Shown in pieces: positions 1 through 64,000 of a DNA stretch of 64,000 bases (its first letter is position 1; every line of letters begins with the position of its first letter). Under the pieces are notes generated by a model. That model was not told the DNA's origin. It ran no database searches and saw only the letters and a program-made list of their open reading frames with translations. The position numbers and the translations under genes were made by a program. The stretch lies in contig JAFGTC010000305.1 in the NCBI GenBank assembly GCA_016934335.1, positions 1 to 64,000 on the forward strand, read 5' to 3'. The DNA comes from Candidatus Omnitrophota bacterium. GTDB taxonomy: Bacteria > Hinthialibacterota > Hinthialibacteria > Hinthialibacterales > Hinthialibacteraceae.

Positions 1-10
1 CCCTGATCGC

Positions 11-811
11 TTGCTGGCGATGAAGCCGGATATGGACGAACAGGACGACGTGCCCGGCGTCAAAGGCGTCGAGCCGGCCTTCGGCACGCCTGCGAAGTGG
101 ATCGAACCGGATGAGCGCTCTCGAGCCGAAATGGCGGGATACAGCGTCGTCGAGCCGGCGGCCGTGCTGGCGACGCATCTGACGGAAGTGATTCGTTCGC
201 ACGCGCACGATCTTTTAGGGCGGCAGGAGGTTCAGCAGCTGCTGGATAAATTGCGCGAACGCAATGCGGTGCTGGTCAATGAAATTGTCGATACAGCCAA
301 AATTCGCATCGGCGTCATTCAAAAAGTGCTTCAGAATCTGCTGCGCGAACGAATTCCCATCCGCAACTTGGAATTGATATTCGAGGCCATCGCCGATCAT
401 GCTTCGCCGCAGATCGACATCGATTCTCTGACCGAGCGATGCCGCGAGTATCTCGCGCGAATCATCACCAATCTGTATGTCACGCCCAGCGGTCAGCTGC
501 CTGTGATCAATCTCGATCCCAACATCGAAGCGCGAATTCAGGACGGCCTCAATCGCGGCGGCGCGGCGGGCATCTTGGCGACCGATCCCCTGTACGCCGA
601 GCGCATCATCGAGTCCGTTCGGGGAGAATGCCAGAAAGCCATGAACGCCGGCTGTCATCCCTTGATCCTGACGCAGCCCAGCATTCGGCTTTATCTGCGT
701 CGATTGTGCGAACGTTCGATCCCGCATATTGTCGTAATGTCTTATACTGAAGTAGCGCCGGAGGTCGGCGTGAATCGAATTGGAATAGTGAGGGTGCAAA
801 GTGAGAGTTAA
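11..811 (+). CDS. flhA: Flagellar biosynthesis protein FlhA, C-terminal part (5' end lies outside the window)
   Basis: Typical FlhA cytoplasmic domain: 'YSVVEPAAVLATHLTEVIRSHAHDLLGRQEVQQLLDKL', 'LQNLLRERIPIRNLELIFEAIADHA'. Followed immediately by flhF. Confidence 0.93.
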   Translation: MLAMKPDMDEQDDVPGVKGVEPAFGTPAKWIEPDERSRAEMAGYSVVEPAAVLATHLTEVIRSHAHDLLGRQEVQQLLDKLRERNAVLVNEIVDTAKIRIGVIQKVLQNLLRERIPIRNLELIFEAIADHASPQIDIDSLTERCREYLARIITNLYVTPSGQLPVINLDPNIEARIQDGLNRGGAAGILATDPLYAERIIESVRGECQKAMNAGCHPLILTQPSIRLYLRRLCERSIPHIVVMSYTEVAPEVGVNRIGIVRVQSES

Positions 812-2423
812 AAAGTTTCAAGCCAAAGACATGGCGGAAGCCATTCGCAAAGTCAAAGCGGACCTAGGCCCCAATGCCATCATTTTGCATTCGCGGGATC
901 TGAGCCGAGGCCTCTGGGGATGGTTCAGCCGCGCCGGCGTGGAGGTCACAGCCGGCGTGGATGTGAAACCGCCGTCCTCGCCGAATCCTCGATCCGATGA
1001 ATCCTCGAATAAGCGTTTGAAATCGAACGGCCGCTCTACAAAGCGCGGCGCTCGCCTGGACGTGAAAGTTTCGGACGTTCCTTTCTCGGTTGTGGAGGAT
1101 GTCGCTCCCCTGTTGGATAAGAATTCGGAAGAGAATCCTTTGTTAGGGAAGCCCGTGCTTGGCGAGGATCATCCGCTCTTGGCGCTCTCGCGCAAAATCG
1201 TGGAGGAAAACAGCGGCAGTAACGGAAAGCAAAACATCCAAGCGCCTCCACCGCCCGCCTCCGAGCCCCCTTCCCATGAACAGAATAAAAAATTGGAAAT
1301 GCGCCTCGCCAATTTAGAAAATCGATTGATTAAATTGACCGGCTTGATCGAAACGCTGACGCCTTCGATGTCTATTGACGGGCAATCGTCTATTCCGAAG
1401 CCGGCGCAGGAGTTGTACCGTCACCTGATCGACCAGGATGTGGAGGAGAGTCTGGCGAAATCCATCGCTCTGCAAATTGCAGAGGAATCCGGCGAAAAGG
1501 AAGATGGTTGGGCGTCGCTGCAATCGCATATGACCAGTAAAATTTCCGTCGCGGCGCCGATTGCGTTGGATCGGAAGGAAGACAAACCCAAAGTGTTGAT
1601 GTTGGTGGGGCCGACGGGAGTCGGCAAAACCACGACGCTGGCTAAAATCTCCGCGCAATATCGATACAATCCCAATACAAAAACGCGGCCCAAAATTGCG
1701 TTTATCACCGCCGATTTATATCGACTGGCGGCGGTGGAGCAATTGCAGAAATATACGGAGATCCTCGGCGTTGATCTCGAAGTGACTTATTCGCCGGAAG
1801 AAGTGCGGCAGGCGCTTAAAAAGCATCAAGACGCTCATTTGATCTTATTCGACACCGCAGGAACTTGTCAGCGCAATCTTCCTCAAATGAGCACGCTGGC
1901 CGCCATCGTTGAAGCCTGCAATCCGGATGAAGTCCATCTGGTCATTTCAACGACGACCAAGTACAGCGATATGGTGGATATTGTCGATCATTTCAAGGAG
2001 ATCAAACCGTCGCGGCTGTTATTTACAAAAATCGATGAATCGACGACCTTCGGTCCGATTTTCAATATCATCTCGAAATATAAAATGCCGATTTCCTATT
2101 TGACGACCGGCCAAAATGTTCCCGAAGACATCGAACGCGCGCAGCCGGAGCGTATTGCGAAATTGCTGTTATCCAAACCGATTGTCAATCGAACCATCGA
2201 ATCGAACGCCGCTGATGAATCGGAAGAAGCGAAGCCTGTTTCGGCGCCGTCTTTGGGCAATCCGCCTTCGAATAATTCCTCTTTGAACAATCCCACTATG
2301 AACAATCCGGATTCGAAAGATTCATCTTCGAAAGCCGGTGCAGCGTCTTCCGTCGCAGTCGCGGCCGAGCCGGAGCGGGAAAATAAAAAACAGGAACTAT
2401 GCAATGAAATCACGAATTCCTGA
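801..2423 (+). CDS. flhF: Flagellar SRP-family GTPase FlhF with low-complexity middle and C-terminal regions
   Basis: N-terminus 'MRVKKFQAKDMAEAIRKVKADLGPNAIILHSRD'; G1 'VGPTGVGKTTTLAKI'; G3 'FDTAG'; 'TKIDES'. Overlaps flhA by 11 nt. Confidence 0.93.
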   Translation: MRVKKFQAKDMAEAIRKVKADLGPNAIILHSRDLSRGLWGWFSRAGVEVTAGVDVKPPSSPNPRSDESSNKRLKSNGRSTKRGARLDVKVSDVPFSVVEDVAPLLDKNSEENPLLGKPVLGEDHPLLALSRKIVEENSGSNGKQNIQAPPPPASEPPSHEQNKKLEMRLANLENRLIKLTGLIETLTPSMSIDGQSSIPKPAQELYRHLIDQDVEESLAKSIALQIAEESGEKEDGWASLQSHMTSKISVAAPIALDRKEDKPKVLMLVGPTGVGKTTTLAKISAQYRYNPNTKTRPKIAFITADLYRLAAVEQLQKYTEILGVDLEVTYSPEEVRQALKKHQDAHLILFDTAGTCQRNLPQMSTLAAIVEACNPDEVHLVISTTTKYSDMVDIVDHFKEIKPSRLLFTKIDESTTFGPIFNIISKYKMPISYLTTGQNVPEDIERAQPERIAKLLLSKPIVNRTIESNAADESEEAKPVSAPSLGNPPSNNSSLNNPTMNNPDSKDSSSKAGAASSVAVAAEPERENKKQELCNEITNS

Positions 2424-3813
2424 TCAAGCCGAAAAACTTCGGCAACTAGCGGCGCATGAAACCAAACCCTCGGCGGTTTTGGATAAACCGGCGAAGCCGC
2501 TTGACGATGCGTCTGTCTCCTCCGCGCCGTCCCAATCTCCCTCAAACAACTCTATGAATTTGCATGGCGAGGGGGATGCCGGGGCGGAGAAAAAAAATCT
2601 TAAAAAAGATCTTCCCCCTCCAAACGAGGCGAAAATAGAAAATCTATCGGTGACTTCAGGCGGCGCTTTGAAGACGCTTGACGCGGCGGATCAACCAAAA
2701 TCGTCTACGGAGAAATCCAGCGATGCGGCGGTCAAGGAAAGCAAGGAGCATCCGGTTGAATCTTTAGCAGCAGAGAATCCGAAGCGGCAGGAAGAGGCGG
2801 CTTCCTCCGCTCCTCCATTAAGGTCTCAAGGAAATCAAGGGGATGGAAAGGATACCAAGCAGGAAGCGGAAAAAGCCGTCGACCAGAAAACTCCGGTCGA
2901 AATTGAGAGAAGCGAATCGGCGCCGTCTGAGAAACAGAAATCATCCCCAGTTCATCCCGCCGCAAAATCCCAACGATTCCCCATGCAGAAATCGACGCAA
3001 GTCATCGCTATAACAGGGGGGAAGGGCGGCGTAGGAAAAAGCAACATTGCCTGCAACTTAGCTATCGCCATGGCGCAGATGAACAAGCAGGTCATGGTGT
3101 TGGACGCTGATCTGTCGCTGGCCAACGTAGATGTATTGCTGGGATTGACGCCGCGCTACAACTTGAGTCATGTCATCCGCGGCGTTAAAACAATGAAAGA
3201 TATCATGATCAATGGCCCGGCCGGCGTGCGCATTATTCCCGGCGGTTCGGGCGTCGAAGAACTCACGCAGCTCAACCCGACGGAAATGGCCCGCTTGTTC
3301 AGCGCATTCGACGGAATTCAACCTGCGCCGGATATCTTTATGATTGATACCGCGGCGGGCATCCATCCGAACGTTATGCAATTCCTCTCGGCGGCCGATC
3401 AAGTGATCGTGGTGACCACGCCGGAGCCGACGGCGTATACGGATGCGTATGCGCTGATCAAGACGCTGATCAAGCATCAAAACGGGCAGGAGATCGGGCT
3501 TCTGGTCAACATGGCGCAAAACGCGCGCGAGGCGGCCGAAGTGCTTCGTTTAATGCTGCAGATGTGCCGGCAGTTTCTCAATCTTTCCTTCAACAACATC
3601 GGCTTCGTTCCGCGCGATCCGGATGTGCTCAAAGCAGTGCGCTACCAAAAGCCGTTTCTGCTGCGGGCGCCGAATTCCCCCGCTTCAAAAACCATTCGCA
3701 ATATCGCCGCGACTATTTTACAGATTGAATTCAAAGACAAACAAACCAAGGGGCTTCGGCGCTTTTTTCACCGTCTCTTTAAGACCGATCCCGCTCGTGA
3801 GGCCGCTTCATAA
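2404..3813 (+). CDS. flhG: FlhG/FleN (MinD-like ATPase) with a long N-terminal low-complexity extension
   Basis: Deviant Walker A 'GGKGGVGKSNIACNLA', 'VLDADLSLANVDVLLGL', 'DTAAG'. Start taken at ATG 2404 (ORF track begins at an alternative start at 2338), which gives N-terminus MKSRIPDQAEKLRQLA. Overlaps flhF by 20 nt. Confidence 0.88.
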   Translation: MKSRIPDQAEKLRQLAAHETKPSAVLDKPAKPLDDASVSSAPSQSPSNNSMNLHGEGDAGAEKKNLKKDLPPPNEAKIENLSVTSGGALKTLDAADQPKSSTEKSSDAAVKESKEHPVESLAAENPKRQEEAASSAPPLRSQGNQGDGKDTKQEAEKAVDQKTPVEIERSESAPSEKQKSSPVHPAAKSQRFPMQKSTQVIAITGGKGGVGKSNIACNLAIAMAQMNKQVMVLDADLSLANVDVLLGLTPRYNLSHVIRGVKTMKDIMINGPAGVRIIPGGSGVEELTQLNPTEMARLFSAFDGIQPAPDIFMIDTAAGIHPNVMQFLSAADQVIVVTTPEPTAYTDAYALIKTLIKHQNGQEIGLLVNMAQNAREAAEVLRLMLQMCRQFLNLSFNNIGFVPRDPDVLKAVRYQKPFLLRAPNSPASKTIRNIAATILQIEFKDKQTKGLRRFFHRLFKTDPAREAAS

Positions 3814-3942
3814 CCTCTTTCTGGCAGATCAATTGGAATTGTTGCGCGTACATGCCAGACGACTTATAAGAAATGGTCATTCAAATTTAAATAGAGATGT
3901 ACTGTCCTACCAACTGACCGAAAATAAGGGAGCGAATCAACC

Positions 3943-6900
3943 ATGAAACGTATGAGAACAATATTTCTGACTCTTCTTGTTCTGAATCTCATTCCAGCTG
4001 CGCAAATAGGGTATGTTCAAGATGTCTATCAAACATTGGCGAAGCCTATGCCGGCCAATGAAGCCGCGGGCGATCGACCGTATGAGATGGTAAGAGCGAA
4101 TCGAACTCCTCCTCGCAAGCCCTTGGTCAATTTCGATTCTCTGTCGGGATGGTCATTGCAAGGTACAAATGGCGCTGTCGGAGATCTTTTTGAATCCCAA
4201 CTTCAGCGCGTTTGGGATTCGCCAGTGGCGAGGCTGGTTTACCGGGGATCGTCGAACGAGAGTGAAATTACGATTCAACCGCCGGAGCCGATTCCTCTTC
4301 CCGATAACGTGAATGCTCTCACCGTGTGGATGTACGGTAACAATTGGAGTTGGGTCCCCGATCCGACAACGCCCCGCGTGGATGTCTTCATTCTTTTCCA
4401 GAATCAGAACGGGGAAAAAACGCCGCTGAATATTACGAATGTGAGATGGAAAGAGTGGTGGCTAGTGCATAAACTTCTTCCTTCCTCCCTGATGGATCAG
4501 GAATCTATATCGTTTGCCGGGATTCAGATTCGCGGCTGCGCCAATACAGAAGATCGAGAACTCTTTTTTGAAGATCTCGTGTTTTATCAGGAATCTCTCG
4601 ATCCTATTCAATTTCAACCGCGGCCGAAACGAAATATCGAACCGTTTCCCGGCCAGTCTCATGGCGCCAACACGGGGCCGGGAACGCTGCCTTTCCCTGT
4701 GCGCGAGGAAACCATCTTACCCGACAATTACGAAGAAGATTTCCAGACAGAATTGCATGGCGAAGATCATCGATATACTTTTCGTTATACAGGCAAGGAT
4801 GCCGTTCTTGAGTATGTTCTCGATTCGGAGAAAGACTTTTTCCGCGGGATTGACGTAAGGTTGAATGGAAGCCAGACCGCAACGGTGTGGAATGACGGCG
4901 GGATCAAATTCCAGGGAGAATTGCGCGACCTTCATCTGTTTCAAATTTCCCAATTGGATCCAGACGTACTTCACAGCATCTGGAAAGGATCTGTCGATGA
5001 TCGTGAAATCCAAATCGAAATGAATGTTCGCCTGTGGCAAAAGTCGCTGGTGATGGATGTTTTCTGCCTGGGCGGGGAAGCCGTGGAATTGGCCTATGGA
5101 TATATTGCCAATGTCAAGAATCCTACGCTGCTGGCTCAGCCCTACTTGAATTATGGCGGGCATCATCTTCAAGTTCTGATGTCTGCAGGAGAAATCCCAT
5201 TTTTCGCATCGGTTTGGATGGATTGGTATCGGTCGAATGCATCCCGGCCTTACGCCCTCGATCAAATCAAAGAGGATCGCGTTTTCCTTAACGGAGGAGT
5301 TCAGTATCTTCCTAAGACCGATGGAAAGCGGAACGATCTTTTTGAACGTTTTTTCATTACCGTTTCGCCTGCTTTTGAGGAAACGCTTCCCACCATCGCC
5401 AATCCTCCGGCGAAACGAGGGAAGGAAGCGGCGACCCGATTGTGGCAGGAAAGTTGGGGGCCGAGCGATTACGCCAAAGAACATGAACGCAGCAGGCAGC
5501 TGCGCGCCTATGGCATCAAGATGCTGACTCAATGCAACCATGAAATTACCTGGAGGGATTCAGGTGAAAGTTTTACATTCCGCTCCTATTCCGCGCCCGG
5601 CAAAGGCGGAGACGAAGCCTTGAAACAATATGTCGCCGATCAGCGATCGCTGGGCTGGCGATCCGGACTTTATACCAATTACTGTGATTTTGCCCCGGTG
5701 AACGAGCATTGGAATATCGATATGGTGATGCGCAATTCCAATGGCGATTTAGTCACGGCCTGGCCGCGATGCTATTCTCCGAAAGCGTTATATGCAGTGG
5801 AAAAAGATCGAGAACTCGCTCCGATTATTCAAAAAAAATTCAATACCAACGCCGCATACACCGATGTTCATACGTCGGTGTCGCCCTGGGATCGCTGCGA
5901 TTTTGATGCGCGAGCGCCCGGAGCGGGAACGTTCGCTTCCACGTTTTATGCATACGGCGAACTATTGTTGCACGATCAGGACGTCTATGACGGCCACTGC
6001 TGGTCGGAAGGCAACCATCAGTGGCTTTCCGCCGGATTATGCGTGGGAAATTACGGGCTGACCTACAGCGCTCTGCGTCTTTGGAAAGAACCGTATTTAC
6101 CCCATTTTGATTTACTGAAAATGCATCCTCTCAGCGTAGACATCGGCGTTCCCTGGACATCGCGCTTCTTTGAGGGAAAAGAAAATTGGAATTCCAAAGA
6201 ACAAATCGAACATAGCATCGATCAATTTATAGCGGCGACGATCGCCTATGGACATATCGGCTGGCTGGTGGAAGAAACGTATGGAATTCGCCAGACTTGC
6301 CGTTCATATTATATGCTGCAACAGCTTCAAAGCCGTTACGCGATGGAAAAGCCTGTGCGCATCCAATATGGCTCTCCGGATGGACTGGTCGATTCGTCCC
6401 AGGCGTTGTTGACGGGAGTCTGGAAGCAGAATCGGCTGTATATTCAATACGAAAACGGCGTTGAAATTTGGATCAACGGCAATCCAAGCGAGGTCTGGGA
6501 AGTCAAACATAATGATGAACTGTTTCGCATCCCGTCATACGGATGGGCGGCCGTTCAAGGAAATGACTTTGTGACCGGATCGGTATTGGAAGGCAATAAG
6601 CGCTTCGATTTTGTCAGATCTCTCGAATATGTATTTCTGGATGGCCGTGGAGCATATCGCGAATGCGACGGCGTCGGATCGGAGGGATCCGTGGCGGTCT
6701 GCCGGGCGGAGGATCGGAAGGGACTTGCCATTTTCTCCGTCGAGGGAGTGAAGCGCTTATCCATCGGCGCTGTCGACCGTACATTCGAGCCGGATGACGT
6801 CCGTTCGGAAATCTCACGAATTCATCAAGCGAAAGCGATTTCAGTAGAAGCGTTCAACATGGACGGTGAATTGATTTATGACGAAGGGCGCATTCTAACA

Positions 6901-6978
6901 AACAAAGATGATAATGGAAATTGGAATATTCCAATGTATGAAAATGCCATCCGTTATGAAGTACGCATAAAAGAATGA
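3943..6978 (+). CDS. Large secreted protein, putative TIM-barrel glycoside hydrolase-like enzyme
   Basis: N-terminal signal-like segment 'MRTIFLTLLVLNLIPAAQIGY'; jelly-roll-like N-terminal half; barrel-like 'GWRSGLYTNYCDFAPVNEHWN...AYTDVHTSVSPW...DGHCWSEGNHQWLSAG'. No GH family assigned with confidence. Confidence 0.6.
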   Translation: MKRMRTIFLTLLVLNLIPAAQIGYVQDVYQTLAKPMPANEAAGDRPYEMVRANRTPPRKPLVNFDSLSGWSLQGTNGAVGDLFESQLQRVWDSPVARLVYRGSSNESEITIQPPEPIPLPDNVNALTVWMYGNNWSWVPDPTTPRVDVFILFQNQNGEKTPLNITNVRWKEWWLVHKLLPSSLMDQESISFAGIQIRGCANTEDRELFFEDLVFYQESLDPIQFQPRPKRNIEPFPGQSHGANTGPGTLPFPVREETILPDNYEEDFQTELHGEDHRYTFRYTGKDAVLEYVLDSEKDFFRGIDVRLNGSQTATVWNDGGIKFQGELRDLHLFQISQLDPDVLHSIWKGSVDDREIQIEMNVRLWQKSLVMDVFCLGGEAVELAYGYIANVKNPTLLAQPYLNYGGHHLQVLMSAGEIPFFASVWMDWYRSNASRPYALDQIKEDRVFLNGGVQYLPKTDGKRNDLFERFFITVSPAFEETLPTIANPPAKRGKEAATRLWQESWGPSDYAKEHERSRQLRAYGIKMLTQCNHEITWRDSGESFTFRSYSAPGKGGDEALKQYVADQRSLGWRSGLYTNYCDFAPVNEHWNIDMVMRNSNGDLVTAWPRCYSPKALYAVEKDRELAPIIQKKFNTNAAYTDVHTSVSPWDRCDFDARAPGAGTFASTFYAYGELLLHDQDVYDGHCWSEGNHQWLSAGLCVGNYGLTYSALRLWKEPYLPHFDLLKMHPLSVDIGVPWTSRFFEGKENWNSKEQIEHSIDQFIAATIAYGHIGWLVEETYGIRQTCRSYYMLQQLQSRYAMEKPVRIQYGSPDGLVDSSQALLTGVWKQNRLYIQYENGVEIWINGNPSEVWEVKHNDELFRIPSYGWAAVQGNDFVTGSVLEGNKRFDFVRSLEYVFLDGRGAYRECDGVGSEGSVAVCRAEDRKGLAIFSVEGVKRLSIGAVDRTFEPDDVRSEISRIHQAKAISVEAFNMDGELIYDEGRILTNKDDNGNWNIPMYENAIRYEVRIKE

Positions 6979-6981
6979 TTC

Positions 6982-7000
6982 AGGAGGAATCTATCCTCCT
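6982..7000 (+). terminator. Short hairpin (7-bp perfect stem AGGAGGA/TCCTCCT, 5-nt loop) followed by CCTTTTC
   Basis: Inverted repeat directly after the stop codon of the 3943-6978 gene. Confidence 0.5.
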
Positions 7001-7077
7001 CCTTTTCATGCTGTCTTCGAAGCCAAAGGCATGCGATTTTTGCTTTTTTGGATTGGATGGTTTTCTCGAGGTCTCTT

Positions 7078-7731
7078 TTAGTAACTGATCCGGCCGCCTC
7101 TCTGCCGGTTTGAATCGATATCGCTAAAAACATTGGAAACGAAAAGATCCCCTCGAGATGTCAGTCCGTTCGAGGAGTCGTACTGCAAACCGTTCGGGTT
7201 GCCGCCCGGCTTGAAGAAAAAGCCCCAATCCCCTGTCAAGTGGTCAGGGCCGATCAATGAAAATGTATAACTTTCCGCCTGCGTCGCCTGCCCCGAATAT
7301 CGCGTATTGTATGTGATGGCGCAATTGGAGCAAAACGCATCCAACATTTGAGTGGACGACATGTACGATACCGGCGTCGTGAAAATACGCAATTGGCTAA
7401 AACTCATAAACATGGGCGCGAAGCTAAATTCAGGAATCCCTTTAATATGGGTCGGCGCGCCGTTGGATGTTGAACCGCATCCCAGGCCTCCAAGATAGAC
7501 GGCTGAACCGGGATCGTCGCAGTCGATGGGCCTCTGCTGATTATTATCCAGCATGTACATCAAGACGACATTTTCCAATGTACGTATATCCGATTTTCCC
7601 CGCGCAACGCGGGCGCGAACTTGGGCGTTCAAAAAATTGGGAACTGCTATCGCCGCCAATATTCCTATGATGGCCACAACAATAAGTAGTTCGATTAGAG
7701 TGAATGCGCTGCGTTTTTTCCCCGTCTTCAT
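7078..7731 (-). CDS. Type IV prepilin-like (pseudopilin) protein
   Basis: 'MKTGKKRSAFTLIELLIVVAIIGILAAIAVPNFLNAQVRARVARGKSDIRTL', a classic prepilin N-methylation motif. Start placed at the ATG just before KTGKKRS. Confidence 0.88.
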   Translation of the reverse strand: MKTGKKRSAFTLIELLIVVAIIGILAAIAVPNFLNAQVRARVARGKSDIRTLENVVLMYMLDNNQQRPIDCDDPGSAVYLGGLGCGSTSNGAPTHIKGIPEFSFAPMFMSFSQLRIFTTPVSYMSSTQMLDAFCSNCAITYNTRYSGQATQAESYTFSLIGPDHLTGDWGFFFKPGGNPNGLQYDSSNGLTSRGDLFVSNVFSDIDSNRQRGGRISY

Positions 7732-7872
7732 GATCATAATTCCTGAATTTCTTTTTTTATTGCTTGATGATAGCACAGAAATGGCGCACGGATCTGTTTT
7801 GCATAGGATCATTGAAAAAAAAGAGCATTACGTTTTTTTCCGGCTGCGCCGGTTTTAGGCGCTTGCCAAGGT

Positions 7873-9711
7873 TTAAGGAATGCGGGGGAGGTCTGCCGCC
7901 GGCTGTATGGTTGTTTTCGAAGGCCGTTTGCGCGGGCCGTTCAACAATCTTCCCAACCAGGTATACCGCACCAGGTATTGATATGTGAAAAGCAGGAAGG
8001 CGCTGATAAGGGTGCAAATCAAAATAAATTTCAGGAAGGCGGGAATGGGCCAATCGCGCATAATCATCTGCGCCCATATCACAAGCGGCAAATGGGCGAT
8101 GTAGAGCCAGTAGGACGAATCGGACAAGTATCGCATGGTTTTGTTTTCTTGAAGGAACAATTTTCGAAACAGCCCCATACACCCGAATGTCATCAACCAG
8201 GCGAAAGAAGCCTCCAGAACGTTTGCCGCCAATTTATGAATGGCCGGATTGATCCAGTATCTTCCTGACAACCCTCCTTCGGTGAAGGCGACGCCCAAAG
8301 GGAAGATAATTAACATCGCCAACGGCAAGGTAAACCAAAATCTTTTTCCAACCTGACCTGCGCTGTCATGTGCATCGAAATACAATGCCCCAAAGCCGAA
8401 GAAAATCGCATAAAAGAAAAATACCTGCGGCATGGGAATCAAAACCACCGAGGTGTCCGGACCGAAAAAAGATAGGGACATAAACCATAGCGGTATTAAA
8501 GTCACTGGGATCAGCCAAAGATAGCGGGCGGGAGATACAATCAGCCAGCTGGACGATCCTTGCCAATTCAATAAATCAGCGGCGAACGCACAAAAAGCAA
8601 ATCCAACGATCAGCAAACACAAAAACCAAAGAAACCACAGATGACCCAAAATAGGCCATTGGAAGAGGAAATAATATAACACCCCTGCTCCGATTGAGCT
8701 TTCTTCGGCGCCGGCGTCACGCAAAAGTGTGGCGATCTCTTTGCGTCCTGCTTCCACTTTTTCTCGATCAAGTTCAACCTGCAAAATAGAGGCGATGAAT
8801 TGCGTTGTGTTCCAGTCCGTCGCAAGCGTTTCTATAGGTGTTTGACCGTAAACATTTCTTATATGGATGTTCGCGCCATTTTGGATCAGCCGTTCGGCGC
8901 ATTCCGTATGGCCCATGAATGCGGCTGTATGAAGGGCGGTGCTGCCGTCTCGATTGAGTCCATTGATGTTGGCTCCGTGTTGAATCAGTAATTCAAGCAT
9001 TTCCGCGCGTCCAAAAAAGGCGGCGGCAATTAACAGAGTACTCTCATTGGCCGGCTCCCGCATATTAAGATCCGCGCCGTTGGCGATGTACCAATTCAAC
9101 GCGTCGACATTTCCATCGCTAACTGCGGTCCATATATCCATCTTCGGTCGGCTATTGTCGTTGATGGGTTTTTCGGATTCAATGGATTTTTCTTGAACGG
9201 CGGCGGCATTGGGATTTTCATTAGAGCCTTCTGCAATGGATTGTTGAATCTTTTGAATGTCTCCGTTTCTCGAGGAGGTTAAAATATCGTTTTCTGCACT
9301 CTGGGCTGAACCGGATTGCGCCGCCTTTTCTATTCCAGATCGAATGGCCGCAGCGCTGATCCAATTCAATGCCGGAATGATTGTGATCATGCTGAGCAGA
9401 AACGGCAGAAAAATACGCCGGAAGCGGTGCCATAAAAGCGACTTCAATCCGCGCTTTCGCCATAACATGGCCGTAAAAAATCCGCTGATCAAAAAAAAGA
9501 GGGGAATGCGAAAACCGTGCAGGGAAGAAAAAATCAAGCCGAATGCTCTGTGTTGTTGGCTGTCCTTAACGATCCACGGTATTGTTAAAGAGAAAGAGAG
9601 CGCTGCATGCAGCACGATTCCCGATAACATGGCAATCGCGCGAAGCGCATCCAGGTCATGGCGGCGGTTGATTCTCGCGTTATCGCTAAAAGTTGGATCC
9701 GTTTGCTTCAT
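7873..9711 (-). CDS. Acyltransferase-3 (OPGC/OafA-like) membrane protein with inserted ankyrin repeats
   Basis: 'RHDLDALRAIAMLSGIVLHA', 'RIPLFFLISGFFTAMLWRKRGLKSLLWHRFRRIFLPFLL' and later TM segments fit acyltransferase 3; residues ~140-337 contain ankyrin repeats ('GSTALHTAAFMGHTECAERLIQNGANIHIRN'). Confidence 0.85.
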   Translation of the reverse strand: MKQTDPTFSDNARINRRHDLDALRAIAMLSGIVLHAALSFSLTIPWIVKDSQQHRAFGLIFSSLHGFRIPLFFLISGFFTAMLWRKRGLKSLLWHRFRRIFLPFLLSMITIIPALNWISAAAIRSGIEKAAQSGSAQSAENDILTSSRNGDIQKIQQSIAEGSNENPNAAAVQEKSIESEKPINDNSRPKMDIWTAVSDGNVDALNWYIANGADLNMREPANESTLLIAAAFFGRAEMLELLIQHGANINGLNRDGSTALHTAAFMGHTECAERLIQNGANIHIRNVYGQTPIETLATDWNTTQFIASILQVELDREKVEAGRKEIATLLRDAGAEESSIGAGVLYYFLFQWPILGHLWFLWFLCLLIVGFAFCAFAADLLNWQGSSSWLIVSPARYLWLIPVTLIPLWFMSLSFFGPDTSVVLIPMPQVFFFYAIFFGFGALYFDAHDSAGQVGKRFWFTLPLAMLIIFPLGVAFTEGGLSGRYWINPAIHKLAANVLEASFAWLMTFGCMGLFRKLFLQENKTMRYLSDSSYWLYIAHLPLVIWAQMIMRDWPIPAFLKFILICTLISAFLLFTYQYLVRYTWLGRLLNGPRKRPSKTTIQPAADLPRIP

Positions 9712-9783
9712 AAGAGAATCCTACATTATAATGATCTGCTCTTTATTTATCAGGCTTATCCCCGTTTGTTGTGAAGGGAGATA

Positions 9784-10332
9784 TTACAACTCTTTGCTGG
9801 TTTTTCCTCCATGTTTTTTTAGAATCTCGGCGACGCTGGAGCGGACTTTCTTGATGCGTTCCAGATCAAGATCCATCTTCAAAATTCCGGCAACCATTTT
9901 ATAAATGCCTTCCAGTTCCTGGCTCCACTCTCCACCGACTACATCCATGGGCGTCGAACCGGCGTTGTTCGTCGTATTTACTTCCGCGCCGTTCTCGAGA
10001 AGCAGTTTCACAATCTCCGGATAGCAGAAGAAGACCGCAGTCATCAAAGCGGTGGAGCCATCGTTGTTCTTGATCTCTAATTCGGCGCCATTGTTGATCA
10101 ATAATCTTGCTGCTTCAGTTTGACCAAGCGCCGATGCGGCGATCAGAGGGGTTCCGCCTCCAGCCGGTTCTTTTTGGTTGAGATCGGTTCCTGCGGCTAT
10201 GTGTTTTTGTAATTCGGCGGTGTTTCCCGCGGCCGCAGCAGTCCAAATGTCAATGGTCGGCGCTTGAGATCCGCATCCCAACGCTAATAAAGCTGCGAAT
10301 CCCAGACAAAACGCTTTGGTATAAATCCTCAT
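9784..10332 (-). CDS. Ankyrin-repeat lipoprotein
   Basis: Signal peptide with lipobox-like 'LALGC', then ankyrin repeats 'GGTPLIAASALGQTEAARLLINNGAELEIKNNDGSTALMTA'. Confidence 0.85.
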   Translation of the reverse strand: MRIYTKAFCLGFAALLALGCGSQAPTIDIWTAAAAGNTAELQKHIAAGTDLNQKEPAGGGTPLIAASALGQTEAARLLINNGAELEIKNNDGSTALMTAVFFCYPEIVKLLLENGAEVNTTNNAGSTPMDVVGGEWSQELEGIYKMVAGILKMDLDLERIKKVRSSVAEILKKHGGKTSKEL

Positions 10333-10619
10333 TTTGCATTCTCCCTTTTATATAGAGTGAATTCGTCATGATAAACGGTACAGAAATTAATATAAGTGTA
10401 CTTAACTCCAATGCACAATATATTATGTTTTATGTAATATTAGGTGTTTGCATAAGTTGGTGATGACTTTTGTGCTGGGTTATCAGAGATATAAATTTCG
10501 TAAAAGTGGAGAAATCTATTTCTGTTTGGATTGATCAAGACTCCAATTTCATCTACGTTAGGGAAAACGACATGGAAAAGAGTTGTAGAATTTTTTTGGA
10601 TTTCAATAAGGATAAGTTC

Positions 10620-12107
10620 ATGATGAAGCGCATTACGGTATTCATGTTCGCACTATTGACTTGTTGTTTTATCGGACACGCTCAACCTTACGAAGCCAAC
10701 TGGGAATCGCTCGATCAACGTTCTGTCGCCGATTGGTTTGAAGACGCCAAATTCGGGATCTTCATTCATTGGGGGCCCTATTCCGTTCCGGCATGGACTC
10801 CCAAAGGAACCTATTCGGAATGGTATCAATATTGGATGCAATCGGAGACGTTGTTCGGGAACGGTAATTTCAAGGGGACGGAAGTGGCCGATTTTCACCG
10901 GAAAACCTATGGACATCATTTTCCTTATTACAAGTTCGGAGAGATGTTTACGGCGGATCAGTTTGAGCCGGAGCGGTGGGCGGAATTATTCAAAAAATCC
11001 GGCGCCAAGTATATCGTTCTAACGTCCAAGCATCACGACGGATTCTGTCTTTGGCCCAGCAAAGAGGCCAATGATCGCGGCTTTCCCTGGAACAGCGCGG
11101 ATGTCGGCGCTCATCGAGATCTACTGGGCGATTTAACTCAAGCCGTCAAAGCGGTTGATATCAAGATGGGCTTTTATTATTCGCTCTACGAATGGTATCA
11201 CCCTTGGTGGCAAAACGATAAAGAGCGCTTTGTACAAGAGCATTTTCTACCTCAAGTCAAAGATTTGGTCGAGCGATACCAGCCCGATATTCTTTGGGGC
11301 GACGGCGAGTGGGATATGACGCCGGAGCAATGGAGATCGCAAGAGATGCTGGCGTGGTTGTTTAATGAATCTTCCGTCAAGGACGCGGTCGTGATTAATG
11401 ATCGCTGGGGCAAAGGCGTCCGGCACCATCACGGCGGCTATTACACGACCGAATACGACGCCGCTGCGGAATACGACAAGCCTTGGGAAGAATGCCGGGG
11501 CATGGGATTTTCATTCGGCTATAACCAAAATGAAGACATCGAGGACTATAACTCAGCGCAAGTGCTTCTTTATATGCTGATCGACATCGTCGCTCATGGC
11601 GGGAATTTGCTGCTGGACATCGGGCCTGACGGACGAGGCAACATCCCGGTTATAATGCAGGAGCGTCTGCTGCAGATGGGACATTGGCTCGAAGCGAATG
11701 GCGAAGCCATTTATCAAACCCGGCCCTGGTTCACCAAAGTGCAGTGGACTGAAGGAGACCGCAATTATAAGCCTCCCAAGCAGTCCTATCTCGGCGGCGA
11801 CTACATTCTTGCGATGACAGTGAATCCCAAACCCGGTTATGCGGCGAAGGAAGTCTTTTTTACATCCAAAGGCGACGCGCTTTTTGCGATTACGCCCAAA
11901 TGGCCCATGGATGAACTTTCTTTGAAAGGCGTCCAAGCAAGCGAAAAAACGGAAATAACGCTCTTGGCCGACAGTCAGAATGTCTCTTTCAGGCAAGAGG
12001 GAGAAAATCTTGTTTTGACAATGCCTCCATTCGATCCGAATGTGCTCAAGAACGAGTTAACCTACGCTTATGTCTTTAAGATCTCCCATGTAAAAGGATC
12101 CGAATAA
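10620..12107 (+). CDS. Alpha-L-fucosidase, GH29 family, secreted
   Basis: 'WFEDAKFGIFIHWGPYSVPAW', 'KYIVLTSKHHDGFCLWPS', 'YQPDILWGDGEW' (nucleophile Asp region). Signal peptide at the MMKRITVFMFALLTCCFIGHAQ start. Confidence 0.92.
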   Translation: MMKRITVFMFALLTCCFIGHAQPYEANWESLDQRSVADWFEDAKFGIFIHWGPYSVPAWTPKGTYSEWYQYWMQSETLFGNGNFKGTEVADFHRKTYGHHFPYYKFGEMFTADQFEPERWAELFKKSGAKYIVLTSKHHDGFCLWPSKEANDRGFPWNSADVGAHRDLLGDLTQAVKAVDIKMGFYYSLYEWYHPWWQNDKERFVQEHFLPQVKDLVERYQPDILWGDGEWDMTPEQWRSQEMLAWLFNESSVKDAVVINDRWGKGVRHHHGGYYTTEYDAAAEYDKPWEECRGMGFSFGYNQNEDIEDYNSAQVLLYMLIDIVAHGGNLLLDIGPDGRGNIPVIMQERLLQMGHWLEANGEAIYQTRPWFTKVQWTEGDRNYKPPKQSYLGGDYILAMTVNPKPGYAAKEVFFTSKGDALFAITPKWPMDELSLKGVQASEKTEITLLADSQNVSFRQEGENLVLTMPPFDPNVLKNELTYAYVFKISHVKGSE

Positions 12108-12133
12108 TTGCGCTTCAGCGATCTTGCGGGCGA

Positions 12134-12886
12134 TTAGGGCTGCTTTCGCCATTCCAACCAAATTCCATAGTTGACGCCCTCGCTTCCCGAGGGATGAGGC
12201 CGGTGAATTTGATAATTTTGAATATTTAATTCTTGCATGATTTGTCGCAGATCTTGTTCGGTTTGATCAACATCATACGCAGGGAAGCGTGCATTCTTTT
12301 TCTGTCTTTCGCGGATCGCGCGAGCAGTTTCGGCGGGTAAATTTTCCGAAAAACCCCGGCCGATATAGGCGATCCCGCCGACTTTCAAGATGCGGTTGAC
12401 TTCGCTCAAGCCGGCTTTAACGCCTCCCCAGAAGGGGAAAGAGCCGCGCGAGACGACGATATCGGCATAGCCGTCTTTATAGGGAAGGTTTTTCGCATCG
12501 GCGTATTGGGCGCTGATGCGATCGGCGATCCCATTTTGCTGCGCTTTCTGGAAAAAGGCGTAAAAGGCGCCGGGATTGATGTCGGCGTTGATCCAATGGA
12601 GAGAAGGAGTTCGCTGCGCCAGTTCGACGATCAAATCCCCTTTACCGCTTCCCAGATCGATGCCGATTCCCTGCAGCGATTCGAGATGGAAGCGGTTTAC
12701 TAACCATTCCGCCAGCGGCGCGTACACGGGCGCAAGGACGCTTTTGGATGTTGGAGGTTGTTTTTCCTGAGCAGGGTGGGTTTGAATGTGTTCTTCGTTG
12801 TATTTAACGGACACGCAGCCCATAAAAAAAATGCTTGCTAAAATTGCAGACAGGCATAGATGGTAGTATCGTTTATAATGCGTCAT
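12134..12886 (-). CDS. Class I SAM-dependent methyltransferase-fold protein with lipoprotein signal peptide
   Basis: 'GIGIDLGSGKGDLIVELAQRTPSLHWINADINPGA' motif I and 'EVNRILKVGGIAYIG'; N-terminus 'MTHYKRYYHLCLSAILASIFFMGC' ends in a lipobox. Confidence 0.8.
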   Translation of the reverse strand: MTHYKRYYHLCLSAILASIFFMGCVSVKYNEEHIQTHPAQEKQPPTSKSVLAPVYAPLAEWLVNRFHLESLQGIGIDLGSGKGDLIVELAQRTPSLHWINADINPGAFYAFFQKAQQNGIADRISAQYADAKNLPYKDGYADIVVSRGSFPFWGGVKAGLSEVNRILKVGGIAYIGRGFSENLPAETARAIRERQKKNARFPAYDVDQTEQDLRQIMQELNIQNYQIHRPHPSGSEGVNYGIWLEWRKQP

Positions 12887-13170
12887 GGAGTGATCTTCCT
12901 TTGAATTTGCGTATTTTTTTCTCGCTTTCACTTGTGGCAGTTTATCATATGCCGTCATGCTGTTGTACTGCTGCATGTATATTTTACTATTTTTGAATCT
13001 AAGAATACTCTTCCTGACTCCACTAAGCAGCTGTTCCTATGCTATCATGTAGCGAAAAGTTGAATCTCCGATTGGAATTCGGCTTCTTTGGGGCTGACAA
13101 GCGAAAGCGTGAATCAAATCGGGGAGGGAAAATCAAAAAGACGCGCCGTCTTTCAGGAAACGTTGGTTTT

Positions 13171-14319
13171 ATGAAAATAAAATCCCGCAATTTCATTAGA
13201 TATATTTGTCCGTTGGTCTTGTTCTGTATATTTCCCCCTTTCTGCGCTTGGGCATGCAATGTCCCTGTTTTCCGGTATGCCTTAGAGAGATGGCCTGCGG
13301 ATATGTTTCATGTCGGAATTTGCTATGAGGAGACATTATCCGCCGAGATGCGAGATATTGTCAATCGAATGATCGGCGCATCGGCGGAAGGCGAAATCGG
13401 CTGCAATTTTACAGACGATTTGATTGATTTAAGCGATGAAAAATATGCTTCGCTGAAAACGTGGATGAATGAACAGGGATATGAACCGCCTTGCGTGCTT
13501 CTTCGATTTCCGCCTCATTTAAGAATCCCCGGGATTATCGAATCGGGGCCTTTGACCGAAAAATATGTGCGCTCCATGGTAGAGTCTCCCGCTCGGCGGG
13601 AGATCGCCGAACGCTTGTTGAATGGGGACGCCGCCGTTTGGATTTTTTTGGAAAGCGGCGATAAAGAACGAGATGATGAGACGCTGACCTTCATCCATGG
13701 ATGGCTCGATCAACTGGAGAAAGAACTAAAACTTCCTGATCTTTCCGATGTCACGATGGCGGATACAATCGCTATGGATGAATCGGCGCCTCCCATGCAG
13801 ATTCAATTTTCAACCATCCGCGTTTCTCGGACGGATCCCGCCGAGCAAACGTTGGTCAATATTCTCATGCACAGCGAGATCGATCTGTTCGACTATGAGA
13901 ATCAACCTATGCTGTTTCCCGTATTTGGCCGGGCGAGAATTTTGTATGCACTGATCGGAGAGGGAATCACGAAAGAGAATGTCCGTGAGGCGGCGGAATT
14001 TTTAATCGGCCCTTGTTCGTGTCTGGTGAAAGATTTGAATCCGGGAACGGATTTGTTGATGCCGGTTAATTGGGATGATCAACTCCAAAATTTCCTTGTT
14101 CAGGATCGGCATATCCCGCTTCCCTTCGGTTTGGCGGAGGCCGATTCGGCTCAAGAAACTCGTCAAGAACCAATTGTCGCTTCTTCCATCGCATCTTCGA
14201 CTCAATCTCTGACGGAATCTACCAGTCATCTCTTCCGAAACATTATACTGGGATTCATTGTGATTCTTTTGGCGAATGCGGTTTTCTTGATTTTCTATCT
14301 GCGCCGATCTAAAAACTAA
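13171..14319 (+). CDS. Exported protein of unknown function with C-terminal TM helix ('CNVPVFRYALERW' family)
   Basis: Signal peptide 'ICPLVLFCIFPPFCAWA', then 'CNVPVFRYALERWPADMFHV'; C-terminal 'NIILGFIVILLANAVFLIFYLRRSKN' TM anchor with basic tail. Confidence 0.75.
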   Translation: MKIKSRNFIRYICPLVLFCIFPPFCAWACNVPVFRYALERWPADMFHVGICYEETLSAEMRDIVNRMIGASAEGEIGCNFTDDLIDLSDEKYASLKTWMNEQGYEPPCVLLRFPPHLRIPGIIESGPLTEKYVRSMVESPARREIAERLLNGDAAVWIFLESGDKERDDETLTFIHGWLDQLEKELKLPDLSDVTMADTIAMDESAPPMQIQFSTIRVSRTDPAEQTLVNILMHSEIDLFDYENQPMLFPVFGRARILYALIGEGITKENVREAAEFLIGPCSCLVKDLNPGTDLLMPVNWDDQLQNFLVQDRHIPLPFGLAEADSAQETRQEPIVASSIASSTQSLTESTSHLFRNIILGFIVILLANAVFLIFYLRRSKN

Positions 14320-14377
14320 ACAGGAAAATCGACTCCACTGCAATCAACTAACAGTGCTGCAACAAAAATTTTGAATC

Positions 14378-17300
14378 ATGAAACAGAACGGAATCATCTT
14401 AATGAAATTTAAAATAAAAAGGATCTTTTTGAAAGTGAGAAAATTGGCGGGAGTTATTTATTGGTTGGTTTTATCTCTTATGATGACCATCGGATCTTCT
14501 GCGGAAGATTGGCCGATGTGGCGTTATGATGCGGGGCGGACGGCCGCTTCGCCGCAGACGATGACGGGGGAGTTGCATTTGCAATGGGTTCGCGAATATC
14601 CCCAACCGGCGCCTGTTTGGGATGATCCTCTCAACCAGGATCTGATGCAGTATGACACCGTCTACGAACCGATCGTATTGGGGGGTATGATGTTTGTGGG
14701 ATTTAACGGCTTTGATCGTCTTACGGCGATTGATACTGATACCGGCGAAGAAAAATGGTCTTTTTATGCGCAGGGGCCGGTTCGACTGCCGCCAGTCGCA
14801 GGGCGAGGAATGGTTTATTTTGTCAGCGATGACGGATGTCTTTATTGCCTCGACGCGGAAACCAGCGATTTGCAATGGAAATATCAAGGCGTTCCCCAAG
14901 ACCGCTTGATATTGGGCAACGAGCGTTTGATCTCGACCTGGTGCGCGAGAGGCGGGCCGGTGTTGAAGGATGGGATTGTCTATTTCGGCGCTGGAATCTG
15001 GCCGTTTATGGGCGTTTTTATTTTTGCTATTGATGCGGAAAGCGGCGAGGAGATTTGGGTTAACGACGGCGCCAGCGCCATTTTTATGAAGCAGCCCCAT
15101 AATTCTCCCTCATTCGCCAGCGTGGCGCCTCAAGGAAGTCTGGTTATTTCCGGCGATAAACTCCTGGTTCCCGGCGGGCGATCGGTTCCCGCATGCTTCG
15201 ATCTGAAAACGGGAGAGTTTCTCTATTATCGGCTGGCGGACAATGGGAAAACCGGCGGCGCTTTTGTGAGCGCCATCGGCGACCGCTTCGTGAATTACTA
15301 TCGCGATGAAGTCGTCAATTTATTCGATCTGTCGACCGGCGACATGCTGATTGGCCGCTTTGGAAAATGTCCTGTGCTTACGCCGACTGCCTTTTACAGC
15401 AGAGGGGAGAAGGTTGTCGCGCACGATTATGCCAACCTCCGCATGATCGAAAAAGAGAAATTGGAGCGCGATAGAACGACGAGAGAACTTAAAGTAACAA
15501 TTGAAAAAGAGTGGAAGCTCGATGCCAAATGGGAACTGGGCGTGGATGGAGCCGGCGACTTGATCAAGGCGGGCGACCGTTTGTTTGCGGGAGGAGAAAA
15601 TGTTGTCGCCGCGATTGATTTGCCGTCGAACGACTCCAATCAACCGGTTGTTTCCTGGCAAGCCGCCATTGAGGGAACCGCATCGAGACTGATAGCGGCG
15701 GACGATAAATTGTTTGTCGTGACGAATCATGGAAAGATCTATGCTTTTGGTGCGGAGGAGCGCGAGCCTCAACAGTTCCCCTTCGAGACGAAAGCGCCTG
15801 CTCTCTCTGACGAGGTTGTTGAAAAGGCAAAATCCATTCTTGAACTGACTTCGGTTCGGGAAGGATATTGTTTTATTTATGGCGTGACGAACGGAGATTT
15901 GATGGAGGCCCTGGTTCGTCATTCCGATCTGCGCGTAGTTGCATTCGATCCGGATCCGCAGAAAGTGGACGCCCTGCGCCGCCGCTTCGCAGACGCCGGA
16001 TTGTATGGAGAGCGTTTATCCATACGCGTCGGAGATCTGCTGACCGATCCAACCGCGCCCTATATCGCCAGCCTGACTCTTTTTGAAGATCTTTCGGCGT
16101 CTTCGTATACAAAAGATTGTCAGTTTGTGACGCGTCTCATCCATCAGACGCGGCCCTATGGAGGGATGATTTGTCTGCAATTGCATGATAACGACGCCAT
16201 TCGCGTTATTAACAGCGTCAAGCAATGCGATCCTCCAAACATCAATATCTATCAATCGGACGGCTATGTGCAAATCGTTCGCGAGGGGGGATTGCCCGGC
16301 GCCGATGATTGGTCGCATCAATATGGGAACATTGCCAATACGGTCAAATCGGACGATCAGCTTGTTAAACTACCTTTGGGATTGTTGTGGTACGGCGGCA
16401 GTTCCAACCTGGATGTTTTGCCGCGTCATGGCCACGGACCGCCCGAGCAAATTGTGGGCGGCCGTTTGTTTATCCAGGGTATGAATTCGCTAAGCGCTCG
16501 CGATGTATATACGGGACGCGTTTTGTGGAAGCGTACTTTTCCGGAATTGGATAATTATGGTGTTTTTTACGATGAAACGTATCAAGATACGCCTCTTTCG
16601 ACGGAATACAACCAAATTCATATTCCCGGCGCCAACGCGCGGGGAACGAATTATGTCGTTGCGCCGGATAAAATCTATCTGGTCATCAAAAACCAATGTC
16701 ATGTGCTCGATCCTGTCGATGGACAAACCCTGCAGGTCATTGCACTTCCAGAATTTCCTCATAGCGGCGATGTGGATGAGTGGGGCTATATCGGCGTATA
16801 TGAAGATTATCTGATTGCCGGAGGGGGATTTGCATCCTTCTCGGATTTCATCGATTTGAGTTCCGATGTCGAGAAGAAAAAACGGCCCTTTTATAACTAT
16901 GATATCTCTTCGAGCAAGAGGCTGGTGGTCATGAATCGCCATTCCGGCGATGTGATTTGGAGTTTTAACGCTGACTTGGGACTGCGGCACAATGCTATCG
17001 TCGCCGGCAGCGGCAAAATTTTCTGCATCGATAAAATGCCGGAACTTGTTGAGAAATCTCTGAAGCGGCGCGGCAGGAATTACATTGGCACGCCTCGGCT
17101 TTTGGCTTTCGATATTCGCAATGGAAATATTTTGTGGAGTATGACCGACGATGTATTTGGAACATGGCTCAGTTATTCGACCGAATACGACATTTTGATC
17201 GAAGCGGTGCGCTATTCGCGAGACATGCTGGCGGAGGAGCCTCGAGAGAAATTAGCCGGCTTTCGCGGGAAAGATGGAGAACCGCTTTGGAAGAATGACG

Positions 17301-18262
17301 CTGCATATGGGGGGCCTTGCATTCTTCATGGAGAGACCATCATCACGGAGCCGTTCGCCTTCAGTCTTTTGACCGGCGAACAAAAAATGCGGCGCAATCC
17401 GCTGACCGGCGAAAAGACGCCCTGGACTTACAACCGCCAATATGGCTGCAATTATTCGATCGCCAGCGAATATTTGATGACGTTTCGCTCCGCCGCCGCC
17501 GGCTTTTTCGATCTGGAGCAAGATGCGGGCACCGGCAACTTCGGCGGTTTTAAATCGGGATGCACATCCAACTTGATCGCCGCCAATGGCGTGCTGAACG
17601 CTCCCGATTATACGCGCACCTGTTCTTGCAGCTACCAGAATCAAACTTCCCTGGCGCTGATTCACGATCCCCAAGTCGAAATCTGGACGTATAACGACAT
17701 CGAATTGGGGGAGGGCCCCATCCAGCGTTTGGGGGTGAATCTGGGCGCGCCCGGCGACCGGCGAGCCGACAAGGGAACGCTCTGGCTTGAATATCCTATT
17801 GTCGGCGGCCCCTCTCCGGAAATCGAGATGCAGTTCGAACCTTCCGAACCGTCCTGGTTCCGGCATCATGCCTGCCGCATGATGGGCGGCGATTTGAAAT
17901 GGGTGTGCGCATCGGGCGCGGAAGGATTGAAGCGATTGAGGCTGTCGCTTGCCGGCGAAAATCAAGGATCGATGGAATATACAGTGCGGCTTTATTTCGC
18001 CGAACCGAGGCCGATTCGAAAAGGCGATCGAGTCTTCGACGTCGTAATGCAAGGTAGGCGAGCGCTGCAGGATTTTGATATCCTAAACGAGGTCGACTCC
18101 ATTCGCTTCGGCGTCGTCAAAGAGTTTCATCATGTTCCTGTTGACAGCCAGTTGGAAATAGAATTCATTCCGAGCCATTCGTCTCTTATACAAGAGTCTG
18201 TATTATGCGGAATCGAGTTGATTTCAAGCGACGGCGCCAACCTTCAGGCGGGGCTTTTTTAA
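14378..18262 (+). CDS. Large exported protein: PQQ-like beta-propeller, methyltransferase-like insert, second PQQ-like propeller, malectin-like C-terminus
   Basis: PQQ-type repeats ('LTAIDTDTGEEKWSFYAQGPVRLPPVAGRGMVYFVSDDGCLYCLDAETSDLQWKY'); Rossmann-like 'LRVVAFDPDPQKVDALRRRFADAGLYGERLSIRVGDLL'; C-terminal 'YTVRLYFAEPRPIRKGDRVFDVVMQGRRALQDFDI'. Confidence 0.85.
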   Translation: MKQNGIILMKFKIKRIFLKVRKLAGVIYWLVLSLMMTIGSSAEDWPMWRYDAGRTAASPQTMTGELHLQWVREYPQPAPVWDDPLNQDLMQYDTVYEPIVLGGMMFVGFNGFDRLTAIDTDTGEEKWSFYAQGPVRLPPVAGRGMVYFVSDDGCLYCLDAETSDLQWKYQGVPQDRLILGNERLISTWCARGGPVLKDGIVYFGAGIWPFMGVFIFAIDAESGEEIWVNDGASAIFMKQPHNSPSFASVAPQGSLVISGDKLLVPGGRSVPACFDLKTGEFLYYRLADNGKTGGAFVSAIGDRFVNYYRDEVVNLFDLSTGDMLIGRFGKCPVLTPTAFYSRGEKVVAHDYANLRMIEKEKLERDRTTRELKVTIEKEWKLDAKWELGVDGAGDLIKAGDRLFAGGENVVAAIDLPSNDSNQPVVSWQAAIEGTASRLIAADDKLFVVTNHGKIYAFGAEEREPQQFPFETKAPALSDEVVEKAKSILELTSVREGYCFIYGVTNGDLMEALVRHSDLRVVAFDPDPQKVDALRRRFADAGLYGERLSIRVGDLLTDPTAPYIASLTLFEDLSASSYTKDCQFVTRLIHQTRPYGGMICLQLHDNDAIRVINSVKQCDPPNINIYQSDGYVQIVREGGLPGADDWSHQYGNIANTVKSDDQLVKLPLGLLWYGGSSNLDVLPRHGHGPPEQIVGGRLFIQGMNSLSARDVYTGRVLWKRTFPELDNYGVFYDETYQDTPLSTEYNQIHIPGANARGTNYVVAPDKIYLVIKNQCHVLDPVDGQTLQVIALPEFPHSGDVDEWGYIGVYEDYLIAGGGFASFSDFIDLSSDVEKKKRPFYNYDISSSKRLVVMNRHSGDVIWSFNADLGLRHNAIVAGSGKIFCIDKMPELVEKSLKRRGRNYIGTPRLLAFDIRNGNILWSMTDDVFGTWLSYSTEYDILIEAVRYSRDMLAEEPREKLAGFRGKDGEPLWKNDAAYGGPCILHGETIITEPFAFSLLTGEQKMRRNPLTGEKTPWTYNRQYGCNYSIASEYLMTFRSAAAGFFDLEQDAGTGNFGGFKSGCTSNLIAANGVLNAPDYTRTCSCSYQNQTSLALIHDPQVEIWTYNDIELGEGPIQRLGVNLGAPGDRRADKGTLWLEYPIVGGPSPEIEMQFEPSEPSWFRHHACRMMGGDLKWVCASGAEGLKRLRLSLAGENQGSMEYTVRLYFAEPRPIRKGDRVFDVVMQGRRALQDFDILNEVDSIRFGVVKEFHHVPVDSQLEIEFIPSHSSLIQESVLCGIELISSDGANLQAGLF

Positions 18263-21200
18263 TCATGAGCGTCGATCGGGACGGATGCGCCGTAATGGTG
18301 ATGCTGTTCTCGATCCTGTTTAAGCGTGATCGATTTGATGATTCGCCGGTCCGCGGGAGGCAAATCGTTGCATTGAATGCGCAGCGCCAGCATGAAGGGG
18401 TACTGCTTGAGCTCGTCGGGCAAGGGAATGAGGGCGTACTTCCGGCCTGAATCATGAATCAAAGGATGGGAAAACTGAAACTCTTCGTCAGTTTTCCCAT
18501 TTTTGCGCACGATGAAAGTGAAAATAGCGCTTTGCGTTTCCAGCCCGGACGATTCGATCTGTAAGTAATTCCAGGCGCGCGGATCGCTGTGCATGCTGAA
18601 ATTCAAGCGGATCCATTCTTTTTCGGCGCGCAGGTTCAGGCCTTCCGTAGGATCAATCTTGATAATCTGGAAATTTTTCCCTATCACATTGATATCGCCG
18701 AAGAAATCAATGAACGGTATTTCGGCTTCGATGCGCTGCAATTGAATCGACGATAGAAGCGCTTCTCCTTCCAGGCACTCGATCCGCAGCCGATCTCCCC
18801 ACAAGGGGGATTGAAAGATGAACCGCCCTTCGTCCGGCTCATCGGCTGCAGTATATGTTTGGGTGTTTAAATGATTTTCATCCAGCGAGAAAGATAGTTG
18901 AATATGGGGCGTTTTCATCTGGTGACGCCAGCGCAGACGGTAGACGCCTCCGTCAAGGTTGAGAAAAGAAAAGACGTACGACTGCGATTTTTGAAGGCGG
19001 ATGGTTTTTTCTTGAGACAAGTCAACATGTTCGCTCCAGCGATCGATCGGCAGAGGGAGAGTTTCGTAGTTAGGCATGGAAAGGTTTAATTTTTGCAGCG
19101 CAAGATGCAGCGGTTTGGTGTTGGGGTAGCGGTTGAAGCCTGCAACAAATCCCTGGAAGCTGTACCACAAAGCGTCATAATCCCAACCTGCTTGCAGCAG
19201 CAGGTTGGCGGCGTTTTGATAGAGAATGGGCCGGCGGTTGTTGCTCATGAGATCGGCGGTCAGGCCGGCCAACTGTTGAAATAACGCATCCTGTGCGGGT
19301 CGATTCGCTGTTTTGGCTAGTTTTACTAGGGATTGCAGGATTTGGGGATGTTCTCGCTGCAATCGCCATGCTTTCAAGAGATAAGTCCGGGCTTCATCCA
19401 ACCGATTTTTCTTCATCAAAATATCGCCGAGCATCCACGCGGCTTTCCATGCGCAGAAGGAGTCGCTTTCGGCGCATAGGGGAAGGAACTCTTCTCCCAG
19501 TTCGAGCATTTCATAAGTTTGTAAATCGGGATCCTTCTTGATTGGATCCAGAAGGGATGACGCATTGATATTTTTATTCCGATCGGCGTTTCTCATACGC
19601 TGCAGATAGCGTTGAATGGTTTTAGCGCGATTCATGCGATCGGGATTGCGGCGCATGGCCCAAATTTTCGCGATTTGCTCCCAAGTTTGGGGCTGCCCCG
19701 TGTGATGAGCAGCCCAGAATTCGCACCACAGCAGGGCTTCGTCATCGTCCATCGGCTTCACTCGCCGAAACAACTGCAGAGTCGGCAAGCCGTAGGGCAT
19801 GTCCCATTGCTTCACAAGCCGGAAATTGTTCCAGAATGGCTGCGGCGCATTGTCAATCAAGCGGTTCAGGGCTGCGGCGTTTTTTGTCATTGAATCGCTG
19901 TGGGCGAATGCAAAGCGGGAGACTTGCCCTCGACTGGTTACAACATAACGAGCCAATGCCAACCGCATGAGACTGTTTTGATCCGGCAGCGGCGACGCTT
20001 CCAGATTGGATCCTCTTAAATTTAGAGCGACTCCGCAACTGCGCCAATCAAAGTAATATAAATCCGGAAGAATCAATTCAGGCCGCCAGGAATCGTCTTG
20101 ATCGAGTGATATAGCATTTTCTTTTTCCAAATTCTCGATCGCTTCGGCGATCTTGTTCTGAGGCCATTTTTCCGTCTGCGGCGGCTGGGGGATGGGGATG
20201 GCGTATTTCAACGCAAAGTTGTTTGGATTTACATCCAAAGTTCGCGGCAGTTTGGATGTCCCCAGCCACGATAGCGGGATAAAATGCATCCAGATTGCGG
20301 AGAAGAATCCAAAAAGCAATAGAAGCGAATACAGACAGGAGCGCGCTAGCCGAAGCGGCAGCATTCGAATCCACGCCGACGCCAAAACCGCCAAAATCGG
20401 CTGCAGGGCGAAAATATATTTTAAGGGAACATTATCAAAGCGAATGCTGAAGTAGATCCATGCGCCTAGAACGCTTGAAAGTAGAAAGAAAAAACCTTTA
20501 CGCTCTTTTTGAGAATATGGATGAAGCCTCATCCTTTGCAGGATTTGGGACGGGATCAAAGGCAGAATTATGCCGGGAACGATAAATAAAAGGGGTATCA
20601 ATTTATTCTGCAGAAGCCAGTTCCGGGGATAATGCCATAAAACAGCCCACGTCCAGCCTTCTTGAAAAGGCGTGAAGCGGCGAATTTCCGAGATTTCGTG
20701 AAAGGCGCCGAGTAGTTCTTGCCGGTTCGGCCAATACCAGAAAAAAGCGGCCAGGAAAACGGGGAAAATCATCAGGAATAAATTCCCGAATAATGATAGG
20801 AATTTTCTTGGGCGAGGATCGGCTTGAGAGCGCCGGACAAGATCAACGCCTAAAAAGATGATGGGGCCGAGTAAATAAACGGCGAACACCCACTTGGCAA
20901 GGAGGGCGAATGAGGCGATGAGGCCCACTGCGAGCCATGCCAAAGAGCGTAAACGGGTTTCATCCCATAAATGCGTACATGCAAGTAAAGTTAACGGCAA
21001 TAAGGTTATGAAATAAAATTCCGGATCGATATAGACGTCATATATCAAGGGCAGACAAAGAAAATAAACCGCCGCGAATAAACCGGTCAACGAATCGAAA
21101 AGTCGTCTGCCCAGCCAAAAAACAGTGAGGAATGTGCATGCATGCCATACAACTGCGCCCAATCCCGCCAGCGACAGATTGTTGTTGAATAACGACAGCC

Positions 21201-21468
21201 AGGGAGCGAGAAGAAGACTTGCGACCGGCGGGCGTATTCCCGTTGAGGTGACGTCGTCCAATCCCCGGAAAAATTGCAGCCAGGATAACCTCCAGATTTG
21301 TTGTATATGGATCGCTCCGTTTGCGTAAAACGTTTGATCGCCCCGGATCGGCGTCTGATCGAGGCATCTCCACAAAGCATGCAAAACCAGCCATAAAATC
21401 AACAATCCTATGGACAAATTTCGTAACCATCGATCGCTCGGGCTGTTCGTCTTCTCATTCATCATCAT
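18259..21468 (-). CDS. Glycosyltransferase family 39-like membrane protein with TPR-like and further C-terminal domains
   Basis: 'IRGDQTFYANGAIHIQQIW...STGIRPPVASLLLAPWLSLF' with many TM helices; C-terminal TPR-like 'AWMLGDILMKKNRLDEARTYLLKAWRLQREHPQILQSLVKLA'. Confidence 0.8.
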   Translation of the reverse strand: MMMNEKTNSPSDRWLRNLSIGLLILWLVLHALWRCLDQTPIRGDQTFYANGAIHIQQIWRLSWLQFFRGLDDVTSTGIRPPVASLLLAPWLSLFNNNLSLAGLGAVVWHACTFLTVFWLGRRLFDSLTGLFAAVYFLCLPLIYDVYIDPEFYFITLLPLTLLACTHLWDETRLRSLAWLAVGLIASFALLAKWVFAVYLLGPIIFLGVDLVRRSQADPRPRKFLSLFGNLFLMIFPVFLAAFFWYWPNRQELLGAFHEISEIRRFTPFQEGWTWAVLWHYPRNWLLQNKLIPLLFIVPGIILPLIPSQILQRMRLHPYSQKERKGFFFLLSSVLGAWIYFSIRFDNVPLKYIFALQPILAVLASAWIRMLPLRLARSCLYSLLLLFGFFSAIWMHFIPLSWLGTSKLPRTLDVNPNNFALKYAIPIPQPPQTEKWPQNKIAEAIENLEKENAISLDQDDSWRPELILPDLYYFDWRSCGVALNLRGSNLEASPLPDQNSLMRLALARYVVTSRGQVSRFAFAHSDSMTKNAAALNRLIDNAPQPFWNNFRLVKQWDMPYGLPTLQLFRRVKPMDDDEALLWCEFWAAHHTGQPQTWEQIAKIWAMRRNPDRMNRAKTIQRYLQRMRNADRNKNINASSLLDPIKKDPDLQTYEMLELGEEFLPLCAESDSFCAWKAAWMLGDILMKKNRLDEARTYLLKAWRLQREHPQILQSLVKLAKTANRPAQDALFQQLAGLTADLMSNNRRPILYQNAANLLLQAGWDYDALWYSFQGFVAGFNRYPNTKPLHLALQKLNLSMPNYETLPLPIDRWSEHVDLSQEKTIRLQKSQSYVFSFLNLDGGVYRLRWRHQMKTPHIQLSFSLDENHLNTQTYTAADEPDEGRFIFQSPLWGDRLRIECLEGEALLSSIQLQRIEAEIPFIDFFGDINVIGKNFQIIKIDPTEGLNLRAEKEWIRLNFSMHSDPRAWNYLQIESSGLETQSAIFTFIVRKNGKTDEEFQFSHPLIHDSGRKYALIPLPDELKQYPFMLALRIQCNDLPPADRRIIKSITLKQDREQHHHYGASVPIDAHD

Positions 21469-21512
21469 GAATCCATGAAAGTACTATTCTACAAGGCGTT
21501 CATCGTTCAGAA

Positions 21513-21920
21513 TCAATAACGGCGAACTTTAGGATCGATTTCAACGGACCAGGCGTCAATGCCGCCGGACATTATTTTGGCGTTTTGAAACCCCAACCCC
21601 CATAATTGGTGCATGACTTGCTCGCTTTCTATTCCATAATGACAGAACACTATAATTTCCGCGGAAGGGTCATCGCTGATTTCGCTGTATCGGGCATGAA
21701 TATCGTTGCGGGGAATGTGCAATGATCCAGGAATGGACGCTTGCTCCCGCTCTTCCTGCGTGCGAACGTCTACGAGTATGAGAGCCGAATTTTCATCCAG
21801 TTTCTGCTTCACTTCTATGGGGGAAATTTCATGCGATTCGGCGGGGGGGATTTCATCGGTTCGCTTGGACGGCGCCGGCGCCTCCGCGTTGGCGAATAAT
21901 CGTTTGATCCAATGTAACAT
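21513..21920 (-). CDS. Rhodanese-like domain protein
   Basis: 'LILVDVRTQEEREQASIPGSLHIPRNDI', active-site loop 'FCHYGIES'. Confidence 0.9.
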   Translation of the reverse strand: MLHWIKRLFANAEAPAPSKRTDEIPPAESHEISPIEVKQKLDENSALILVDVRTQEEREQASIPGSLHIPRNDIHARYSEISDDPSAEIIVFCHYGIESEQVMHQLWGLGFQNAKIMSGGIDAWSVEIDPKVRRY

Positions 21921-22098
21921 AATGCGTCTCCCAAAAACGGTAAAGGATATAGCCGTTTATTATAAGAGGAGGAAAGTAAAAGAACCAGAAATATGAGAAA
22001 AAATGCTCTGTTGATCTTGCCGTCCACTCTTCGGCATACAAGAATAGAGGCGTTTCATCCTTAAGAAAAAACGAATCCTGACCAGGGGAGAATTGACT

Positions 22099-23391
22099 AT
22101 GACTAGCGAATCAAATGTTACACGAAGACGTTTTATGAAAAACGGGACTGCGGCGGCGGCCGCGGCGACGGCGTTTAGCGTTCTTCCATCTAAAAACGCG
22201 CGCGCGCAAAAACCCATCACAGTGGGAGTGATTGGCTGCGGCGGCCGCGGGCGAGGCGCGATGATCAACAGCATTCAATCTTGCGAGGATGTGCAGATTA
22301 AATTCATCTGCGACATTTTGCCGGATCGAATCGCCAAAGCCAAAGAAGAATTGGCTAAATTGGATCGCCCGACGAACATCGAAGTCTTTCAAGGATTCAA
22401 GGCTTATCAGGAAGCGGTCAAGATGGATGTCGACTACGTTATTCTAGCGACGCCTCCATGCTACCGCCCGGAAACGCTCGAAGCGGCGGTGGAAGCCAAG
22501 AAGAATGTTTTTATGGAAAAGCCGGCGGCCGTCGATCCTCAGGGAATTCGGCGCATCATTGCGGCGGGCGATAAAGCAAGCACGCTGGGATTGAACATCG
22601 CGGCGGGAACGCAGCGCCGGCATTCCATCGCTTACCAGGAGGCCATTCAACGAATTCATGAGGGTGCGATCGGCGATATTATGAACGCTCAAGTGTTCTG
22701 GTGCGGCGGCCCCATTGGATTCGGCGACAAAAAGCCCGGCATGACCGATTTAGAATGGCAAATGCGCAGCTGGTATCATTTCGGCTGGCTGTCGGGCGAT
22801 CATATCGTCGAACAGCATGTGCATAACCTGGACGTGATCAATTGGATCATGGGCGGTCATCCCGTCAAATCTTTCGGCTCGGGCGGCTGCGGCTGGCAGG
22901 AGCGAGGCGACATCTGGGATCATCACGCGATTCATTTTGAATACGAGAATGGAACTAGCATTCTCAGCATGGCCAGTCAACATCCTCGAAAAACCAGTCG
23001 CGTCGATGAGCGCGTCCAAGGCGTGAAAGGGCGCTGCTATACCGCTCAAAACGGCCCTTGGCGAATTCTTGACGCCAAAGGGAAGGAAATGTGGAAGTTC
23101 TCAGGCGAGCACCACAATGAACTGCCTTATATCCAAGAGCACGCCGACCTCATCCAATGCATCCGCAGCGGCGATTATATCAATGAAGCCAAGAATGTCG
23201 CAGAAAGCACGATGACGGCGATTCTGGGCCGCATGGCTGAGTATTCCGGGGAAGAAATGACATGGGATCAGGCTTATCAATCGGATGAGCGCTACCCAAT
23301 TTATTATGAATTACGCGATTTGCCGGCCGAAAAGATTCCCGTTCCCGGCGGCGAACCTTACGACGTCAACGCCGGCTGGAAGCCCGGTTGA
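22099..23391 (+). CDS. Gfo/Idh/MocA family oxidoreductase, Tat signal
   Basis: Tat motif 'TRRRFMKNGTAAAAAATAFSVLP'; NAD(P)-binding 'ITVGVIGCGGRGRGAMI'; 'KNVFMEKPAAVDPQG'. Confidence 0.93.
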   Translation: MTSESNVTRRRFMKNGTAAAAAATAFSVLPSKNARAQKPITVGVIGCGGRGRGAMINSIQSCEDVQIKFICDILPDRIAKAKEELAKLDRPTNIEVFQGFKAYQEAVKMDVDYVILATPPCYRPETLEAAVEAKKNVFMEKPAAVDPQGIRRIIAAGDKASTLGLNIAAGTQRRHSIAYQEAIQRIHEGAIGDIMNAQVFWCGGPIGFGDKKPGMTDLEWQMRSWYHFGWLSGDHIVEQHVHNLDVINWIMGGHPVKSFGSGGCGWQERGDIWDHHAIHFEYENGTSILSMASQHPRKTSRVDERVQGVKGRCYTAQNGPWRILDAKGKEMWKFSGEHHNELPYIQEHADLIQCIRSGDYINEAKNVAESTMTAILGRMAEYSGEEMTWDQAYQSDERYPIYYELRDLPAEKIPVPGGEPYDVNAGWKPG

Positions 23392-23432
23392 TCTTGAGAG
23401 TTTGAAAAAAAATAAAACAAAGCAAATCCATT

Positions 23433-23457
23433 CCGGGGCGCCAAGACGGCGTCCCGG
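23433..23457 (+). terminator. Probable intrinsic terminator
   Basis: CCGGGGCGCC-AAGAC-GGCGTCCCGG (10-bp stem with one G-U wobble), followed by TATTTTATATA; located after the Gfo/Idh stop at 23391. Confidence 0.75.
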
Positions 23458-23547
23458 TATTTTATATACCTTCTTTTCCAGCTATAGTGAGTAAAGATGG
23501 GAGATCAATAGACTGTAATCTCAACAAGTTTCGACTATGGCGCCGGC

Positions 23548-24753
23548 ATGAAAATATTGTTTCTTAATCATAATCTCATTGGACGAGGAACCTTTTTCCG
23601 CTGCATGGGATTCGCGAGGGAACTGGTGAAGAAGGGGCATCATGTCGATCTGTGGACATGCGCCAAGCATCCTGATTTGAATGGGGCGACGTTCCTTGAA
23701 GACGGCGTTCGCATCTGGCAGACGCCGCGCTGGGGCGGTCTGGGGCGCCATGACGGGGGATATGCGCCCATCGACAATCTGGCGCGAATTACTCAGACCT
23801 TCCAGGGATCGTGGGATGTCGTTCATGCTTTCGATCATCGTCCGAATGTACTCTTGCCATGGTTGATCCTGCGCCGCCGCCTGCGGGATTCCGGCCGGGA
23901 TGCGCCGGTTTTGTTCGCCGCCGATTGGTGCGACTGGTGGACGGCGGGAGGAATCACGACTGGCCGCCGTCGCTTTTCCATAATTGACCGCATGGAGCGC
24001 CGAATTGAAGAAGGCAGTAAACGAAAAGCGGATGGCGTAACCGTCATCAGCTCCGTATTGAAACAGCGCGCGCTTGACTCGGGCGTGGACGAGAACCGCC
24101 TGCTGCTGCTGCCTTCGGGAGTCAATGTCGACCAATTTCCTGTATTGGACAGGGCTTCATGCCGGCAAACTCTGGGATTGCCTCAGGATCGAATCATTCT
24201 TGGATTTGTGGGCTTTTCTCTCTGGGACATGGGATTATTGGCGGAAGCCTTCAAATATATCCATGATCGGCGCCCCAACGCCGCGTTGTTGATTATCGGC
24301 GGCGGCGTGGAGGAAGGGGCCAAAAAAATATTCCATCGACAATTTCGGGTGGGGGAGGATGTGTTTTTACCGGGCGTGGCGCCGTTTTCCGAAATCCCCC
24401 GTTATCTCTGTTCGTGCGACATCCAACTGCTGCCCATGAACGATGCCATCGCCAATCGAGCGCGCCTGCCCAACAAATTGTGCGATTATATGGCGTCGGG
24501 ACGCCCTGTCGTCGCTTCGGATGTTGGAGAAAGTTCTCGAATTATTAACGCCTTCCAGATCGGAGAAACTGCAAAAGGAGGCTCTCGGGAATTAGCCGAA
24601 GCCTGCCTGCATCTGATTGATCATCCGGAAAAATCGTTGGAGTTGGGGAAAAAGGCTCGTCTAGCGGCGGAGACGCATTTTTCATATGCTCATTTAACGA
24701 AATTGTTATGCGATTTCTATATGAAAATATTGCAAGGTGATGTAGGAAAGTAA
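23548..24753 (+). CDS. Glycosyltransferase family 4 (GT-B) protein
   Basis: 'VDENRLLLLPSGVNVDQFP', 'FLPGVAPFSEIPRYLCSCDIQLLPMNDAIANRARLPNKLCDYMASGRPVVASDVGE'. Confidence 0.9.
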   Translation: MKILFLNHNLIGRGTFFRCMGFARELVKKGHHVDLWTCAKHPDLNGATFLEDGVRIWQTPRWGGLGRHDGGYAPIDNLARITQTFQGSWDVVHAFDHRPNVLLPWLILRRRLRDSGRDAPVLFAADWCDWWTAGGITTGRRRFSIIDRMERRIEEGSKRKADGVTVISSVLKQRALDSGVDENRLLLLPSGVNVDQFPVLDRASCRQTLGLPQDRIILGFVGFSLWDMGLLAEAFKYIHDRRPNAALLIIGGGVEEGAKKIFHRQFRVGEDVFLPGVAPFSEIPRYLCSCDIQLLPMNDAIANRARLPNKLCDYMASGRPVVASDVGESSRIINAFQIGETAKGGSRELAEACLHLIDHPEKSLELGKKARLAAETHFSYAHLTKLLCDFYMKILQGDVGK

Positions 24754-24941
24754 AATATCTTTCGTGGTTCTTGAGAAATCAACAGAATCGTTTTAATCTA
24801 TTTTTGTTTATATAGGATCAAAAAGGAAGATCGCATTATTTCCCCTCTTGCTTTAAGAGAACGATTCTCGGGAAATAAATTATTAGGGTAATAAATTAGA
24901 GTTGAGGCATCGTTGCGTTCGTCGATTCATGCCAGGATACA

Positions 24942-25973
24942 TTGATGGTTAAGAGAAATGCCGTTTGGAAAAGAGAAATCCCATGTCTTGTATGTGAGAC
25001 GCCCATGGTGAATTATCAATTCATGACCAAAAGTCAAACGATCGTCTATGATGACTGGATGGTCGCGCATATGCACCCTGTCGGAGATTATGGAGCGTAT
25101 CCGGAGGAATTGAAGACAACAGTTTGTCCAGCATGCTTAACGGCTTCGAATGAATATAATTACGGCGTCGATCAAAGGGCCTATTTCAGTCGGAACACGC
25201 GCAAAAACAATCAAATAAAGGGAATGTTTGAGCAATGTTGTGATGATCGATTCGGACTATTGGCTCGCGAATTCGATCGATTTGAAAAAGAAAGCGCCTT
25301 GCTCGATACGCAGCATAATCGCCCCGCCAATACGCGCGCCAAAGCGACTTTCGAAAAGATTTGGACGCATCGGGAGGAGTATGGGATTCCCTTCTTCACC
25401 TTGATGTTCGAACCGCCGCGGGATTTCGTGACGACGCTGGTCTGTTTTGCCTTGGATCGATACTGCCAGATGGCGCAGATTTGTTATCATCTGGATATCG
25501 AGGCTTCCAGTTGGGAATACGAAGCGCTGAGCGATGCAATCGAAGAAAAATTAACGAATCAACCGCTCTCTATGAAATCGGGCGAACCCCGTTTTTATTT
25601 TGTTGCGACAAACTATCTGCAGAGCCTGCAATTCTTGATCAAAATGAAACAGAATCTATATCCCGAACAGGAAGGGCCTCACGACGAACTCATCGATCAT
25701 TATTGGAGGGAGGCATATCGGTTTTCAAAACTCAGTTACGCCAACGACGATCTCAGCGCCGTTCCCTGCGAGGTCAAAGAAGGCGGCGCTCATCTTCTCA
25801 TGGCTCGTCTCCATTTTCGCTTCGAAATGGATGACGATGGGATTCGATGCCTGCGCCAGGCTAAAAAATACGCCGACAACCGGCTGCGGCATATATCCAG
25901 TTTGAATCAGCAAAAGTTTGTCAACGATGTGGAAGATCTGACGAAAAAATATTTGACCAAAAACAATGGATAG
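24942..25973 (+). CDS. DUF2225-family protein
   Basis: 'REIPCLVCETPM...DWMVAHMHPVGDYGAYPEELKTTVCPACLTASNEYNY' with paired Cys motifs typical of DUF2225. Confidence 0.7.
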   Translation: MMVKRNAVWKREIPCLVCETPMVNYQFMTKSQTIVYDDWMVAHMHPVGDYGAYPEELKTTVCPACLTASNEYNYGVDQRAYFSRNTRKNNQIKGMFEQCCDDRFGLLAREFDRFEKESALLDTQHNRPANTRAKATFEKIWTHREEYGIPFFTLMFEPPRDFVTTLVCFALDRYCQMAQICYHLDIEASSWEYEALSDAIEEKLTNQPLSMKSGEPRFYFVATNYLQSLQFLIKMKQNLYPEQEGPHDELIDHYWREAYRFSKLSYANDDLSAVPCEVKEGGAHLLMARLHFRFEMDDDGIRCLRQAKKYADNRLRHISSLNQQKFVNDVEDLTKKYLTKNNG

Positions 25974-25983
25974 GAGAAAAAGC

Positions 25984-26541
25984 ATGAACCGTCACGATTC
26001 CATATTGCGGCGTCATGACTCGCTCTTGTTGGTAATCGATTTTCAGGAGAGGCTTGCGAAGGTTATGCAGCGCCGCGAGTCGGTTTCCGCTGAAATCGTT
26101 CGTCTGATCAAGGCCATGAAAATTCTGGACGCCCCCGTCTTGGCCGCCGAACAGTATCCTATAGGATTAGGATCGACGGTCGGCGAGATTCTTCGGGAAC
26201 TGGAAGGCGCGCCGATTCTCGAAAAAATTACATTCAGCTGCGGCGGCCGGGATGAATTCTGGCGGCGTTTGAAAGAGGCGAGGCGGAGTCAGATCATCGT
26301 GACAGGGATTGAAACGCATGTCTGCGTGCTCCAGACCGCCCTTGATCTGCTCGCAAATGGATATCAGGTTCACGTTCCCATTTCGGCGACTTGCTCGCGC
26401 GCGGATGAAAATCGAAACAACGCGTTGGCCCGGATGGAAAAAGCCGGCGCCATCTTGACGAATACGGAATCCGTATGTTTTGAACTGCTCGTGGAATCCG
26501 GAACGGACGAATTTCAAGCGGTTCGGAAATTGTTGGTTTGA
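25984..26541 (+). CDS. Isochorismatase-family cysteine hydrolase
   Basis: Catalytic triad context: D in 'LLVIDFQERLA', K in 'ILEKITFSC', C in 'VTGIETHVCVLQTALDL'. Confidence 0.92.
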   Translation: MNRHDSILRRHDSLLLVIDFQERLAKVMQRRESVSAEIVRLIKAMKILDAPVLAAEQYPIGLGSTVGEILRELEGAPILEKITFSCGGRDEFWRRLKEARRSQIIVTGIETHVCVLQTALDLLANGYQVHVPISATCSRADENRNNALARMEKAGAILTNTESVCFELLVESGTDEFQAVRKLLV

Positions 26542-26646
26542 TCTCATCCGCCAATCGAATCGATAGAGGGCGCTTTTCCGGTTTTCTCGCTCCGCCATTG
26601 TCCGAGTCATGAATCAGTTTCCATGGAGGCGATGATGGAAAAAAGA

Positions 26647-27768
26647 TTAATCGAGACGCTTCCGGAATTTTATGACCGAAATTGAAAACAATAAAAGAGC
26701 CATGGCGGATAGAGGGAAAACCGATTGGAATAGATTCTGAAACTGCGCGCCGCGCAGAACAATCCCCCGAAGTATGTCAATAAAATAGGTTAGAGGCAGT
26801 AGATAACTGAGCCCATAAAAAAAACCGGGCATGGTTTCGCGGGGGTAGATAAAACCCGAGAAGAAAATTGACGGCAGCAGAGTCGCGATGGCCATCTGGG
26901 TGGCCTGGATTTGATTGGCGGCCGCCGTGCTGATTAAAAGGCCGATGCCGATGACGGCGAACGCGAAAATGCTGGACAACGCGAATAGCAGGATGACGCT
27001 TCCCTGTATTTGAATATTGAACATGCAGCACATGATCATAATCAAAATCACCATCTCAAAAAATGCGAGCACGACATAAGGAATCAGTTTGCCCAGCAAT
27101 AGAGCAAATCTTGTGGCGGGGCTGACCATGAGTTGTTCGAGCGTTCCTATTTCCCTCTCGCGGACGATCGCGAATGCAACCAGCATGGTCAGCGAAAGTT
27201 GAAGGGCTACGCCGATGATGCCGGGGACAAAGAAATCGGGCGATAAAAGATCGGGATTAAAAAGAACGCGAGGTCGAATATCGATCGGGAGGGCGCTGTT
27301 CGGTGAATTTGTTATTTCTGTGAAGCGGGTCAGGGCGGACTGCAGGCCGATGCTCTTGGCGGTCGACATGGCCTGCAGGGCGATGGTGTTGTTGCTGCCG
27401 TCCACCAAGACTTCCAAGGGCGCGCTTTCACCCAATTTTCGTTTATCCGTGTAATCGGGTGGAATTGCAATGCCGACGACCGCTCGTCCCTCGATCAACG
27501 TTCGGATCAATTCAACGTGAGATGATACATAGTTTTGAATTCTAAAAACTCCCGTATTTTCAAACATCATCGTAATTTCGCGGCTGGCCTGGCGGCCGTC
27601 TTGATCATAGACGACCGTCGAAAGGTTTCGCACGTCGGTGTCGATGGCGAATCCAAACGCAATAACCTGAACGATCGGAGGAAGCATGGCAAACACGATC
27701 GTGTAGGGATCGCGTGCCATATGAAGGAATTCTTTATAGAGAATGGCGGAAACGCCGTACGCTCTCAT
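26647..27768 (-). CDS. ABC-2 type transporter permease (YbhR/YhhJ-like)
   Basis: 'ILYKEFLHMARDPYTIVFAMLPPIVQVIAFGFAIDTDVRNLSTVVYDQD', 'REREIGTLEQLMVSPATRFALLLGKLIPY', C-terminal TM bundle. Confidence 0.92.
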   Translation of the reverse strand: MRAYGVSAILYKEFLHMARDPYTIVFAMLPPIVQVIAFGFAIDTDVRNLSTVVYDQDGRQASREITMMFENTGVFRIQNYVSSHVELIRTLIEGRAVVGIAIPPDYTDKRKLGESAPLEVLVDGSNNTIALQAMSTAKSIGLQSALTRFTEITNSPNSALPIDIRPRVLFNPDLLSPDFFVPGIIGVALQLSLTMLVAFAIVREREIGTLEQLMVSPATRFALLLGKLIPYVVLAFFEMVILIMIMCCMFNIQIQGSVILLFALSSIFAFAVIGIGLLISTAAANQIQATQMAIATLLPSIFFSGFIYPRETMPGFFYGLSYLLPLTYFIDILRGIVLRGAQFQNLFQSVFPLSAMALLLFSISVIKFRKRLD

Positions 27769-28109
27769 GCCGTTATTCCTTTTTTACTGAATCGTCATCG
27801 CATCTTTCAAGGCAATGTATTTTCCGGCTCTGGAGTCAAAAGCAGAAGCGCATCTCAGGATACGCTGCGCATCTGTCGATTCCGGGCCGGCGCACTCCAT
27901 ATCGCCTTTCCAGGTAATAAAAGTCGGCGTCGACGCATTGTATGATAAGCGCTTTCATTTGTTAATGGCCGATATAAACGGCCGCAATAGCGCCTGGATT
28001 CAATCCGATGTATAAAATGCATGACAAGTAAACTTTATACCACGATTCAATTATCATGCATCTGTTGTTTCGGGAATAATTCACATCAGTCAAACTGCGG
28101 AGAATACCG

Positions 28110-28988
28110 ATGTTTTTATGGATTTCATGGTGCTGTCTCACTTATTCTTGTTTATCTCAAATTCCGCATGTTAATCCTGGAACGGGTTTGGAAGAAATCA
28201 CGGTTGAACTCGATATCCCTGAAAATGCGATAGAATTGCAGATGATTAGGATTCCGGCGGGCGCCTTCCTGATGGGATCGCCGGTTGGAGAGCCGAGACG
28301 AAGCACTGACGAATTACAGCATTTCGTAAAACTGACGAAAGATTTTTATATCGGCAAATATGAAATCACTCAAGCGCACTATGAAGCCGTAACGGGAGAA
28401 AATCCGTCGTTTTTTCTGAATCAGCCGAATTACCCTGTGGAGCGTGTAAACTGGTATGACTGCGTCGAATTCTGCAACCGGCTCAGCGAAATCAAAGGCT
28501 ATAAGACCGTATATAACCTGGGCATCCTGTCAGCGGATTGGAGCGCCGATGGATTCCGTCTGCCGACGGAGGCGGAATGGGAATACGCCTGCCGATCCGG
28601 CGCACCAACGGCCTTTTATTGGGGCGAAGATTCCAACTATACAGAGATAGATCTCTATGCATGGTACGATCTGAATTCCAATGGGCGATTGCATGAGATC
28701 GGCCTCAAACGGCCCAATGCCTGGGGGCTTTTTGACATAAGCGGAAATGTTTGGGAGTGGTGTCACGATTGGTACGGTTTGTACGATGTTAACGATGCGA
28801 CTGATCCAAGAGGAATGGCCGCCGGTGACATCCGCGTCTGGCGGGGAGGGAATTGGGGCGATGAAGCGATGTACTGCCGATCCGCTTCCCGCGACGGCTG
28901 GAAGCCGCAGTCGGCGGATCAATATTTGGGATTTCGCATTGTGCGAACCGCCGAATCCGATTCGGGGATTATAAATTGGGAAGAGTAA
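28110..28988 (+). CDS. Formylglycine-generating-enzyme (SUMF1)-like domain protein
   Basis: 'MIRIPAGAFLMGSP', 'FYIGKYEITQAHYEAVTGENPS', 'RLPTEAEWEYACRSG', 'NVWEWCHDWYG', 'WRGGNW...YCRSASRDG...LGFRIVR'. Confidence 0.92.
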   Translation: MFLWISWCCLTYSCLSQIPHVNPGTGLEEITVELDIPENAIELQMIRIPAGAFLMGSPVGEPRRSTDELQHFVKLTKDFYIGKYEITQAHYEAVTGENPSFFLNQPNYPVERVNWYDCVEFCNRLSEIKGYKTVYNLGILSADWSADGFRLPTEAEWEYACRSGAPTAFYWGEDSNYTEIDLYAWYDLNSNGRLHEIGLKRPNAWGLFDISGNVWEWCHDWYGLYDVNDATDPRGMAAGDIRVWRGGNWGDEAMYCRSASRDGWKPQSADQYLGFRIVRTAESDSGIINWEE

Positions 28989-28999
28989 TTCCTCAGTTT

Positions 29000-30553
29000 T
29001 TAAAATGAAGAATTATCATGAATGGCGGTGATTGGAGAGAGTTTGGCCGTGATGGCGTCTCCCGATCCATGCAATGTGCGCTGGAAAGCATTTCGGACCG
29101 GCCAGTCTGTTCCGTTGCTGCTTCCTGCAACAATCATGTTGTCGTCCGGCGCCACGCATCCGGCCCGTCCGGCGTCCGCCCCGCGTCCCCCTAGGAAGGT
29201 GCTGTAGAGAATCTGATCGAGATTCGGGCTGAGTTTGACGATCACCGCATCGTCTTGTGAATTTTTTTTCGGTTGAAAAGCATCATTGGAAACGGGAAAG
29301 TCGGCTGAAGCAGTTTGTCCGAACAACGCCAGATTTCCTTGGGAGTCGAAGCGAATTCCATCGGGATTATCAGAAGCGCGGCCGCCGAGCAAAGTCCCCG
29401 CCAGCAATGATCCGGTGGGCGACAGTTTGACAATTCCCCAATCCACATTTCCGCCAAAAGTCCGCTGGATCGCTCCCGCCGTTGTTGGGAATTTCGCGCT
29501 GAAGGCGCACGTCGTCGAATAACAGTTTCCTTGTTTATCAACCGCGAGATTGTGAGTATTCAGCCAATTGTCGCCTTCATCTCCAATATACGTTCCGTAA
29601 ATGAGGCCGGAGCCGTCAGGCTTCAGTTTAGCGATATACCAATCCACGCCGCCGTTGTGCGTGCGGTCGTGAGCGCCTGGCGTGGTCGGGATGTCCGTCG
29701 ATCGAGTTTGGAGTCCGACGTAGACATACCCTTCCTCATCGACGTCGATCGAGGCTTCGATCGAATCGTAGTCCGAGCCTCCCAAGTAGGTCGCCCAGAG
29801 GACGCGGGTTCCGTCGGATGCGATTTTGGCGACTCCGCAGTTCGCTCCGCCCATGGGATTGGGTTGAAAAGCATGAGCGTTCCATTCCGGCGCCATCCAT
29901 GTATTCCAGTGGTTGGGATCGTTCTCATCGGGGCGTACGCCCCAGGTGACGTAGATATCGTCGTTCTTATCCAAAGCCAAATCGCGGTGCAGATGATCGA
30001 TGCCAAAAAAACTACCCCAAAGCAGGTTGGCGCCGTCGGGCGAGAGTTTGCAGATATAAGCGTTTTGGGCGGTATTGTGAGGATTTCCTGGATCGCCGCC
30101 GCCGCAGCCTTTGAACTGTTTCTGGTAAACGTCATCAGTAACGAGCGATCCCGGCGCGCCGCGGCCGTGCACTACGACATCGCCTTTGCCGTCGATTTCC
30201 AAACCGTACGCTTCTTCGGAATTCGGCCCTCCGATCAGCGTGGACCAGACCAATTCACCGTCGGGGCTGAATTTGACGACAAAAATGTCCGAGTTATATC
30301 CCCATCGCGTCTCGCCGGCGCTGACGTCGAGTTTTTCAATGAAGGCGCCAGGCGTTGTGGGGAAATCGGGCGAACGCGTCGTTCCCGCGGCGTAGATAAA
30401 ACCTTCTCTATCCGCTTCAATATCGCGAATGACTTCGCCGACGCCGCCGCCGAGAAAGGTTGAGAATGTTAATTCGTAGGATTGGCTGTGAGAGTCCATG
30501 CAAAAAAGCATTGAAAAACAAAACATAATACCCAATATCAAATTTATCTTCAT
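29000..30553 (-). CDS. SBBP-repeat (beta-propeller) secreted protein
   Basis: Repeated units such as 'STFLGGGVGEVIRDIEADREGFIYAAGTTRSPDFPTTPGAF', 'ATYLGGSDYDSIEASIDVDEEGYVYVGLQTRSTDIPTTPGAH', 'STFLGGRGADAGRAGCVAPDDNMIVAGSSNGTDWPV'. Confidence 0.85.
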   Translation of the reverse strand: MKINLILGIMFCFSMLFCMDSHSQSYELTFSTFLGGGVGEVIRDIEADREGFIYAAGTTRSPDFPTTPGAFIEKLDVSAGETRWGYNSDIFVVKFSPDGELVWSTLIGGPNSEEAYGLEIDGKGDVVVHGRGAPGSLVTDDVYQKQFKGCGGGDPGNPHNTAQNAYICKLSPDGANLLWGSFFGIDHLHRDLALDKNDDIYVTWGVRPDENDPNHWNTWMAPEWNAHAFQPNPMGGANCGVAKIASDGTRVLWATYLGGSDYDSIEASIDVDEEGYVYVGLQTRSTDIPTTPGAHDRTHNGGVDWYIAKLKPDGSGLIYGTYIGDEGDNWLNTHNLAVDKQGNCYSTTCAFSAKFPTTAGAIQRTFGGNVDWGIVKLSPTGSLLAGTLLGGRASDNPDGIRFDSQGNLALFGQTASADFPVSNDAFQPKKNSQDDAVIVKLSPNLDQILYSTFLGGRGADAGRAGCVAPDDNMIVAGSSNGTDWPVRNAFQRTLHGSGDAITAKLSPITAIHDNSSF

Positions 30554-30555
30554 GA

Positions 30556-31497
30556 TTATTTTTCTCCTGAATCTACATGAAAATCGCGGCATTCTTGTTC
30601 CAAATCCGTATACAACATAATCAATTCGTCCGCCATGCGCCGGTTATACGCATCCCACTGGAATCCCGGCCTGCGCATGAACTCGGATCGAATTACGCCT
30701 CGCTTCACCAGCAGGCGTTTGAAGAAAGCGATGGATAAAGTGATTTCTTGATTGGTGAACGATAGCACGGGAAGCAGTCGATAAAATAGTTGTTTGGCTT
30801 GCTCCCGCTGATTTTGATGGTGCAAATTCCAGATGGTTTTGTACACTCTCACCATCGAACCTTCCGGCAGGAGCGCATCCACGCCGCGATCCATGGCTTC
30901 GATCATTTGTTGTATCGCCCAGCCGCCGCAGATAAAGAAATCCTCGCCCAACGCATTTCGTAGGGTTGAGTATTTGGGACCGGCCGGGATGGTTTCGATT
31001 TTTACGCCGCTGAAAGTGGGAAGATTGGATTTCAATGCGTCGAAAATTTCAACGGAGAGGCCGTCGTCATGCCAGCGAAGATCCTGGATGATCAAGGGAA
31101 GGGGCGAATGCTGCGCAATGGTTTGGAAATAGGAGAGTATGGAATGGGGCGTTCCATACAACCGGTCCGGTACAGCGACTAAATAGGCGTCGGCTTTGAT
31201 CTGACTCGCTAAATCGGCAAATGCTATGCATGTCTGAGCGTCTTGCGCCGAAGCGCCCAAAATGAAAGATGCTCTTCCTTTGACGGCATTGCGGACAAAA
31301 CGGCAGATTTTCTCGCGCTCATCGCGCTTTAGATAATCAACTTCGCCGGCGACCGCCGGGGCTAAAAATCCATTGACGCCCTTGTCGACAGCGTCATCGA
31401 TGAGTCGCTTATAACTATCCCAGTCGATTTCCCCTGTTACATGAAATGGAGTCTGCAATACAGCAATAATTCCTTCAGGCAGACCGTGCGGGATCAT
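30556..31497 (-). CDS. Dihydrodipicolinate synthase/N-acetylneuraminate lyase (DapA) superfamily protein
   Basis: 'GIIAVLQTPFHVTGEIDWDSYKRLIDDAVDKGVNGFLAPAVAGEVDYL'; Schiff-base Lys region 'FSGVKIE'. Start overlaps the upstream stop (ATGA). Confidence 0.85.
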   Translation of the reverse strand: MIPHGLPEGIIAVLQTPFHVTGEIDWDSYKRLIDDAVDKGVNGFLAPAVAGEVDYLKRDEREKICRFVRNAVKGRASFILGASAQDAQTCIAFADLASQIKADAYLVAVPDRLYGTPHSILSYFQTIAQHSPLPLIIQDLRWHDDGLSVEIFDALKSNLPTFSGVKIETIPAGPKYSTLRNALGEDFFICGGWAIQQMIEAMDRGVDALLPEGSMVRVYKTIWNLHHQNQREQAKQLFYRLLPVLSFTNQEITLSIAFFKRLLVKRGVIRSEFMRRPGFQWDAYNRRMADELIMLYTDLEQECRDFHVDSGEK

Positions 31498-32579
31498 GGC
31501 GCCGGATCCCAAATCGTGAAGGCAATGTACCGTTCCTGATGATCTCGGTCGTTAAAATAGTAAACCGTCACGCATTTTCCGTCAGAACGTTGAACGGTTC
31601 GAGGGTAGCCCAGATCCCAGCCGCCGCCGTCGCTTCTCAGGATGATTTCCTCGCCCCAGGTTTTGCCTTGATCGCGGCTGATGACGGCGCGGATTCCATA
31701 GGGTTTTTCTCGATATCCGTATGTGAGTACTATTCGGTTATCCTTGAGAAAGATCATGTGCGGCGGATTGCCGTGATTGTTGATGGTCGGCTGCTTTAGT
31801 AAATACCAATCGCGGCCGTTGTCGGGAGATAAATAGCCTTCGATCCACCATATCCGTTCTCCCTCGATCTCGCCGCGCCGCCGGATGATGGAGAGGAGGC
31901 TGTTTTCATTTATCCGCAAGGTCGAAGGCATGATTGAATAGCCTCCCTTGCCGGGCTGCTCGCCGATCCAGCCAATATGCTCCCATGTAAGGCCGCCGTC
32001 CTGCGTGCGGATGCAGCAGGGCCAGCCTTCTCCTCCCCCGTCTTTTTCCGTTGCGAGAAAAGCCATGAGGTCGCGCTTGCCGTTGACGATATAATCCGTT
32101 CGAGCGAGAAGCCCCTTCCGACCGAAATCGGGCAGTAGAAAGGGGCCGCTCCAAGTTCGGCATCGATCATACGAATAATAAAAGCGGTTATTGCGAAATC
32201 GGGCGGCGAAATGCGGGTGAGTGAAATCTATTTTTTCCTGTAATTGCGAGGCGGGACGTTCTCCGCCGTCCTGTTGAATATAGGATGGAATTTCAATAGT
32301 CCACGTCTCTCCGCCGTCGAGGCTTCGAGCCTGTCGAATCGTTCTCGGTCTGTCCGAATCGATGGGATGCCCGCCTTCGGGATTGTCTTTGTAATAGCCC
32401 AAAGTGAATCCAACTACGATTTCGTCGCCCCAAGACCAAATGCCGTTATTCGCCGGCCACCCTCCGAAGCGGCCTTCTTCAAAAAACACAATGCCATGTT
32501 TGTATGGATCGGGCGTCTCCTGCGAACTTGAGAGATTGGTCAGCAGCAATGCCGTTAAAAGAAAAATTGTCGGGCGCAT
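31494..32579 (-). CDS. Secreted BNR/Asp-box sialidase-like protein
   Basis: Asp boxes 'SLDGGETW', 'TQDGGLTW', 'SPDNGRDW', 'SRDQGKTW'; signal peptide at the MRPTIFLLTALLLTNLSSSQ start. Confidence 0.85.
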   Translation of the reverse strand: MRPTIFLLTALLLTNLSSSQETPDPYKHGIVFFEEGRFGGWPANNGIWSWGDEIVVGFTLGYYKDNPEGGHPIDSDRPRTIRQARSLDGGETWTIEIPSYIQQDGGERPASQLQEKIDFTHPHFAARFRNNRFYYSYDRCRTWSGPFLLPDFGRKGLLARTDYIVNGKRDLMAFLATEKDGGGEGWPCCIRTQDGGLTWEHIGWIGEQPGKGGYSIMPSTLRINENSLLSIIRRRGEIEGERIWWIEGYLSPDNGRDWYLLKQPTINNHGNPPHMIFLKDNRIVLTYGYREKPYGIRAVISRDQGKTWGEEIILRSDGGGWDLGYPRTVQRSDGKCVTVYYFNDRDHQERYIAFTIWDPAP

Positions 32580-32852
32580 CGATTTTAATCCTTTCTGGAT
32601 TGGATTATCAAAAAATGATAGGGATTTCAGCAAAAAGATGACAGAGTCTATTTGAAGATGGTCAAATTATCTCAAACCCGGGCGCTATGTCAACATGAAA
32701 TTGAAAGAGCGTATCGGCTTCCTCTTCGAACAGGTTCCATGATCCTAAACGTACGGTGGTTCTCTATGATACAATCAAGCGGTTGTTAACAGGATCGTCG
32801 GCTGCTTGAATGAATTTCCATGAGACGACAACATTCCATGAGGTTTTTATCT

Positions 32853-34157
32853 ATGAAGACAACATTGAATCGGAGATCATTTTTCTGCGTAAGCGCAATG
32901 TCTACCCTGGGAATCCAAACATCCAAAAGCGCAAGTTCCAGAGAGGAGCATGATAAAACCGTCCGTATCGGAATCATTGGAATGGGCGGCCGCGGCTGCA
33001 GTCTTTTGCGGATTCTTTTAGGCCTGGAAAACACACAGATCCCCGCGATTTGCGATATCAATCCGAAGCGCTTCGATTATGCCTTGAAATTATTTCAGGA
33101 TGCGGGGCATCCCAAGCCCGATCTCTATGACAAGAATGAATATGATTATGAAAATGTGATCAGCCGGGATGATTTGGATGCGGTCATCATAGCTACGCCG
33201 TGGAATTGGCACGCGAAAATGGCGGTTTCAGGCATGAAATCAGGAAAATATGTCGGCGTTGAAGTGCCCGCCGCTCAGTCGGTTGAAGAATGCTGGGAAT
33301 TGATCGATGCCTTCGAGGAGACCGGCGTTCCTTGCATGATGCTGGAAAATTGGAGTTTTCGGCGCGATAACCTGGCCGTACTGAATATGATTCGCGAGGG
33401 GCTGTTGGGGGAAACGGTTCATAGTCAATGTTCCTATTCTCACCACTGCATCACCTATTTCTTTGACAGTGAAGGCAAACCTCGCTGGCAGGGAGAGTTT
33501 CTTTTGCAATACAACCGCGATCAATATCCCACCCATGGCTTGGGCCCGGTTTTGAGTTGGTTGAACATTAACTGCGGGGATCGCTTCGATTCGCTGGTTT
33601 CGGTTTCAACGGATTCTTTCGGCGTCGAGCAATATTATCGGGAGCATTTTACAAAGGATGGCGCTGTAAAGCCTCCCCAGGTTCAACAGGGCGACATCGT
33701 TTCAACTTTAATCAAAACGAAGCTGGGCAAAACCATCTACATCACCAACGATATGCTTCTTCCGCGTCCTTATGACAACCGCTGGATGGTTCAGGGGACG
33801 AAAGGAATTTATTCCTTCGAACGAAACTCCATCTATCTCGAAGGGATGAGCCTTCAGTCGCACGAGTGGGAGGAATTCGCTCCATATCAAGAAAAATACG
33901 AGCATCGTTTTTGGAAAAATGCCCCGGCCGATGTCGAGCAGTTAGGGCACGGCGGCCCCGATTATATTGAATTAGCCGAATTTGTTCGCGCCGTTCGAAC
34001 CCAGAGCCCCACGCCGTTGGATCTCTATGATTCCGTTACTATGAGTTCGGTCGTCGCTTTGTCAGGACAATCCATTGCTCAAAAAAGCGCGCCCGTTCCG
34101 TGCCCCGATTTCACGCGCGGCAAATGGAAAACGAACAAGCCGCGCTTTGGAGTGTAA
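32853..34157 (+). CDS. Gfo/Idh/MocA family oxidoreductase, Tat-like signal
   Basis: 'MKTTLNRRSFFCVSAMSTLGIQ'; 'VRIGIIGMGGRGCSLL'; 'DDLDAVIIATPWNWHAKMAVSGMKSGKYVGVEVPAAQSVEE'. Confidence 0.92.
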   Translation: MKTTLNRRSFFCVSAMSTLGIQTSKSASSREEHDKTVRIGIIGMGGRGCSLLRILLGLENTQIPAICDINPKRFDYALKLFQDAGHPKPDLYDKNEYDYENVISRDDLDAVIIATPWNWHAKMAVSGMKSGKYVGVEVPAAQSVEECWELIDAFEETGVPCMMLENWSFRRDNLAVLNMIREGLLGETVHSQCSYSHHCITYFFDSEGKPRWQGEFLLQYNRDQYPTHGLGPVLSWLNINCGDRFDSLVSVSTDSFGVEQYYREHFTKDGAVKPPQVQQGDIVSTLIKTKLGKTIYITNDMLLPRPYDNRWMVQGTKGIYSFERNSIYLEGMSLQSHEWEEFAPYQEKYEHRFWKNAPADVEQLGHGGPDYIELAEFVRAVRTQSPTPLDLYDSVTMSSVVALSGQSIAQKSAPVPCPDFTRGKWKTNKPRFGV

Positions 34158-34204
34158 CGGTCATTAGGATAAAACGGCAAAGCGTCTTAAAATTTAATTG
34201 GAAT

Positions 34205-34242
34205 CGCAGTGGATCATTCGGGACGTCGGATGATCCACTGCG
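34205..34242. terminator. 13-bp perfect inverted repeat between convergent genes (putative bidirectional transcript end)
   Basis: CGCAGTGGATCAT / ATGATCCACTGCG with 12-nt loop, between gene ends at 34157 (+) and 34246 (-). Confidence 0.6.
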
Positions 34243-34245
34243 CTG

Positions 34246-36168
34246 TTAAAAATCTGTATCCGGCTCTTCGAGATCGAGTTCCTGAATCCAGGCGTTGCGA
34301 TAGAGCACTTCATGGCCTTCGCATTGAAGTTTGAGGCCGCCGGGGACGTCGGTAATGCCTTTTCCTCCCTGATTTCCACCGTCGATCCCCGAATTTGCTC
34401 CGCCCCAGACTTGTTGGATGCTATGGTTCGTATGCGCTTTGATCCCATTGAAATACATCGTCACCATGGCTTTTTCAACAAGATCTCCATCGTTGAATCG
34501 GGCGGCTCGGAATTGGATGTCATAGGCGTTCCATTTCCCAGTACCGCGATAGGCGTGATAGGGTCCGGCCGCTTCGTTGATCACGGCGGCCATTCCATGT
34601 TCGCCGCCGTCTCCATCGAGGATTTGGATTTCGTATCGATTTTGCAGATAGACTCCGCTGTTTCCTCCTTGGTGAGGAACCAGAAATTCGATATGCAGCC
34701 GAAAATCTCGATATTTCTTTTTAGTGACAATATCGGCTGCGCCGTACAAGCCTCCATCGGCGGCTGGATCGGAAGCGGCGACAACTTTGCCTGGATCGGC
34801 GGGATCATCCGTTATTTTCCATTTAATGGGCAGCGAGGAACTGAATCGCGGGCCTTCCCAGTAGGTCCATTTTTCATCCAGCAGCTCGCGGGTTCCGTCG
34901 ATTAAGATATCTGCGCCTTCCGGAGGATGCGCACCAACGCCGATTCTTTTCCTGTCATTGGTTTGGTTGATCCAGGATTCGAAGACGGTTCCGTCGTGCG
35001 TGGGAAGGCGGAAAATGTCGATGTCTCCGTCGCCTTCCAGATCGGCCGCCTGACCGTTGTAGATGCCGCCGTCCGTCAGTTGAATTGGGCGCCATGACTG
35101 TGCATCGCCTTGATTGAGAAACAGGATTGCAGGAAAGGGATCAACCTCGATTCCTTTGGCTCGATTCATATTCACGCCGGCAAGCGCGTCGTAATCGCCG
35201 TCGCCATCGAAATCGAATACCTGCAATGTATGGGCGGCGGCCAGATCTTTGTGCAGAACCGTTTCGCTCCAGTCGCCGGATTTTGGATCCTGGGATTTAT
35301 ACATCGAGACTGGGTATCCTTTGCGTTCGGAATGCGAAATGAAGACTTCGGCTTTCTGATCGTTGTCGATGTCTCGGCAGAAAACTTTCGTTGCGTTGCG
35401 CGACCAATCGCCGTCTTGAGTGTTCCATTTTTTGTCAATGATATGAACAGGCCATACGCTTTCTAAATTGCCGCCGGGGTTCTCCACCCAATAACCTGCC
35501 GCAGCGACATCCAGGTCTCCGTCTCCGTCGATGTCGCCGACATCCATGCCTTCGTGAAGGTTCTTAATCTGTATGCTCTGCACCTTCTTCCATTCCGTCG
35601 GCGAATCTTGTCGAAAGATCGTCATCATGTTTTGTACGAAAGTGATCGCGACAAGATCCAAGCGGCCGTCGCCGTTGAAATCCGCCGCATTGACGTCTTT
35701 TACGAAGGCGGGCGCTTGACCGATTCTGTGCGCCGTCCATGAAGGATTCTCATACCAGTAGATGGTTGTCGGGGCGCCGCCCTCATCCCACTCTCCAGGA
35801 TGAGCGAAAGCGAAAATGTCAATGTCGCCGTCGTTGTCGATGTCGCCGGCGTCCAGGTCGCCGCATGCAAACGTTTCGCCGTTGGGCGCCGTTTCGGCGA
35901 TGATATGGCGCTTCCAGTTTTTCTTATCGGCTTGCGTTTCGAGCCATCCCAGCCAGCCGCCGTGAGCGTTGTTGTTCTGCAGGGCGATGTCGAGCAGACC
36001 GTCGTTGTTGATATCGACAAGCGCGCGCGCCCACCACATCTCCGCTTGTTCGGAAATGGTCTGGATTTGGAAGGCAGGATCCGTTTCATGTTCGGCGGCC
36101 GACAACGGTTGACATTGCACAAAACACAAAACGAAAATCGCGGAAAAAATTCTTGTTGGGTATGTCAT
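34246..36168 (-). CDS. Secreted FG-GAP/VCBS-repeat protein fused to a C-terminal DUF1080 (3-keto-disaccharide hydrolase-like) domain
   Basis: Repeats 'DINNDGLLDIALQ', 'DIDNDGDIDIFAF', 'DFNGDGRLDLVAI', 'DIDGDGDLDVAAAGYW'; then 'YRDFRLHIEFLVPHQGGNSGVYLQNRYEIQILD' typical of DUF1080. Confidence 0.9.
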   Translation of the reverse strand: MTYPTRIFSAIFVLCFVQCQPLSAAEHETDPAFQIQTISEQAEMWWARALVDINNDGLLDIALQNNNAHGGWLGWLETQADKKNWKRHIIAETAPNGETFACGDLDAGDIDNDGDIDIFAFAHPGEWDEGGAPTTIYWYENPSWTAHRIGQAPAFVKDVNAADFNGDGRLDLVAITFVQNMMTIFRQDSPTEWKKVQSIQIKNLHEGMDVGDIDGDGDLDVAAAGYWVENPGGNLESVWPVHIIDKKWNTQDGDWSRNATKVFCRDIDNDQKAEVFISHSERKGYPVSMYKSQDPKSGDWSETVLHKDLAAAHTLQVFDFDGDGDYDALAGVNMNRAKGIEVDPFPAILFLNQGDAQSWRPIQLTDGGIYNGQAADLEGDGDIDIFRLPTHDGTVFESWINQTNDRKRIGVGAHPPEGADILIDGTRELLDEKWTYWEGPRFSSSLPIKWKITDDPADPGKVVAASDPAADGGLYGAADIVTKKKYRDFRLHIEFLVPHQGGNSGVYLQNRYEIQILDGDGGEHGMAAVINEAAGPYHAYRGTGKWNAYDIQFRAARFNDGDLVEKAMVTMYFNGIKAHTNHSIQQVWGGANSGIDGGNQGGKGITDVPGGLKLQCEGHEVLYRNAWIQELDLEEPDTDF

Positions 36169-36272
36169 GATTTCTCCCCTTTAAGCGTTTTTATCATGAA
36201 TCGATTGAAAACGAACTTTACGCGTTAACTTGCATCGTTCAATACATATAGAGAAATAACATCAGGTTGTCA

Positions 36273-36290
36273 ATGATGATGATGATGATG
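36273..36290. repeat. Simple (ATG)6 trinucleotide repeat followed by ATAATA
   Basis: Read directly: 'atgatgatgatgatgatgataataa' in the intergenic region upstream of the 36417 gene. Confidence 0.9.
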
Positions 36291-36416
36291 ATAATAACAA
36301 GGAGGCGCGGAGTTGACATGCCGGCGAGAATGAAAGACGCGCTTTCAAATGATCTATTCAATCGCCAAAAAAATTGGTATAAATAAGGACCGTGTTTGGA
36401 TTGAAAGGATGATGCC

Positions 36417-37691
36417 ATGTCAGAATGTTCCCGCAGACGTTTTTTGAAGACGACCGGGGCGCTTTCAACATCGCTTCTGCTTTGCGATGCATCGAAAGCG
36501 GCGCCCAACGAGCGAATCCGGCATGCCGTGATTGGAGCCGGCGGTCAAGGAGGCAATCACTGTGAACGATTCTCTCAGCTGACTGACCTCTGTGAAGTGG
36601 CGGCTGTATGCGACGTCGATCCGAAGCGCCTTGCCGAAAAAGCGGATCGTCTTCCCAACAGCGATCGGGTTGCTCGCTATGACGACTATCGCCGTATTCT
36701 CGACGATGATTCGATCGAGGCGGTCAGCATCGCAACGCCCGATCATTGGCACGCCAAGATCGCAGTCGAAGCGGTTTTGGCAGGGAAGCATGTATATGTA
36801 GAGAAGCCCTGCAGCCATAATTTCGAGGAAGGTCGGATTCTGGCGGAGGCGGCTGCCAAATATAGCAAATGCGTTCAACACGGCACGCAGTATCGCAGCG
36901 GAGCGGATATGAAAGACGTGGTCCGATTCCTGCAGGGAGGGGAATTAGGCCGAATTCGACTGGCCAAGGCGATCAATCATCAGTTTCGCGGGCCGATTGG
37001 CCGCGCTCCAATCAGCGAACCTCCTGAGGGAGTGAATTACGATCTCTGGCTGGGGCCGGCGCCTGTCCATGGCTTCACGAAAAACCGCTGGCATTACAAC
37101 TGGCATTGGTTCTGGGATTATGGCACGGGGGACATCGGCAATGACGGTACGCATCAGATTGATGTAGCGCGATGGGGATTGGGCGTGGAATTGCCCGACG
37201 CGATCTCGGCGTCGGGCGGGCAGTTATTCTATAACGACGATCATGAAACGCCGGATACGCAGATGGTCGTGTACGAATACGAAAATTGCCACCTTGTCTA
37301 TGAGATGCGTTTATGGACCGATTATAAATTGGAAGGGCACGACAATGGCGTCGTTTTTTATGGAGATGACGGTAAATTGGAAATCGGGCGGGATGGATGC
37401 ATTGTGACGCATATCGGCGAGGCGCCCAAAAAAATCGGCGGCGGCTCGGATATAAATCAGAACATGCGCAATTTTATGGAATGCGTAAAAGCGAATTCGC
37501 CGCAAAAATTGAATGCCCCCATTCGAGAGGGCTTTTTATCCGCTTCGTTATGTCATTTTGGAAACATAGGCGTTCGAGTCGGCCGAAAATTATTGTTCGA
37601 TCAAAACAAAATGCAATTTATCGATGATGCTGATGCAAACAAACTATTAACCAGACAATACCGGCAAGGCTTCGAATTTCCATCCGTTTAA
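36417..37691 (+). CDS. Gfo/Idh/MocA family oxidoreductase, Tat signal
   Basis: 'SRRRFLKTTGALSTSLLLC'; 'IRHAVIGAGGQGGNH'; 'ATPDHWHAKIAVEAVLAGKHVYVEKPCSHNFEEGR'. Confidence 0.95.
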   Translation: MSECSRRRFLKTTGALSTSLLLCDASKAAPNERIRHAVIGAGGQGGNHCERFSQLTDLCEVAAVCDVDPKRLAEKADRLPNSDRVARYDDYRRILDDDSIEAVSIATPDHWHAKIAVEAVLAGKHVYVEKPCSHNFEEGRILAEAAAKYSKCVQHGTQYRSGADMKDVVRFLQGGELGRIRLAKAINHQFRGPIGRAPISEPPEGVNYDLWLGPAPVHGFTKNRWHYNWHWFWDYGTGDIGNDGTHQIDVARWGLGVELPDAISASGGQLFYNDDHETPDTQMVVYEYENCHLVYEMRLWTDYKLEGHDNGVVFYGDDGKLEIGRDGCIVTHIGEAPKKIGGGSDINQNMRNFMECVKANSPQKLNAPIREGFLSASLCHFGNIGVRVGRKLLFDQNKMQFIDDADANKLLTRQYRQGFEFPSV

Positions 37692-37710
37692 TATCGAAGG
37701 AGAACGAGAG

Positions 37711-38727
37711 ATGAAGCAGCGGCGAAAAAGATTCTTGACGTTCGACAATCTATTTTTTTTATGGATTGGTTTGATTGTATTTGTTGTAAGTGTTGTAGAA
37801 ATTCATGGAGAAGAGAACGCGCAGGGCATTCCTCCCATGCCGGAGGGCTATGCGAATGAAACGCTGCTTAAAACGGCGATTTTACTCAAGCAAATCGAAT
37901 TGATCGATCCCAAAAATGTTCCCGTTCCCGAAACCGTCATCGAGGAAGTGAATATCGAATATGGAAAAGCGGGAGACAAGTCTTTGCAGTTGGATTTGTA
38001 CCGTCCCAAGCAATCCGAGAACTCGTCGCCGGCCGTCATCTTCATTCATGGAGGCGCTTGGAAGAGCGGGAAACGGCAGGATATGAAGTTTTACACAGTC
38101 CATTTTGCCGAGCGGGGATATGCCTGTGCAACGGTTTCATATCGTTTATCCAAAGAAGCCCTGTTTCCGGCGGCGGTTCAAGACGTGAAATGCGCCGTGC
38201 GTTGGATGCGCGCCAACGCCCCAAAATACAATATCGATCCTGAGCGCATCGCCGTTTCGGGCAATTCCGCCGGCGGCCATCTTTCCATGATGATCGGATA
38301 TTCGTCCGACATCCCCGAACTGGAAGGGGAGGGAGGCCATGCGGGCGTAAGCAGCCGCGTGCAAGCCGTGATTAATTTTTATGGCCCGGTCGATTTGACT
38401 ACCGATTTCGCCAAAAAACAGGGCGTCGTTGCTGATTTTTTGGGTAAGACGTACGAAGAAGATCCCCGGCTGTACGCCTTCGCTTCTCCCTTGACGCATT
38501 TAACCAGAGACGATCCGCCGACGTTGATTTTCCATGGGACGATCGACAGCACCGTTCCCATCAAGCAGGCGGACATGCTTGAACAAAAACTGCAGTCGCT
38601 GGGAATCGACTATGTGTATGACAAATTTGTAGGTTGGCCGCATACGATGGATTTAGCGAAAGCCGTCAATGATCGCTGCCAATATCAGATGGTTCAGTTT
38701 TTAGAAAAACATTTGCAGAAGAAATAA
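37711..38727 (+). CDS. Alpha/beta hydrolase (esterase/lipase-like, BD-FAE-like)
   Basis: 'PAVIFIHGGAWKSGKRQD', nucleophile 'VSGNSAGGHLSMM', 'PPTLIFHGTIDSTVPIKQADML', 'GWPHTMDL'. Confidence 0.92.
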   Translation: MKQRRKRFLTFDNLFFLWIGLIVFVVSVVEIHGEENAQGIPPMPEGYANETLLKTAILLKQIELIDPKNVPVPETVIEEVNIEYGKAGDKSLQLDLYRPKQSENSSPAVIFIHGGAWKSGKRQDMKFYTVHFAERGYACATVSYRLSKEALFPAAVQDVKCAVRWMRANAPKYNIDPERIAVSGNSAGGHLSMMIGYSSDIPELEGEGGHAGVSSRVQAVINFYGPVDLTTDFAKKQGVVADFLGKTYEEDPRLYAFASPLTHLTRDDPPTLIFHGTIDSTVPIKQADMLEQKLQSLGIDYVYDKFVGWPHTMDLAKAVNDRCQYQMVQFLEKHLQKK

Positions 38728-38758
38728 TCCGGATATCTTGTTAAAGGATTCTGAATTG

Positions 38759-39709
38759 ATGCTTAAAACATGGAAATTTCTTATTATCGGTCTTTTAGTA
38801 TTGAGCGGATTGATTGTGCATTCTCCGGCGAATGGTGATCCGCTTGTGCGTTTTCAAAAAGAGAATAGTACGATGCGGATCTCCATCGGCGGCGACTATT
38901 TTGGCTCTTACGTTTATCAAGACGATAAAATTCTCCGCCCCTATTTCTGCGACTTGCATGCGCCGGGGGGGATTCGAGTCACGCGAAACCACCCTCCAGT
39001 AGAGGGCGTTGACCGCACCGATCACGATGAGATGCATCCTGGATTATGGATGGCGTTTGGAGATATTAACGGCTCGGATTTCTGGCGTAACAAAGCGCGC
39101 GTAAAATTTCTGCGCTTCATTCGCGAGCCTCAGGATGATGAGGTGGGAGCATTCAGCGTGGAGAATCAATATCTTGCCTCTGATGGAATCGAACAATGTC
39201 GAGAAATCTGTGAAATAAAGATACAACCCTATATGGATGGGCGCTTGATTTCTTGGCGCTCTCAATTTTTTTCGGAGATGCATGATGTTTATTTTGGCGA
39301 CCAGGAAGAGATGGGATTGGGCGTGCGCGTCCATACTCCTATGGCGGCGGATCATGGCGGAAGAATTTTAAATAGCCTCGGGCAAATCAATGAAAAAGAA
39401 GCCTGGGGGAAGCAGGCGGAATGGTGCGATTATAGTGGGCAGGTCGATGGAAAATGGGCGGGGGTGACTTTGATTCCATCTCCGCACAACTTTCGAACCT
39501 GCTGGTTTCATGCGCGGGATTATGGATTTGTCGCCGCCAATCCCTTCGGGCGCAATGCATTTACAAAGGGAGAAAAAAGCAAAGTCCTTGTGAAAAAAGG
39601 AGAGCGCTTCGAACTGGTTTATCTCGTGTTTATTCATTGCGGGGATCAAAAGGATGACATCGATTTGAGCGCAGTTTACGAAAAACTCCGAACGGTTTTC
39701 GACGATTAA
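38759..39709 (+). CDS. DUF6807/PmoA-like family protein
   Basis: 'MRISIGGDYFGSYVYQDDKILRPYFCDLHAPGGIRVTRNHPPVEGVDRTDHDEMHPGLWMAFGDINGSDFW', characteristic of this family (from memory). Confidence 0.75.
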   Translation: MLKTWKFLIIGLLVLSGLIVHSPANGDPLVRFQKENSTMRISIGGDYFGSYVYQDDKILRPYFCDLHAPGGIRVTRNHPPVEGVDRTDHDEMHPGLWMAFGDINGSDFWRNKARVKFLRFIREPQDDEVGAFSVENQYLASDGIEQCREICEIKIQPYMDGRLISWRSQFFSEMHDVYFGDQEEMGLGVRVHTPMAADHGGRILNSLGQINEKEAWGKQAEWCDYSGQVDGKWAGVTLIPSPHNFRTCWFHARDYGFVAANPFGRNAFTKGEKSKVLVKKGERFELVYLVFIHCGDQKDDIDLSAVYEKLRTVFDD

Positions 39710-39801
39710 ATAGACGACGCTTCCGGGCGACAATCGCGCCTGGCGCGCAGCCGGTTCGTTGTGCGATGAAAAAGTTGGTTATATTGCGTTAAACGGTTCG
39801 A

Positions 39802-40944
39802 TTATTCCTTATTGTTTTCGGGATTAACCTTGCTCACGATCATTTTCAACGAGGCGTTTTTAGAATTTGGAGCGGATTGAAGGACATCGTCTTCCGTGAA
39901 CCGAGCCATGAGAATTTCCCTGTGGTTCGTGCGCGAGTAATCATAGATGATGCGAATGGCGCCGTCGCTTCCTTGCTGGCCGTCCGGATAGGAGACGCCT
40001 TCTCTTTCGTCGAGCAGCAATCCGCCTTTCCATGTTTTGCCGTCATCCTCAGAAAGAAACGCCGTCAGATGAGAACGGCCGGTTTTCTCTTGGAGCGGCC
40101 CATGCTTGACAAGCAGCAGACTTCCCGATTCCAGTCTCCGGATAAAGAATCGAGCCGATGGATGTTGAAACGGAGACGGCTTTAGAGGACTCCAGGTTCG
40201 TCCTCGATCAGTGGAAAAACTCTCTCCAATTCCGTATGAAGTGCGAAGCAATAACCACAATGATTGATCGTTTCTCTCTACAATCATGTGTTCGTCAAAC
40301 ACGCGAACGTCTTTTGGGACATCGCAGGCGCCTCGGATGCTCCAGTTTTGTCCGCTGTCAGTAGAAACGACAACCTTGGCGCTGTTGTCGGTTTTTCTCC
40401 ACGTAGAGGCCGGCAGGATCCACTCTCCGGTGGAAAGAACGACTGGTTTTCCCATCATGACTCCATCGGTAAGGCGGCGAGGAGCGGACCAAGTTGGGTG
40501 TTCTGCATCAGGATCTTCGGCGATCATCGCCCATACTCCGGCGACCGAGCCGTCGTGTCCGATCGTTTGCGCCCAGAAAGACCAGAGTCTTCCCCTGGGA
40601 TCCACCCAGATTTGCGGATCAAAGGCTCGAACCGGTCCTTCACTGTCTGGATCGATGACATGGGATTCCACCCACGTTATTCCATCATCGGCGCTGGTCG
40701 CTATTGCGACGTAATTGTTCTCATCCTCTCCCGGCGTCTTTCCCGCATACCATGTCGCCCAAAGGCGTCCTTGGGGGGTAATCGCCAAACTTGGAATGCC
40801 TTGAAAAGCTCTTGAGGGCGGAGCGTATTGTTGGTCGGGATAATCGATCACTTGCGGAGGAGCGAGAAATAATTCCTCCGCGTGGATCCATGAAGCAGGA
40901 GCGATCGCCGCCAGAATGAATAACGCGTTAAAAATTCGGTTCAT
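39802..40944 (-). CDS. Secreted BNR/Asp-box sialidase-like protein
   Basis: 'FQGIPSLAITPQGRLWATWYAGKTPGEDENNYV'; Asp boxes 'SADDGITW', 'STDSGQNW', 'STDRGRTW', 'SEDDGKTW'. Confidence 0.88.
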   Translation of the reverse strand: MNRIFNALFILAAIAPASWIHAEELFLAPPQVIDYPDQQYAPPSRAFQGIPSLAITPQGRLWATWYAGKTPGEDENNYVAIATSADDGITWVESHVIDPDSEGPVRAFDPQIWVDPRGRLWSFWAQTIGHDGSVAGVWAMIAEDPDAEHPTWSAPRRLTDGVMMGKPVVLSTGEWILPASTWRKTDNSAKVVVSTDSGQNWSIRGACDVPKDVRVFDEHMIVERNDQSLWLLLRTSYGIGESFSTDRGRTWSPLKPSPFQHPSARFFIRRLESGSLLLVKHGPLQEKTGRSHLTAFLSEDDGKTWKGGLLLDEREGVSYPDGQQGSDGAIRIIYDYSRTNHREILMARFTEDDVLQSAPNSKNASLKMIVSKVNPENNKE

Positions 40945-41225
40945 TTTATCTCTTTGAATCATCTTATTCCTCTGTGGATAAAGGGATTTTTATCGAATTA
41001 TGATATCAAAAATCTCGTCTCACTCGTATGGCTGATCCAAAACAATTTCCAAAAAATCAAAGATCATTAAGATTATTTCGTTGAACATCCTCATCGGGAA
41101 AGGTATTTTCGATCACTGAAAGATTATTCGAAACAAGTGTATAATGCCGCAAATCCACTCTATGCTTTTTGGATTTGTCTTTTGGGAAATGAAAATCATT
41201 TAACCTGTCAATTCAGAATTTCAAA

Positions 41226-42563
41226 ATGGATCCATCAATGAAACAGAATCGTCTAGCCGTTGCTTCATGGTGCATGTATGATTTCGCCAATTCGCCTTTC
41301 ACGACATTGGTCGTAACTTTTATTTTTTCACCCTTTTTCTTGACGGCTATTGTGGGAGATGATGTCCGAGGCACGGAATTGTGGTCAAGAGCGATTACTA
41401 TTACCGCCATTTCGGTTGCTTTTCTTTCTCCAATTCTCGGAGCGATCGCCGACCGGGGAGGCTGCCGGAAACTCTTTTTGCTGTTCTGGACGGGCTTGGC
41501 GATTTTTGGAACCGCCAAATTATTTTGGGTCTTGCCGGGCGATTTTGACGATTCCGGCGCCATGATTCGCTCCGGTCAGATCGGGATGGCGATTTTTTGG
41601 GTGGTTGTCGCCAATATCGCTTACGAAATGGGCTGTGTGTTCTATAACGCCTTTCTCCCGGATATCGCCTCCTCGGATCGCATCGGCCGAATTTCAGGAT
41701 ACGGGTGGGCCGCCGGCTACTTGGGAGGCCTGCTTGCTTTGACGGTTGCGCTGTTTGGATTCGTCTTTCCGGAGCGTCCGTGGTTTGGCGTTTCCAAAGA
41801 GGCCTATGAACATATCCGAGCGACTAATTTGCTGGTCGCCGTTTGGTTTGCCGTATTCAGCATTCCAATTTTTCTTTGGGTGCAAGAGAATCGAATGAAT
41901 TGCGTGCAGGGGCGGGGGAATGTGCTGCGCAGCAGTTTCCGGCAGTTGGCCGGTACTTTCCATGAAATAAAGCGTTACCGGCAAATTATCAAATTGCTTT
42001 TAGCTCGTTTATTTTACAATGACGGATTGATTACTATTTTTACCTTCAGCGGCATTTATGCAACGGGCACGTTCAAATTTACGACGACTGAAATTCTTGT
42101 ATTGGCTATTGCTCTCAATATCGCCGCCGGTTTAGGAGCATTCGCCATGGGCTTTTTGGACGACGTGATCGGTGGAAAGCGCACTATTCAAATCAGCGTG
42201 GTGGGATTGGCTGTCGCGGCGGCTCTGGCGATGATTGCCCCGGGGAAATCATGGATCTGGATCGCGGGAATCCTGGCGGGAATTTTCTCCGGCCCCAATC
42301 AATCCGCCAGCCGTTCTTTAATGGCTCGATTTGTTCCTCCTCAGAAGGAAAATGAATTCTTCGGATTTTTCGCCTTTTCCGGAAAAGCGACCGCTTTTTT
42401 CGGACCGTTCCTGTTCGGCGTTCTGACGGCATGGTTCCAGACCCAGCGGGCCGGAATATTTATCGTAGTGGTTTTCTTTGTGATCGGCGGAGTGATTTTG
42501 CATTTTGTCGATGAAGAAGATGGTTTTCGATTGGCAAAATTGGATCGGTCAATATCACAATAG
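41226..42563 (+). CDS. MFS transporter (UMF1/Atg22-like)
   Basis: 'ASWCMYDFANSPFTTLVVTFIFSPFFLTAIVGD', 'LSPILGAIADRGGCRKLFLLFWTGLAIF', 'GPNQSASRSLMARFVPPQKENEFFGFFAFSGKATAFFGPFLFG'. Confidence 0.93.
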   Translation: MDPSMKQNRLAVASWCMYDFANSPFTTLVVTFIFSPFFLTAIVGDDVRGTELWSRAITITAISVAFLSPILGAIADRGGCRKLFLLFWTGLAIFGTAKLFWVLPGDFDDSGAMIRSGQIGMAIFWVVVANIAYEMGCVFYNAFLPDIASSDRIGRISGYGWAAGYLGGLLALTVALFGFVFPERPWFGVSKEAYEHIRATNLLVAVWFAVFSIPIFLWVQENRMNCVQGRGNVLRSSFRQLAGTFHEIKRYRQIIKLLLARLFYNDGLITIFTFSGIYATGTFKFTTTEILVLAIALNIAAGLGAFAMGFLDDVIGGKRTIQISVVGLAVAAALAMIAPGKSWIWIAGILAGIFSGPNQSASRSLMARFVPPQKENEFFGFFAFSGKATAFFGPFLFGVLTAWFQTQRAGIFIVVVFFVIGGVILHFVDEEDGFRLAKLDRSISQ

Positions 42564-42671
42564 AGGGATTTGTCCTGTTTTCGTATTGCGCATCCTTTGA
42601 TTTCCACTATAGTTATACGTAGATAAATCTGGATAAGTCTGTTTTTTCTGATTTGAATTGCTGTTTCTGGC

Positions 42672-43625
42672 TTGGAAGTCATGTCGAAGGATTATGTAAC
42701 GAAAATTCTCATAGCAGATCGTGATCGCTATTTGATGGGATTGCTGCAGACCAATCTCAAAGAATGGGGTTTCGAAGTTGTTTACGCTTCCAATGAAAGT
42801 GAAGCCCGGCAGATTTTAAGCCAGAAGCATTCACCGCAGCTGGCTGTTTTTGACTTCACTATCGCAACCAGCATGGATGCGATTGATATCTGCCGTCAAA
42901 TCAGCGAAAAAGAGCATGGAGTCTACAAATACATCATTGTTTTAGTAAACGAAGAAAATCAGGAAGATGTTCTGTATTCCATGGATTTTGGACCGGACGA
43001 TTATCTAATCAAGCCTTTCAATATTCATGAATTTCACTTCCGGCTCAATACCGCCCAACGAATCATCCGATTTCAGGAAGATCTGATTCGAGAACGGGAA
43101 AATCTGAAAAAAATGTCCATGCATGATTCCCTGACTCGATTATATAATCGGGCGGCGATCATGGATTTTTATTTGAGAGAACTTTCCCGCTGCCAGCGTC
43201 GAAACAGTTTCTTGAGTTTGTTCATGGTGGACATAGACTATTTCAAGTCAATCAATGATTCTCACGGACATCTTGCGGGAGACGCCGTGCTGCGCGAGGC
43301 GGCCCATAGGATTTCCGACTCGCTGCGCCGCTATGATGCCGTGGGGCGCTATGGGGGCGAAGAATTTTTAGTGATTGTCCCTCATTGCGATCAACTTCAG
43401 GCAAAGCAACTGGCAGAGCGAATACGCACGCGAGTTTCTTCCAAACCTTTTATGATTGAGAAGAAAGAAATCTTCGTAACAATCAGCATTGGCGTTTCCG
43501 CTTGCCAAGGGAGGAATGATTCAACGCCGGAGAAATTGATCCAACTGGCGGATCAGGCGCTTTATGCTGCGAAGAATTCAGGGCGTAATCGCGTTGAACT
43601 GAGCAAGGCCGTTCTGGGCGCCTAA
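42672..43625 (+). CDS. Response regulator with GGDEF (diguanylate cyclase) domain
   Basis: REC-like 'KILIADRDRYLMGLL...LAVFDFTI...DDYLIKPFN'; 'GRYGGEEFLVIV' active site; I-site RRYD five residues upstream of GGEEF. Confidence 0.93.
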   Translation: MEVMSKDYVTKILIADRDRYLMGLLQTNLKEWGFEVVYASNESEARQILSQKHSPQLAVFDFTIATSMDAIDICRQISEKEHGVYKYIIVLVNEENQEDVLYSMDFGPDDYLIKPFNIHEFHFRLNTAQRIIRFQEDLIRERENLKKMSMHDSLTRLYNRAAIMDFYLRELSRCQRRNSFLSLFMVDIDYFKSINDSHGHLAGDAVLREAAHRISDSLRRYDAVGRYGGEEFLVIVPHCDQLQAKQLAERIRTRVSSKPFMIEKKEIFVTISIGVSACQGRNDSTPEKLIQLADQALYAAKNSGRNRVELSKAVLGA

Positions 43626-43711
43626 TCGAATCGATCAGCAAAATCAACCGTCGAGAATTTTTTTCAATCGGATCCGGTTTCTTCAAGCCGTCTTAAATCA
43701 ACCATTTATCT

Positions 43712-45019
43712 ATGTCTTCTTTTTTCTCTATCAGGCTCCAGTCGTTTTTATCGAATCGCTTCATCAAAGATCTCGGTTTGTGCTGTCTCTTTTTTTTCCT
43801 TTTTTATTTTCATCGCGCTCAAGTTTTTTCGGGGGACGGCGCTTTGATCGCGCGCATGACGGAAGGCGGAAAATGGCTGGTTCAAAATGAACTGGCTTCT
43901 CAGGCTATTCTCCAAGGCGCTTATCAACTCTTTTCGCCATGGCGGCTTTCGGCCATGGAAATCATGAATCTTGCTTCCTGTTTAGGGGGGGCGTTGGCCG
44001 TTTGGATCCTGCTACAGTATTCTCGATTATTGAATGCGTCGGTTGGGTGGGCGCTGCTGCTGTTTTTCTCGTCCGGCTTCTCCATCTATACGTGCGGCCA
44101 TACTGAATACTATCCCCTTGTATTGCCCGCCATGCTGTTGTACGGATATCTGAGCGTTCTCTATCTGCGAGGCCGACTTGGGATTACGCTAGTCGCCTTG
44201 ACTTTCCTCGCGGCAGCCGGATTTCATTTCGCTATGCTGATCGCGCTGCCTTCTCTTTTCCTCCTTCCCTGGCTTCGGAAGCGCCGCCGCGATTGGCTTT
44301 CGATAGGAATTTGGCTTATCTTATTGGCCCCTTTATTCTTGATACGCAACAATCCCCAAATATTAGGTCACAAGGCGGCGGGTTTATCGCCGGCATGGAA
44401 TTTTCTCTCTTGGCTTCCCTATGAAGGGATGGATCGGTATTACGCTGTTCTACAGTGGGGGCATTGGGCGGATTGGATGTACGCTTGGGCGATGCGCTCC
44501 TGGATTTTCTGGCCGGCTGTCGTGTGTCTGGTCGCTGTCAACGGACTAAAAACCCTGTTCGATCAAGAACGTTTTTTCCTTCTGATTTATACTCTCTCCT
44601 TTACGATTTGGACGATGCTTTGGCACCCCGACTTGGGCGTCGAAGCCGATTGGGATTTATTCGCGATTGAAGCGGCGCCTTGCCTCATGCTTCTTTTGAC
44701 GTATATCCCGGCAATATCAAAACGAAATTGCTTTTATTACATGCTTCTGGCCTGCTGCATCGTCTCAATAGTAATTAACTATTTGCATATTCGGCAAAAA
44801 ATGGGGGATCATCGTCTCGGGTATGGAGCGATGCAGATAAAAACGCCTGCGCCGATCCAAACATCGTTCACGCTTCGCGGCCTGAATCGCCCCTTATCGA
44901 TGCCGCGAATCCGTGAGGGCGTCTATTCAGCCAAATTAATCGATCAAACGCATCGCTGCGTGTATGAGATGTACATTTGGGTTGATCCCGGAGGGATAAC
45001 CGAGGTGAAAATCGAATGA
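43712..45019 (+). CDS. Polytopic membrane protein of unknown function (GT-C-like topology)
   Basis: Multiple hydrophobic helices, 'GDGALIARMTEGGKWLVQNE' near the N-terminus, 'YTCGHTEYYPLVLPAMLLYGYL'. Confidence 0.65.
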   Translation: MSSFFSIRLQSFLSNRFIKDLGLCCLFFFLFYFHRAQVFSGDGALIARMTEGGKWLVQNELASQAILQGAYQLFSPWRLSAMEIMNLASCLGGALAVWILLQYSRLLNASVGWALLLFFSSGFSIYTCGHTEYYPLVLPAMLLYGYLSVLYLRGRLGITLVALTFLAAAGFHFAMLIALPSLFLLPWLRKRRRDWLSIGIWLILLAPLFLIRNNPQILGHKAAGLSPAWNFLSWLPYEGMDRYYAVLQWGHWADWMYAWAMRSWIFWPAVVCLVAVNGLKTLFDQERFFLLIYTLSFTIWTMLWHPDLGVEADWDLFAIEAAPCLMLLLTYIPAISKRNCFYYMLLACCIVSIVINYLHIRQKMGDHRLGYGAMQIKTPAPIQTSFTLRGLNRPLSMPRIREGVYSAKLIDQTHRCVYEMYIWVDPGGITEVKIE

Positions 45020-45037
45020 TCTTCACATAGAAACTCG

Positions 45038-45074
45038 GATAAGATTCCACCCTCATCCAAAAAAGGATCTTATC
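45038..45074. terminator. Hairpin between convergent genes (GATAAGAT/ATCTTATC stem)
   Basis: 8-bp perfect stem extendable by a T-G and a C-G pair; lies between gene ends at 45019 (+) and 45093 (-). Confidence 0.4.
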
Positions 45075-45092
45075 AAAGAATTTCAATTGTCT

Positions 45093-45908
45093 TTATGTTG
45101 TGTTTTTATGTTGATTTTCCAGAAGAGACTGGGCGTTTTCGCCTAGAATGGATTTCAACTCATCATCGCTAAAACTTAAAGATTTAAGGTAATCGACGTC
45201 TTTTTTTTGATCGGCCCAGGGAGAATCGGTTCCAAACAAAATACGATGTACTCCGTGTTTTCGTACGAGCGCAACAAAATCTTCATCGGGAAAATGGCCA
45301 AGCGAATATGATGTGTCTAAGTAGACGTCCTCGCCGGCCAGATCCTTCGATACTTCTTCCCATTGCTGGAAGCCTCCCATGTGCGCGAGGATGAGCGTAA
45401 GTCGGGGATATTTGTCCTTCAATCGAGCAAAATCAATTGGGGCGCTGTTTATTGTGGGAATGCCGATATCGTACCCGGCGTGAAACAGAACGATCATACG
45501 ATTGGCTTGAAGCGCTTCATATAAAGGGGTAAATCGCGGGTCGTCGGGGCGGCATTGATGATATTCCGGATGAATTTTGACGCCGGGAAAGCCGCGCTCC
45601 GCCAGATCGTCTGCCAACTTCGATAAATCATCGCAGTCGGGATGCACCGCTCCAAAAGATACCAATCGCTCCGATCGAAGGTTTTCAACAAATGTATTGA
45701 TGCTTTGAACCTGGACCGGTTTGGTTGCAACCGGCTGCAGCCAACTTTTGTCGATTCCCGCTTCATCCATGGATTGCAGCAGGCTGGCGCAACGGCCGTC
45801 AATCGCTTCTTGGATGCCGGCCTCCTTCGCCATTTTGGGAACGGCCTTCAAAGCCAACTCGTCGGGGAAAATATGAGTGTGGACGTCAATAATCATTGGA
45901 TTGAACAA
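45093..45908 (-). CDS. Amidohydrolase family (amidohydrolase_2-like) protein
   Basis: 'IIDVHTHIFPDELA', 'GFPGVKIHPEYHQC', 'LILAHMGGFQQWEEV', 'RILFGTDSPWADQ'. Confidence 0.9.
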   Translation of the reverse strand: MFNPMIIDVHTHIFPDELALKAVPKMAKEAGIQEAIDGRCASLLQSMDEAGIDKSWLQPVATKPVQVQSINTFVENLRSERLVSFGAVHPDCDDLSKLADDLAERGFPGVKIHPEYHQCRPDDPRFTPLYEALQANRMIVLFHAGYDIGIPTINSAPIDFARLKDKYPRLTLILAHMGGFQQWEEVSKDLAGEDVYLDTSYSLGHFPDEDFVALVRKHGVHRILFGTDSPWADQKKDVDYLKSLSFSDDELKSILGENAQSLLENQHKNTT

Positions 45909-46067
45909 ATTCTTCTTTCGTTAACGGCTCATAGCCATGCAATGCGTCTTAAAAAAAAGTAATCATAATGAGCAGGTTCTGTAAGGGCGAAAATTGTTTT
46001 TGATGGAAAATCGGGCAAAATATCTCTCAGGATTAGCATGAACAAAAATTTCACCTGGATGCTCCGT

Positions 46068-47018
46068 CTACGAACTGAGCCATTGAGCGATGCGAGCCGT
46101 GATTAGTTTCCGGATGGTCGACATAAATTTAGATTCGCCCATGGCGTCTCTTTGTTTAATAAGGGATTCAGGCGGATCGGCGTATTTTGCCGCTTCTAAC
46201 AAGAATTTTCTCACTTCATCGATCGTCTTGATTTCCGCTTTTAAACAACTTTTTTGCTCTGCAAGAACGTTCGCTAAAGATTGAAAATAACCGGTGGAAA
46301 TAGATCCCTTAACCTCTTCCAATTCCAAGCCGCGTTGTCTGATCGCTATGATGACCTGCAAGAGCGCTTTCGTCTTGGCCGGATCAAGTTTGAAATCGGA
46401 TTTGGAAAACAGCGGGATAAGCCCTTTATGCAAATATTGTAGGAAATCGTCAATCAATTTATATTCGATTCGGTAAATCATTTGCTGGGATTCAAGGGAA
46501 TCGTGCAATAGATGGATATGACGAATGACTTTGAAAAGCACCTGATTGTGGGTAACGTTTCGTTCATGCATCATATCGATGAAATTCTTTTTCAGATTGT
46601 AAATTTCTATCGATGTTGCCGGTAGGCGGTTTTCATGTTTGCGCAGACGATCCGATATTTGACTGCGCTCTGTCAAACTGAATTGGTTATGGCAGATCGT
46701 AAAAAGAAAATAGGATAACTTTTTACAGAGTTTGGCCGAATTGAGACTGTCGTTATAACTTTCTGTATCGGTTGTGCTTAAATAATCATTTAGAAGATCG
46801 TCACCTTCGAGAATCGCCTTTTTTTCTCCCAAAATCCGCTGGGAAAAGAGTTTGTATTTGATGGAATTTTTTAACGTGATTTCAATATTGTCAAAAACGT
46901 CTTTCCCGCCCGGGCAGTGGGATAAAATCTCATTGCGTTTTACATCAGGATAAATACGCATGTATTCATCGGCGATATCTTCTTGCAATTGTTTCGCAGT
47001 TTGAATATAGGCTTCCAT
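46068..47018 (-). CDS. Hypothetical, mostly alpha-helical soluble protein
   Basis: Long intact 316-aa ORF, helix-rich composition, no recognisable domain, no overlapping better candidate. Confidence 0.65.
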   Translation of the reverse strand: MEAYIQTAKQLQEDIADEYMRIYPDVKRNEILSHCPGGKDVFDNIEITLKNSIKYKLFSQRILGEKKAILEGDDLLNDYLSTTDTESYNDSLNSAKLCKKLSYFLFTICHNQFSLTERSQISDRLRKHENRLPATSIEIYNLKKNFIDMMHERNVTHNQVLFKVIRHIHLLHDSLESQQMIYRIEYKLIDDFLQYLHKGLIPLFSKSDFKLDPAKTKALLQVIIAIRQRGLELEEVKGSISTGYFQSLANVLAEQKSCLKAEIKTIDEVRKFLLEAAKYADPPESLIKQRDAMGESKFMSTIRKLITARIAQWLSS

Positions 47019-47432
47019 AATAATCCGATTTTATACCGATCATGCGATACTTTCCAAGTAGTAAAAACATCGCGGCGCACTTGCTCATTATTTGATAAGT
47101 ATTGAATATTACCATAAATAGGATTTAAAATCATCCATATTTTTCATTCACTTGATTATGGAGAGGTATGTTGGAGGGTGAGAGCCTAACCTGAACGAGT
47201 TCATTCTCAATGAGGTAATGGTATTACGAATTTCGTTTATCATGAAGGAAGAGGGCGCCGATGGTCTTCGATTTTATGTTTTTTGGATTAAAAATCTTTT
47301 TGTTTGTATTTTTCCAAGTATAATTCCATTACCAATAACCGGATTGCATCATGATAATACTGCAATGGAACGCTATTAAAGCGATTAAGGTGAGGGGAAA
47401 ACCCCACAATATAAAAAAAGAAGGAGAAGCCG

Positions 47433-47951
47433 ATGATTAATCCGAAATTGCAGGATGCGCTGAATAAGCAGATCAATGCAGAACTGTATTCCTCTTACTT
47501 GTATTTTTCCATGTCCGCCTTCTTTGAAGACAAGAATTTGAAGGGAATGGCGCATTGGATGAAAATGCAGGCGCAGGAAGAAATGGTGCATGTTTTGAAA
47601 TTTTGCGATTTTTTGAATGACCGGGGCGGGCGGGTTCTGCTGGATGCCATCGACAAGCCGCCGGCCGAATGGAATTCGCCGCTTCATGCTTTTGAAGAAG
47701 CGTATAAGCATGAACAAAAAGTGACCGCTTTGATCAATGATCTGGTCGATTTGGCCGTCAGCTTAAAGGATCATGCGGCGAACAGCTTCCTCCAGTGGTT
47801 TGTAGATGAACAAGTGGAAGAAGAAGCTTCGGCGGATGAGATCGTCCAGAATTTGAAACTGGTCGGAGAGCATCCCCAAGGATTGTTTATGTTGGATAAG
47901 GATCTCAGCTCTCGATCCGCCCCGTCGCTGACAGCTGCTGATGGAGAATAG
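47433..47951 (+). CDS. Ferritin
   Basis: 'ALNKQINAELYSSYLYFSMSAFFEDKNLKGMAHWMKMQAQEEMVHVLKF', 'FLQWFVDEQVEEEASADEIVQNLKL', a classic bacterial FtnA pattern. Confidence 0.95.
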   Translation: MINPKLQDALNKQINAELYSSYLYFSMSAFFEDKNLKGMAHWMKMQAQEEMVHVLKFCDFLNDRGGRVLLDAIDKPPAEWNSPLHAFEEAYKHEQKVTALINDLVDLAVSLKDHAANSFLQWFVDEQVEEEASADEIVQNLKLVGEHPQGLFMLDKDLSSRSAPSLTAADGE

Positions 47952-48018
47952 CGGCGGCAATGGACGGAATCCTGCCTTTGTTTAACTGAAATTCAATCGA
48001 TTTGAGATCGGAATCTTC

Positions 48019-48047
48019 CTCGCCCGTTTCCATTGGGAGCGGGCGAG
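48019..48047 (+). terminator. Probable intrinsic terminator
   Basis: CTCGCCCG-13 nt-CGGGCGAG followed by CGATTTTT, 68 nt after the ferritin stop. Confidence 0.6.
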
Positions 48048-48368
48048 CGATTTTTAAACTTGTCATGAAAAGACGGCAGGCGTTTATCGCGCGACCTTCC
48101 ATCCTATCAAGCCATTTTCGTATGATATTTCCCTCCAAAGCACTCGCCAGTTTATAACACGCAAACATGAAAATCAGATGGAAAGATGGAATCCTGAAAA
48201 TTCTTCAATCAGAGTGTAATTCGTCAAAGCCGTTGGAAGAAAAAAAATCGTATGATAGATTGAATAGCCGTCGTGATGTTCTGCGGTGAAAGTGAGGGAG
48301 CCAAGGATGACTGATTCTTGGATCCATTGCGTTTGTCTTTTTCATTTTCATTTCATGGGAGAAAAATT

Positions 48369-49946
48369 ATGAAAGAAAAATCCACACAAGGCGTTCGATG
48401 CCAGCCCAATCGCCGATCATTTATGATCAACAGCGCGGGAATGCTTTTGGCGGCAAGTTTTATAGGGTCGAAAAAAGGATTCGCAGCCGCTTCCGACATC
48501 TCTTCTCCCGTTCATGCCGCTTCGAATTGGCTTCTCGATGAATGGAATCCACATACCCCCTTCCTCGTGTGGGGAAAACCTTTGCGCGTCCAGCCGATTC
48601 TCATGTACGCTACTCCCCAGCCCCAAAAAGAGAGTTCGTGGAGATCGTGGGGCGGCGTCCTGACCGAAGAATCGGCGGCGGAGGAAATCGATCGGATTAC
48701 TCGTGAACTGCGCGCCATGGCGGAAGACGCCGAATTTCCTCTGCAGATTTATCCTCCCGTAAAAGTCAAATCCCCCGAAGAAGCGGAGCGCGCCCTGCAA
48801 AGCGAACACGACGTGACGCTAGTCTATCCCGCGTCGGGATCGGGTCGTTTGCTGGAGGCCTGCGTCCCAAAAAATGGAGACGCCGTCTTATTTGTTCGAC
48901 ATCGCTCCGGCCCGCTTTATTACTGGTATGAAGCTCTAAGCGTCGCTTATCTGAAAACCGATCAAAGCGATGCGCCCGTCCGGTTGGGCGACGCCCATGT
49001 GAATGACGTCGTGGTCGATGACTACGGTGAGGCGCTGTGGCGGCTTAGGGCGTTATATGGCGTCAAGAATCTCTTGGGATGCAAAATTGTCGCGTTGGGC
49101 GGCGAATGGGGTAAATACGCTTCGGACGCTCCGCAGATCGCCCGCGATAAGTTCAAGATGGAGATTATCAACATTCCTTATGAAGATGTTGAAAAGCGAA
49201 TCAAAAGCGCCTTGGCCGATCCTCAAAAAATGGCGTTGGCGGAAAAATGGACGGACAGGTATCTCACGCTGCCTCAAACCACCTTAAAAACCGAAAAGCA
49301 TTTCGTTGTGAACGCTTTTATTCTGTATCGGATCTTTAAAGAATTGATGTGGGAAAATCAAACGCCTCTGTTTACTATCAAAGATTGCATGAAGACGATT
49401 ATCCCCATCTCTAAAACCACTGCATGCCTTTCGCTGGGGTTGATCAACGACGAAGGGCTCTTCACATTGTGCGAATCCGATTTCGTCGTGCTGCCGGCGG
49501 GGATTCTTCTGCGCCATATATCGGGAAAGCCTGTTTTTATGCACAATTCCACTTTCCCCCACAAAGCGGTTGTCACTTGCGCGCACTGCTCCGCGCCGCG
49601 CCGCATGAACAGCGATCGCTATGAACCAACGACCATTATGACGCATGAAGAATCCGATTTTGGCGCGGCTCCCAAAGTGGAGATTCCTCGTGGTCAGGAA
49701 TTGACTTTCATCGATCCCGAATATACTAAAGGCCGCTGGGTGGGCATTTGCGGTAATGTGCAGGACAACCCCTTTTACCCGATTTGCCGATCGCAGCAGG
49801 ATGTTCGGATTCAAGGGCAATGGAAGAAACTGCTGAATGAGGTGCGCGACTCGCATTGGCTGATGGTTTATGGCGACTTTTTGAAGGAAGCGGGCTATGC
49901 GGCGCGCAAACTCGGGATTCTCTGGGACAACATATCGGATGCATAA
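48369..49946 (+). CDS. Tat-exported protein, possibly L-fucose/L-arabinose isomerase-like fold
   Basis: 'NRRSFMINSAGMLLAASFIG' Tat-like signal; C-terminal 'PVFMHNSTFPHKAVVTCAHCSAPRRMNSDRYEPTTIMTHEESDFGAAPKVEIPRGQELTFIDPEYTKGRWVGICGNVQ' resembles the C-terminal region of fucose-isomerase-like proteins; assignment tentative. Confidence 0.55.
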   Translation: MKEKSTQGVRCQPNRRSFMINSAGMLLAASFIGSKKGFAAASDISSPVHAASNWLLDEWNPHTPFLVWGKPLRVQPILMYATPQPQKESSWRSWGGVLTEESAAEEIDRITRELRAMAEDAEFPLQIYPPVKVKSPEEAERALQSEHDVTLVYPASGSGRLLEACVPKNGDAVLFVRHRSGPLYYWYEALSVAYLKTDQSDAPVRLGDAHVNDVVVDDYGEALWRLRALYGVKNLLGCKIVALGGEWGKYASDAPQIARDKFKMEIINIPYEDVEKRIKSALADPQKMALAEKWTDRYLTLPQTTLKTEKHFVVNAFILYRIFKELMWENQTPLFTIKDCMKTIIPISKTTACLSLGLINDEGLFTLCESDFVVLPAGILLRHISGKPVFMHNSTFPHKAVVTCAHCSAPRRMNSDRYEPTTIMTHEESDFGAAPKVEIPRGQELTFIDPEYTKGRWVGICGNVQDNPFYPICRSQQDVRIQGQWKKLLNEVRDSHWLMVYGDFLKEAGYAARKLGILWDNISDA

Positions 49947-49997
49947 AATCCAAGGATGGATCGTTGAATCATCGCGCTTCGCCTTATTTACATGGTT

Positions 49998-51506
49998 TTA
50001 CATAGTGAGGCGCTCCATCACTTCTTCGGGAGAAATCTGGTCGGCGGGGGCGATTTGGAGGATGGTTTGATCGCGGTAGATTGCAATGCGGTGAGAAACA
50101 TTCATTACTTCGTCCAGGTCGGAGGAGATGAGAAGAATGGCCATGCCTTCTTCAACCAAGCGGCTGATCATGCGAAACATCTCTTCGCGCGATCCTACGT
50201 CCACTCCGCGCGTAGGTTCGTCCAGGATCAATATCTTGGGATTCTTCTCCATCCAACGCCCGACCAGGACTTTCTGCTGATTGCCGCCCGAAAGAGATGA
50301 AATTTCCTGTTCAGGATCGGCCAGTTTGACGCCGAATCCGTCAATGGCGCGCTGCACTATATTGCGCCGTTCTCGATAGTCGGGAAAAAATCCCGAGTTC
50401 CAATAGCGAGTCCAAGGGATGGCGAGATTGAAAGCGACGGATTGAATCATCACCAATCCCTCTTTTCGGCGGTCTTCCGGCGCCAAGACGACGCCCGCCT
50501 CGAGCGCATCGCCGGGGCTTCGAATTGAGATTGGACGGCCGTCAATCAGAATGTCGCCCGAGTCGATTGAATCGATGCCAAAGAGGGCGCGAGCCAATTC
50601 CGTCCGGCCGGCGCCGACCAGGCCTGCCATGCCTACTATTTCTCCGTAGCGCAGTGTGAAACTGACATCGCGGATCGTCGGGCTTTTTAGATGGCGTACT
50701 TCCATCGCTATGTTTCCGGGTGCGCTGGAAGGGCGGTGAAAGTGGTCGATGATATCGCGCCCCACCATCCATTTGACTAGCTGTTTGTGATCGATTTGGG
50801 AGGCGAGTTGCGTCCCCATCGATTTCCCGTCGCGCAGCACTGTGATGCGATCGGCGATTCGGGCAATCTCTTCGAGGCGATGGGAAATGTAAATAACGCC
50901 TACGCCCTGATTTCTCAGTCGGTGCAGGGAATCGAAAAGCGCTTCAGTTTCAGCTTCGGAAAGCGAGGATGTTGGTTCGTCGAGTATCAGAATGCGAGCG
51001 TGTTGAGAGAGTGCGCGGGCGATTTCCACCAGTTGGCGGTGAGCGGCGCTCAGTTCATGCACCGGCTTGCGGACGTCGCGCAATTCATCCAAACCGAGTT
51101 CATGAATCAATGTTCGCGCTTTATTCTCCATGGCGCGCCGGTCGAGCCGCAGCCGCGAACCGGGTTCGCGGCCAAGATAGATATTTTCGGCGATCGTCAA
51201 GTTGGGGGCGAGCGATAGTTCCTGATGGATGACGCGAATGCCGCTTTGATTGGCGTCGGATACGCCGGCGATTGAAACAGGGCGTCCTTCAATGTGGATG
51301 GATCCCGCGTCGGGATGATATATCCCGGCGAGGATTTTGATCAGCGTCGATTTTCCAGCCCCGTTTTCGCCAAGCAGAGCGTGGATTTCTCCGGCGCGCA
51401 ATTCGAAATCGACGCCGTCAATCGCCGCGACGCCTCCGAAGCGTTTAGTCACATTTCGCAGCGATAAAAGAGGCGCGGTCGAAGACGTTTCGATGGAATT
51501 ACTCAT
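49998..51506 (-). CDS. Sugar ABC transporter ATP-binding protein (RbsA/MglA-like, two NBDs)
   Basis: 'LLGENGAGKSTLIKILAGIYHPDAGSIHIEGRPV', 'ILILDEPTSSLSEAE', second 'LSGGNQQKVLVGRWMEKNPKILILDEPTRGVDVGSREEMF'. Confidence 0.95.
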   Translation of the reverse strand: MSNSIETSSTAPLLSLRNVTKRFGGVAAIDGVDFELRAGEIHALLGENGAGKSTLIKILAGIYHPDAGSIHIEGRPVSIAGVSDANQSGIRVIHQELSLAPNLTIAENIYLGREPGSRLRLDRRAMENKARTLIHELGLDELRDVRKPVHELSAAHRQLVEIARALSQHARILILDEPTSSLSEAETEALFDSLHRLRNQGVGVIYISHRLEEIARIADRITVLRDGKSMGTQLASQIDHKQLVKWMVGRDIIDHFHRPSSAPGNIAMEVRHLKSPTIRDVSFTLRYGEIVGMAGLVGAGRTELARALFGIDSIDSGDILIDGRPISIRSPGDALEAGVVLAPEDRRKEGLVMIQSVAFNLAIPWTRYWNSGFFPDYRERRNIVQRAIDGFGVKLADPEQEISSLSGGNQQKVLVGRWMEKNPKILILDEPTRGVDVGSREEMFRMISRLVEEGMAILLISSDLDEVMNVSHRIAIYRDQTILQIAPADQISPEEVMERLTM

Positions 51507-52455
51507 CTTTCAAATATTGATCGGCGTTCTCCGCATCGATCAAGGCGACGCGAACTTTGATTTCTTTTTCGACCGGCTGTCCCGAAAAATGAGTATAAAG
51601 CGTTTCCGCCGCTTTGATGCCGATTTCTTTGGGAAATTGGGCGGAGGTGGCGAGCATCTTGCCGGCCAGAATCGCCTTCAGCGCCTCTTGGGCGCCGTCG
51701 ACGGCGACGATTTTTACATCGGCCAATTTCCCCGCCGATTCCAGGGCCGATACGGCGCCTAATGCGGTGGGATCATTGATCGAAAAAACGGCGTTGATGC
51801 CGGGATTGCGGCCGATGATGTCGCGCATGACTGGTCGAGAACTTTCAGTCGTGCCGCGCACTTCCTGCTTATCGACGATTTCCATATCGGGAAATTCTTG
51901 AAGAACTTCCAAAAATCCGGCTACGCGATCGATGCAGGCTTTATTGATCGATTGCTCCAGGACGGCGATTTTGGCCGGACGGCGGACATCGGCGAGTTTG
52001 CGAGCCGCCAATCGACCCGCTTCGATGTTGTCGGAGGCTACGATGGATAACACCAGATCCTTGTCTTTAACCGGGGCATCGACAACGATGCAGGGAATTT
52101 TTTTTTGCTTGGCTTCGATCAGGCTTCCTTTGACGCCTTCCCAGTTGACGGGATTGATGAAGATGGCGGCGGCGCCCTGCATCACCAAATCGGAGATGTC
52201 ATTTTTTTGCTTCAGGCTGTTCCATTGTGCGTCCAAGGTCACCAGCCGGTCGCCGTGGGATTCGATGATCTCTCGCAAGCCTTCATTGAGATCGACAAAA
52301 AAGGGATTGTTCATCGATTGAAAACTGACGCCGATCAGGCGGCCTGTTTCGGCGCTCTCTCCATCTTGGCCGGCGTCATCGGCGCATCCACCGATCAAGG
52401 CGATGCATAATACAGATAAAACGAATATTTGAATTCGTCGGAGGAAAAAGGTCAT
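51499..52455 (-). CDS. Sugar ABC transporter substrate-binding lipoprotein (RbsB-like, peripla_BP_4)
   Basis: Lipobox 'LIGGC'; 'GVSFQSMNNPFFVDLNEGLREIIESHGDRLVTLDAQWNSLKQKNDISDLVMQGAAAIFINPVN'. Overlaps the ATPase gene by 8 nt. Confidence 0.93.
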   Translation of the reverse strand: MTFFLRRIQIFVLSVLCIALIGGCADDAGQDGESAETGRLIGVSFQSMNNPFFVDLNEGLREIIESHGDRLVTLDAQWNSLKQKNDISDLVMQGAAAIFINPVNWEGVKGSLIEAKQKKIPCIVVDAPVKDKDLVLSIVASDNIEAGRLAARKLADVRRPAKIAVLEQSINKACIDRVAGFLEVLQEFPDMEIVDKQEVRGTTESSRPVMRDIIGRNPGINAVFSINDPTALGAVSALESAGKLADVKIVAVDGAQEALKAILAGKMLATSAQFPKEIGIKAAETLYTHFSGQPVEKEIKVRVALIDAENADQYLKDE

Positions 52456-52571
52456 GATTGATATCTCCCTATCGCAATCTTCTGATTCATCGAAGCCAAA
52501 AAATTTTTTGCATGAATAAACTTGGTTATTGTACCGCAGCGGGTGGGAGGTTTCCAAGGAGGAGGGAGCGG

Positions 52572-53852
52572 CTAAACGACGCCCTTGAACTGCAGAAACC
52601 GGTCGAACAAAGGCGTTTTTCGTATATTCAGATGTTTATAATCGAATCGTTTCCCGTCTGGATCTTCCTGCATTTCCAAAAGGCCGAATTTTTCGAGAGG
52701 CGAGAGGATTCGAAGATAAATTTGAGGTTGAATCACTGATATGTCGTGGGTGCGCTGCGCTTCTTCTATGGTAATCGGCAAAACCATTCGATTCAGCAAG
52801 GATTCAAACGGCGTCCAGTCTTGCGCGTGCTTCGATAATTGATAAAAAGAAAAGGCGATCAGCGACTGCAGGGAGGGATTGTCGCCGCATCCGTCCAAGT
52901 AAGATAAATTGAAATTCTGGAAAAAAACCTTAAATATTTGGGCGAAGCATTCACCGGCGCGATTGGGATCGACGACTTTTTTGCCCTTTTGGGTGATGGA
53001 AAACCATTTATTGCGCAATTTGATATATCCGGCCAGATCAAGCATGATTCGCGTGAGATGCACCGGCATGGCATCGAATTCGTTCAACACTTTATTATAT
53101 CGTTCCGTTATGCGTCTCTCCTCCTTATCGATCGTCATTTTCTGATACATTTGGCCGACGAATTTTCGATTCAGGTTGCCGCTGACGGTTGCTTTGGTCT
53201 TGCCTTCCTCCAGAAGAACATTCAGAAAAATCTGGGAATTTTGAAAATACGTCGTGTGACAAACGTCTTCATGACTCAAATTTGATTGGATTTGAATGAG
53301 AGAATTGGAATCGCTCCAATCGGCATTCAACAGATGGAACAAATGTTCCGGAGAAAATCCGCCCAGTTCTTCTTGCGGCTGCCGGTTGTAATCCAATCGG
53401 GCTTTCTCGAGAGCCTCGTTGATTTCATCAAATGTCTTGTTGGAACTGTTTTGGATGACTTCTTCAATTCGTTTTTCCAAATCGAGAGGGTAGTCGCAAA
53501 CATTCTCGTATTCTTGCTCGTCGAAGAGAGATTCGTCGATTTCATCCCATAATTCCTCTTCGCCGTCGGTGTAGGTGTCAAGAATAGTCCGCATGCGTGC
53601 GAAGATCGCAATCCAAGTCTTTCGCTTTGATTCCTCTATTGCTTGTTCAGATTCGACTAAGGCGATTTCCGTCAGTTCATCCAGTTCATCCAATGTAAGA
53701 GGAAGATGCATCCCCTCTTTTTTGGGCGCGGCGTTTTCCAGTTTTTTCTTGAGAATCGCAGGAATCGGCGCTTCGGAGAATATCAAACGCCATTCGTGAG
53801 GATCAAAAAACAATGGAACCGTATCGCCGGGATTAATCCGTATGCGATCCAT
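52572..53852 (-). CDS. Hypothetical cytoplasmic protein (C-terminal part resembles proteins annotated alongside SEC-C/pRiA4b ORF-3 domains)
   Basis: Intact 426-aa ORF; 'FSPEHLFHLLNADWSDSNSLIQIQ...KATVSGNLNRKFVGQM...FSITQKGKKVVDP'. Resemblance is from memory only. Confidence 0.6.
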   Translation of the reverse strand: MDRIRINPGDTVPLFFDPHEWRLIFSEAPIPAILKKKLENAAPKKEGMHLPLTLDELDELTEIALVESEQAIEESKRKTWIAIFARMRTILDTYTDGEEELWDEIDESLFDEQEYENVCDYPLDLEKRIEEVIQNSSNKTFDEINEALEKARLDYNRQPQEELGGFSPEHLFHLLNADWSDSNSLIQIQSNLSHEDVCHTTYFQNSQIFLNVLLEEGKTKATVSGNLNRKFVGQMYQKMTIDKEERRITERYNKVLNEFDAMPVHLTRIMLDLAGYIKLRNKWFSITQKGKKVVDPNRAGECFAQIFKVFFQNFNLSYLDGCGDNPSLQSLIAFSFYQLSKHAQDWTPFESLLNRMVLPITIEEAQRTHDISVIQPQIYLRILSPLEKFGLLEMQEDPDGKRFDYKHLNIRKTPLFDRFLQFKGVV

Positions 53853-54279
53853 ATCAATATTATCCCTTCGTTTTGCAAAATGGCTTCATTTTGCCCTTCT
53901 TATTCTTCGTTCTTATAATTTTCCGTCAAGGTTAGATCCGACATCTTTGAATGATTCCAAGTCTTTTGATTGAATCTCGGTTGATCTTCAAGCGGAGATG
54001 GTTCTTCATCGGGAGAAATTTGATGATTTGAAACGGACGGCGTCTTATCCTTCCTTTGGATATGCTGATTGAATGCGCTGAAATGCTCAAGGGAGGATGC
54101 GATTTTTTAAATGCCAAGTATTTTTATCGAAAAATGTATTTTTGTCAGAAAATAGGACGATTGAACAGGAGCGGCAAAACAGAATGTTCTCTTGAAATCA
54201 GACGGATATGGCCGAAGAATTGTAGAACCATGCAGAAAGATCGCAGTGGTCGAATATTTTTTTTGGGGATGAGAAAATC

Positions 54280-55941
54280 ATGGATACATGGCGTTCGAAA
54301 CTTTTCTTCCTCCTTTTCCTGTTAACCGGCGCCGCCTCGGGCGGCTTTTCCGCCGATCCAGCAATGCAATCCGCGCTCAATCAAATCACGGAAGATGGCA
54401 TACGGCAGCATGTGAAATATCTCGCGAGCGACGCTTTGGAAGGGAGGGGCGTGGGTTCGAAAGGCGAACAACTGGCTGTTGATTACATCGCCGAACAATT
54501 CAAATCGATGGGCCTGAAGCCGGGAACTTTGGACGGCTCCTACTTCCAGAAAGTTCCGATGATCGGATTGACGGCCGATCCGTCAATGTTTCTGCAATTT
54601 CACTGCGATTCCTTGACTGTTCTAGGCCGATACGGCGTCGATTATATCGCCAATTCAACCTGGCAGACGCCGCAAATCAACCTTTCGAACAAAGAGTTGG
54701 TTTTTGTCGGCTATGGCATCCAAGCGCCGGAATTCGGATGGGATGATTACAAAGGCGCCGATCTGCGCGGAAAAATCCTGCTTTTCATGAACAACGATCC
54801 CGATCAAGGAGATCCGGAATTCTTCGGTGGAAAAGCCAGGCTTTATTACGGACGATGGACATACAAATACGAGATGGCGGCCAAAATGGGCGCTGACGGC
54901 GCCATCATCATCCATACGACTCCTTCCGCCGGATATCCCTGGCAGGTTGTGCAATCCTCTTGGATGGGCGAACGACTGCATCTGTTGCTTTCCGAGCCCA
55001 GAACCAAAATGGAAGCCTGGGTGACCGAAGATAAAATCCGGCGAATCTTGATGATTCAGAACATCAAACTGGACGATCTGTACGCGGCGGCGGAAAAGCC
55101 GGATTTCAGGCCGGTTGAATTGGGCGTAACCGTCTCTATTAAAATCAATACGGCGATGCGCGAATTGGAAGGCGCGAATGTTTTAGGATTGCTGCCGGGG
55201 AAAGATCCGCAAAAGAAAAATGAAGCGGTAATCGTGACGGCGCATCATGACCATCTTGGCAAGGGGAAGCCGATCGATGGGGATGATATTTATAATGGCG
55301 CTTTGGATAATGCATCGGGAGTCGCCATGATGATGGCTGTTGCCAAAGCCTGCGTCAGCATGCCGACCGCTCCCGATCGCTCGATGTTGTTCTTATCGGT
55401 TACGGCGGAGGAGGCGGGGCTGCTCGGTTCGAGCTATTATTCCATATTTCCCACATTTCTTCCTGCAAGCATTGCGGCGGCTTTCAATATCGACGGCGTC
55501 AATATCTGGGGAAAAACCAAAGACATAACCGTTTTGGGATGGGGAAAGACTACGATGGATCCCATCATTTGCGCTCTCGCCGATCTGCAGGGACGAGTTG
55601 TGCGGCCGGACCAAATGTCGGAGCAGGGATTGTTTTACCGCAGCGATCATTTCAGTTTCGCCAAGATCGGCGTTCCCAGCCTCATGTTCGATGCGGGATT
55701 CGATTTTGTCGGAAAGCCGGAAGGCTGGGGGAAAAAGCAAATCGACGAGTATATCGAGAAGCGCTATCACCAGCCGAGCGATGAATACGACCCTGGTTGG
55801 AACTTGGAAGGCGCGATTGAAGACGCGAAGTTGATTTTCCAAGCGTTATGGCAGGTCGCTTATCAAAATGAGATGCCGCAATGGATCCCCGGCGACGAGT
55901 TTGAATCCATTCGCTTGAACGATCTGCAACAGAATGAATAA
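54280..55941 (+). CDS. M28-family metallopeptidase, secreted
   Basis: 'VIVTAHHDHLGKG', 'YNGALDNASGVAMMMAVAKA', 'LFLSVTAEEAGLLGS', 'FNIDGVNIWG', 'FYRSDHFSFAKIGVPSLMF': full set of Zn-ligand contexts. Confidence 0.95.
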   Translation: MDTWRSKLFFLLFLLTGAASGGFSADPAMQSALNQITEDGIRQHVKYLASDALEGRGVGSKGEQLAVDYIAEQFKSMGLKPGTLDGSYFQKVPMIGLTADPSMFLQFHCDSLTVLGRYGVDYIANSTWQTPQINLSNKELVFVGYGIQAPEFGWDDYKGADLRGKILLFMNNDPDQGDPEFFGGKARLYYGRWTYKYEMAAKMGADGAIIIHTTPSAGYPWQVVQSSWMGERLHLLLSEPRTKMEAWVTEDKIRRILMIQNIKLDDLYAAAEKPDFRPVELGVTVSIKINTAMRELEGANVLGLLPGKDPQKKNEAVIVTAHHDHLGKGKPIDGDDIYNGALDNASGVAMMMAVAKACVSMPTAPDRSMLFLSVTAEEAGLLGSSYYSIFPTFLPASIAAAFNIDGVNIWGKTKDITVLGWGKTTMDPIICALADLQGRVVRPDQMSEQGLFYRSDHFSFAKIGVPSLMFDAGFDFVGKPEGWGKKQIDEYIEKRYHQPSDEYDPGWNLEGAIEDAKLIFQALWQVAYQNEMPQWIPGDEFESIRLNDLQQNE

Positions 55942-55944
55942 GGA

Positions 55945-55985
55945 ATGTCCTCTCGCCTTGAGAAATCGTCAAAGCGAGAGGACAT
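55945..55985. terminator. Long hairpin between convergent genes (12 bp + 1 mismatch + 4 bp)
   Basis: ATGTCCTCTCGC...GCGAGAGGACAT with inner TTGA/TCAA; between gene ends at 55941 (+) and 56046 (-). Confidence 0.6.
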
Positions 55986-56045
55986 GGATCTTCTATCATT
56001 TATTCATCGGTGGACGATTGGCGGTCCGCCGGTTTATTCTCCCCT

Positions 56046-58370
56046 TTACTGCGGGGTGATCGAATCGGAAATCGATACATCCACGGTTCCATCTTTTTTG
56101 ATCAGGGCTGTTGCATAACCTTGGCGAGTTGGAACTTGGATGGAGTAACGATCGTCTCCGATCGCCAATTTCGCTTCACCGCTGATGCTCTCCGATGTTT
56201 TGTGCGGCCGCAATACCGTGATGAAAACGGCCTCTTTCTGCGGTTGGCTGGTTTTCGCCGTTAAATGATATTCGGTGAGCCGAATGCGCGGGCGCGGCGG
56301 CGGATCGAACTGATCGGTCTGGCTGATTTGCAGATCGAGCGGCCATAAAAAATTCACTTTACAGGACGCTTTACCATTTTCAGCGCGGATATCGTGTTGA
56401 TTGTTGATTTTCATTTCGGTGGGCGCATGCAGACGCCATTCGAAGGAAGCGTCCCCGGGAGCTTTCAATTCGTCGAGAAGAATGACGGCGTCCGGCTTGA
56501 TGAATAAAATCCGCCGCGTGAATCGTTCGAGTTTTCCGAAATAGGCGTCGGACGCTTCGCCGGCGACATAGTCATATATTGCACTTGTTTTGAATTCCGT
56601 AATCCTGCCTTGCGCTTCCGCCGAATGCCCGGTTTGACCTTCGCCGTTCACTGTGATGCAGTTTGTGGAGCGCGTACTCCACATCCATTTTTTATGGTGC
56701 TCGCTGCCGTATATGTCGCGGCGGCCGGTGCGAATGAAAAGGCGTTCCCCGAAGGCGTATAAAAGGAACGAGTTATTGGATTCATACCCGTGGCTTTGCG
56801 TTCCAAAGGGGCTGCTTTTGAAGATCACTTCGACATTATCCCCGGCGTCGAGAAGGTTCGAGTTCAACATAGCCTGGCCGGTTCCCCAAAAGCATCGCGA
56901 AGCCGGCAGATCGGTGGGCGCTTTGCTGTCTACTTTCGGGAGCGCCCCGCGGATGAATCCAATGTATCCTCCTTCGCTTTCCGCGCCTCCGTTGGCCTCA
57001 ACGTACCATTGCCAGTAGGGATTCTGCGCTTGAGCGGCGAATATCGACATGATGCCGCGGTTGTCCTGCGATCGCCGTTGGGCGCATAAGTCGCCGAAAC
57101 CTCCGCCTTGCGTTCCCGGCGGCTGCAGATACATGGGATAATATCCCACTTGCGAAAAGTACGGTTTATCAAAAGCGTTGATGCCCATGGCCGCTCGCAT
57201 AACGTCCGCCCACCAGGTAAATCGGTTGATGTAACTGCGCCAGTACGATACGCCTTCATGCCAGCCTCCATCGTCATCGCTCCAGACCGGGTAAACGCTT
57301 GTGAAGACATTGGCGGCGAACCACGCCCAATCTTGCGCCTCGGGAATCTCTCCCAAAAACGCAACGCCGATCTCGCCCAGGAAATGCCAGGCGCGATTGC
57401 TGTGGCTGGAGTAGGGGCGCCATAGATGGCGAGGGCAAAGATGATCGTACATCTCGCGGCCGCGCTCGGCCATCACTTCGCGGCAAACAACTTTCTCTTG
57501 GTCGCTCAACAGGTCGTTGACGAACGTATAGGTTCGCGAAAAATAATAGTTGTAAGGCATTCCCGCTTCATCGTTGTACCGATAGCCGGTCGATCCGTGC
57601 GGATCCCATTGGGCGCATTCCATCAGGATCCGGCGCGCTAACTGGCCGTATTTTTCCTGCCCTCCCAGAAGCCGGGTGAAGGCCAAGGTCGCCGCGCCGT
57701 TTAGAGCGCGAATTGTGTAAGTGCGGTTGCCCCACCACATTTCGCGCCAATCTTCGCCTCCTCGCTCCATGCCGTCGGGGTATAAAGGCGGCTCTTGAGT
57801 CGGCGGCGGATTTTGAAGAATTTTTTCCGACGCCGCTGCGAGCTCGTCATACTGATTTTTTAAGTCGGTTCTCGCGCGTCGGCGCAGGTCTTCCATCTGC
57901 TCCGGCCGGACGAATAAGCGCGGGTGCGTCTCGGGGATGCGGGCGATTAAATCTTCTTTCTCAGGCAGAGGCAAAGCGCGAGCGTCCAAGTGGATTGTAA
58001 ATTCCCGGATTTTGCTCCAGTCAGATGTCCTTCCATCTTTGCTCACAAATCGAAAACGCCAATGCCATTTTCCTTTATCAAAGGTGCGAGGCGGCGTATG
58101 AACGTTGTATTCGATGCCGTTCGCTTGGTAAGCGACGCTCGCAAAATGGGATTCACGCGAGCATTGAACTTCATAACTCTTCGCGCTCGATTGTGGACGC
58201 CAAACGAAGGCCGGCGGGGTTGTCATGATTTCTTCGCCGGCTTCCGGGTGAAATCCCCATTCGCCGGCGGCCGCCGGCGCGTCGTTGATCTCCAGCGGCT
58301 CTTGGCTCAATCCCGGCAGGGCGCTTATGATCGTAAAAAGAAGAAATGAAAAGACGGTCAATTTTTTCAT
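56046..58370 (-). CDS. Secreted heparinase II/III-like protein with DUF4962-like N-terminal region
   Basis: 'ETHPRLFVRPEQMEDLRRRA', 'WHFLGEIGVAFLGEIPEAQDWAWFAANVFTSVYPVWSDDDGGWHEGVSYWRSYI', C-terminal beta-rich 'FKSSPFGTQSHGYESNNSFLLYAFGERLFIRTGRRDIYGSEHHKKW'. Confidence 0.88.
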   Translation of the reverse strand: MKKLTVFSFLLFTIISALPGLSQEPLEINDAPAAAGEWGFHPEAGEEIMTTPPAFVWRPQSSAKSYEVQCSRESHFASVAYQANGIEYNVHTPPRTFDKGKWHWRFRFVSKDGRTSDWSKIREFTIHLDARALPLPEKEDLIARIPETHPRLFVRPEQMEDLRRRARTDLKNQYDELAAASEKILQNPPPTQEPPLYPDGMERGGEDWREMWWGNRTYTIRALNGAATLAFTRLLGGQEKYGQLARRILMECAQWDPHGSTGYRYNDEAGMPYNYYFSRTYTFVNDLLSDQEKVVCREVMAERGREMYDHLCPRHLWRPYSSHSNRAWHFLGEIGVAFLGEIPEAQDWAWFAANVFTSVYPVWSDDDGGWHEGVSYWRSYINRFTWWADVMRAAMGINAFDKPYFSQVGYYPMYLQPPGTQGGGFGDLCAQRRSQDNRGIMSIFAAQAQNPYWQWYVEANGGAESEGGYIGFIRGALPKVDSKAPTDLPASRCFWGTGQAMLNSNLLDAGDNVEVIFKSSPFGTQSHGYESNNSFLLYAFGERLFIRTGRRDIYGSEHHKKWMWSTRSTNCITVNGEGQTGHSAEAQGRITEFKTSAIYDYVAGEASDAYFGKLERFTRRILFIKPDAVILLDELKAPGDASFEWRLHAPTEMKINNQHDIRAENGKASCKVNFLWPLDLQISQTDQFDPPPRPRIRLTEYHLTAKTSQPQKEAVFITVLRPHKTSESISGEAKLAIGDDRYSIQVPTRQGYATALIKKDGTVDVSISDSITPQ

Positions 58371-58428
58371 GGTTCATCCTGACCTGTTTTTAGAGTTTTT
58401 GAGAAGCGTGATGAGGATCATGGAATTT

Positions 58429-58638
58429 TTAAGAATTGAACAAACGCCATTTCCCTTCAAAAAACACAACGCTGGGATCTTTGATGGAATAGCAGAGATC
58501 ATCGGTGCGCTGCAAGGGAGAAATCAGCGGCCGGTTGACCGTCCATTCGAATAGTCCCTCGGTCAGCGAATTCTCTCCGGCGGAAAGAGGAGGGATCGGC
58601 GCTAAAAAGAGGATGGAGAGAGCCCATAAGCGAAGCAT
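58429..58638 (-). pseudogene. Truncated 5' remnant of a secreted glycosidase-like gene
   Basis: Signal peptide followed by 'LFEWTVNRPLISPLQRTDDLCYSIKDPSVVFFEGKWRLFNS*'; the 'KDPSVVFFEGKWRLF' segment looks like the first blade of GH43/GH62-type five-bladed propellers, but the ORF stops at 69 aa. Confidence 0.5.
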
Positions 58639-58719
58639 CCAATCGCTTCGTAGATTGATCGCCGCGGCGGCTCGGATGTAACTGGCTCATGGGCTTCCTC
58701 TCCTATGGATAGATATGGC

Positions 58720-59568
58720 TTATTTCGCTTTGGCCCATTGTTTTTGAATGAACGATAAACTGTTTTTCGCCAGGTTGTCGTTCGTATCGAAAAGATCCCG
58801 CCAAATGCAGGTGGCCGCCGCCAGCTCGGGCAGAGCGCTGCTGAACGCTTCGACGGTGCACCAGTTGTTGTACTTGATCTTCTTTAAAGTATTAAAGACT
58901 TCGCCGAAGCGGATATGGCCCGATCCGGGAACGCCGCGGTGATTTTCGGAAATATGCACATGCGCAATATAATTCCCAACTTCTTCCATGGCCTTGGAAA
59001 CATTCTCTTCTTCGATATTGGCGTGGAACGTATCGAACATGATTTTAAAGTTGGGATGATCGACTTCTTTGGCGAATTGGGCGGCGTCGCCGATGGTGTT
59101 GATGAAATAAGTCTCAAATCGATTGATGGCTTCCAGCGCCAGAATCGCACCGGTTTTTTCCGCCATGGCGGCGACTTTTTTCATCATATCGACTCCCCAT
59201 TTCCACTCGTCGTCTGTGCGGCGGCGTCCGACGAGAAGCCCGACCGGCGATGTGAAGGGGCCGGCGATTACCTCGGCGCCCAGGATGTCCGCCGTTTCGA
59301 CTGTCTTTTTCATAAACGATAGTGCTTGGCGTCTTACCGCCGCATCTTGGCTGATGGGATTCGCTTCCGGCGGAACGCAGGAAGTGATCGTGCATTTCAG
59401 CTTCAATCGATCCAGATGCTTCCGCAGCCGCTTGCATTGCGCTTTATCGAACGAAAAGATGGGAAACTCCACGCCGTCATAACCCAACTCCGCCAATTTT
59501 TCCAGTATTTCAATATGCTCGTCGGTAATGGCCGCGTTCCACAGTAATAGGTTTAATCCGATTTTCAT
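58720..59568 (-). CDS. Sugar (ketose 3-) epimerase-like TIM-barrel protein, xylose isomerase-like superfamily
   Basis: 'LALEAINRFETYFINT', 'KIMFDTFHANIEEENV', 'HVHISENHRGVPGSGHI', 'NWCTVEAFS', 'IWRDLF': E/D/H/E metal-ligand pattern as in D-tagatose/D-psicose 3-epimerases. Confidence 0.85.
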   Translation of the reverse strand: MKIGLNLLLWNAAITDEHIEILEKLAELGYDGVEFPIFSFDKAQCKRLRKHLDRLKLKCTITSCVPPEANPISQDAAVRRQALSFMKKTVETADILGAEVIAGPFTSPVGLLVGRRRTDDEWKWGVDMMKKVAAMAEKTGAILALEAINRFETYFINTIGDAAQFAKEVDHPNFKIMFDTFHANIEEENVSKAMEEVGNYIAHVHISENHRGVPGSGHIRFGEVFNTLKKIKYNNWCTVEAFSSALPELAAATCIWRDLFDTNDNLAKNSLSFIQKQWAKAK

Positions 59569-59687
59569 TTTGTTGATCCTCCTGAAATGGGTTGAGCAAG
59601 ATTTGCTGCATAACCTGTTTTTTTTCTATGATAAATTCCCAAAATATGTTCCTAGACGCTCTGACATTGAAAGGCTTGATAGAGACA

Positions 59688-61196
59688 TTATTCTTTCTGC
59701 CGCCGGTCATTATCAAGATTTTTTTTCAAAAATTCCGGTTCGATGCTCGAAGGAACGCCCCCTTCGGGAACCTCCAACTTCGCCGTCCAATAGATGGCGT
59801 TCAGTACAATTGTGCGAAAATTGTCATTTCCCCAGTTCTCATGGAAATGTCCGCCGGTGAATCCGAAGCCGCGCCCGCCGTTTCGTCTTTCCGCGCACCA
59901 GGCGACGATCTCCGGCCGGCCGGGATGTTCTTTGGCCGCTTCCGTCCCGCGTACTTCGTCGGGAGGCGTCGCGATCAAAAGCGGAGTGACGCCCCGCATT
60001 TCCGGCCGGAAGCGCATGTTGAAATACCATTCGTCTTTGAGCGTGAACGGCTTCAGGCCGCTGGTGATCGGGTGCTCGGGAATTTCCTTGAATTCCGCCG
60101 TCCAGATGGGATTCGTGGAAAACGGTCTTTCATAATACCCTCCGATCCAACGCAGCAATTCCCGCCCGCCGCGATCTTTGGGAACTTCCACGGCGTAATG
60201 CAGAATTACCAATCCTTTCCCGTGTCTCATCTGCTCGCGAAGCTGCTCCAGATGGTTGTCTTGAATGATGGGATTCCCGCCGCCTCCATCGCAGAAAATG
60301 AGGATCGCATCAGCATTGTCAAAGGCGGTCGGATCATCCGGCCAGCCGTCCATATAGACGGAACTGAGCGTCTCCGGCAAGGGATCCAGGCAGGATTTCA
60401 ATAAAAGGCATCCGGCGTTGTGTTCGTGCGTTCCATGGCTGTGGCTGCGCTTGCCCGCAACCATTACTACTTTCTTTCTATCCTGCAAAGAGTGGCGCTT
60501 CAGTCGTATGTCCTTGAATTGAACCGTCATCGGCGGTCCGGAGTGAATCTGCAGCGCCAGGATGCCCGAGCGATATCCCTTGGGATCGTGATCAATCACT
60601 TCCGCCGTGATTTGATCGTTTACTTTTTGGATCAAATGGGGGCCGCGCGCAATGATCGTGTAGGTGTTCCAATCTTCCTGCTTCACCGACTCGTATAGCG
60701 CATCGGCGTCGCCGACCTGCTCGGATTTTATTCGCCCCTGTTCATCGATGATCGTTTTTTGTCCGCGTCGAGCCAGCGGGCCTCGGCCGTGTTCGTCATA
60801 ACACGCTCCCATCCATTGCTTCCCCGATTCAATGTCGGCCTGGTATCCGCCCACTTCCCAGGGGCCGGTTTCATGGCTTCGATATTGAATCCCCGAATTG
60901 CCGTTGACCACCCGAAAGGATAGGCGCAGTTCGAAATCGTCTAACTCGCCCTGCCGCCATATCAGGAACGTATTTTTGACGCCGGGATTCTCGGGCGTGG
61001 TCTGACCGGTGATCGCCCCGTCCTTGACGGACCAGAACTTTGCATCGCCGTCCCATCCGCTCAAATCGACGCCGTTGAAAATCGGTTTGAATCCTTCTTC
61101 GCTTTCGGAGGCAAATCCTTGAAAGAAAAACCCGAGAGATAAAAATGCAAAGAACAGGCATCGCCTTGGATTGATATGCAAGAAATGCGGATTCAT
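59688..61196 (-). CDS. Secreted DUF1080-ThuA fusion protein
   Basis: N-terminal 'FKPIFNGVDLSGWDGDAKFWSVKDGAITGQT...FELRLSFRVVNGNSGIQYRSHE'; C-terminal ThuA-like 'DNADAILIFCDGGGGN...VILHYAVEVP...GRGFGFTGGHFHENWGNDNFRTIVLNAIYWTA'. Confidence 0.92.
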   Translation of the reverse strand: MNPHFLHINPRRCLFFAFLSLGFFFQGFASESEEGFKPIFNGVDLSGWDGDAKFWSVKDGAITGQTTPENPGVKNTFLIWRQGELDDFELRLSFRVVNGNSGIQYRSHETGPWEVGGYQADIESGKQWMGACYDEHGRGPLARRGQKTIIDEQGRIKSEQVGDADALYESVKQEDWNTYTIIARGPHLIQKVNDQITAEVIDHDPKGYRSGILALQIHSGPPMTVQFKDIRLKRHSLQDRKKVVMVAGKRSHSHGTHEHNAGCLLLKSCLDPLPETLSSVYMDGWPDDPTAFDNADAILIFCDGGGGNPIIQDNHLEQLREQMRHGKGLVILHYAVEVPKDRGGRELLRWIGGYYERPFSTNPIWTAEFKEIPEHPITSGLKPFTLKDEWYFNMRFRPEMRGVTPLLIATPPDEVRGTEAAKEHPGRPEIVAWCAERRNGGRGFGFTGGHFHENWGNDNFRTIVLNAIYWTAKLEVPEGGVPSSIEPEFLKKNLDNDRRQKE

Positions 61197-61412
61197 AGAA
61201 TAGTCCTCCTTATTTTTTCGCACAAAATATCGGATTACGCTGATAAGCAATGAGAAAAATAACGGTTTTGCTGTTCAGGATACCACATGCGAAAGGTGTT
61301 CGTTAAGTGATTGATTTCGATTTCATCCATGTATTTTTCAAGCAAAATTTGGTATCGTTAAGATGCTTATAGCAAAACGCTATATTTTTCATCGTGGATA
61401 AGGAGAATCGTT

Positions 61413-62693
61413 ATGGATAAAAGTTGGAAAACAACTCGGCGGGATTTTCTTTCTAAGACGGCCGCCCTGGCGGGAGGGGCGGCGGCGTTTCAGATCGTTC
61501 CCCGCCGGGTTTTGGGCGCGCCCAATCGCCCTGCGCCCAGCGACACGGTTGTCTTAGGCAATATCGGCGTCGGCGGGCGCGGCAGCGCTTTCCTGCGCCC
61601 CGGCGTCTCCGCCGCCATCTGCGACGTGGATGACGACCATCTCAAGCGCGCCGCCGAGCGCGTCGGCGGGAATCCTTTTCTTTGCAAGGATTATCGCGAA
61701 CTGCTCGACCAGAGCGATATCGACGCCGTCACAATCGGAACGCCCGATCACTGGCATGGCTTGATGTGCGTTCACGCCTGCGAAGCGGGGAAAGACGTCT
61801 ATGTCGAAAAGCCCGCCTGCAAAACCATCGAAGAAGGCCGCGCCATGGTTAACGCCTCCAAGCGATACGCCCGCATCGTTCAAGTCGGATCGCAGGGGCG
61901 TTCGACCGAAGCGGCCTATCGCGCCTGCCGTTATATTCGAAACGGTCAGATCGGGCGAGTAAGTAAAGTGAACTGCTGGCATTATGAAAATCCCGTCGGC
62001 GACTGGACGCCTGACAGCGATCCGCCCCCGACGCTGGATTGGGGAAAATGGCTGGGACCTGCGAGATGGATGCCCTACAATCCCCAAAAAGTTCATTTCA
62101 ATTTTCGCTGGCTGCTCGATTTCGGCGGCGGTCAGATTCGCGACCGGGGCGCCCATGTCATGAGCGTCGCCTTCTGGTGCATGGACAGCGATCATACCGG
62201 CCCTGTTAGCGTTGAAGCGACCGGCGAGCCGCCCGGCAAAGGCGTTTGGGACTGCCCGCCCATCATGGACATTAAATATGTCTTCAAAAATCCTGATTGG
62301 GAAATGACCTGGACTCAGCCAGGGGAAAAACTGCTCAATGCACCATTTGGCGCCAAATACTGGGGCGATAAAGACACTCTGATCGTCACCGGCGGGGATG
62401 GGGGATGCGGAACCGAAGATAAAGCGATGAACTACGAGCCGCCGTCCAACGGCGCGCCGGTCTTTCACAGCCCTGGACATTTCCAAAACTGGATGGACTG
62501 CATCAAGACGCGCGAGAAGCCCATCATGCATATCGAAGCGGGCCATCGCGTCGCCGTGCTTTGCATCTTGGGCAATATTTCCTACATCCTGGGCCGAAAA
62601 CTCGAATGGGATCCGGTGCTGGAACGCGTAAAGAACGACGATGAAGCCAATCGTCTGCTCAGCCGTCCCGGTCGCGGCGAATGGCATCTATAG
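61413..62693 (+). CDS. Gfo/Idh/MocA family oxidoreductase, Tat signal
   Basis: 'TTRRDFLSKTAALAGGAAAFQIVPRRVLGA'; 'VVLGNIGVGGRGSAFL'; 'GTPDHWHGLMCVHACEAGKDVYVEKPACKTIEEGRAM'. Confidence 0.95.
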   Translation: MDKSWKTTRRDFLSKTAALAGGAAAFQIVPRRVLGAPNRPAPSDTVVLGNIGVGGRGSAFLRPGVSAAICDVDDDHLKRAAERVGGNPFLCKDYRELLDQSDIDAVTIGTPDHWHGLMCVHACEAGKDVYVEKPACKTIEEGRAMVNASKRYARIVQVGSQGRSTEAAYRACRYIRNGQIGRVSKVNCWHYENPVGDWTPDSDPPPTLDWGKWLGPARWMPYNPQKVHFNFRWLLDFGGGQIRDRGAHVMSVAFWCMDSDHTGPVSVEATGEPPGKGVWDCPPIMDIKYVFKNPDWEMTWTQPGEKLLNAPFGAKYWGDKDTLIVTGGDGGCGTEDKAMNYEPPSNGAPVFHSPGHFQNWMDCIKTREKPIMHIEAGHRVAVLCILGNISYILGRKLEWDPVLERVKNDDEANRLLSRPGRGEWHL

Positions 62694-62795
62694 CGGATGA
62701 TTGCATGATGCGCAGCCGGGAATATCTAAACATGCGAAAAAATCTAAATATGATATTTGGATAATTCTCGCTGATTTGATGATCTCCAAAGAAAA

Positions 62796-62823
62796 CGAGG
62801 GAAGGAACGATCTCCTTCCCTCG
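62796..62823 (-). terminator. Perfect 11-bp hairpin between convergent genes, intrinsic terminator on the minus strand
   Basis: CGAGGGAAGGA-ACGATC-TCCTTCCCTCG; preceded on + by GAAAA (TTTTC tail on the minus strand) and followed on + by ACTATTT. Confidence 0.78.
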
Positions 62824-62859
62824 ACTATTTCCCTGGCGGAATCCGAAGACTCATGAAAC

Positions 62860-63174
62860 TTATTGCTGCGTTCTTCTGACAGGAGTGGGCCGCGCTGCGC
62901 TTCTGGGAGTGGCGGCGGCTCGACTGGGACCGCTGACCGTCTTGGCCGTCGGCGCTAGATTACTCGGCGCAATTCGCGCCGTCGGCGCGGCGGCGGGCGA
63001 CTCTGTCGGCGATGCTTGAGGCGGGAGCGGCGTTTGAGTCGGTTCGGCTATCGGCGTCGGCGTATCGACGGCGACCGTCGGCATGGGAGATTGCGTGGGC
63101 AGAAAAATGATTATGCCCATAACGGCGATTATAATGATCGCTAGTGCGATAATTAATACGGTATGAATTTGCAT
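62860..63174 (-). CDS. Small membrane-anchored Pro/Thr/Ala-rich protein
   Basis: N-terminal TM 'VLIIALAIIIIAVMGIIIFLP' followed by 'PTPIAEPTQTPLPPQASPTESPAAAPTARIAP'; flanked by a terminator hairpin downstream. Confidence 0.55.
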   Translation of the reverse strand: MQIHTVLIIALAIIIIAVMGIIIFLPTQSPMPTVAVDTPTPIAEPTQTPLPPQASPTESPAAAPTARIAPSNLAPTAKTVSGPSRAAATPRSAARPTPVRRTQQ

Positions 63175-63289
63175 TCAAGCCTCTCCTGATTCGTATCTTC
63201 AAAGTGTCTTCCAATCGTCAATGCAACGATTATTCGCAATGCATCGTCACGGCCTTTTTTATCTTGGAAGCAGACCATGATGAACGATC

Positions 63290-63982
63290 TTATAAAGGTT
63301 TGTAATAAATATTGCGATACATAACCGTTCCGTGATTCCCCTGCAGATAGGTCGGGCCTTCTTCGATGACTTCATTGTTTAATGCGGCGCCCGTCACACC
63401 CTCGATTTCTTGATCGTCAATTACTTTTTTTCCATTGTGGTAAACTGTGATGCGAGGCTTCTTCACAACCTTTCCGTTTTCGACGACGGGTTGATGAAAA
63501 ATGGCGTGCAAACTCTGCCAGTGGCCGGCCGGCAGGGAGGCGTTTACGAGAGGCGCCGCTTTTCCATAGATTCCGCCGCAGTCGCCCGAGCCCGGATTTT
63601 CTTTTCCATAACTGTCAAAAACTTGAATTTCATATTGTCCGATCAGGTAGACGCCGCTGTTGCTTCCTTTGGGAACCAGAAATTCAATATATAGTTCGTG
63701 GCTTCCTACAATGACATCGCTGACCAGATCGATGCCGTGCTCGCCCTCTTGGCTGGGCGGGACGTTTACAAGCACTCCGTTTAACGCGGCCCAACTCATT
63801 TTACTATGTTCATCAGGGGTGACCTTGAGATGCCAGCCATCAAGGTTTTCCCCGTTAAACAGAGATTTCCATTCCTTGCCGGAAGGCGCTTTGGTTAACG
63901 GTTGAGCGTCGGCGGCGAGTATGCACGAGATCGTGATAAGCAGAGCAGCGCAGGCAGTGAAAAAATATCGTATTGGCTTCAT
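63290..63982 (-). CDS. Secreted DUF1080 (3-keto-disaccharide hydrolase-like) protein
   Basis: 'EWKSLFNGENLDGWHLKV...HELYIEFLVPKGSNSGVYLIGQYEIQVFDSYGKENPGSGDCGGIYG...NHGTVMYRNIYYKPL'; signal peptide 'FFTACAALLITISCILAADA'. Confidence 0.93.
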   Translation of the reverse strand: MKPIRYFFTACAALLITISCILAADAQPLTKAPSGKEWKSLFNGENLDGWHLKVTPDEHSKMSWAALNGVLVNVPPSQEGEHGIDLVSDVIVGSHELYIEFLVPKGSNSGVYLIGQYEIQVFDSYGKENPGSGDCGGIYGKAAPLVNASLPAGHWQSLHAIFHQPVVENGKVVKKPRITVYHNGKKVIDDQEIEGVTGAALNNEVIEEGPTYLQGNHGTVMYRNIYYKPL

Positions 63983-64000
63983 TTGTATAATCCTTTGCGT

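Follow-up and report, generated by a model that had tools for sequence, protein, structure and literature searches.

The 64,000-nucleotide stretch of Candidatus Omnitrophota DNA analysed here (the window) encodes a membrane acyltransferase of the AT3/TmAT type that carries an ankyrin module in the loop joining its third and fourth transmembrane (TM) helices, and, immediately upstream on the same strand, a lipoprotein that carries a related ankyrin module. Comparison of relatives indicates that the insert of the enzyme has long been fixed in a clade found in at least seven phyla, and that the module of the lipoprotein is a separate class. As far as could be found, the ankyrin-AT3 enzymes are a widespread and undescribed branch of AT3/TmAT. 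A review of AT3 proteins distinguishes stand-alone, SGNH and alanine-racemase architectures and does not contain the word ankyrin (PMC9558356); no paper on an ankyrin-bearing AT3 enzyme was found in the accessible part of the open-access literature, and domain databases may list the architecture automatically. We tentatively propose, with slightly less than even confidence, that the module, sitting in a loop that would cover the pore, docks a partner protein, the lipoprotein being the likeliest candidate, and thereby targets and/or gates acyl transfer. The features on which the argument is built are the following.

7873..9711, minus strand: enzyme gene, AT3/TmAT acyltransferase with ankyrin insert, 612 aa (ORF, Pfam, AF2 model)
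9352..9666, minus strand: TM1-TM3 half, residues 16-120 (AT3 motifs kept in at least 79 of 82 relatives)
9145..9351, minus strand: linker ahead of the module, residues 121-189, mostly specific to the window genome (alignment, AF2)
8695..9144, minus strand: insert-class ankyrin module in loop 3-4, residues 190-339 (Pfam, alignment, AF2)
8710..8841, minus strand: extended last repeat of the insert, residues 291-334 (AF2 helices, conserved positions)
7939..8694, minus strand: short helix and TM4-TM10 half, residues 340-591 (motif conservation in 82 relatives)
9712..9783, minus strand: intergenic gap of 72 bp between the lipoprotein gene and the enzyme gene
9784..10332, minus strand: ankyrin lipoprotein gene, 182 aa (ORF, ANK Pfam matches, AF2 pLDDT 90)
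10273..10332, minus strand: putative signal peptide and lipobox LALG/C20 (read from the sequence)
9799..10260, minus strand: partner-class ankyrin module, residues 25-178 (three ANK repeats and a modified last repeat)
10024..10026, minus strand: codon of Cys103, which replaces the conserved ANK Gly and marks the partner class
9811..9954, minus strand: extended last repeat of the lipoprotein (AF2 helices)

The two ORFs, their strands and their 72-bp spacing are as originally predicted, the lipoprotein gene lying upstream of the enzyme gene on the minus strand. No terminator-like site was found in the 72-bp gap. The gap contains a single sigma-70-like match (9753-9725), located upstream of the enzyme gene, so that a transcript common to both genes is only putative; promoter-like matches in the region are no better than in shuffled sequence. 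A sister genome, from the same family but another genus, carries the ortholog pair in the same order, the two genes overlapping there by 8 nt. The gene order is thus kept in a related genome, and a frameshift or an assembly join, the case that had been named as fatal to the prediction, shows no sign and is rejected on account of this second pair. As the gene that follows the enzyme in the sister genome sits on the opposite strand, the pseudopilin gene found downstream of the enzyme in the window is probably an incidental neighbour.

By motifs and family match, the 612-aa protein is an intact AT3 enzyme, as had been proposed. It matches Pfam Acyl_transf_3 (PF01757) in two stretches (E 5e-28, 98.5 bits against a gathering score of 31), the best of which covers residues 18-113. 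The motifs of the TmAT superfamily and AT3 proteins are DxxRx10H, FxxxxG, RxxR and SxxxY (PMC12423673). All were recognized in the enzyme: D21, R24 and H35 in TM1, F72 and G77 in TM2, and R96 and R99 in TM3, each kept in at least 79 of 82 relatives, and S530 and Y534 in TM9, invariant in the 82 relatives like the HLWFLWFL sequence of TM4 (8620-8643). The AF2 model, built on an 82-sequence alignment, has a mean pLDDT of 90 and a pTM of 0.85, and ten TM-length helices can be counted on it. No SGNH domain was matched in the enzyme, whose chain ends shortly past TM10. A PDB sequence search with its C-terminal TM part gave no match, and the best 50 structures listed by Foldseek for the whole model are only of the ankyrin type. 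The genome of the window also encodes an insert-free paralogue of 416 aa (L036). The query had no match in a plasmid collection, and a role in anti-phage defence was rejected, the PADLOC match being just to the ankyrin stretch of the two proteins.

Among the families of known function, the best NCBIfam match of the enzyme is PRK03854 (E 6e-34, two stretches), i.e. OpgC/MdoC, the stand-alone AT3 protein that succinylates osmoregulated periplasmic glucans. The TM core is alignable with that of OpgC/MdoC, including the HLWFL motif before TM4. However, the enzyme scores 117.8 bits, far below the equivalog cut-off of 338, and loop 3-4 of the E. coli protein MdoC (385 aa) is free of any ankyrin module. 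Canonical glucan succinylation was rejected, since opgG (PF04349) had no match in the genome of the window, which is 94% complete, while the E. coli control was found. The enzyme shares with the AT3-SGNH proteins of the OafB/OatA type the AT3 core motifs, a periplasmic loop 3-4 and an extracytoplasmic soluble domain that belongs to the machine (PMC9833829, PMC9558356), but it lacks SGNH, and its extra domain is an ankyrin module placed inside the core rather than at the C-terminus.

Pfam Ank families score above their gathering thresholds at about residues 195-294 of the enzyme, between the two Acyl_transf_3 stretches, so that both domains belong to one chain. In the AF2 model, TM-length helices flank the ankyrin part on both sides, in agreement with the predicted insertion between AT3 helices, and the insert consists of three ankyrin helix pairs followed by a modified last repeat, between TM3 and TM4. 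The segment had originally been delimited as residues 122-340; the ankyrin insert itself stands, but this range joins the module (190-339) to a linker (about 126-189). Most relatives are devoid of the linker (82% gaps over about residues 126-190 of their alignment), and its pLDDT falls below 50 at residues 168-178. The last repeat of the insert comprises helices 292-295, 300-309 and 316-332, and its conserved positions are D299, T303, G322 and R323. We read the "unusual tail" noticed originally as the last ankyrin repeat, apparently extended through one additional helix and closed by a long one.

The insert is predicted to sit on the outer side of the inner membrane, in loop 3-4. This placement relies on the polarity of the motifs, on the lipobox of the neighbouring protein and on positive-inside charges, with 25 Lys and Arg residues in the predicted cytoplasmic segments versus 4 in the periplasmic loops, the insert loop being excluded. 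In OafB, loop 3-4 is periplasmic; in simulations it occludes the pore and moves to admit acetyl-CoA (PMC9833829).

The lipoprotein begins with a putative signal peptide and an LALGC sequence at residues 16-20, read by eye; a lipobox-like start is also found on lone partner proteins (L034, L134, L147, L148). Its module is likewise predicted to lie on the outer side of the inner membrane, so that the envelope location foreseen for both modules is retained. Its AF2 model (pLDDT 90) has the same plan as the insert of the enzyme, with tail helices 128-133, 138-150 and 157-173. The homology that had been seen by eye is borne out by alignment of 155 residues, tail included, with 39-40% identity (39% in the pairwise alignment) and an E value of 6e-36 for that one comparison.

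A contig scan with the enzymes of the window and of the sister genome as queries, module included, retrieved 80 loci which, going by record titles and with some metagenome bins among them, belong to Planctomycetota, Verrucomicrobiota, Latescibacterota, Gemmatimonadota, Poribacteria, Armatimonadota and Acidobacteriota. One of these enzymes is encoded by Rhodopirellula baltica, a cultured planctomycete (L071). An ankyrin module lies between the two TM halves in all 80 loci, and the insert is present in 82 of 82 aligned relatives, with 3% gaps in the module columns. A second search covered 119 genomes from a single planctomycete family and used a module-free query, the C-terminal TM part only. 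At the best 36 places (E<1e-42) the open frame measures 508-862 aa, and the more distant full-length matches are mostly of 400-450 aa. As this search agrees with the first, the insert marks a clade and is no selection artefact. The tree of the TM part is compatible with a single origin of the ankyrin clade, with weak support (49). Some loci carry longer inserts, possibly two modules (L077, L080, L081, L087), and frames of about 800-870 aa, possibly also with two modules, were seen among the enzyme matches of the family search.

In the module tree, the modules of the window and sister lipoproteins join the second module of partner proteins from Planctomycetota with 96% SH-aLRT support and stand apart from the inserts, including the insert encoded by the same genome. 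Position 267 of the inserts is Gly in 82/82, versus Cys at the matching position in 13/14 partner modules, a descriptive count since the set was partly picked by similarity. Between the window and sister genomes, identity reaches 62% for the lipoprotein module, 60% for the TM core and 40% for the insert. These sequence data indicate that the lipoprotein module is a class separate from the inserts and that the duplication linking both classes, in either direction, is ancient.

Partner-class modules adjoin the enzyme in three distinct parts of its tree, and the proteins that carry them are of three types. The lipoprotein type is found beside the enzyme in the window and in L034. In six loci (L094, L099, L102, L119, L122 and L123), an upstream gene encoding two modules overlaps the enzyme gene by 4 nt. 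Four of these partners (L094, L099, L102 and L122) seem by eye to have a short anti-sigma-like N-terminus and a TM helix, an identity that comes from gene order and a short N-terminus without Pfam hit; three of the genes (L094, L099 and L122) come after a small sigma-like gene, which in L099 encodes a sigma-70 region 2 domain. Lastly, a PQQ-propeller protein with the module is encoded 112 bp downstream of the enzyme in L088. Outside the window and sister genomes, the adjacent partners belong to two Planctomycetota lineages (TM anti-sigma-like and PQQ-propeller).

Under simple assumptions, this adjacency is unlikely to be due to chance, which makes the envelope complex originally suggested for the two products plausible. 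Among 241 genomes of one family, the enzyme is encoded by 10 of the 11 that have a strong partner-class match, versus 91/241 overall (Fisher p 3e-4, phylogeny ignored). However, the pairing is not general: 199 genomes sampled evenly from one phylum include 11 that encode the enzyme, all of them without a strong partner match. Most enzymes have no adjacent partner gene and many enzyme-bearing genomes have no strong partner match; related lipoproteins are encoded at unlinked places in some enzyme-bearing genomes (L134, L147, L148).

Beyond this architecture and this adjacency, we infer a docking mechanism. By homology, the TM core would accept an acyl group from cytoplasmic acyl-CoA and make it available at the outer face of the inner membrane. 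The ankyrin module, anchored by either end in the loop covering the pore, would be a protein-docking site, and the adjacent lipoprotein with its partner-class module its most likely partner. Its docking would bring the acceptor to the active site, shift loop 3-4, or both, and acyl transfer would then be confined to the places or times at which the partner is available. The position of the insert in an OafB-type pore loop, its clade-wide fixation, the recurrent adjacency of partners and their co-occurrence within a family all support docking. Since related modules are carried by unrelated exported proteins (YNCE/cytochrome-like, PQQ, CotH), the module may also be a general-purpose binder.

Alternatively, and somewhat improbably, the insert could bind the acceptor, either a glycan carrier or an envelope protein, the lipoprotein binding something else and their adjacency reflecting shared regulation only. 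The spread of the module over several kinds of exported proteins is consistent with this, as is the periplasmic sequence unique to AT3-SGNH proteins that seems to restrict acceptor specificity (PMC9558356), but adjacency at three places of the tree and co-occurrence within a family exceed chance under simple assumptions.

It is unlikely that the insert is a ligand-controlled gate, i.e. that loop 3-4 is displaced and the acyl-CoA pore opened when an exported ankyrin partner binds, the lipoprotein in the window or the TM anti-sigma-like protein in some Planctomycetota. If true, this would define a regulated kind of AT3 enzyme, in which envelope acylation depends on partner proteins and is also tied, in some lineages, to transcriptional signalling.

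An equally doubtful possibility is that the lipoprotein is a brake whose module covers the outer face of the enzyme and blocks transfer until released. According to the accessible part of its description, the Bdellovibrio self-protection protein Bd3460 is an exported ankyrin protein which is encoded beside one of its targets and sterically blocks the extracytoplasmic enzymes that it controls (PMC4686830). In several genomes, partner genes lie upstream of the enzyme with 4-8 nt overlap, as would suit such a device. However, the targets of Bd3460 are endopeptidases and not a membrane acyltransferase, and the same part of the source mentions no ankyrin module in them (PMC4686830). A brake also leaves unexplained the homologous, clade-fixed module of the enzyme itself and the presence of partner modules on PQQ propellers and TM anti-sigma-like proteins.

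A role in envelope signalling, in which insert and partner would report the state of the envelope to a sigma factor or a kinase and acylation would be an output or a sensor step, is very improbable. In its favour, the TM partner comes after a small sigma-like gene in the three Planctomycetota loci mentioned above, and the enzyme follows a Ser/Thr kinase gene in 12 of 43 upstream same-strand neighbours, that of L078 being itself preceded by an ECF sigma gene. Nevertheless, no sigma factor or kinase is encoded beside the pair of the window, and the link to sigma factors and kinases may be incidental, because genes of these two sorts often cluster in such bacteria. The anti-sigma identity, in turn, was assigned from gene order and a short N-terminus.

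Finally, the duplication of the lipoprotein module into the enzyme loop that had originally been suggested, taken as a recent and local event, is hardly credible and is abandoned: insert and lipoprotein module are indeed 40% identical, like the inserts of the two sister genomes, but the insert is present in the whole clade across phyla, the lipoprotein module clusters with distant partner modules at 96% support and the two classes differ by Gly/Cys.

Whether stand-alone AT3 members need partner proteins is an open question of the field (PMC9558356, PMC9833829), and a mobile loop has been proposed as the plug of the pore (PMC9833829). The ankyrin branch, as docking would have it, combines a protein-binding domain within this loop with a recurrent adjacent partner, so that partner need and loop plug become testable with a two-gene system.

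More largely, ankyrin modules are in wide use on exported proteins of environmental bacteria. CotH-kinase, PQQ-propeller and YNCE/cytochrome-like exported proteins from Planctomycetota, Verrucomicrobiota and others carry the same module with its extended last repeat, but as one to three tandem copies near an end and not inside a membrane enzyme. One CotH-kinase protein (L035:3943-6606, plus strand), from outside the phylum of the window, has three tandem copies, which are among the best matches to the insert of the window. A TM protein that resembles an anti-sigma factor and has two ankyrin modules also adjoins other exported proteins, namely a YNCE-type protein (L141), a PSD/PSCyt protein (L144) and a lipobox PQQ protein (L149), and comes after a small sigma-like gene in L141 and L144. 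Within the window, a class I SAM-dependent methyltransferase (12134-12976, minus strand) has a lipoprotein-like N-terminus (FFMGC), an odd start for an enzyme that needs cytoplasmic SAM, and a PQQ/BamB-type propeller with a C-terminal malectin domain (14378-18262, plus strand) includes a weak methyltransferase-like stretch (residues 502-558, E 0.009).
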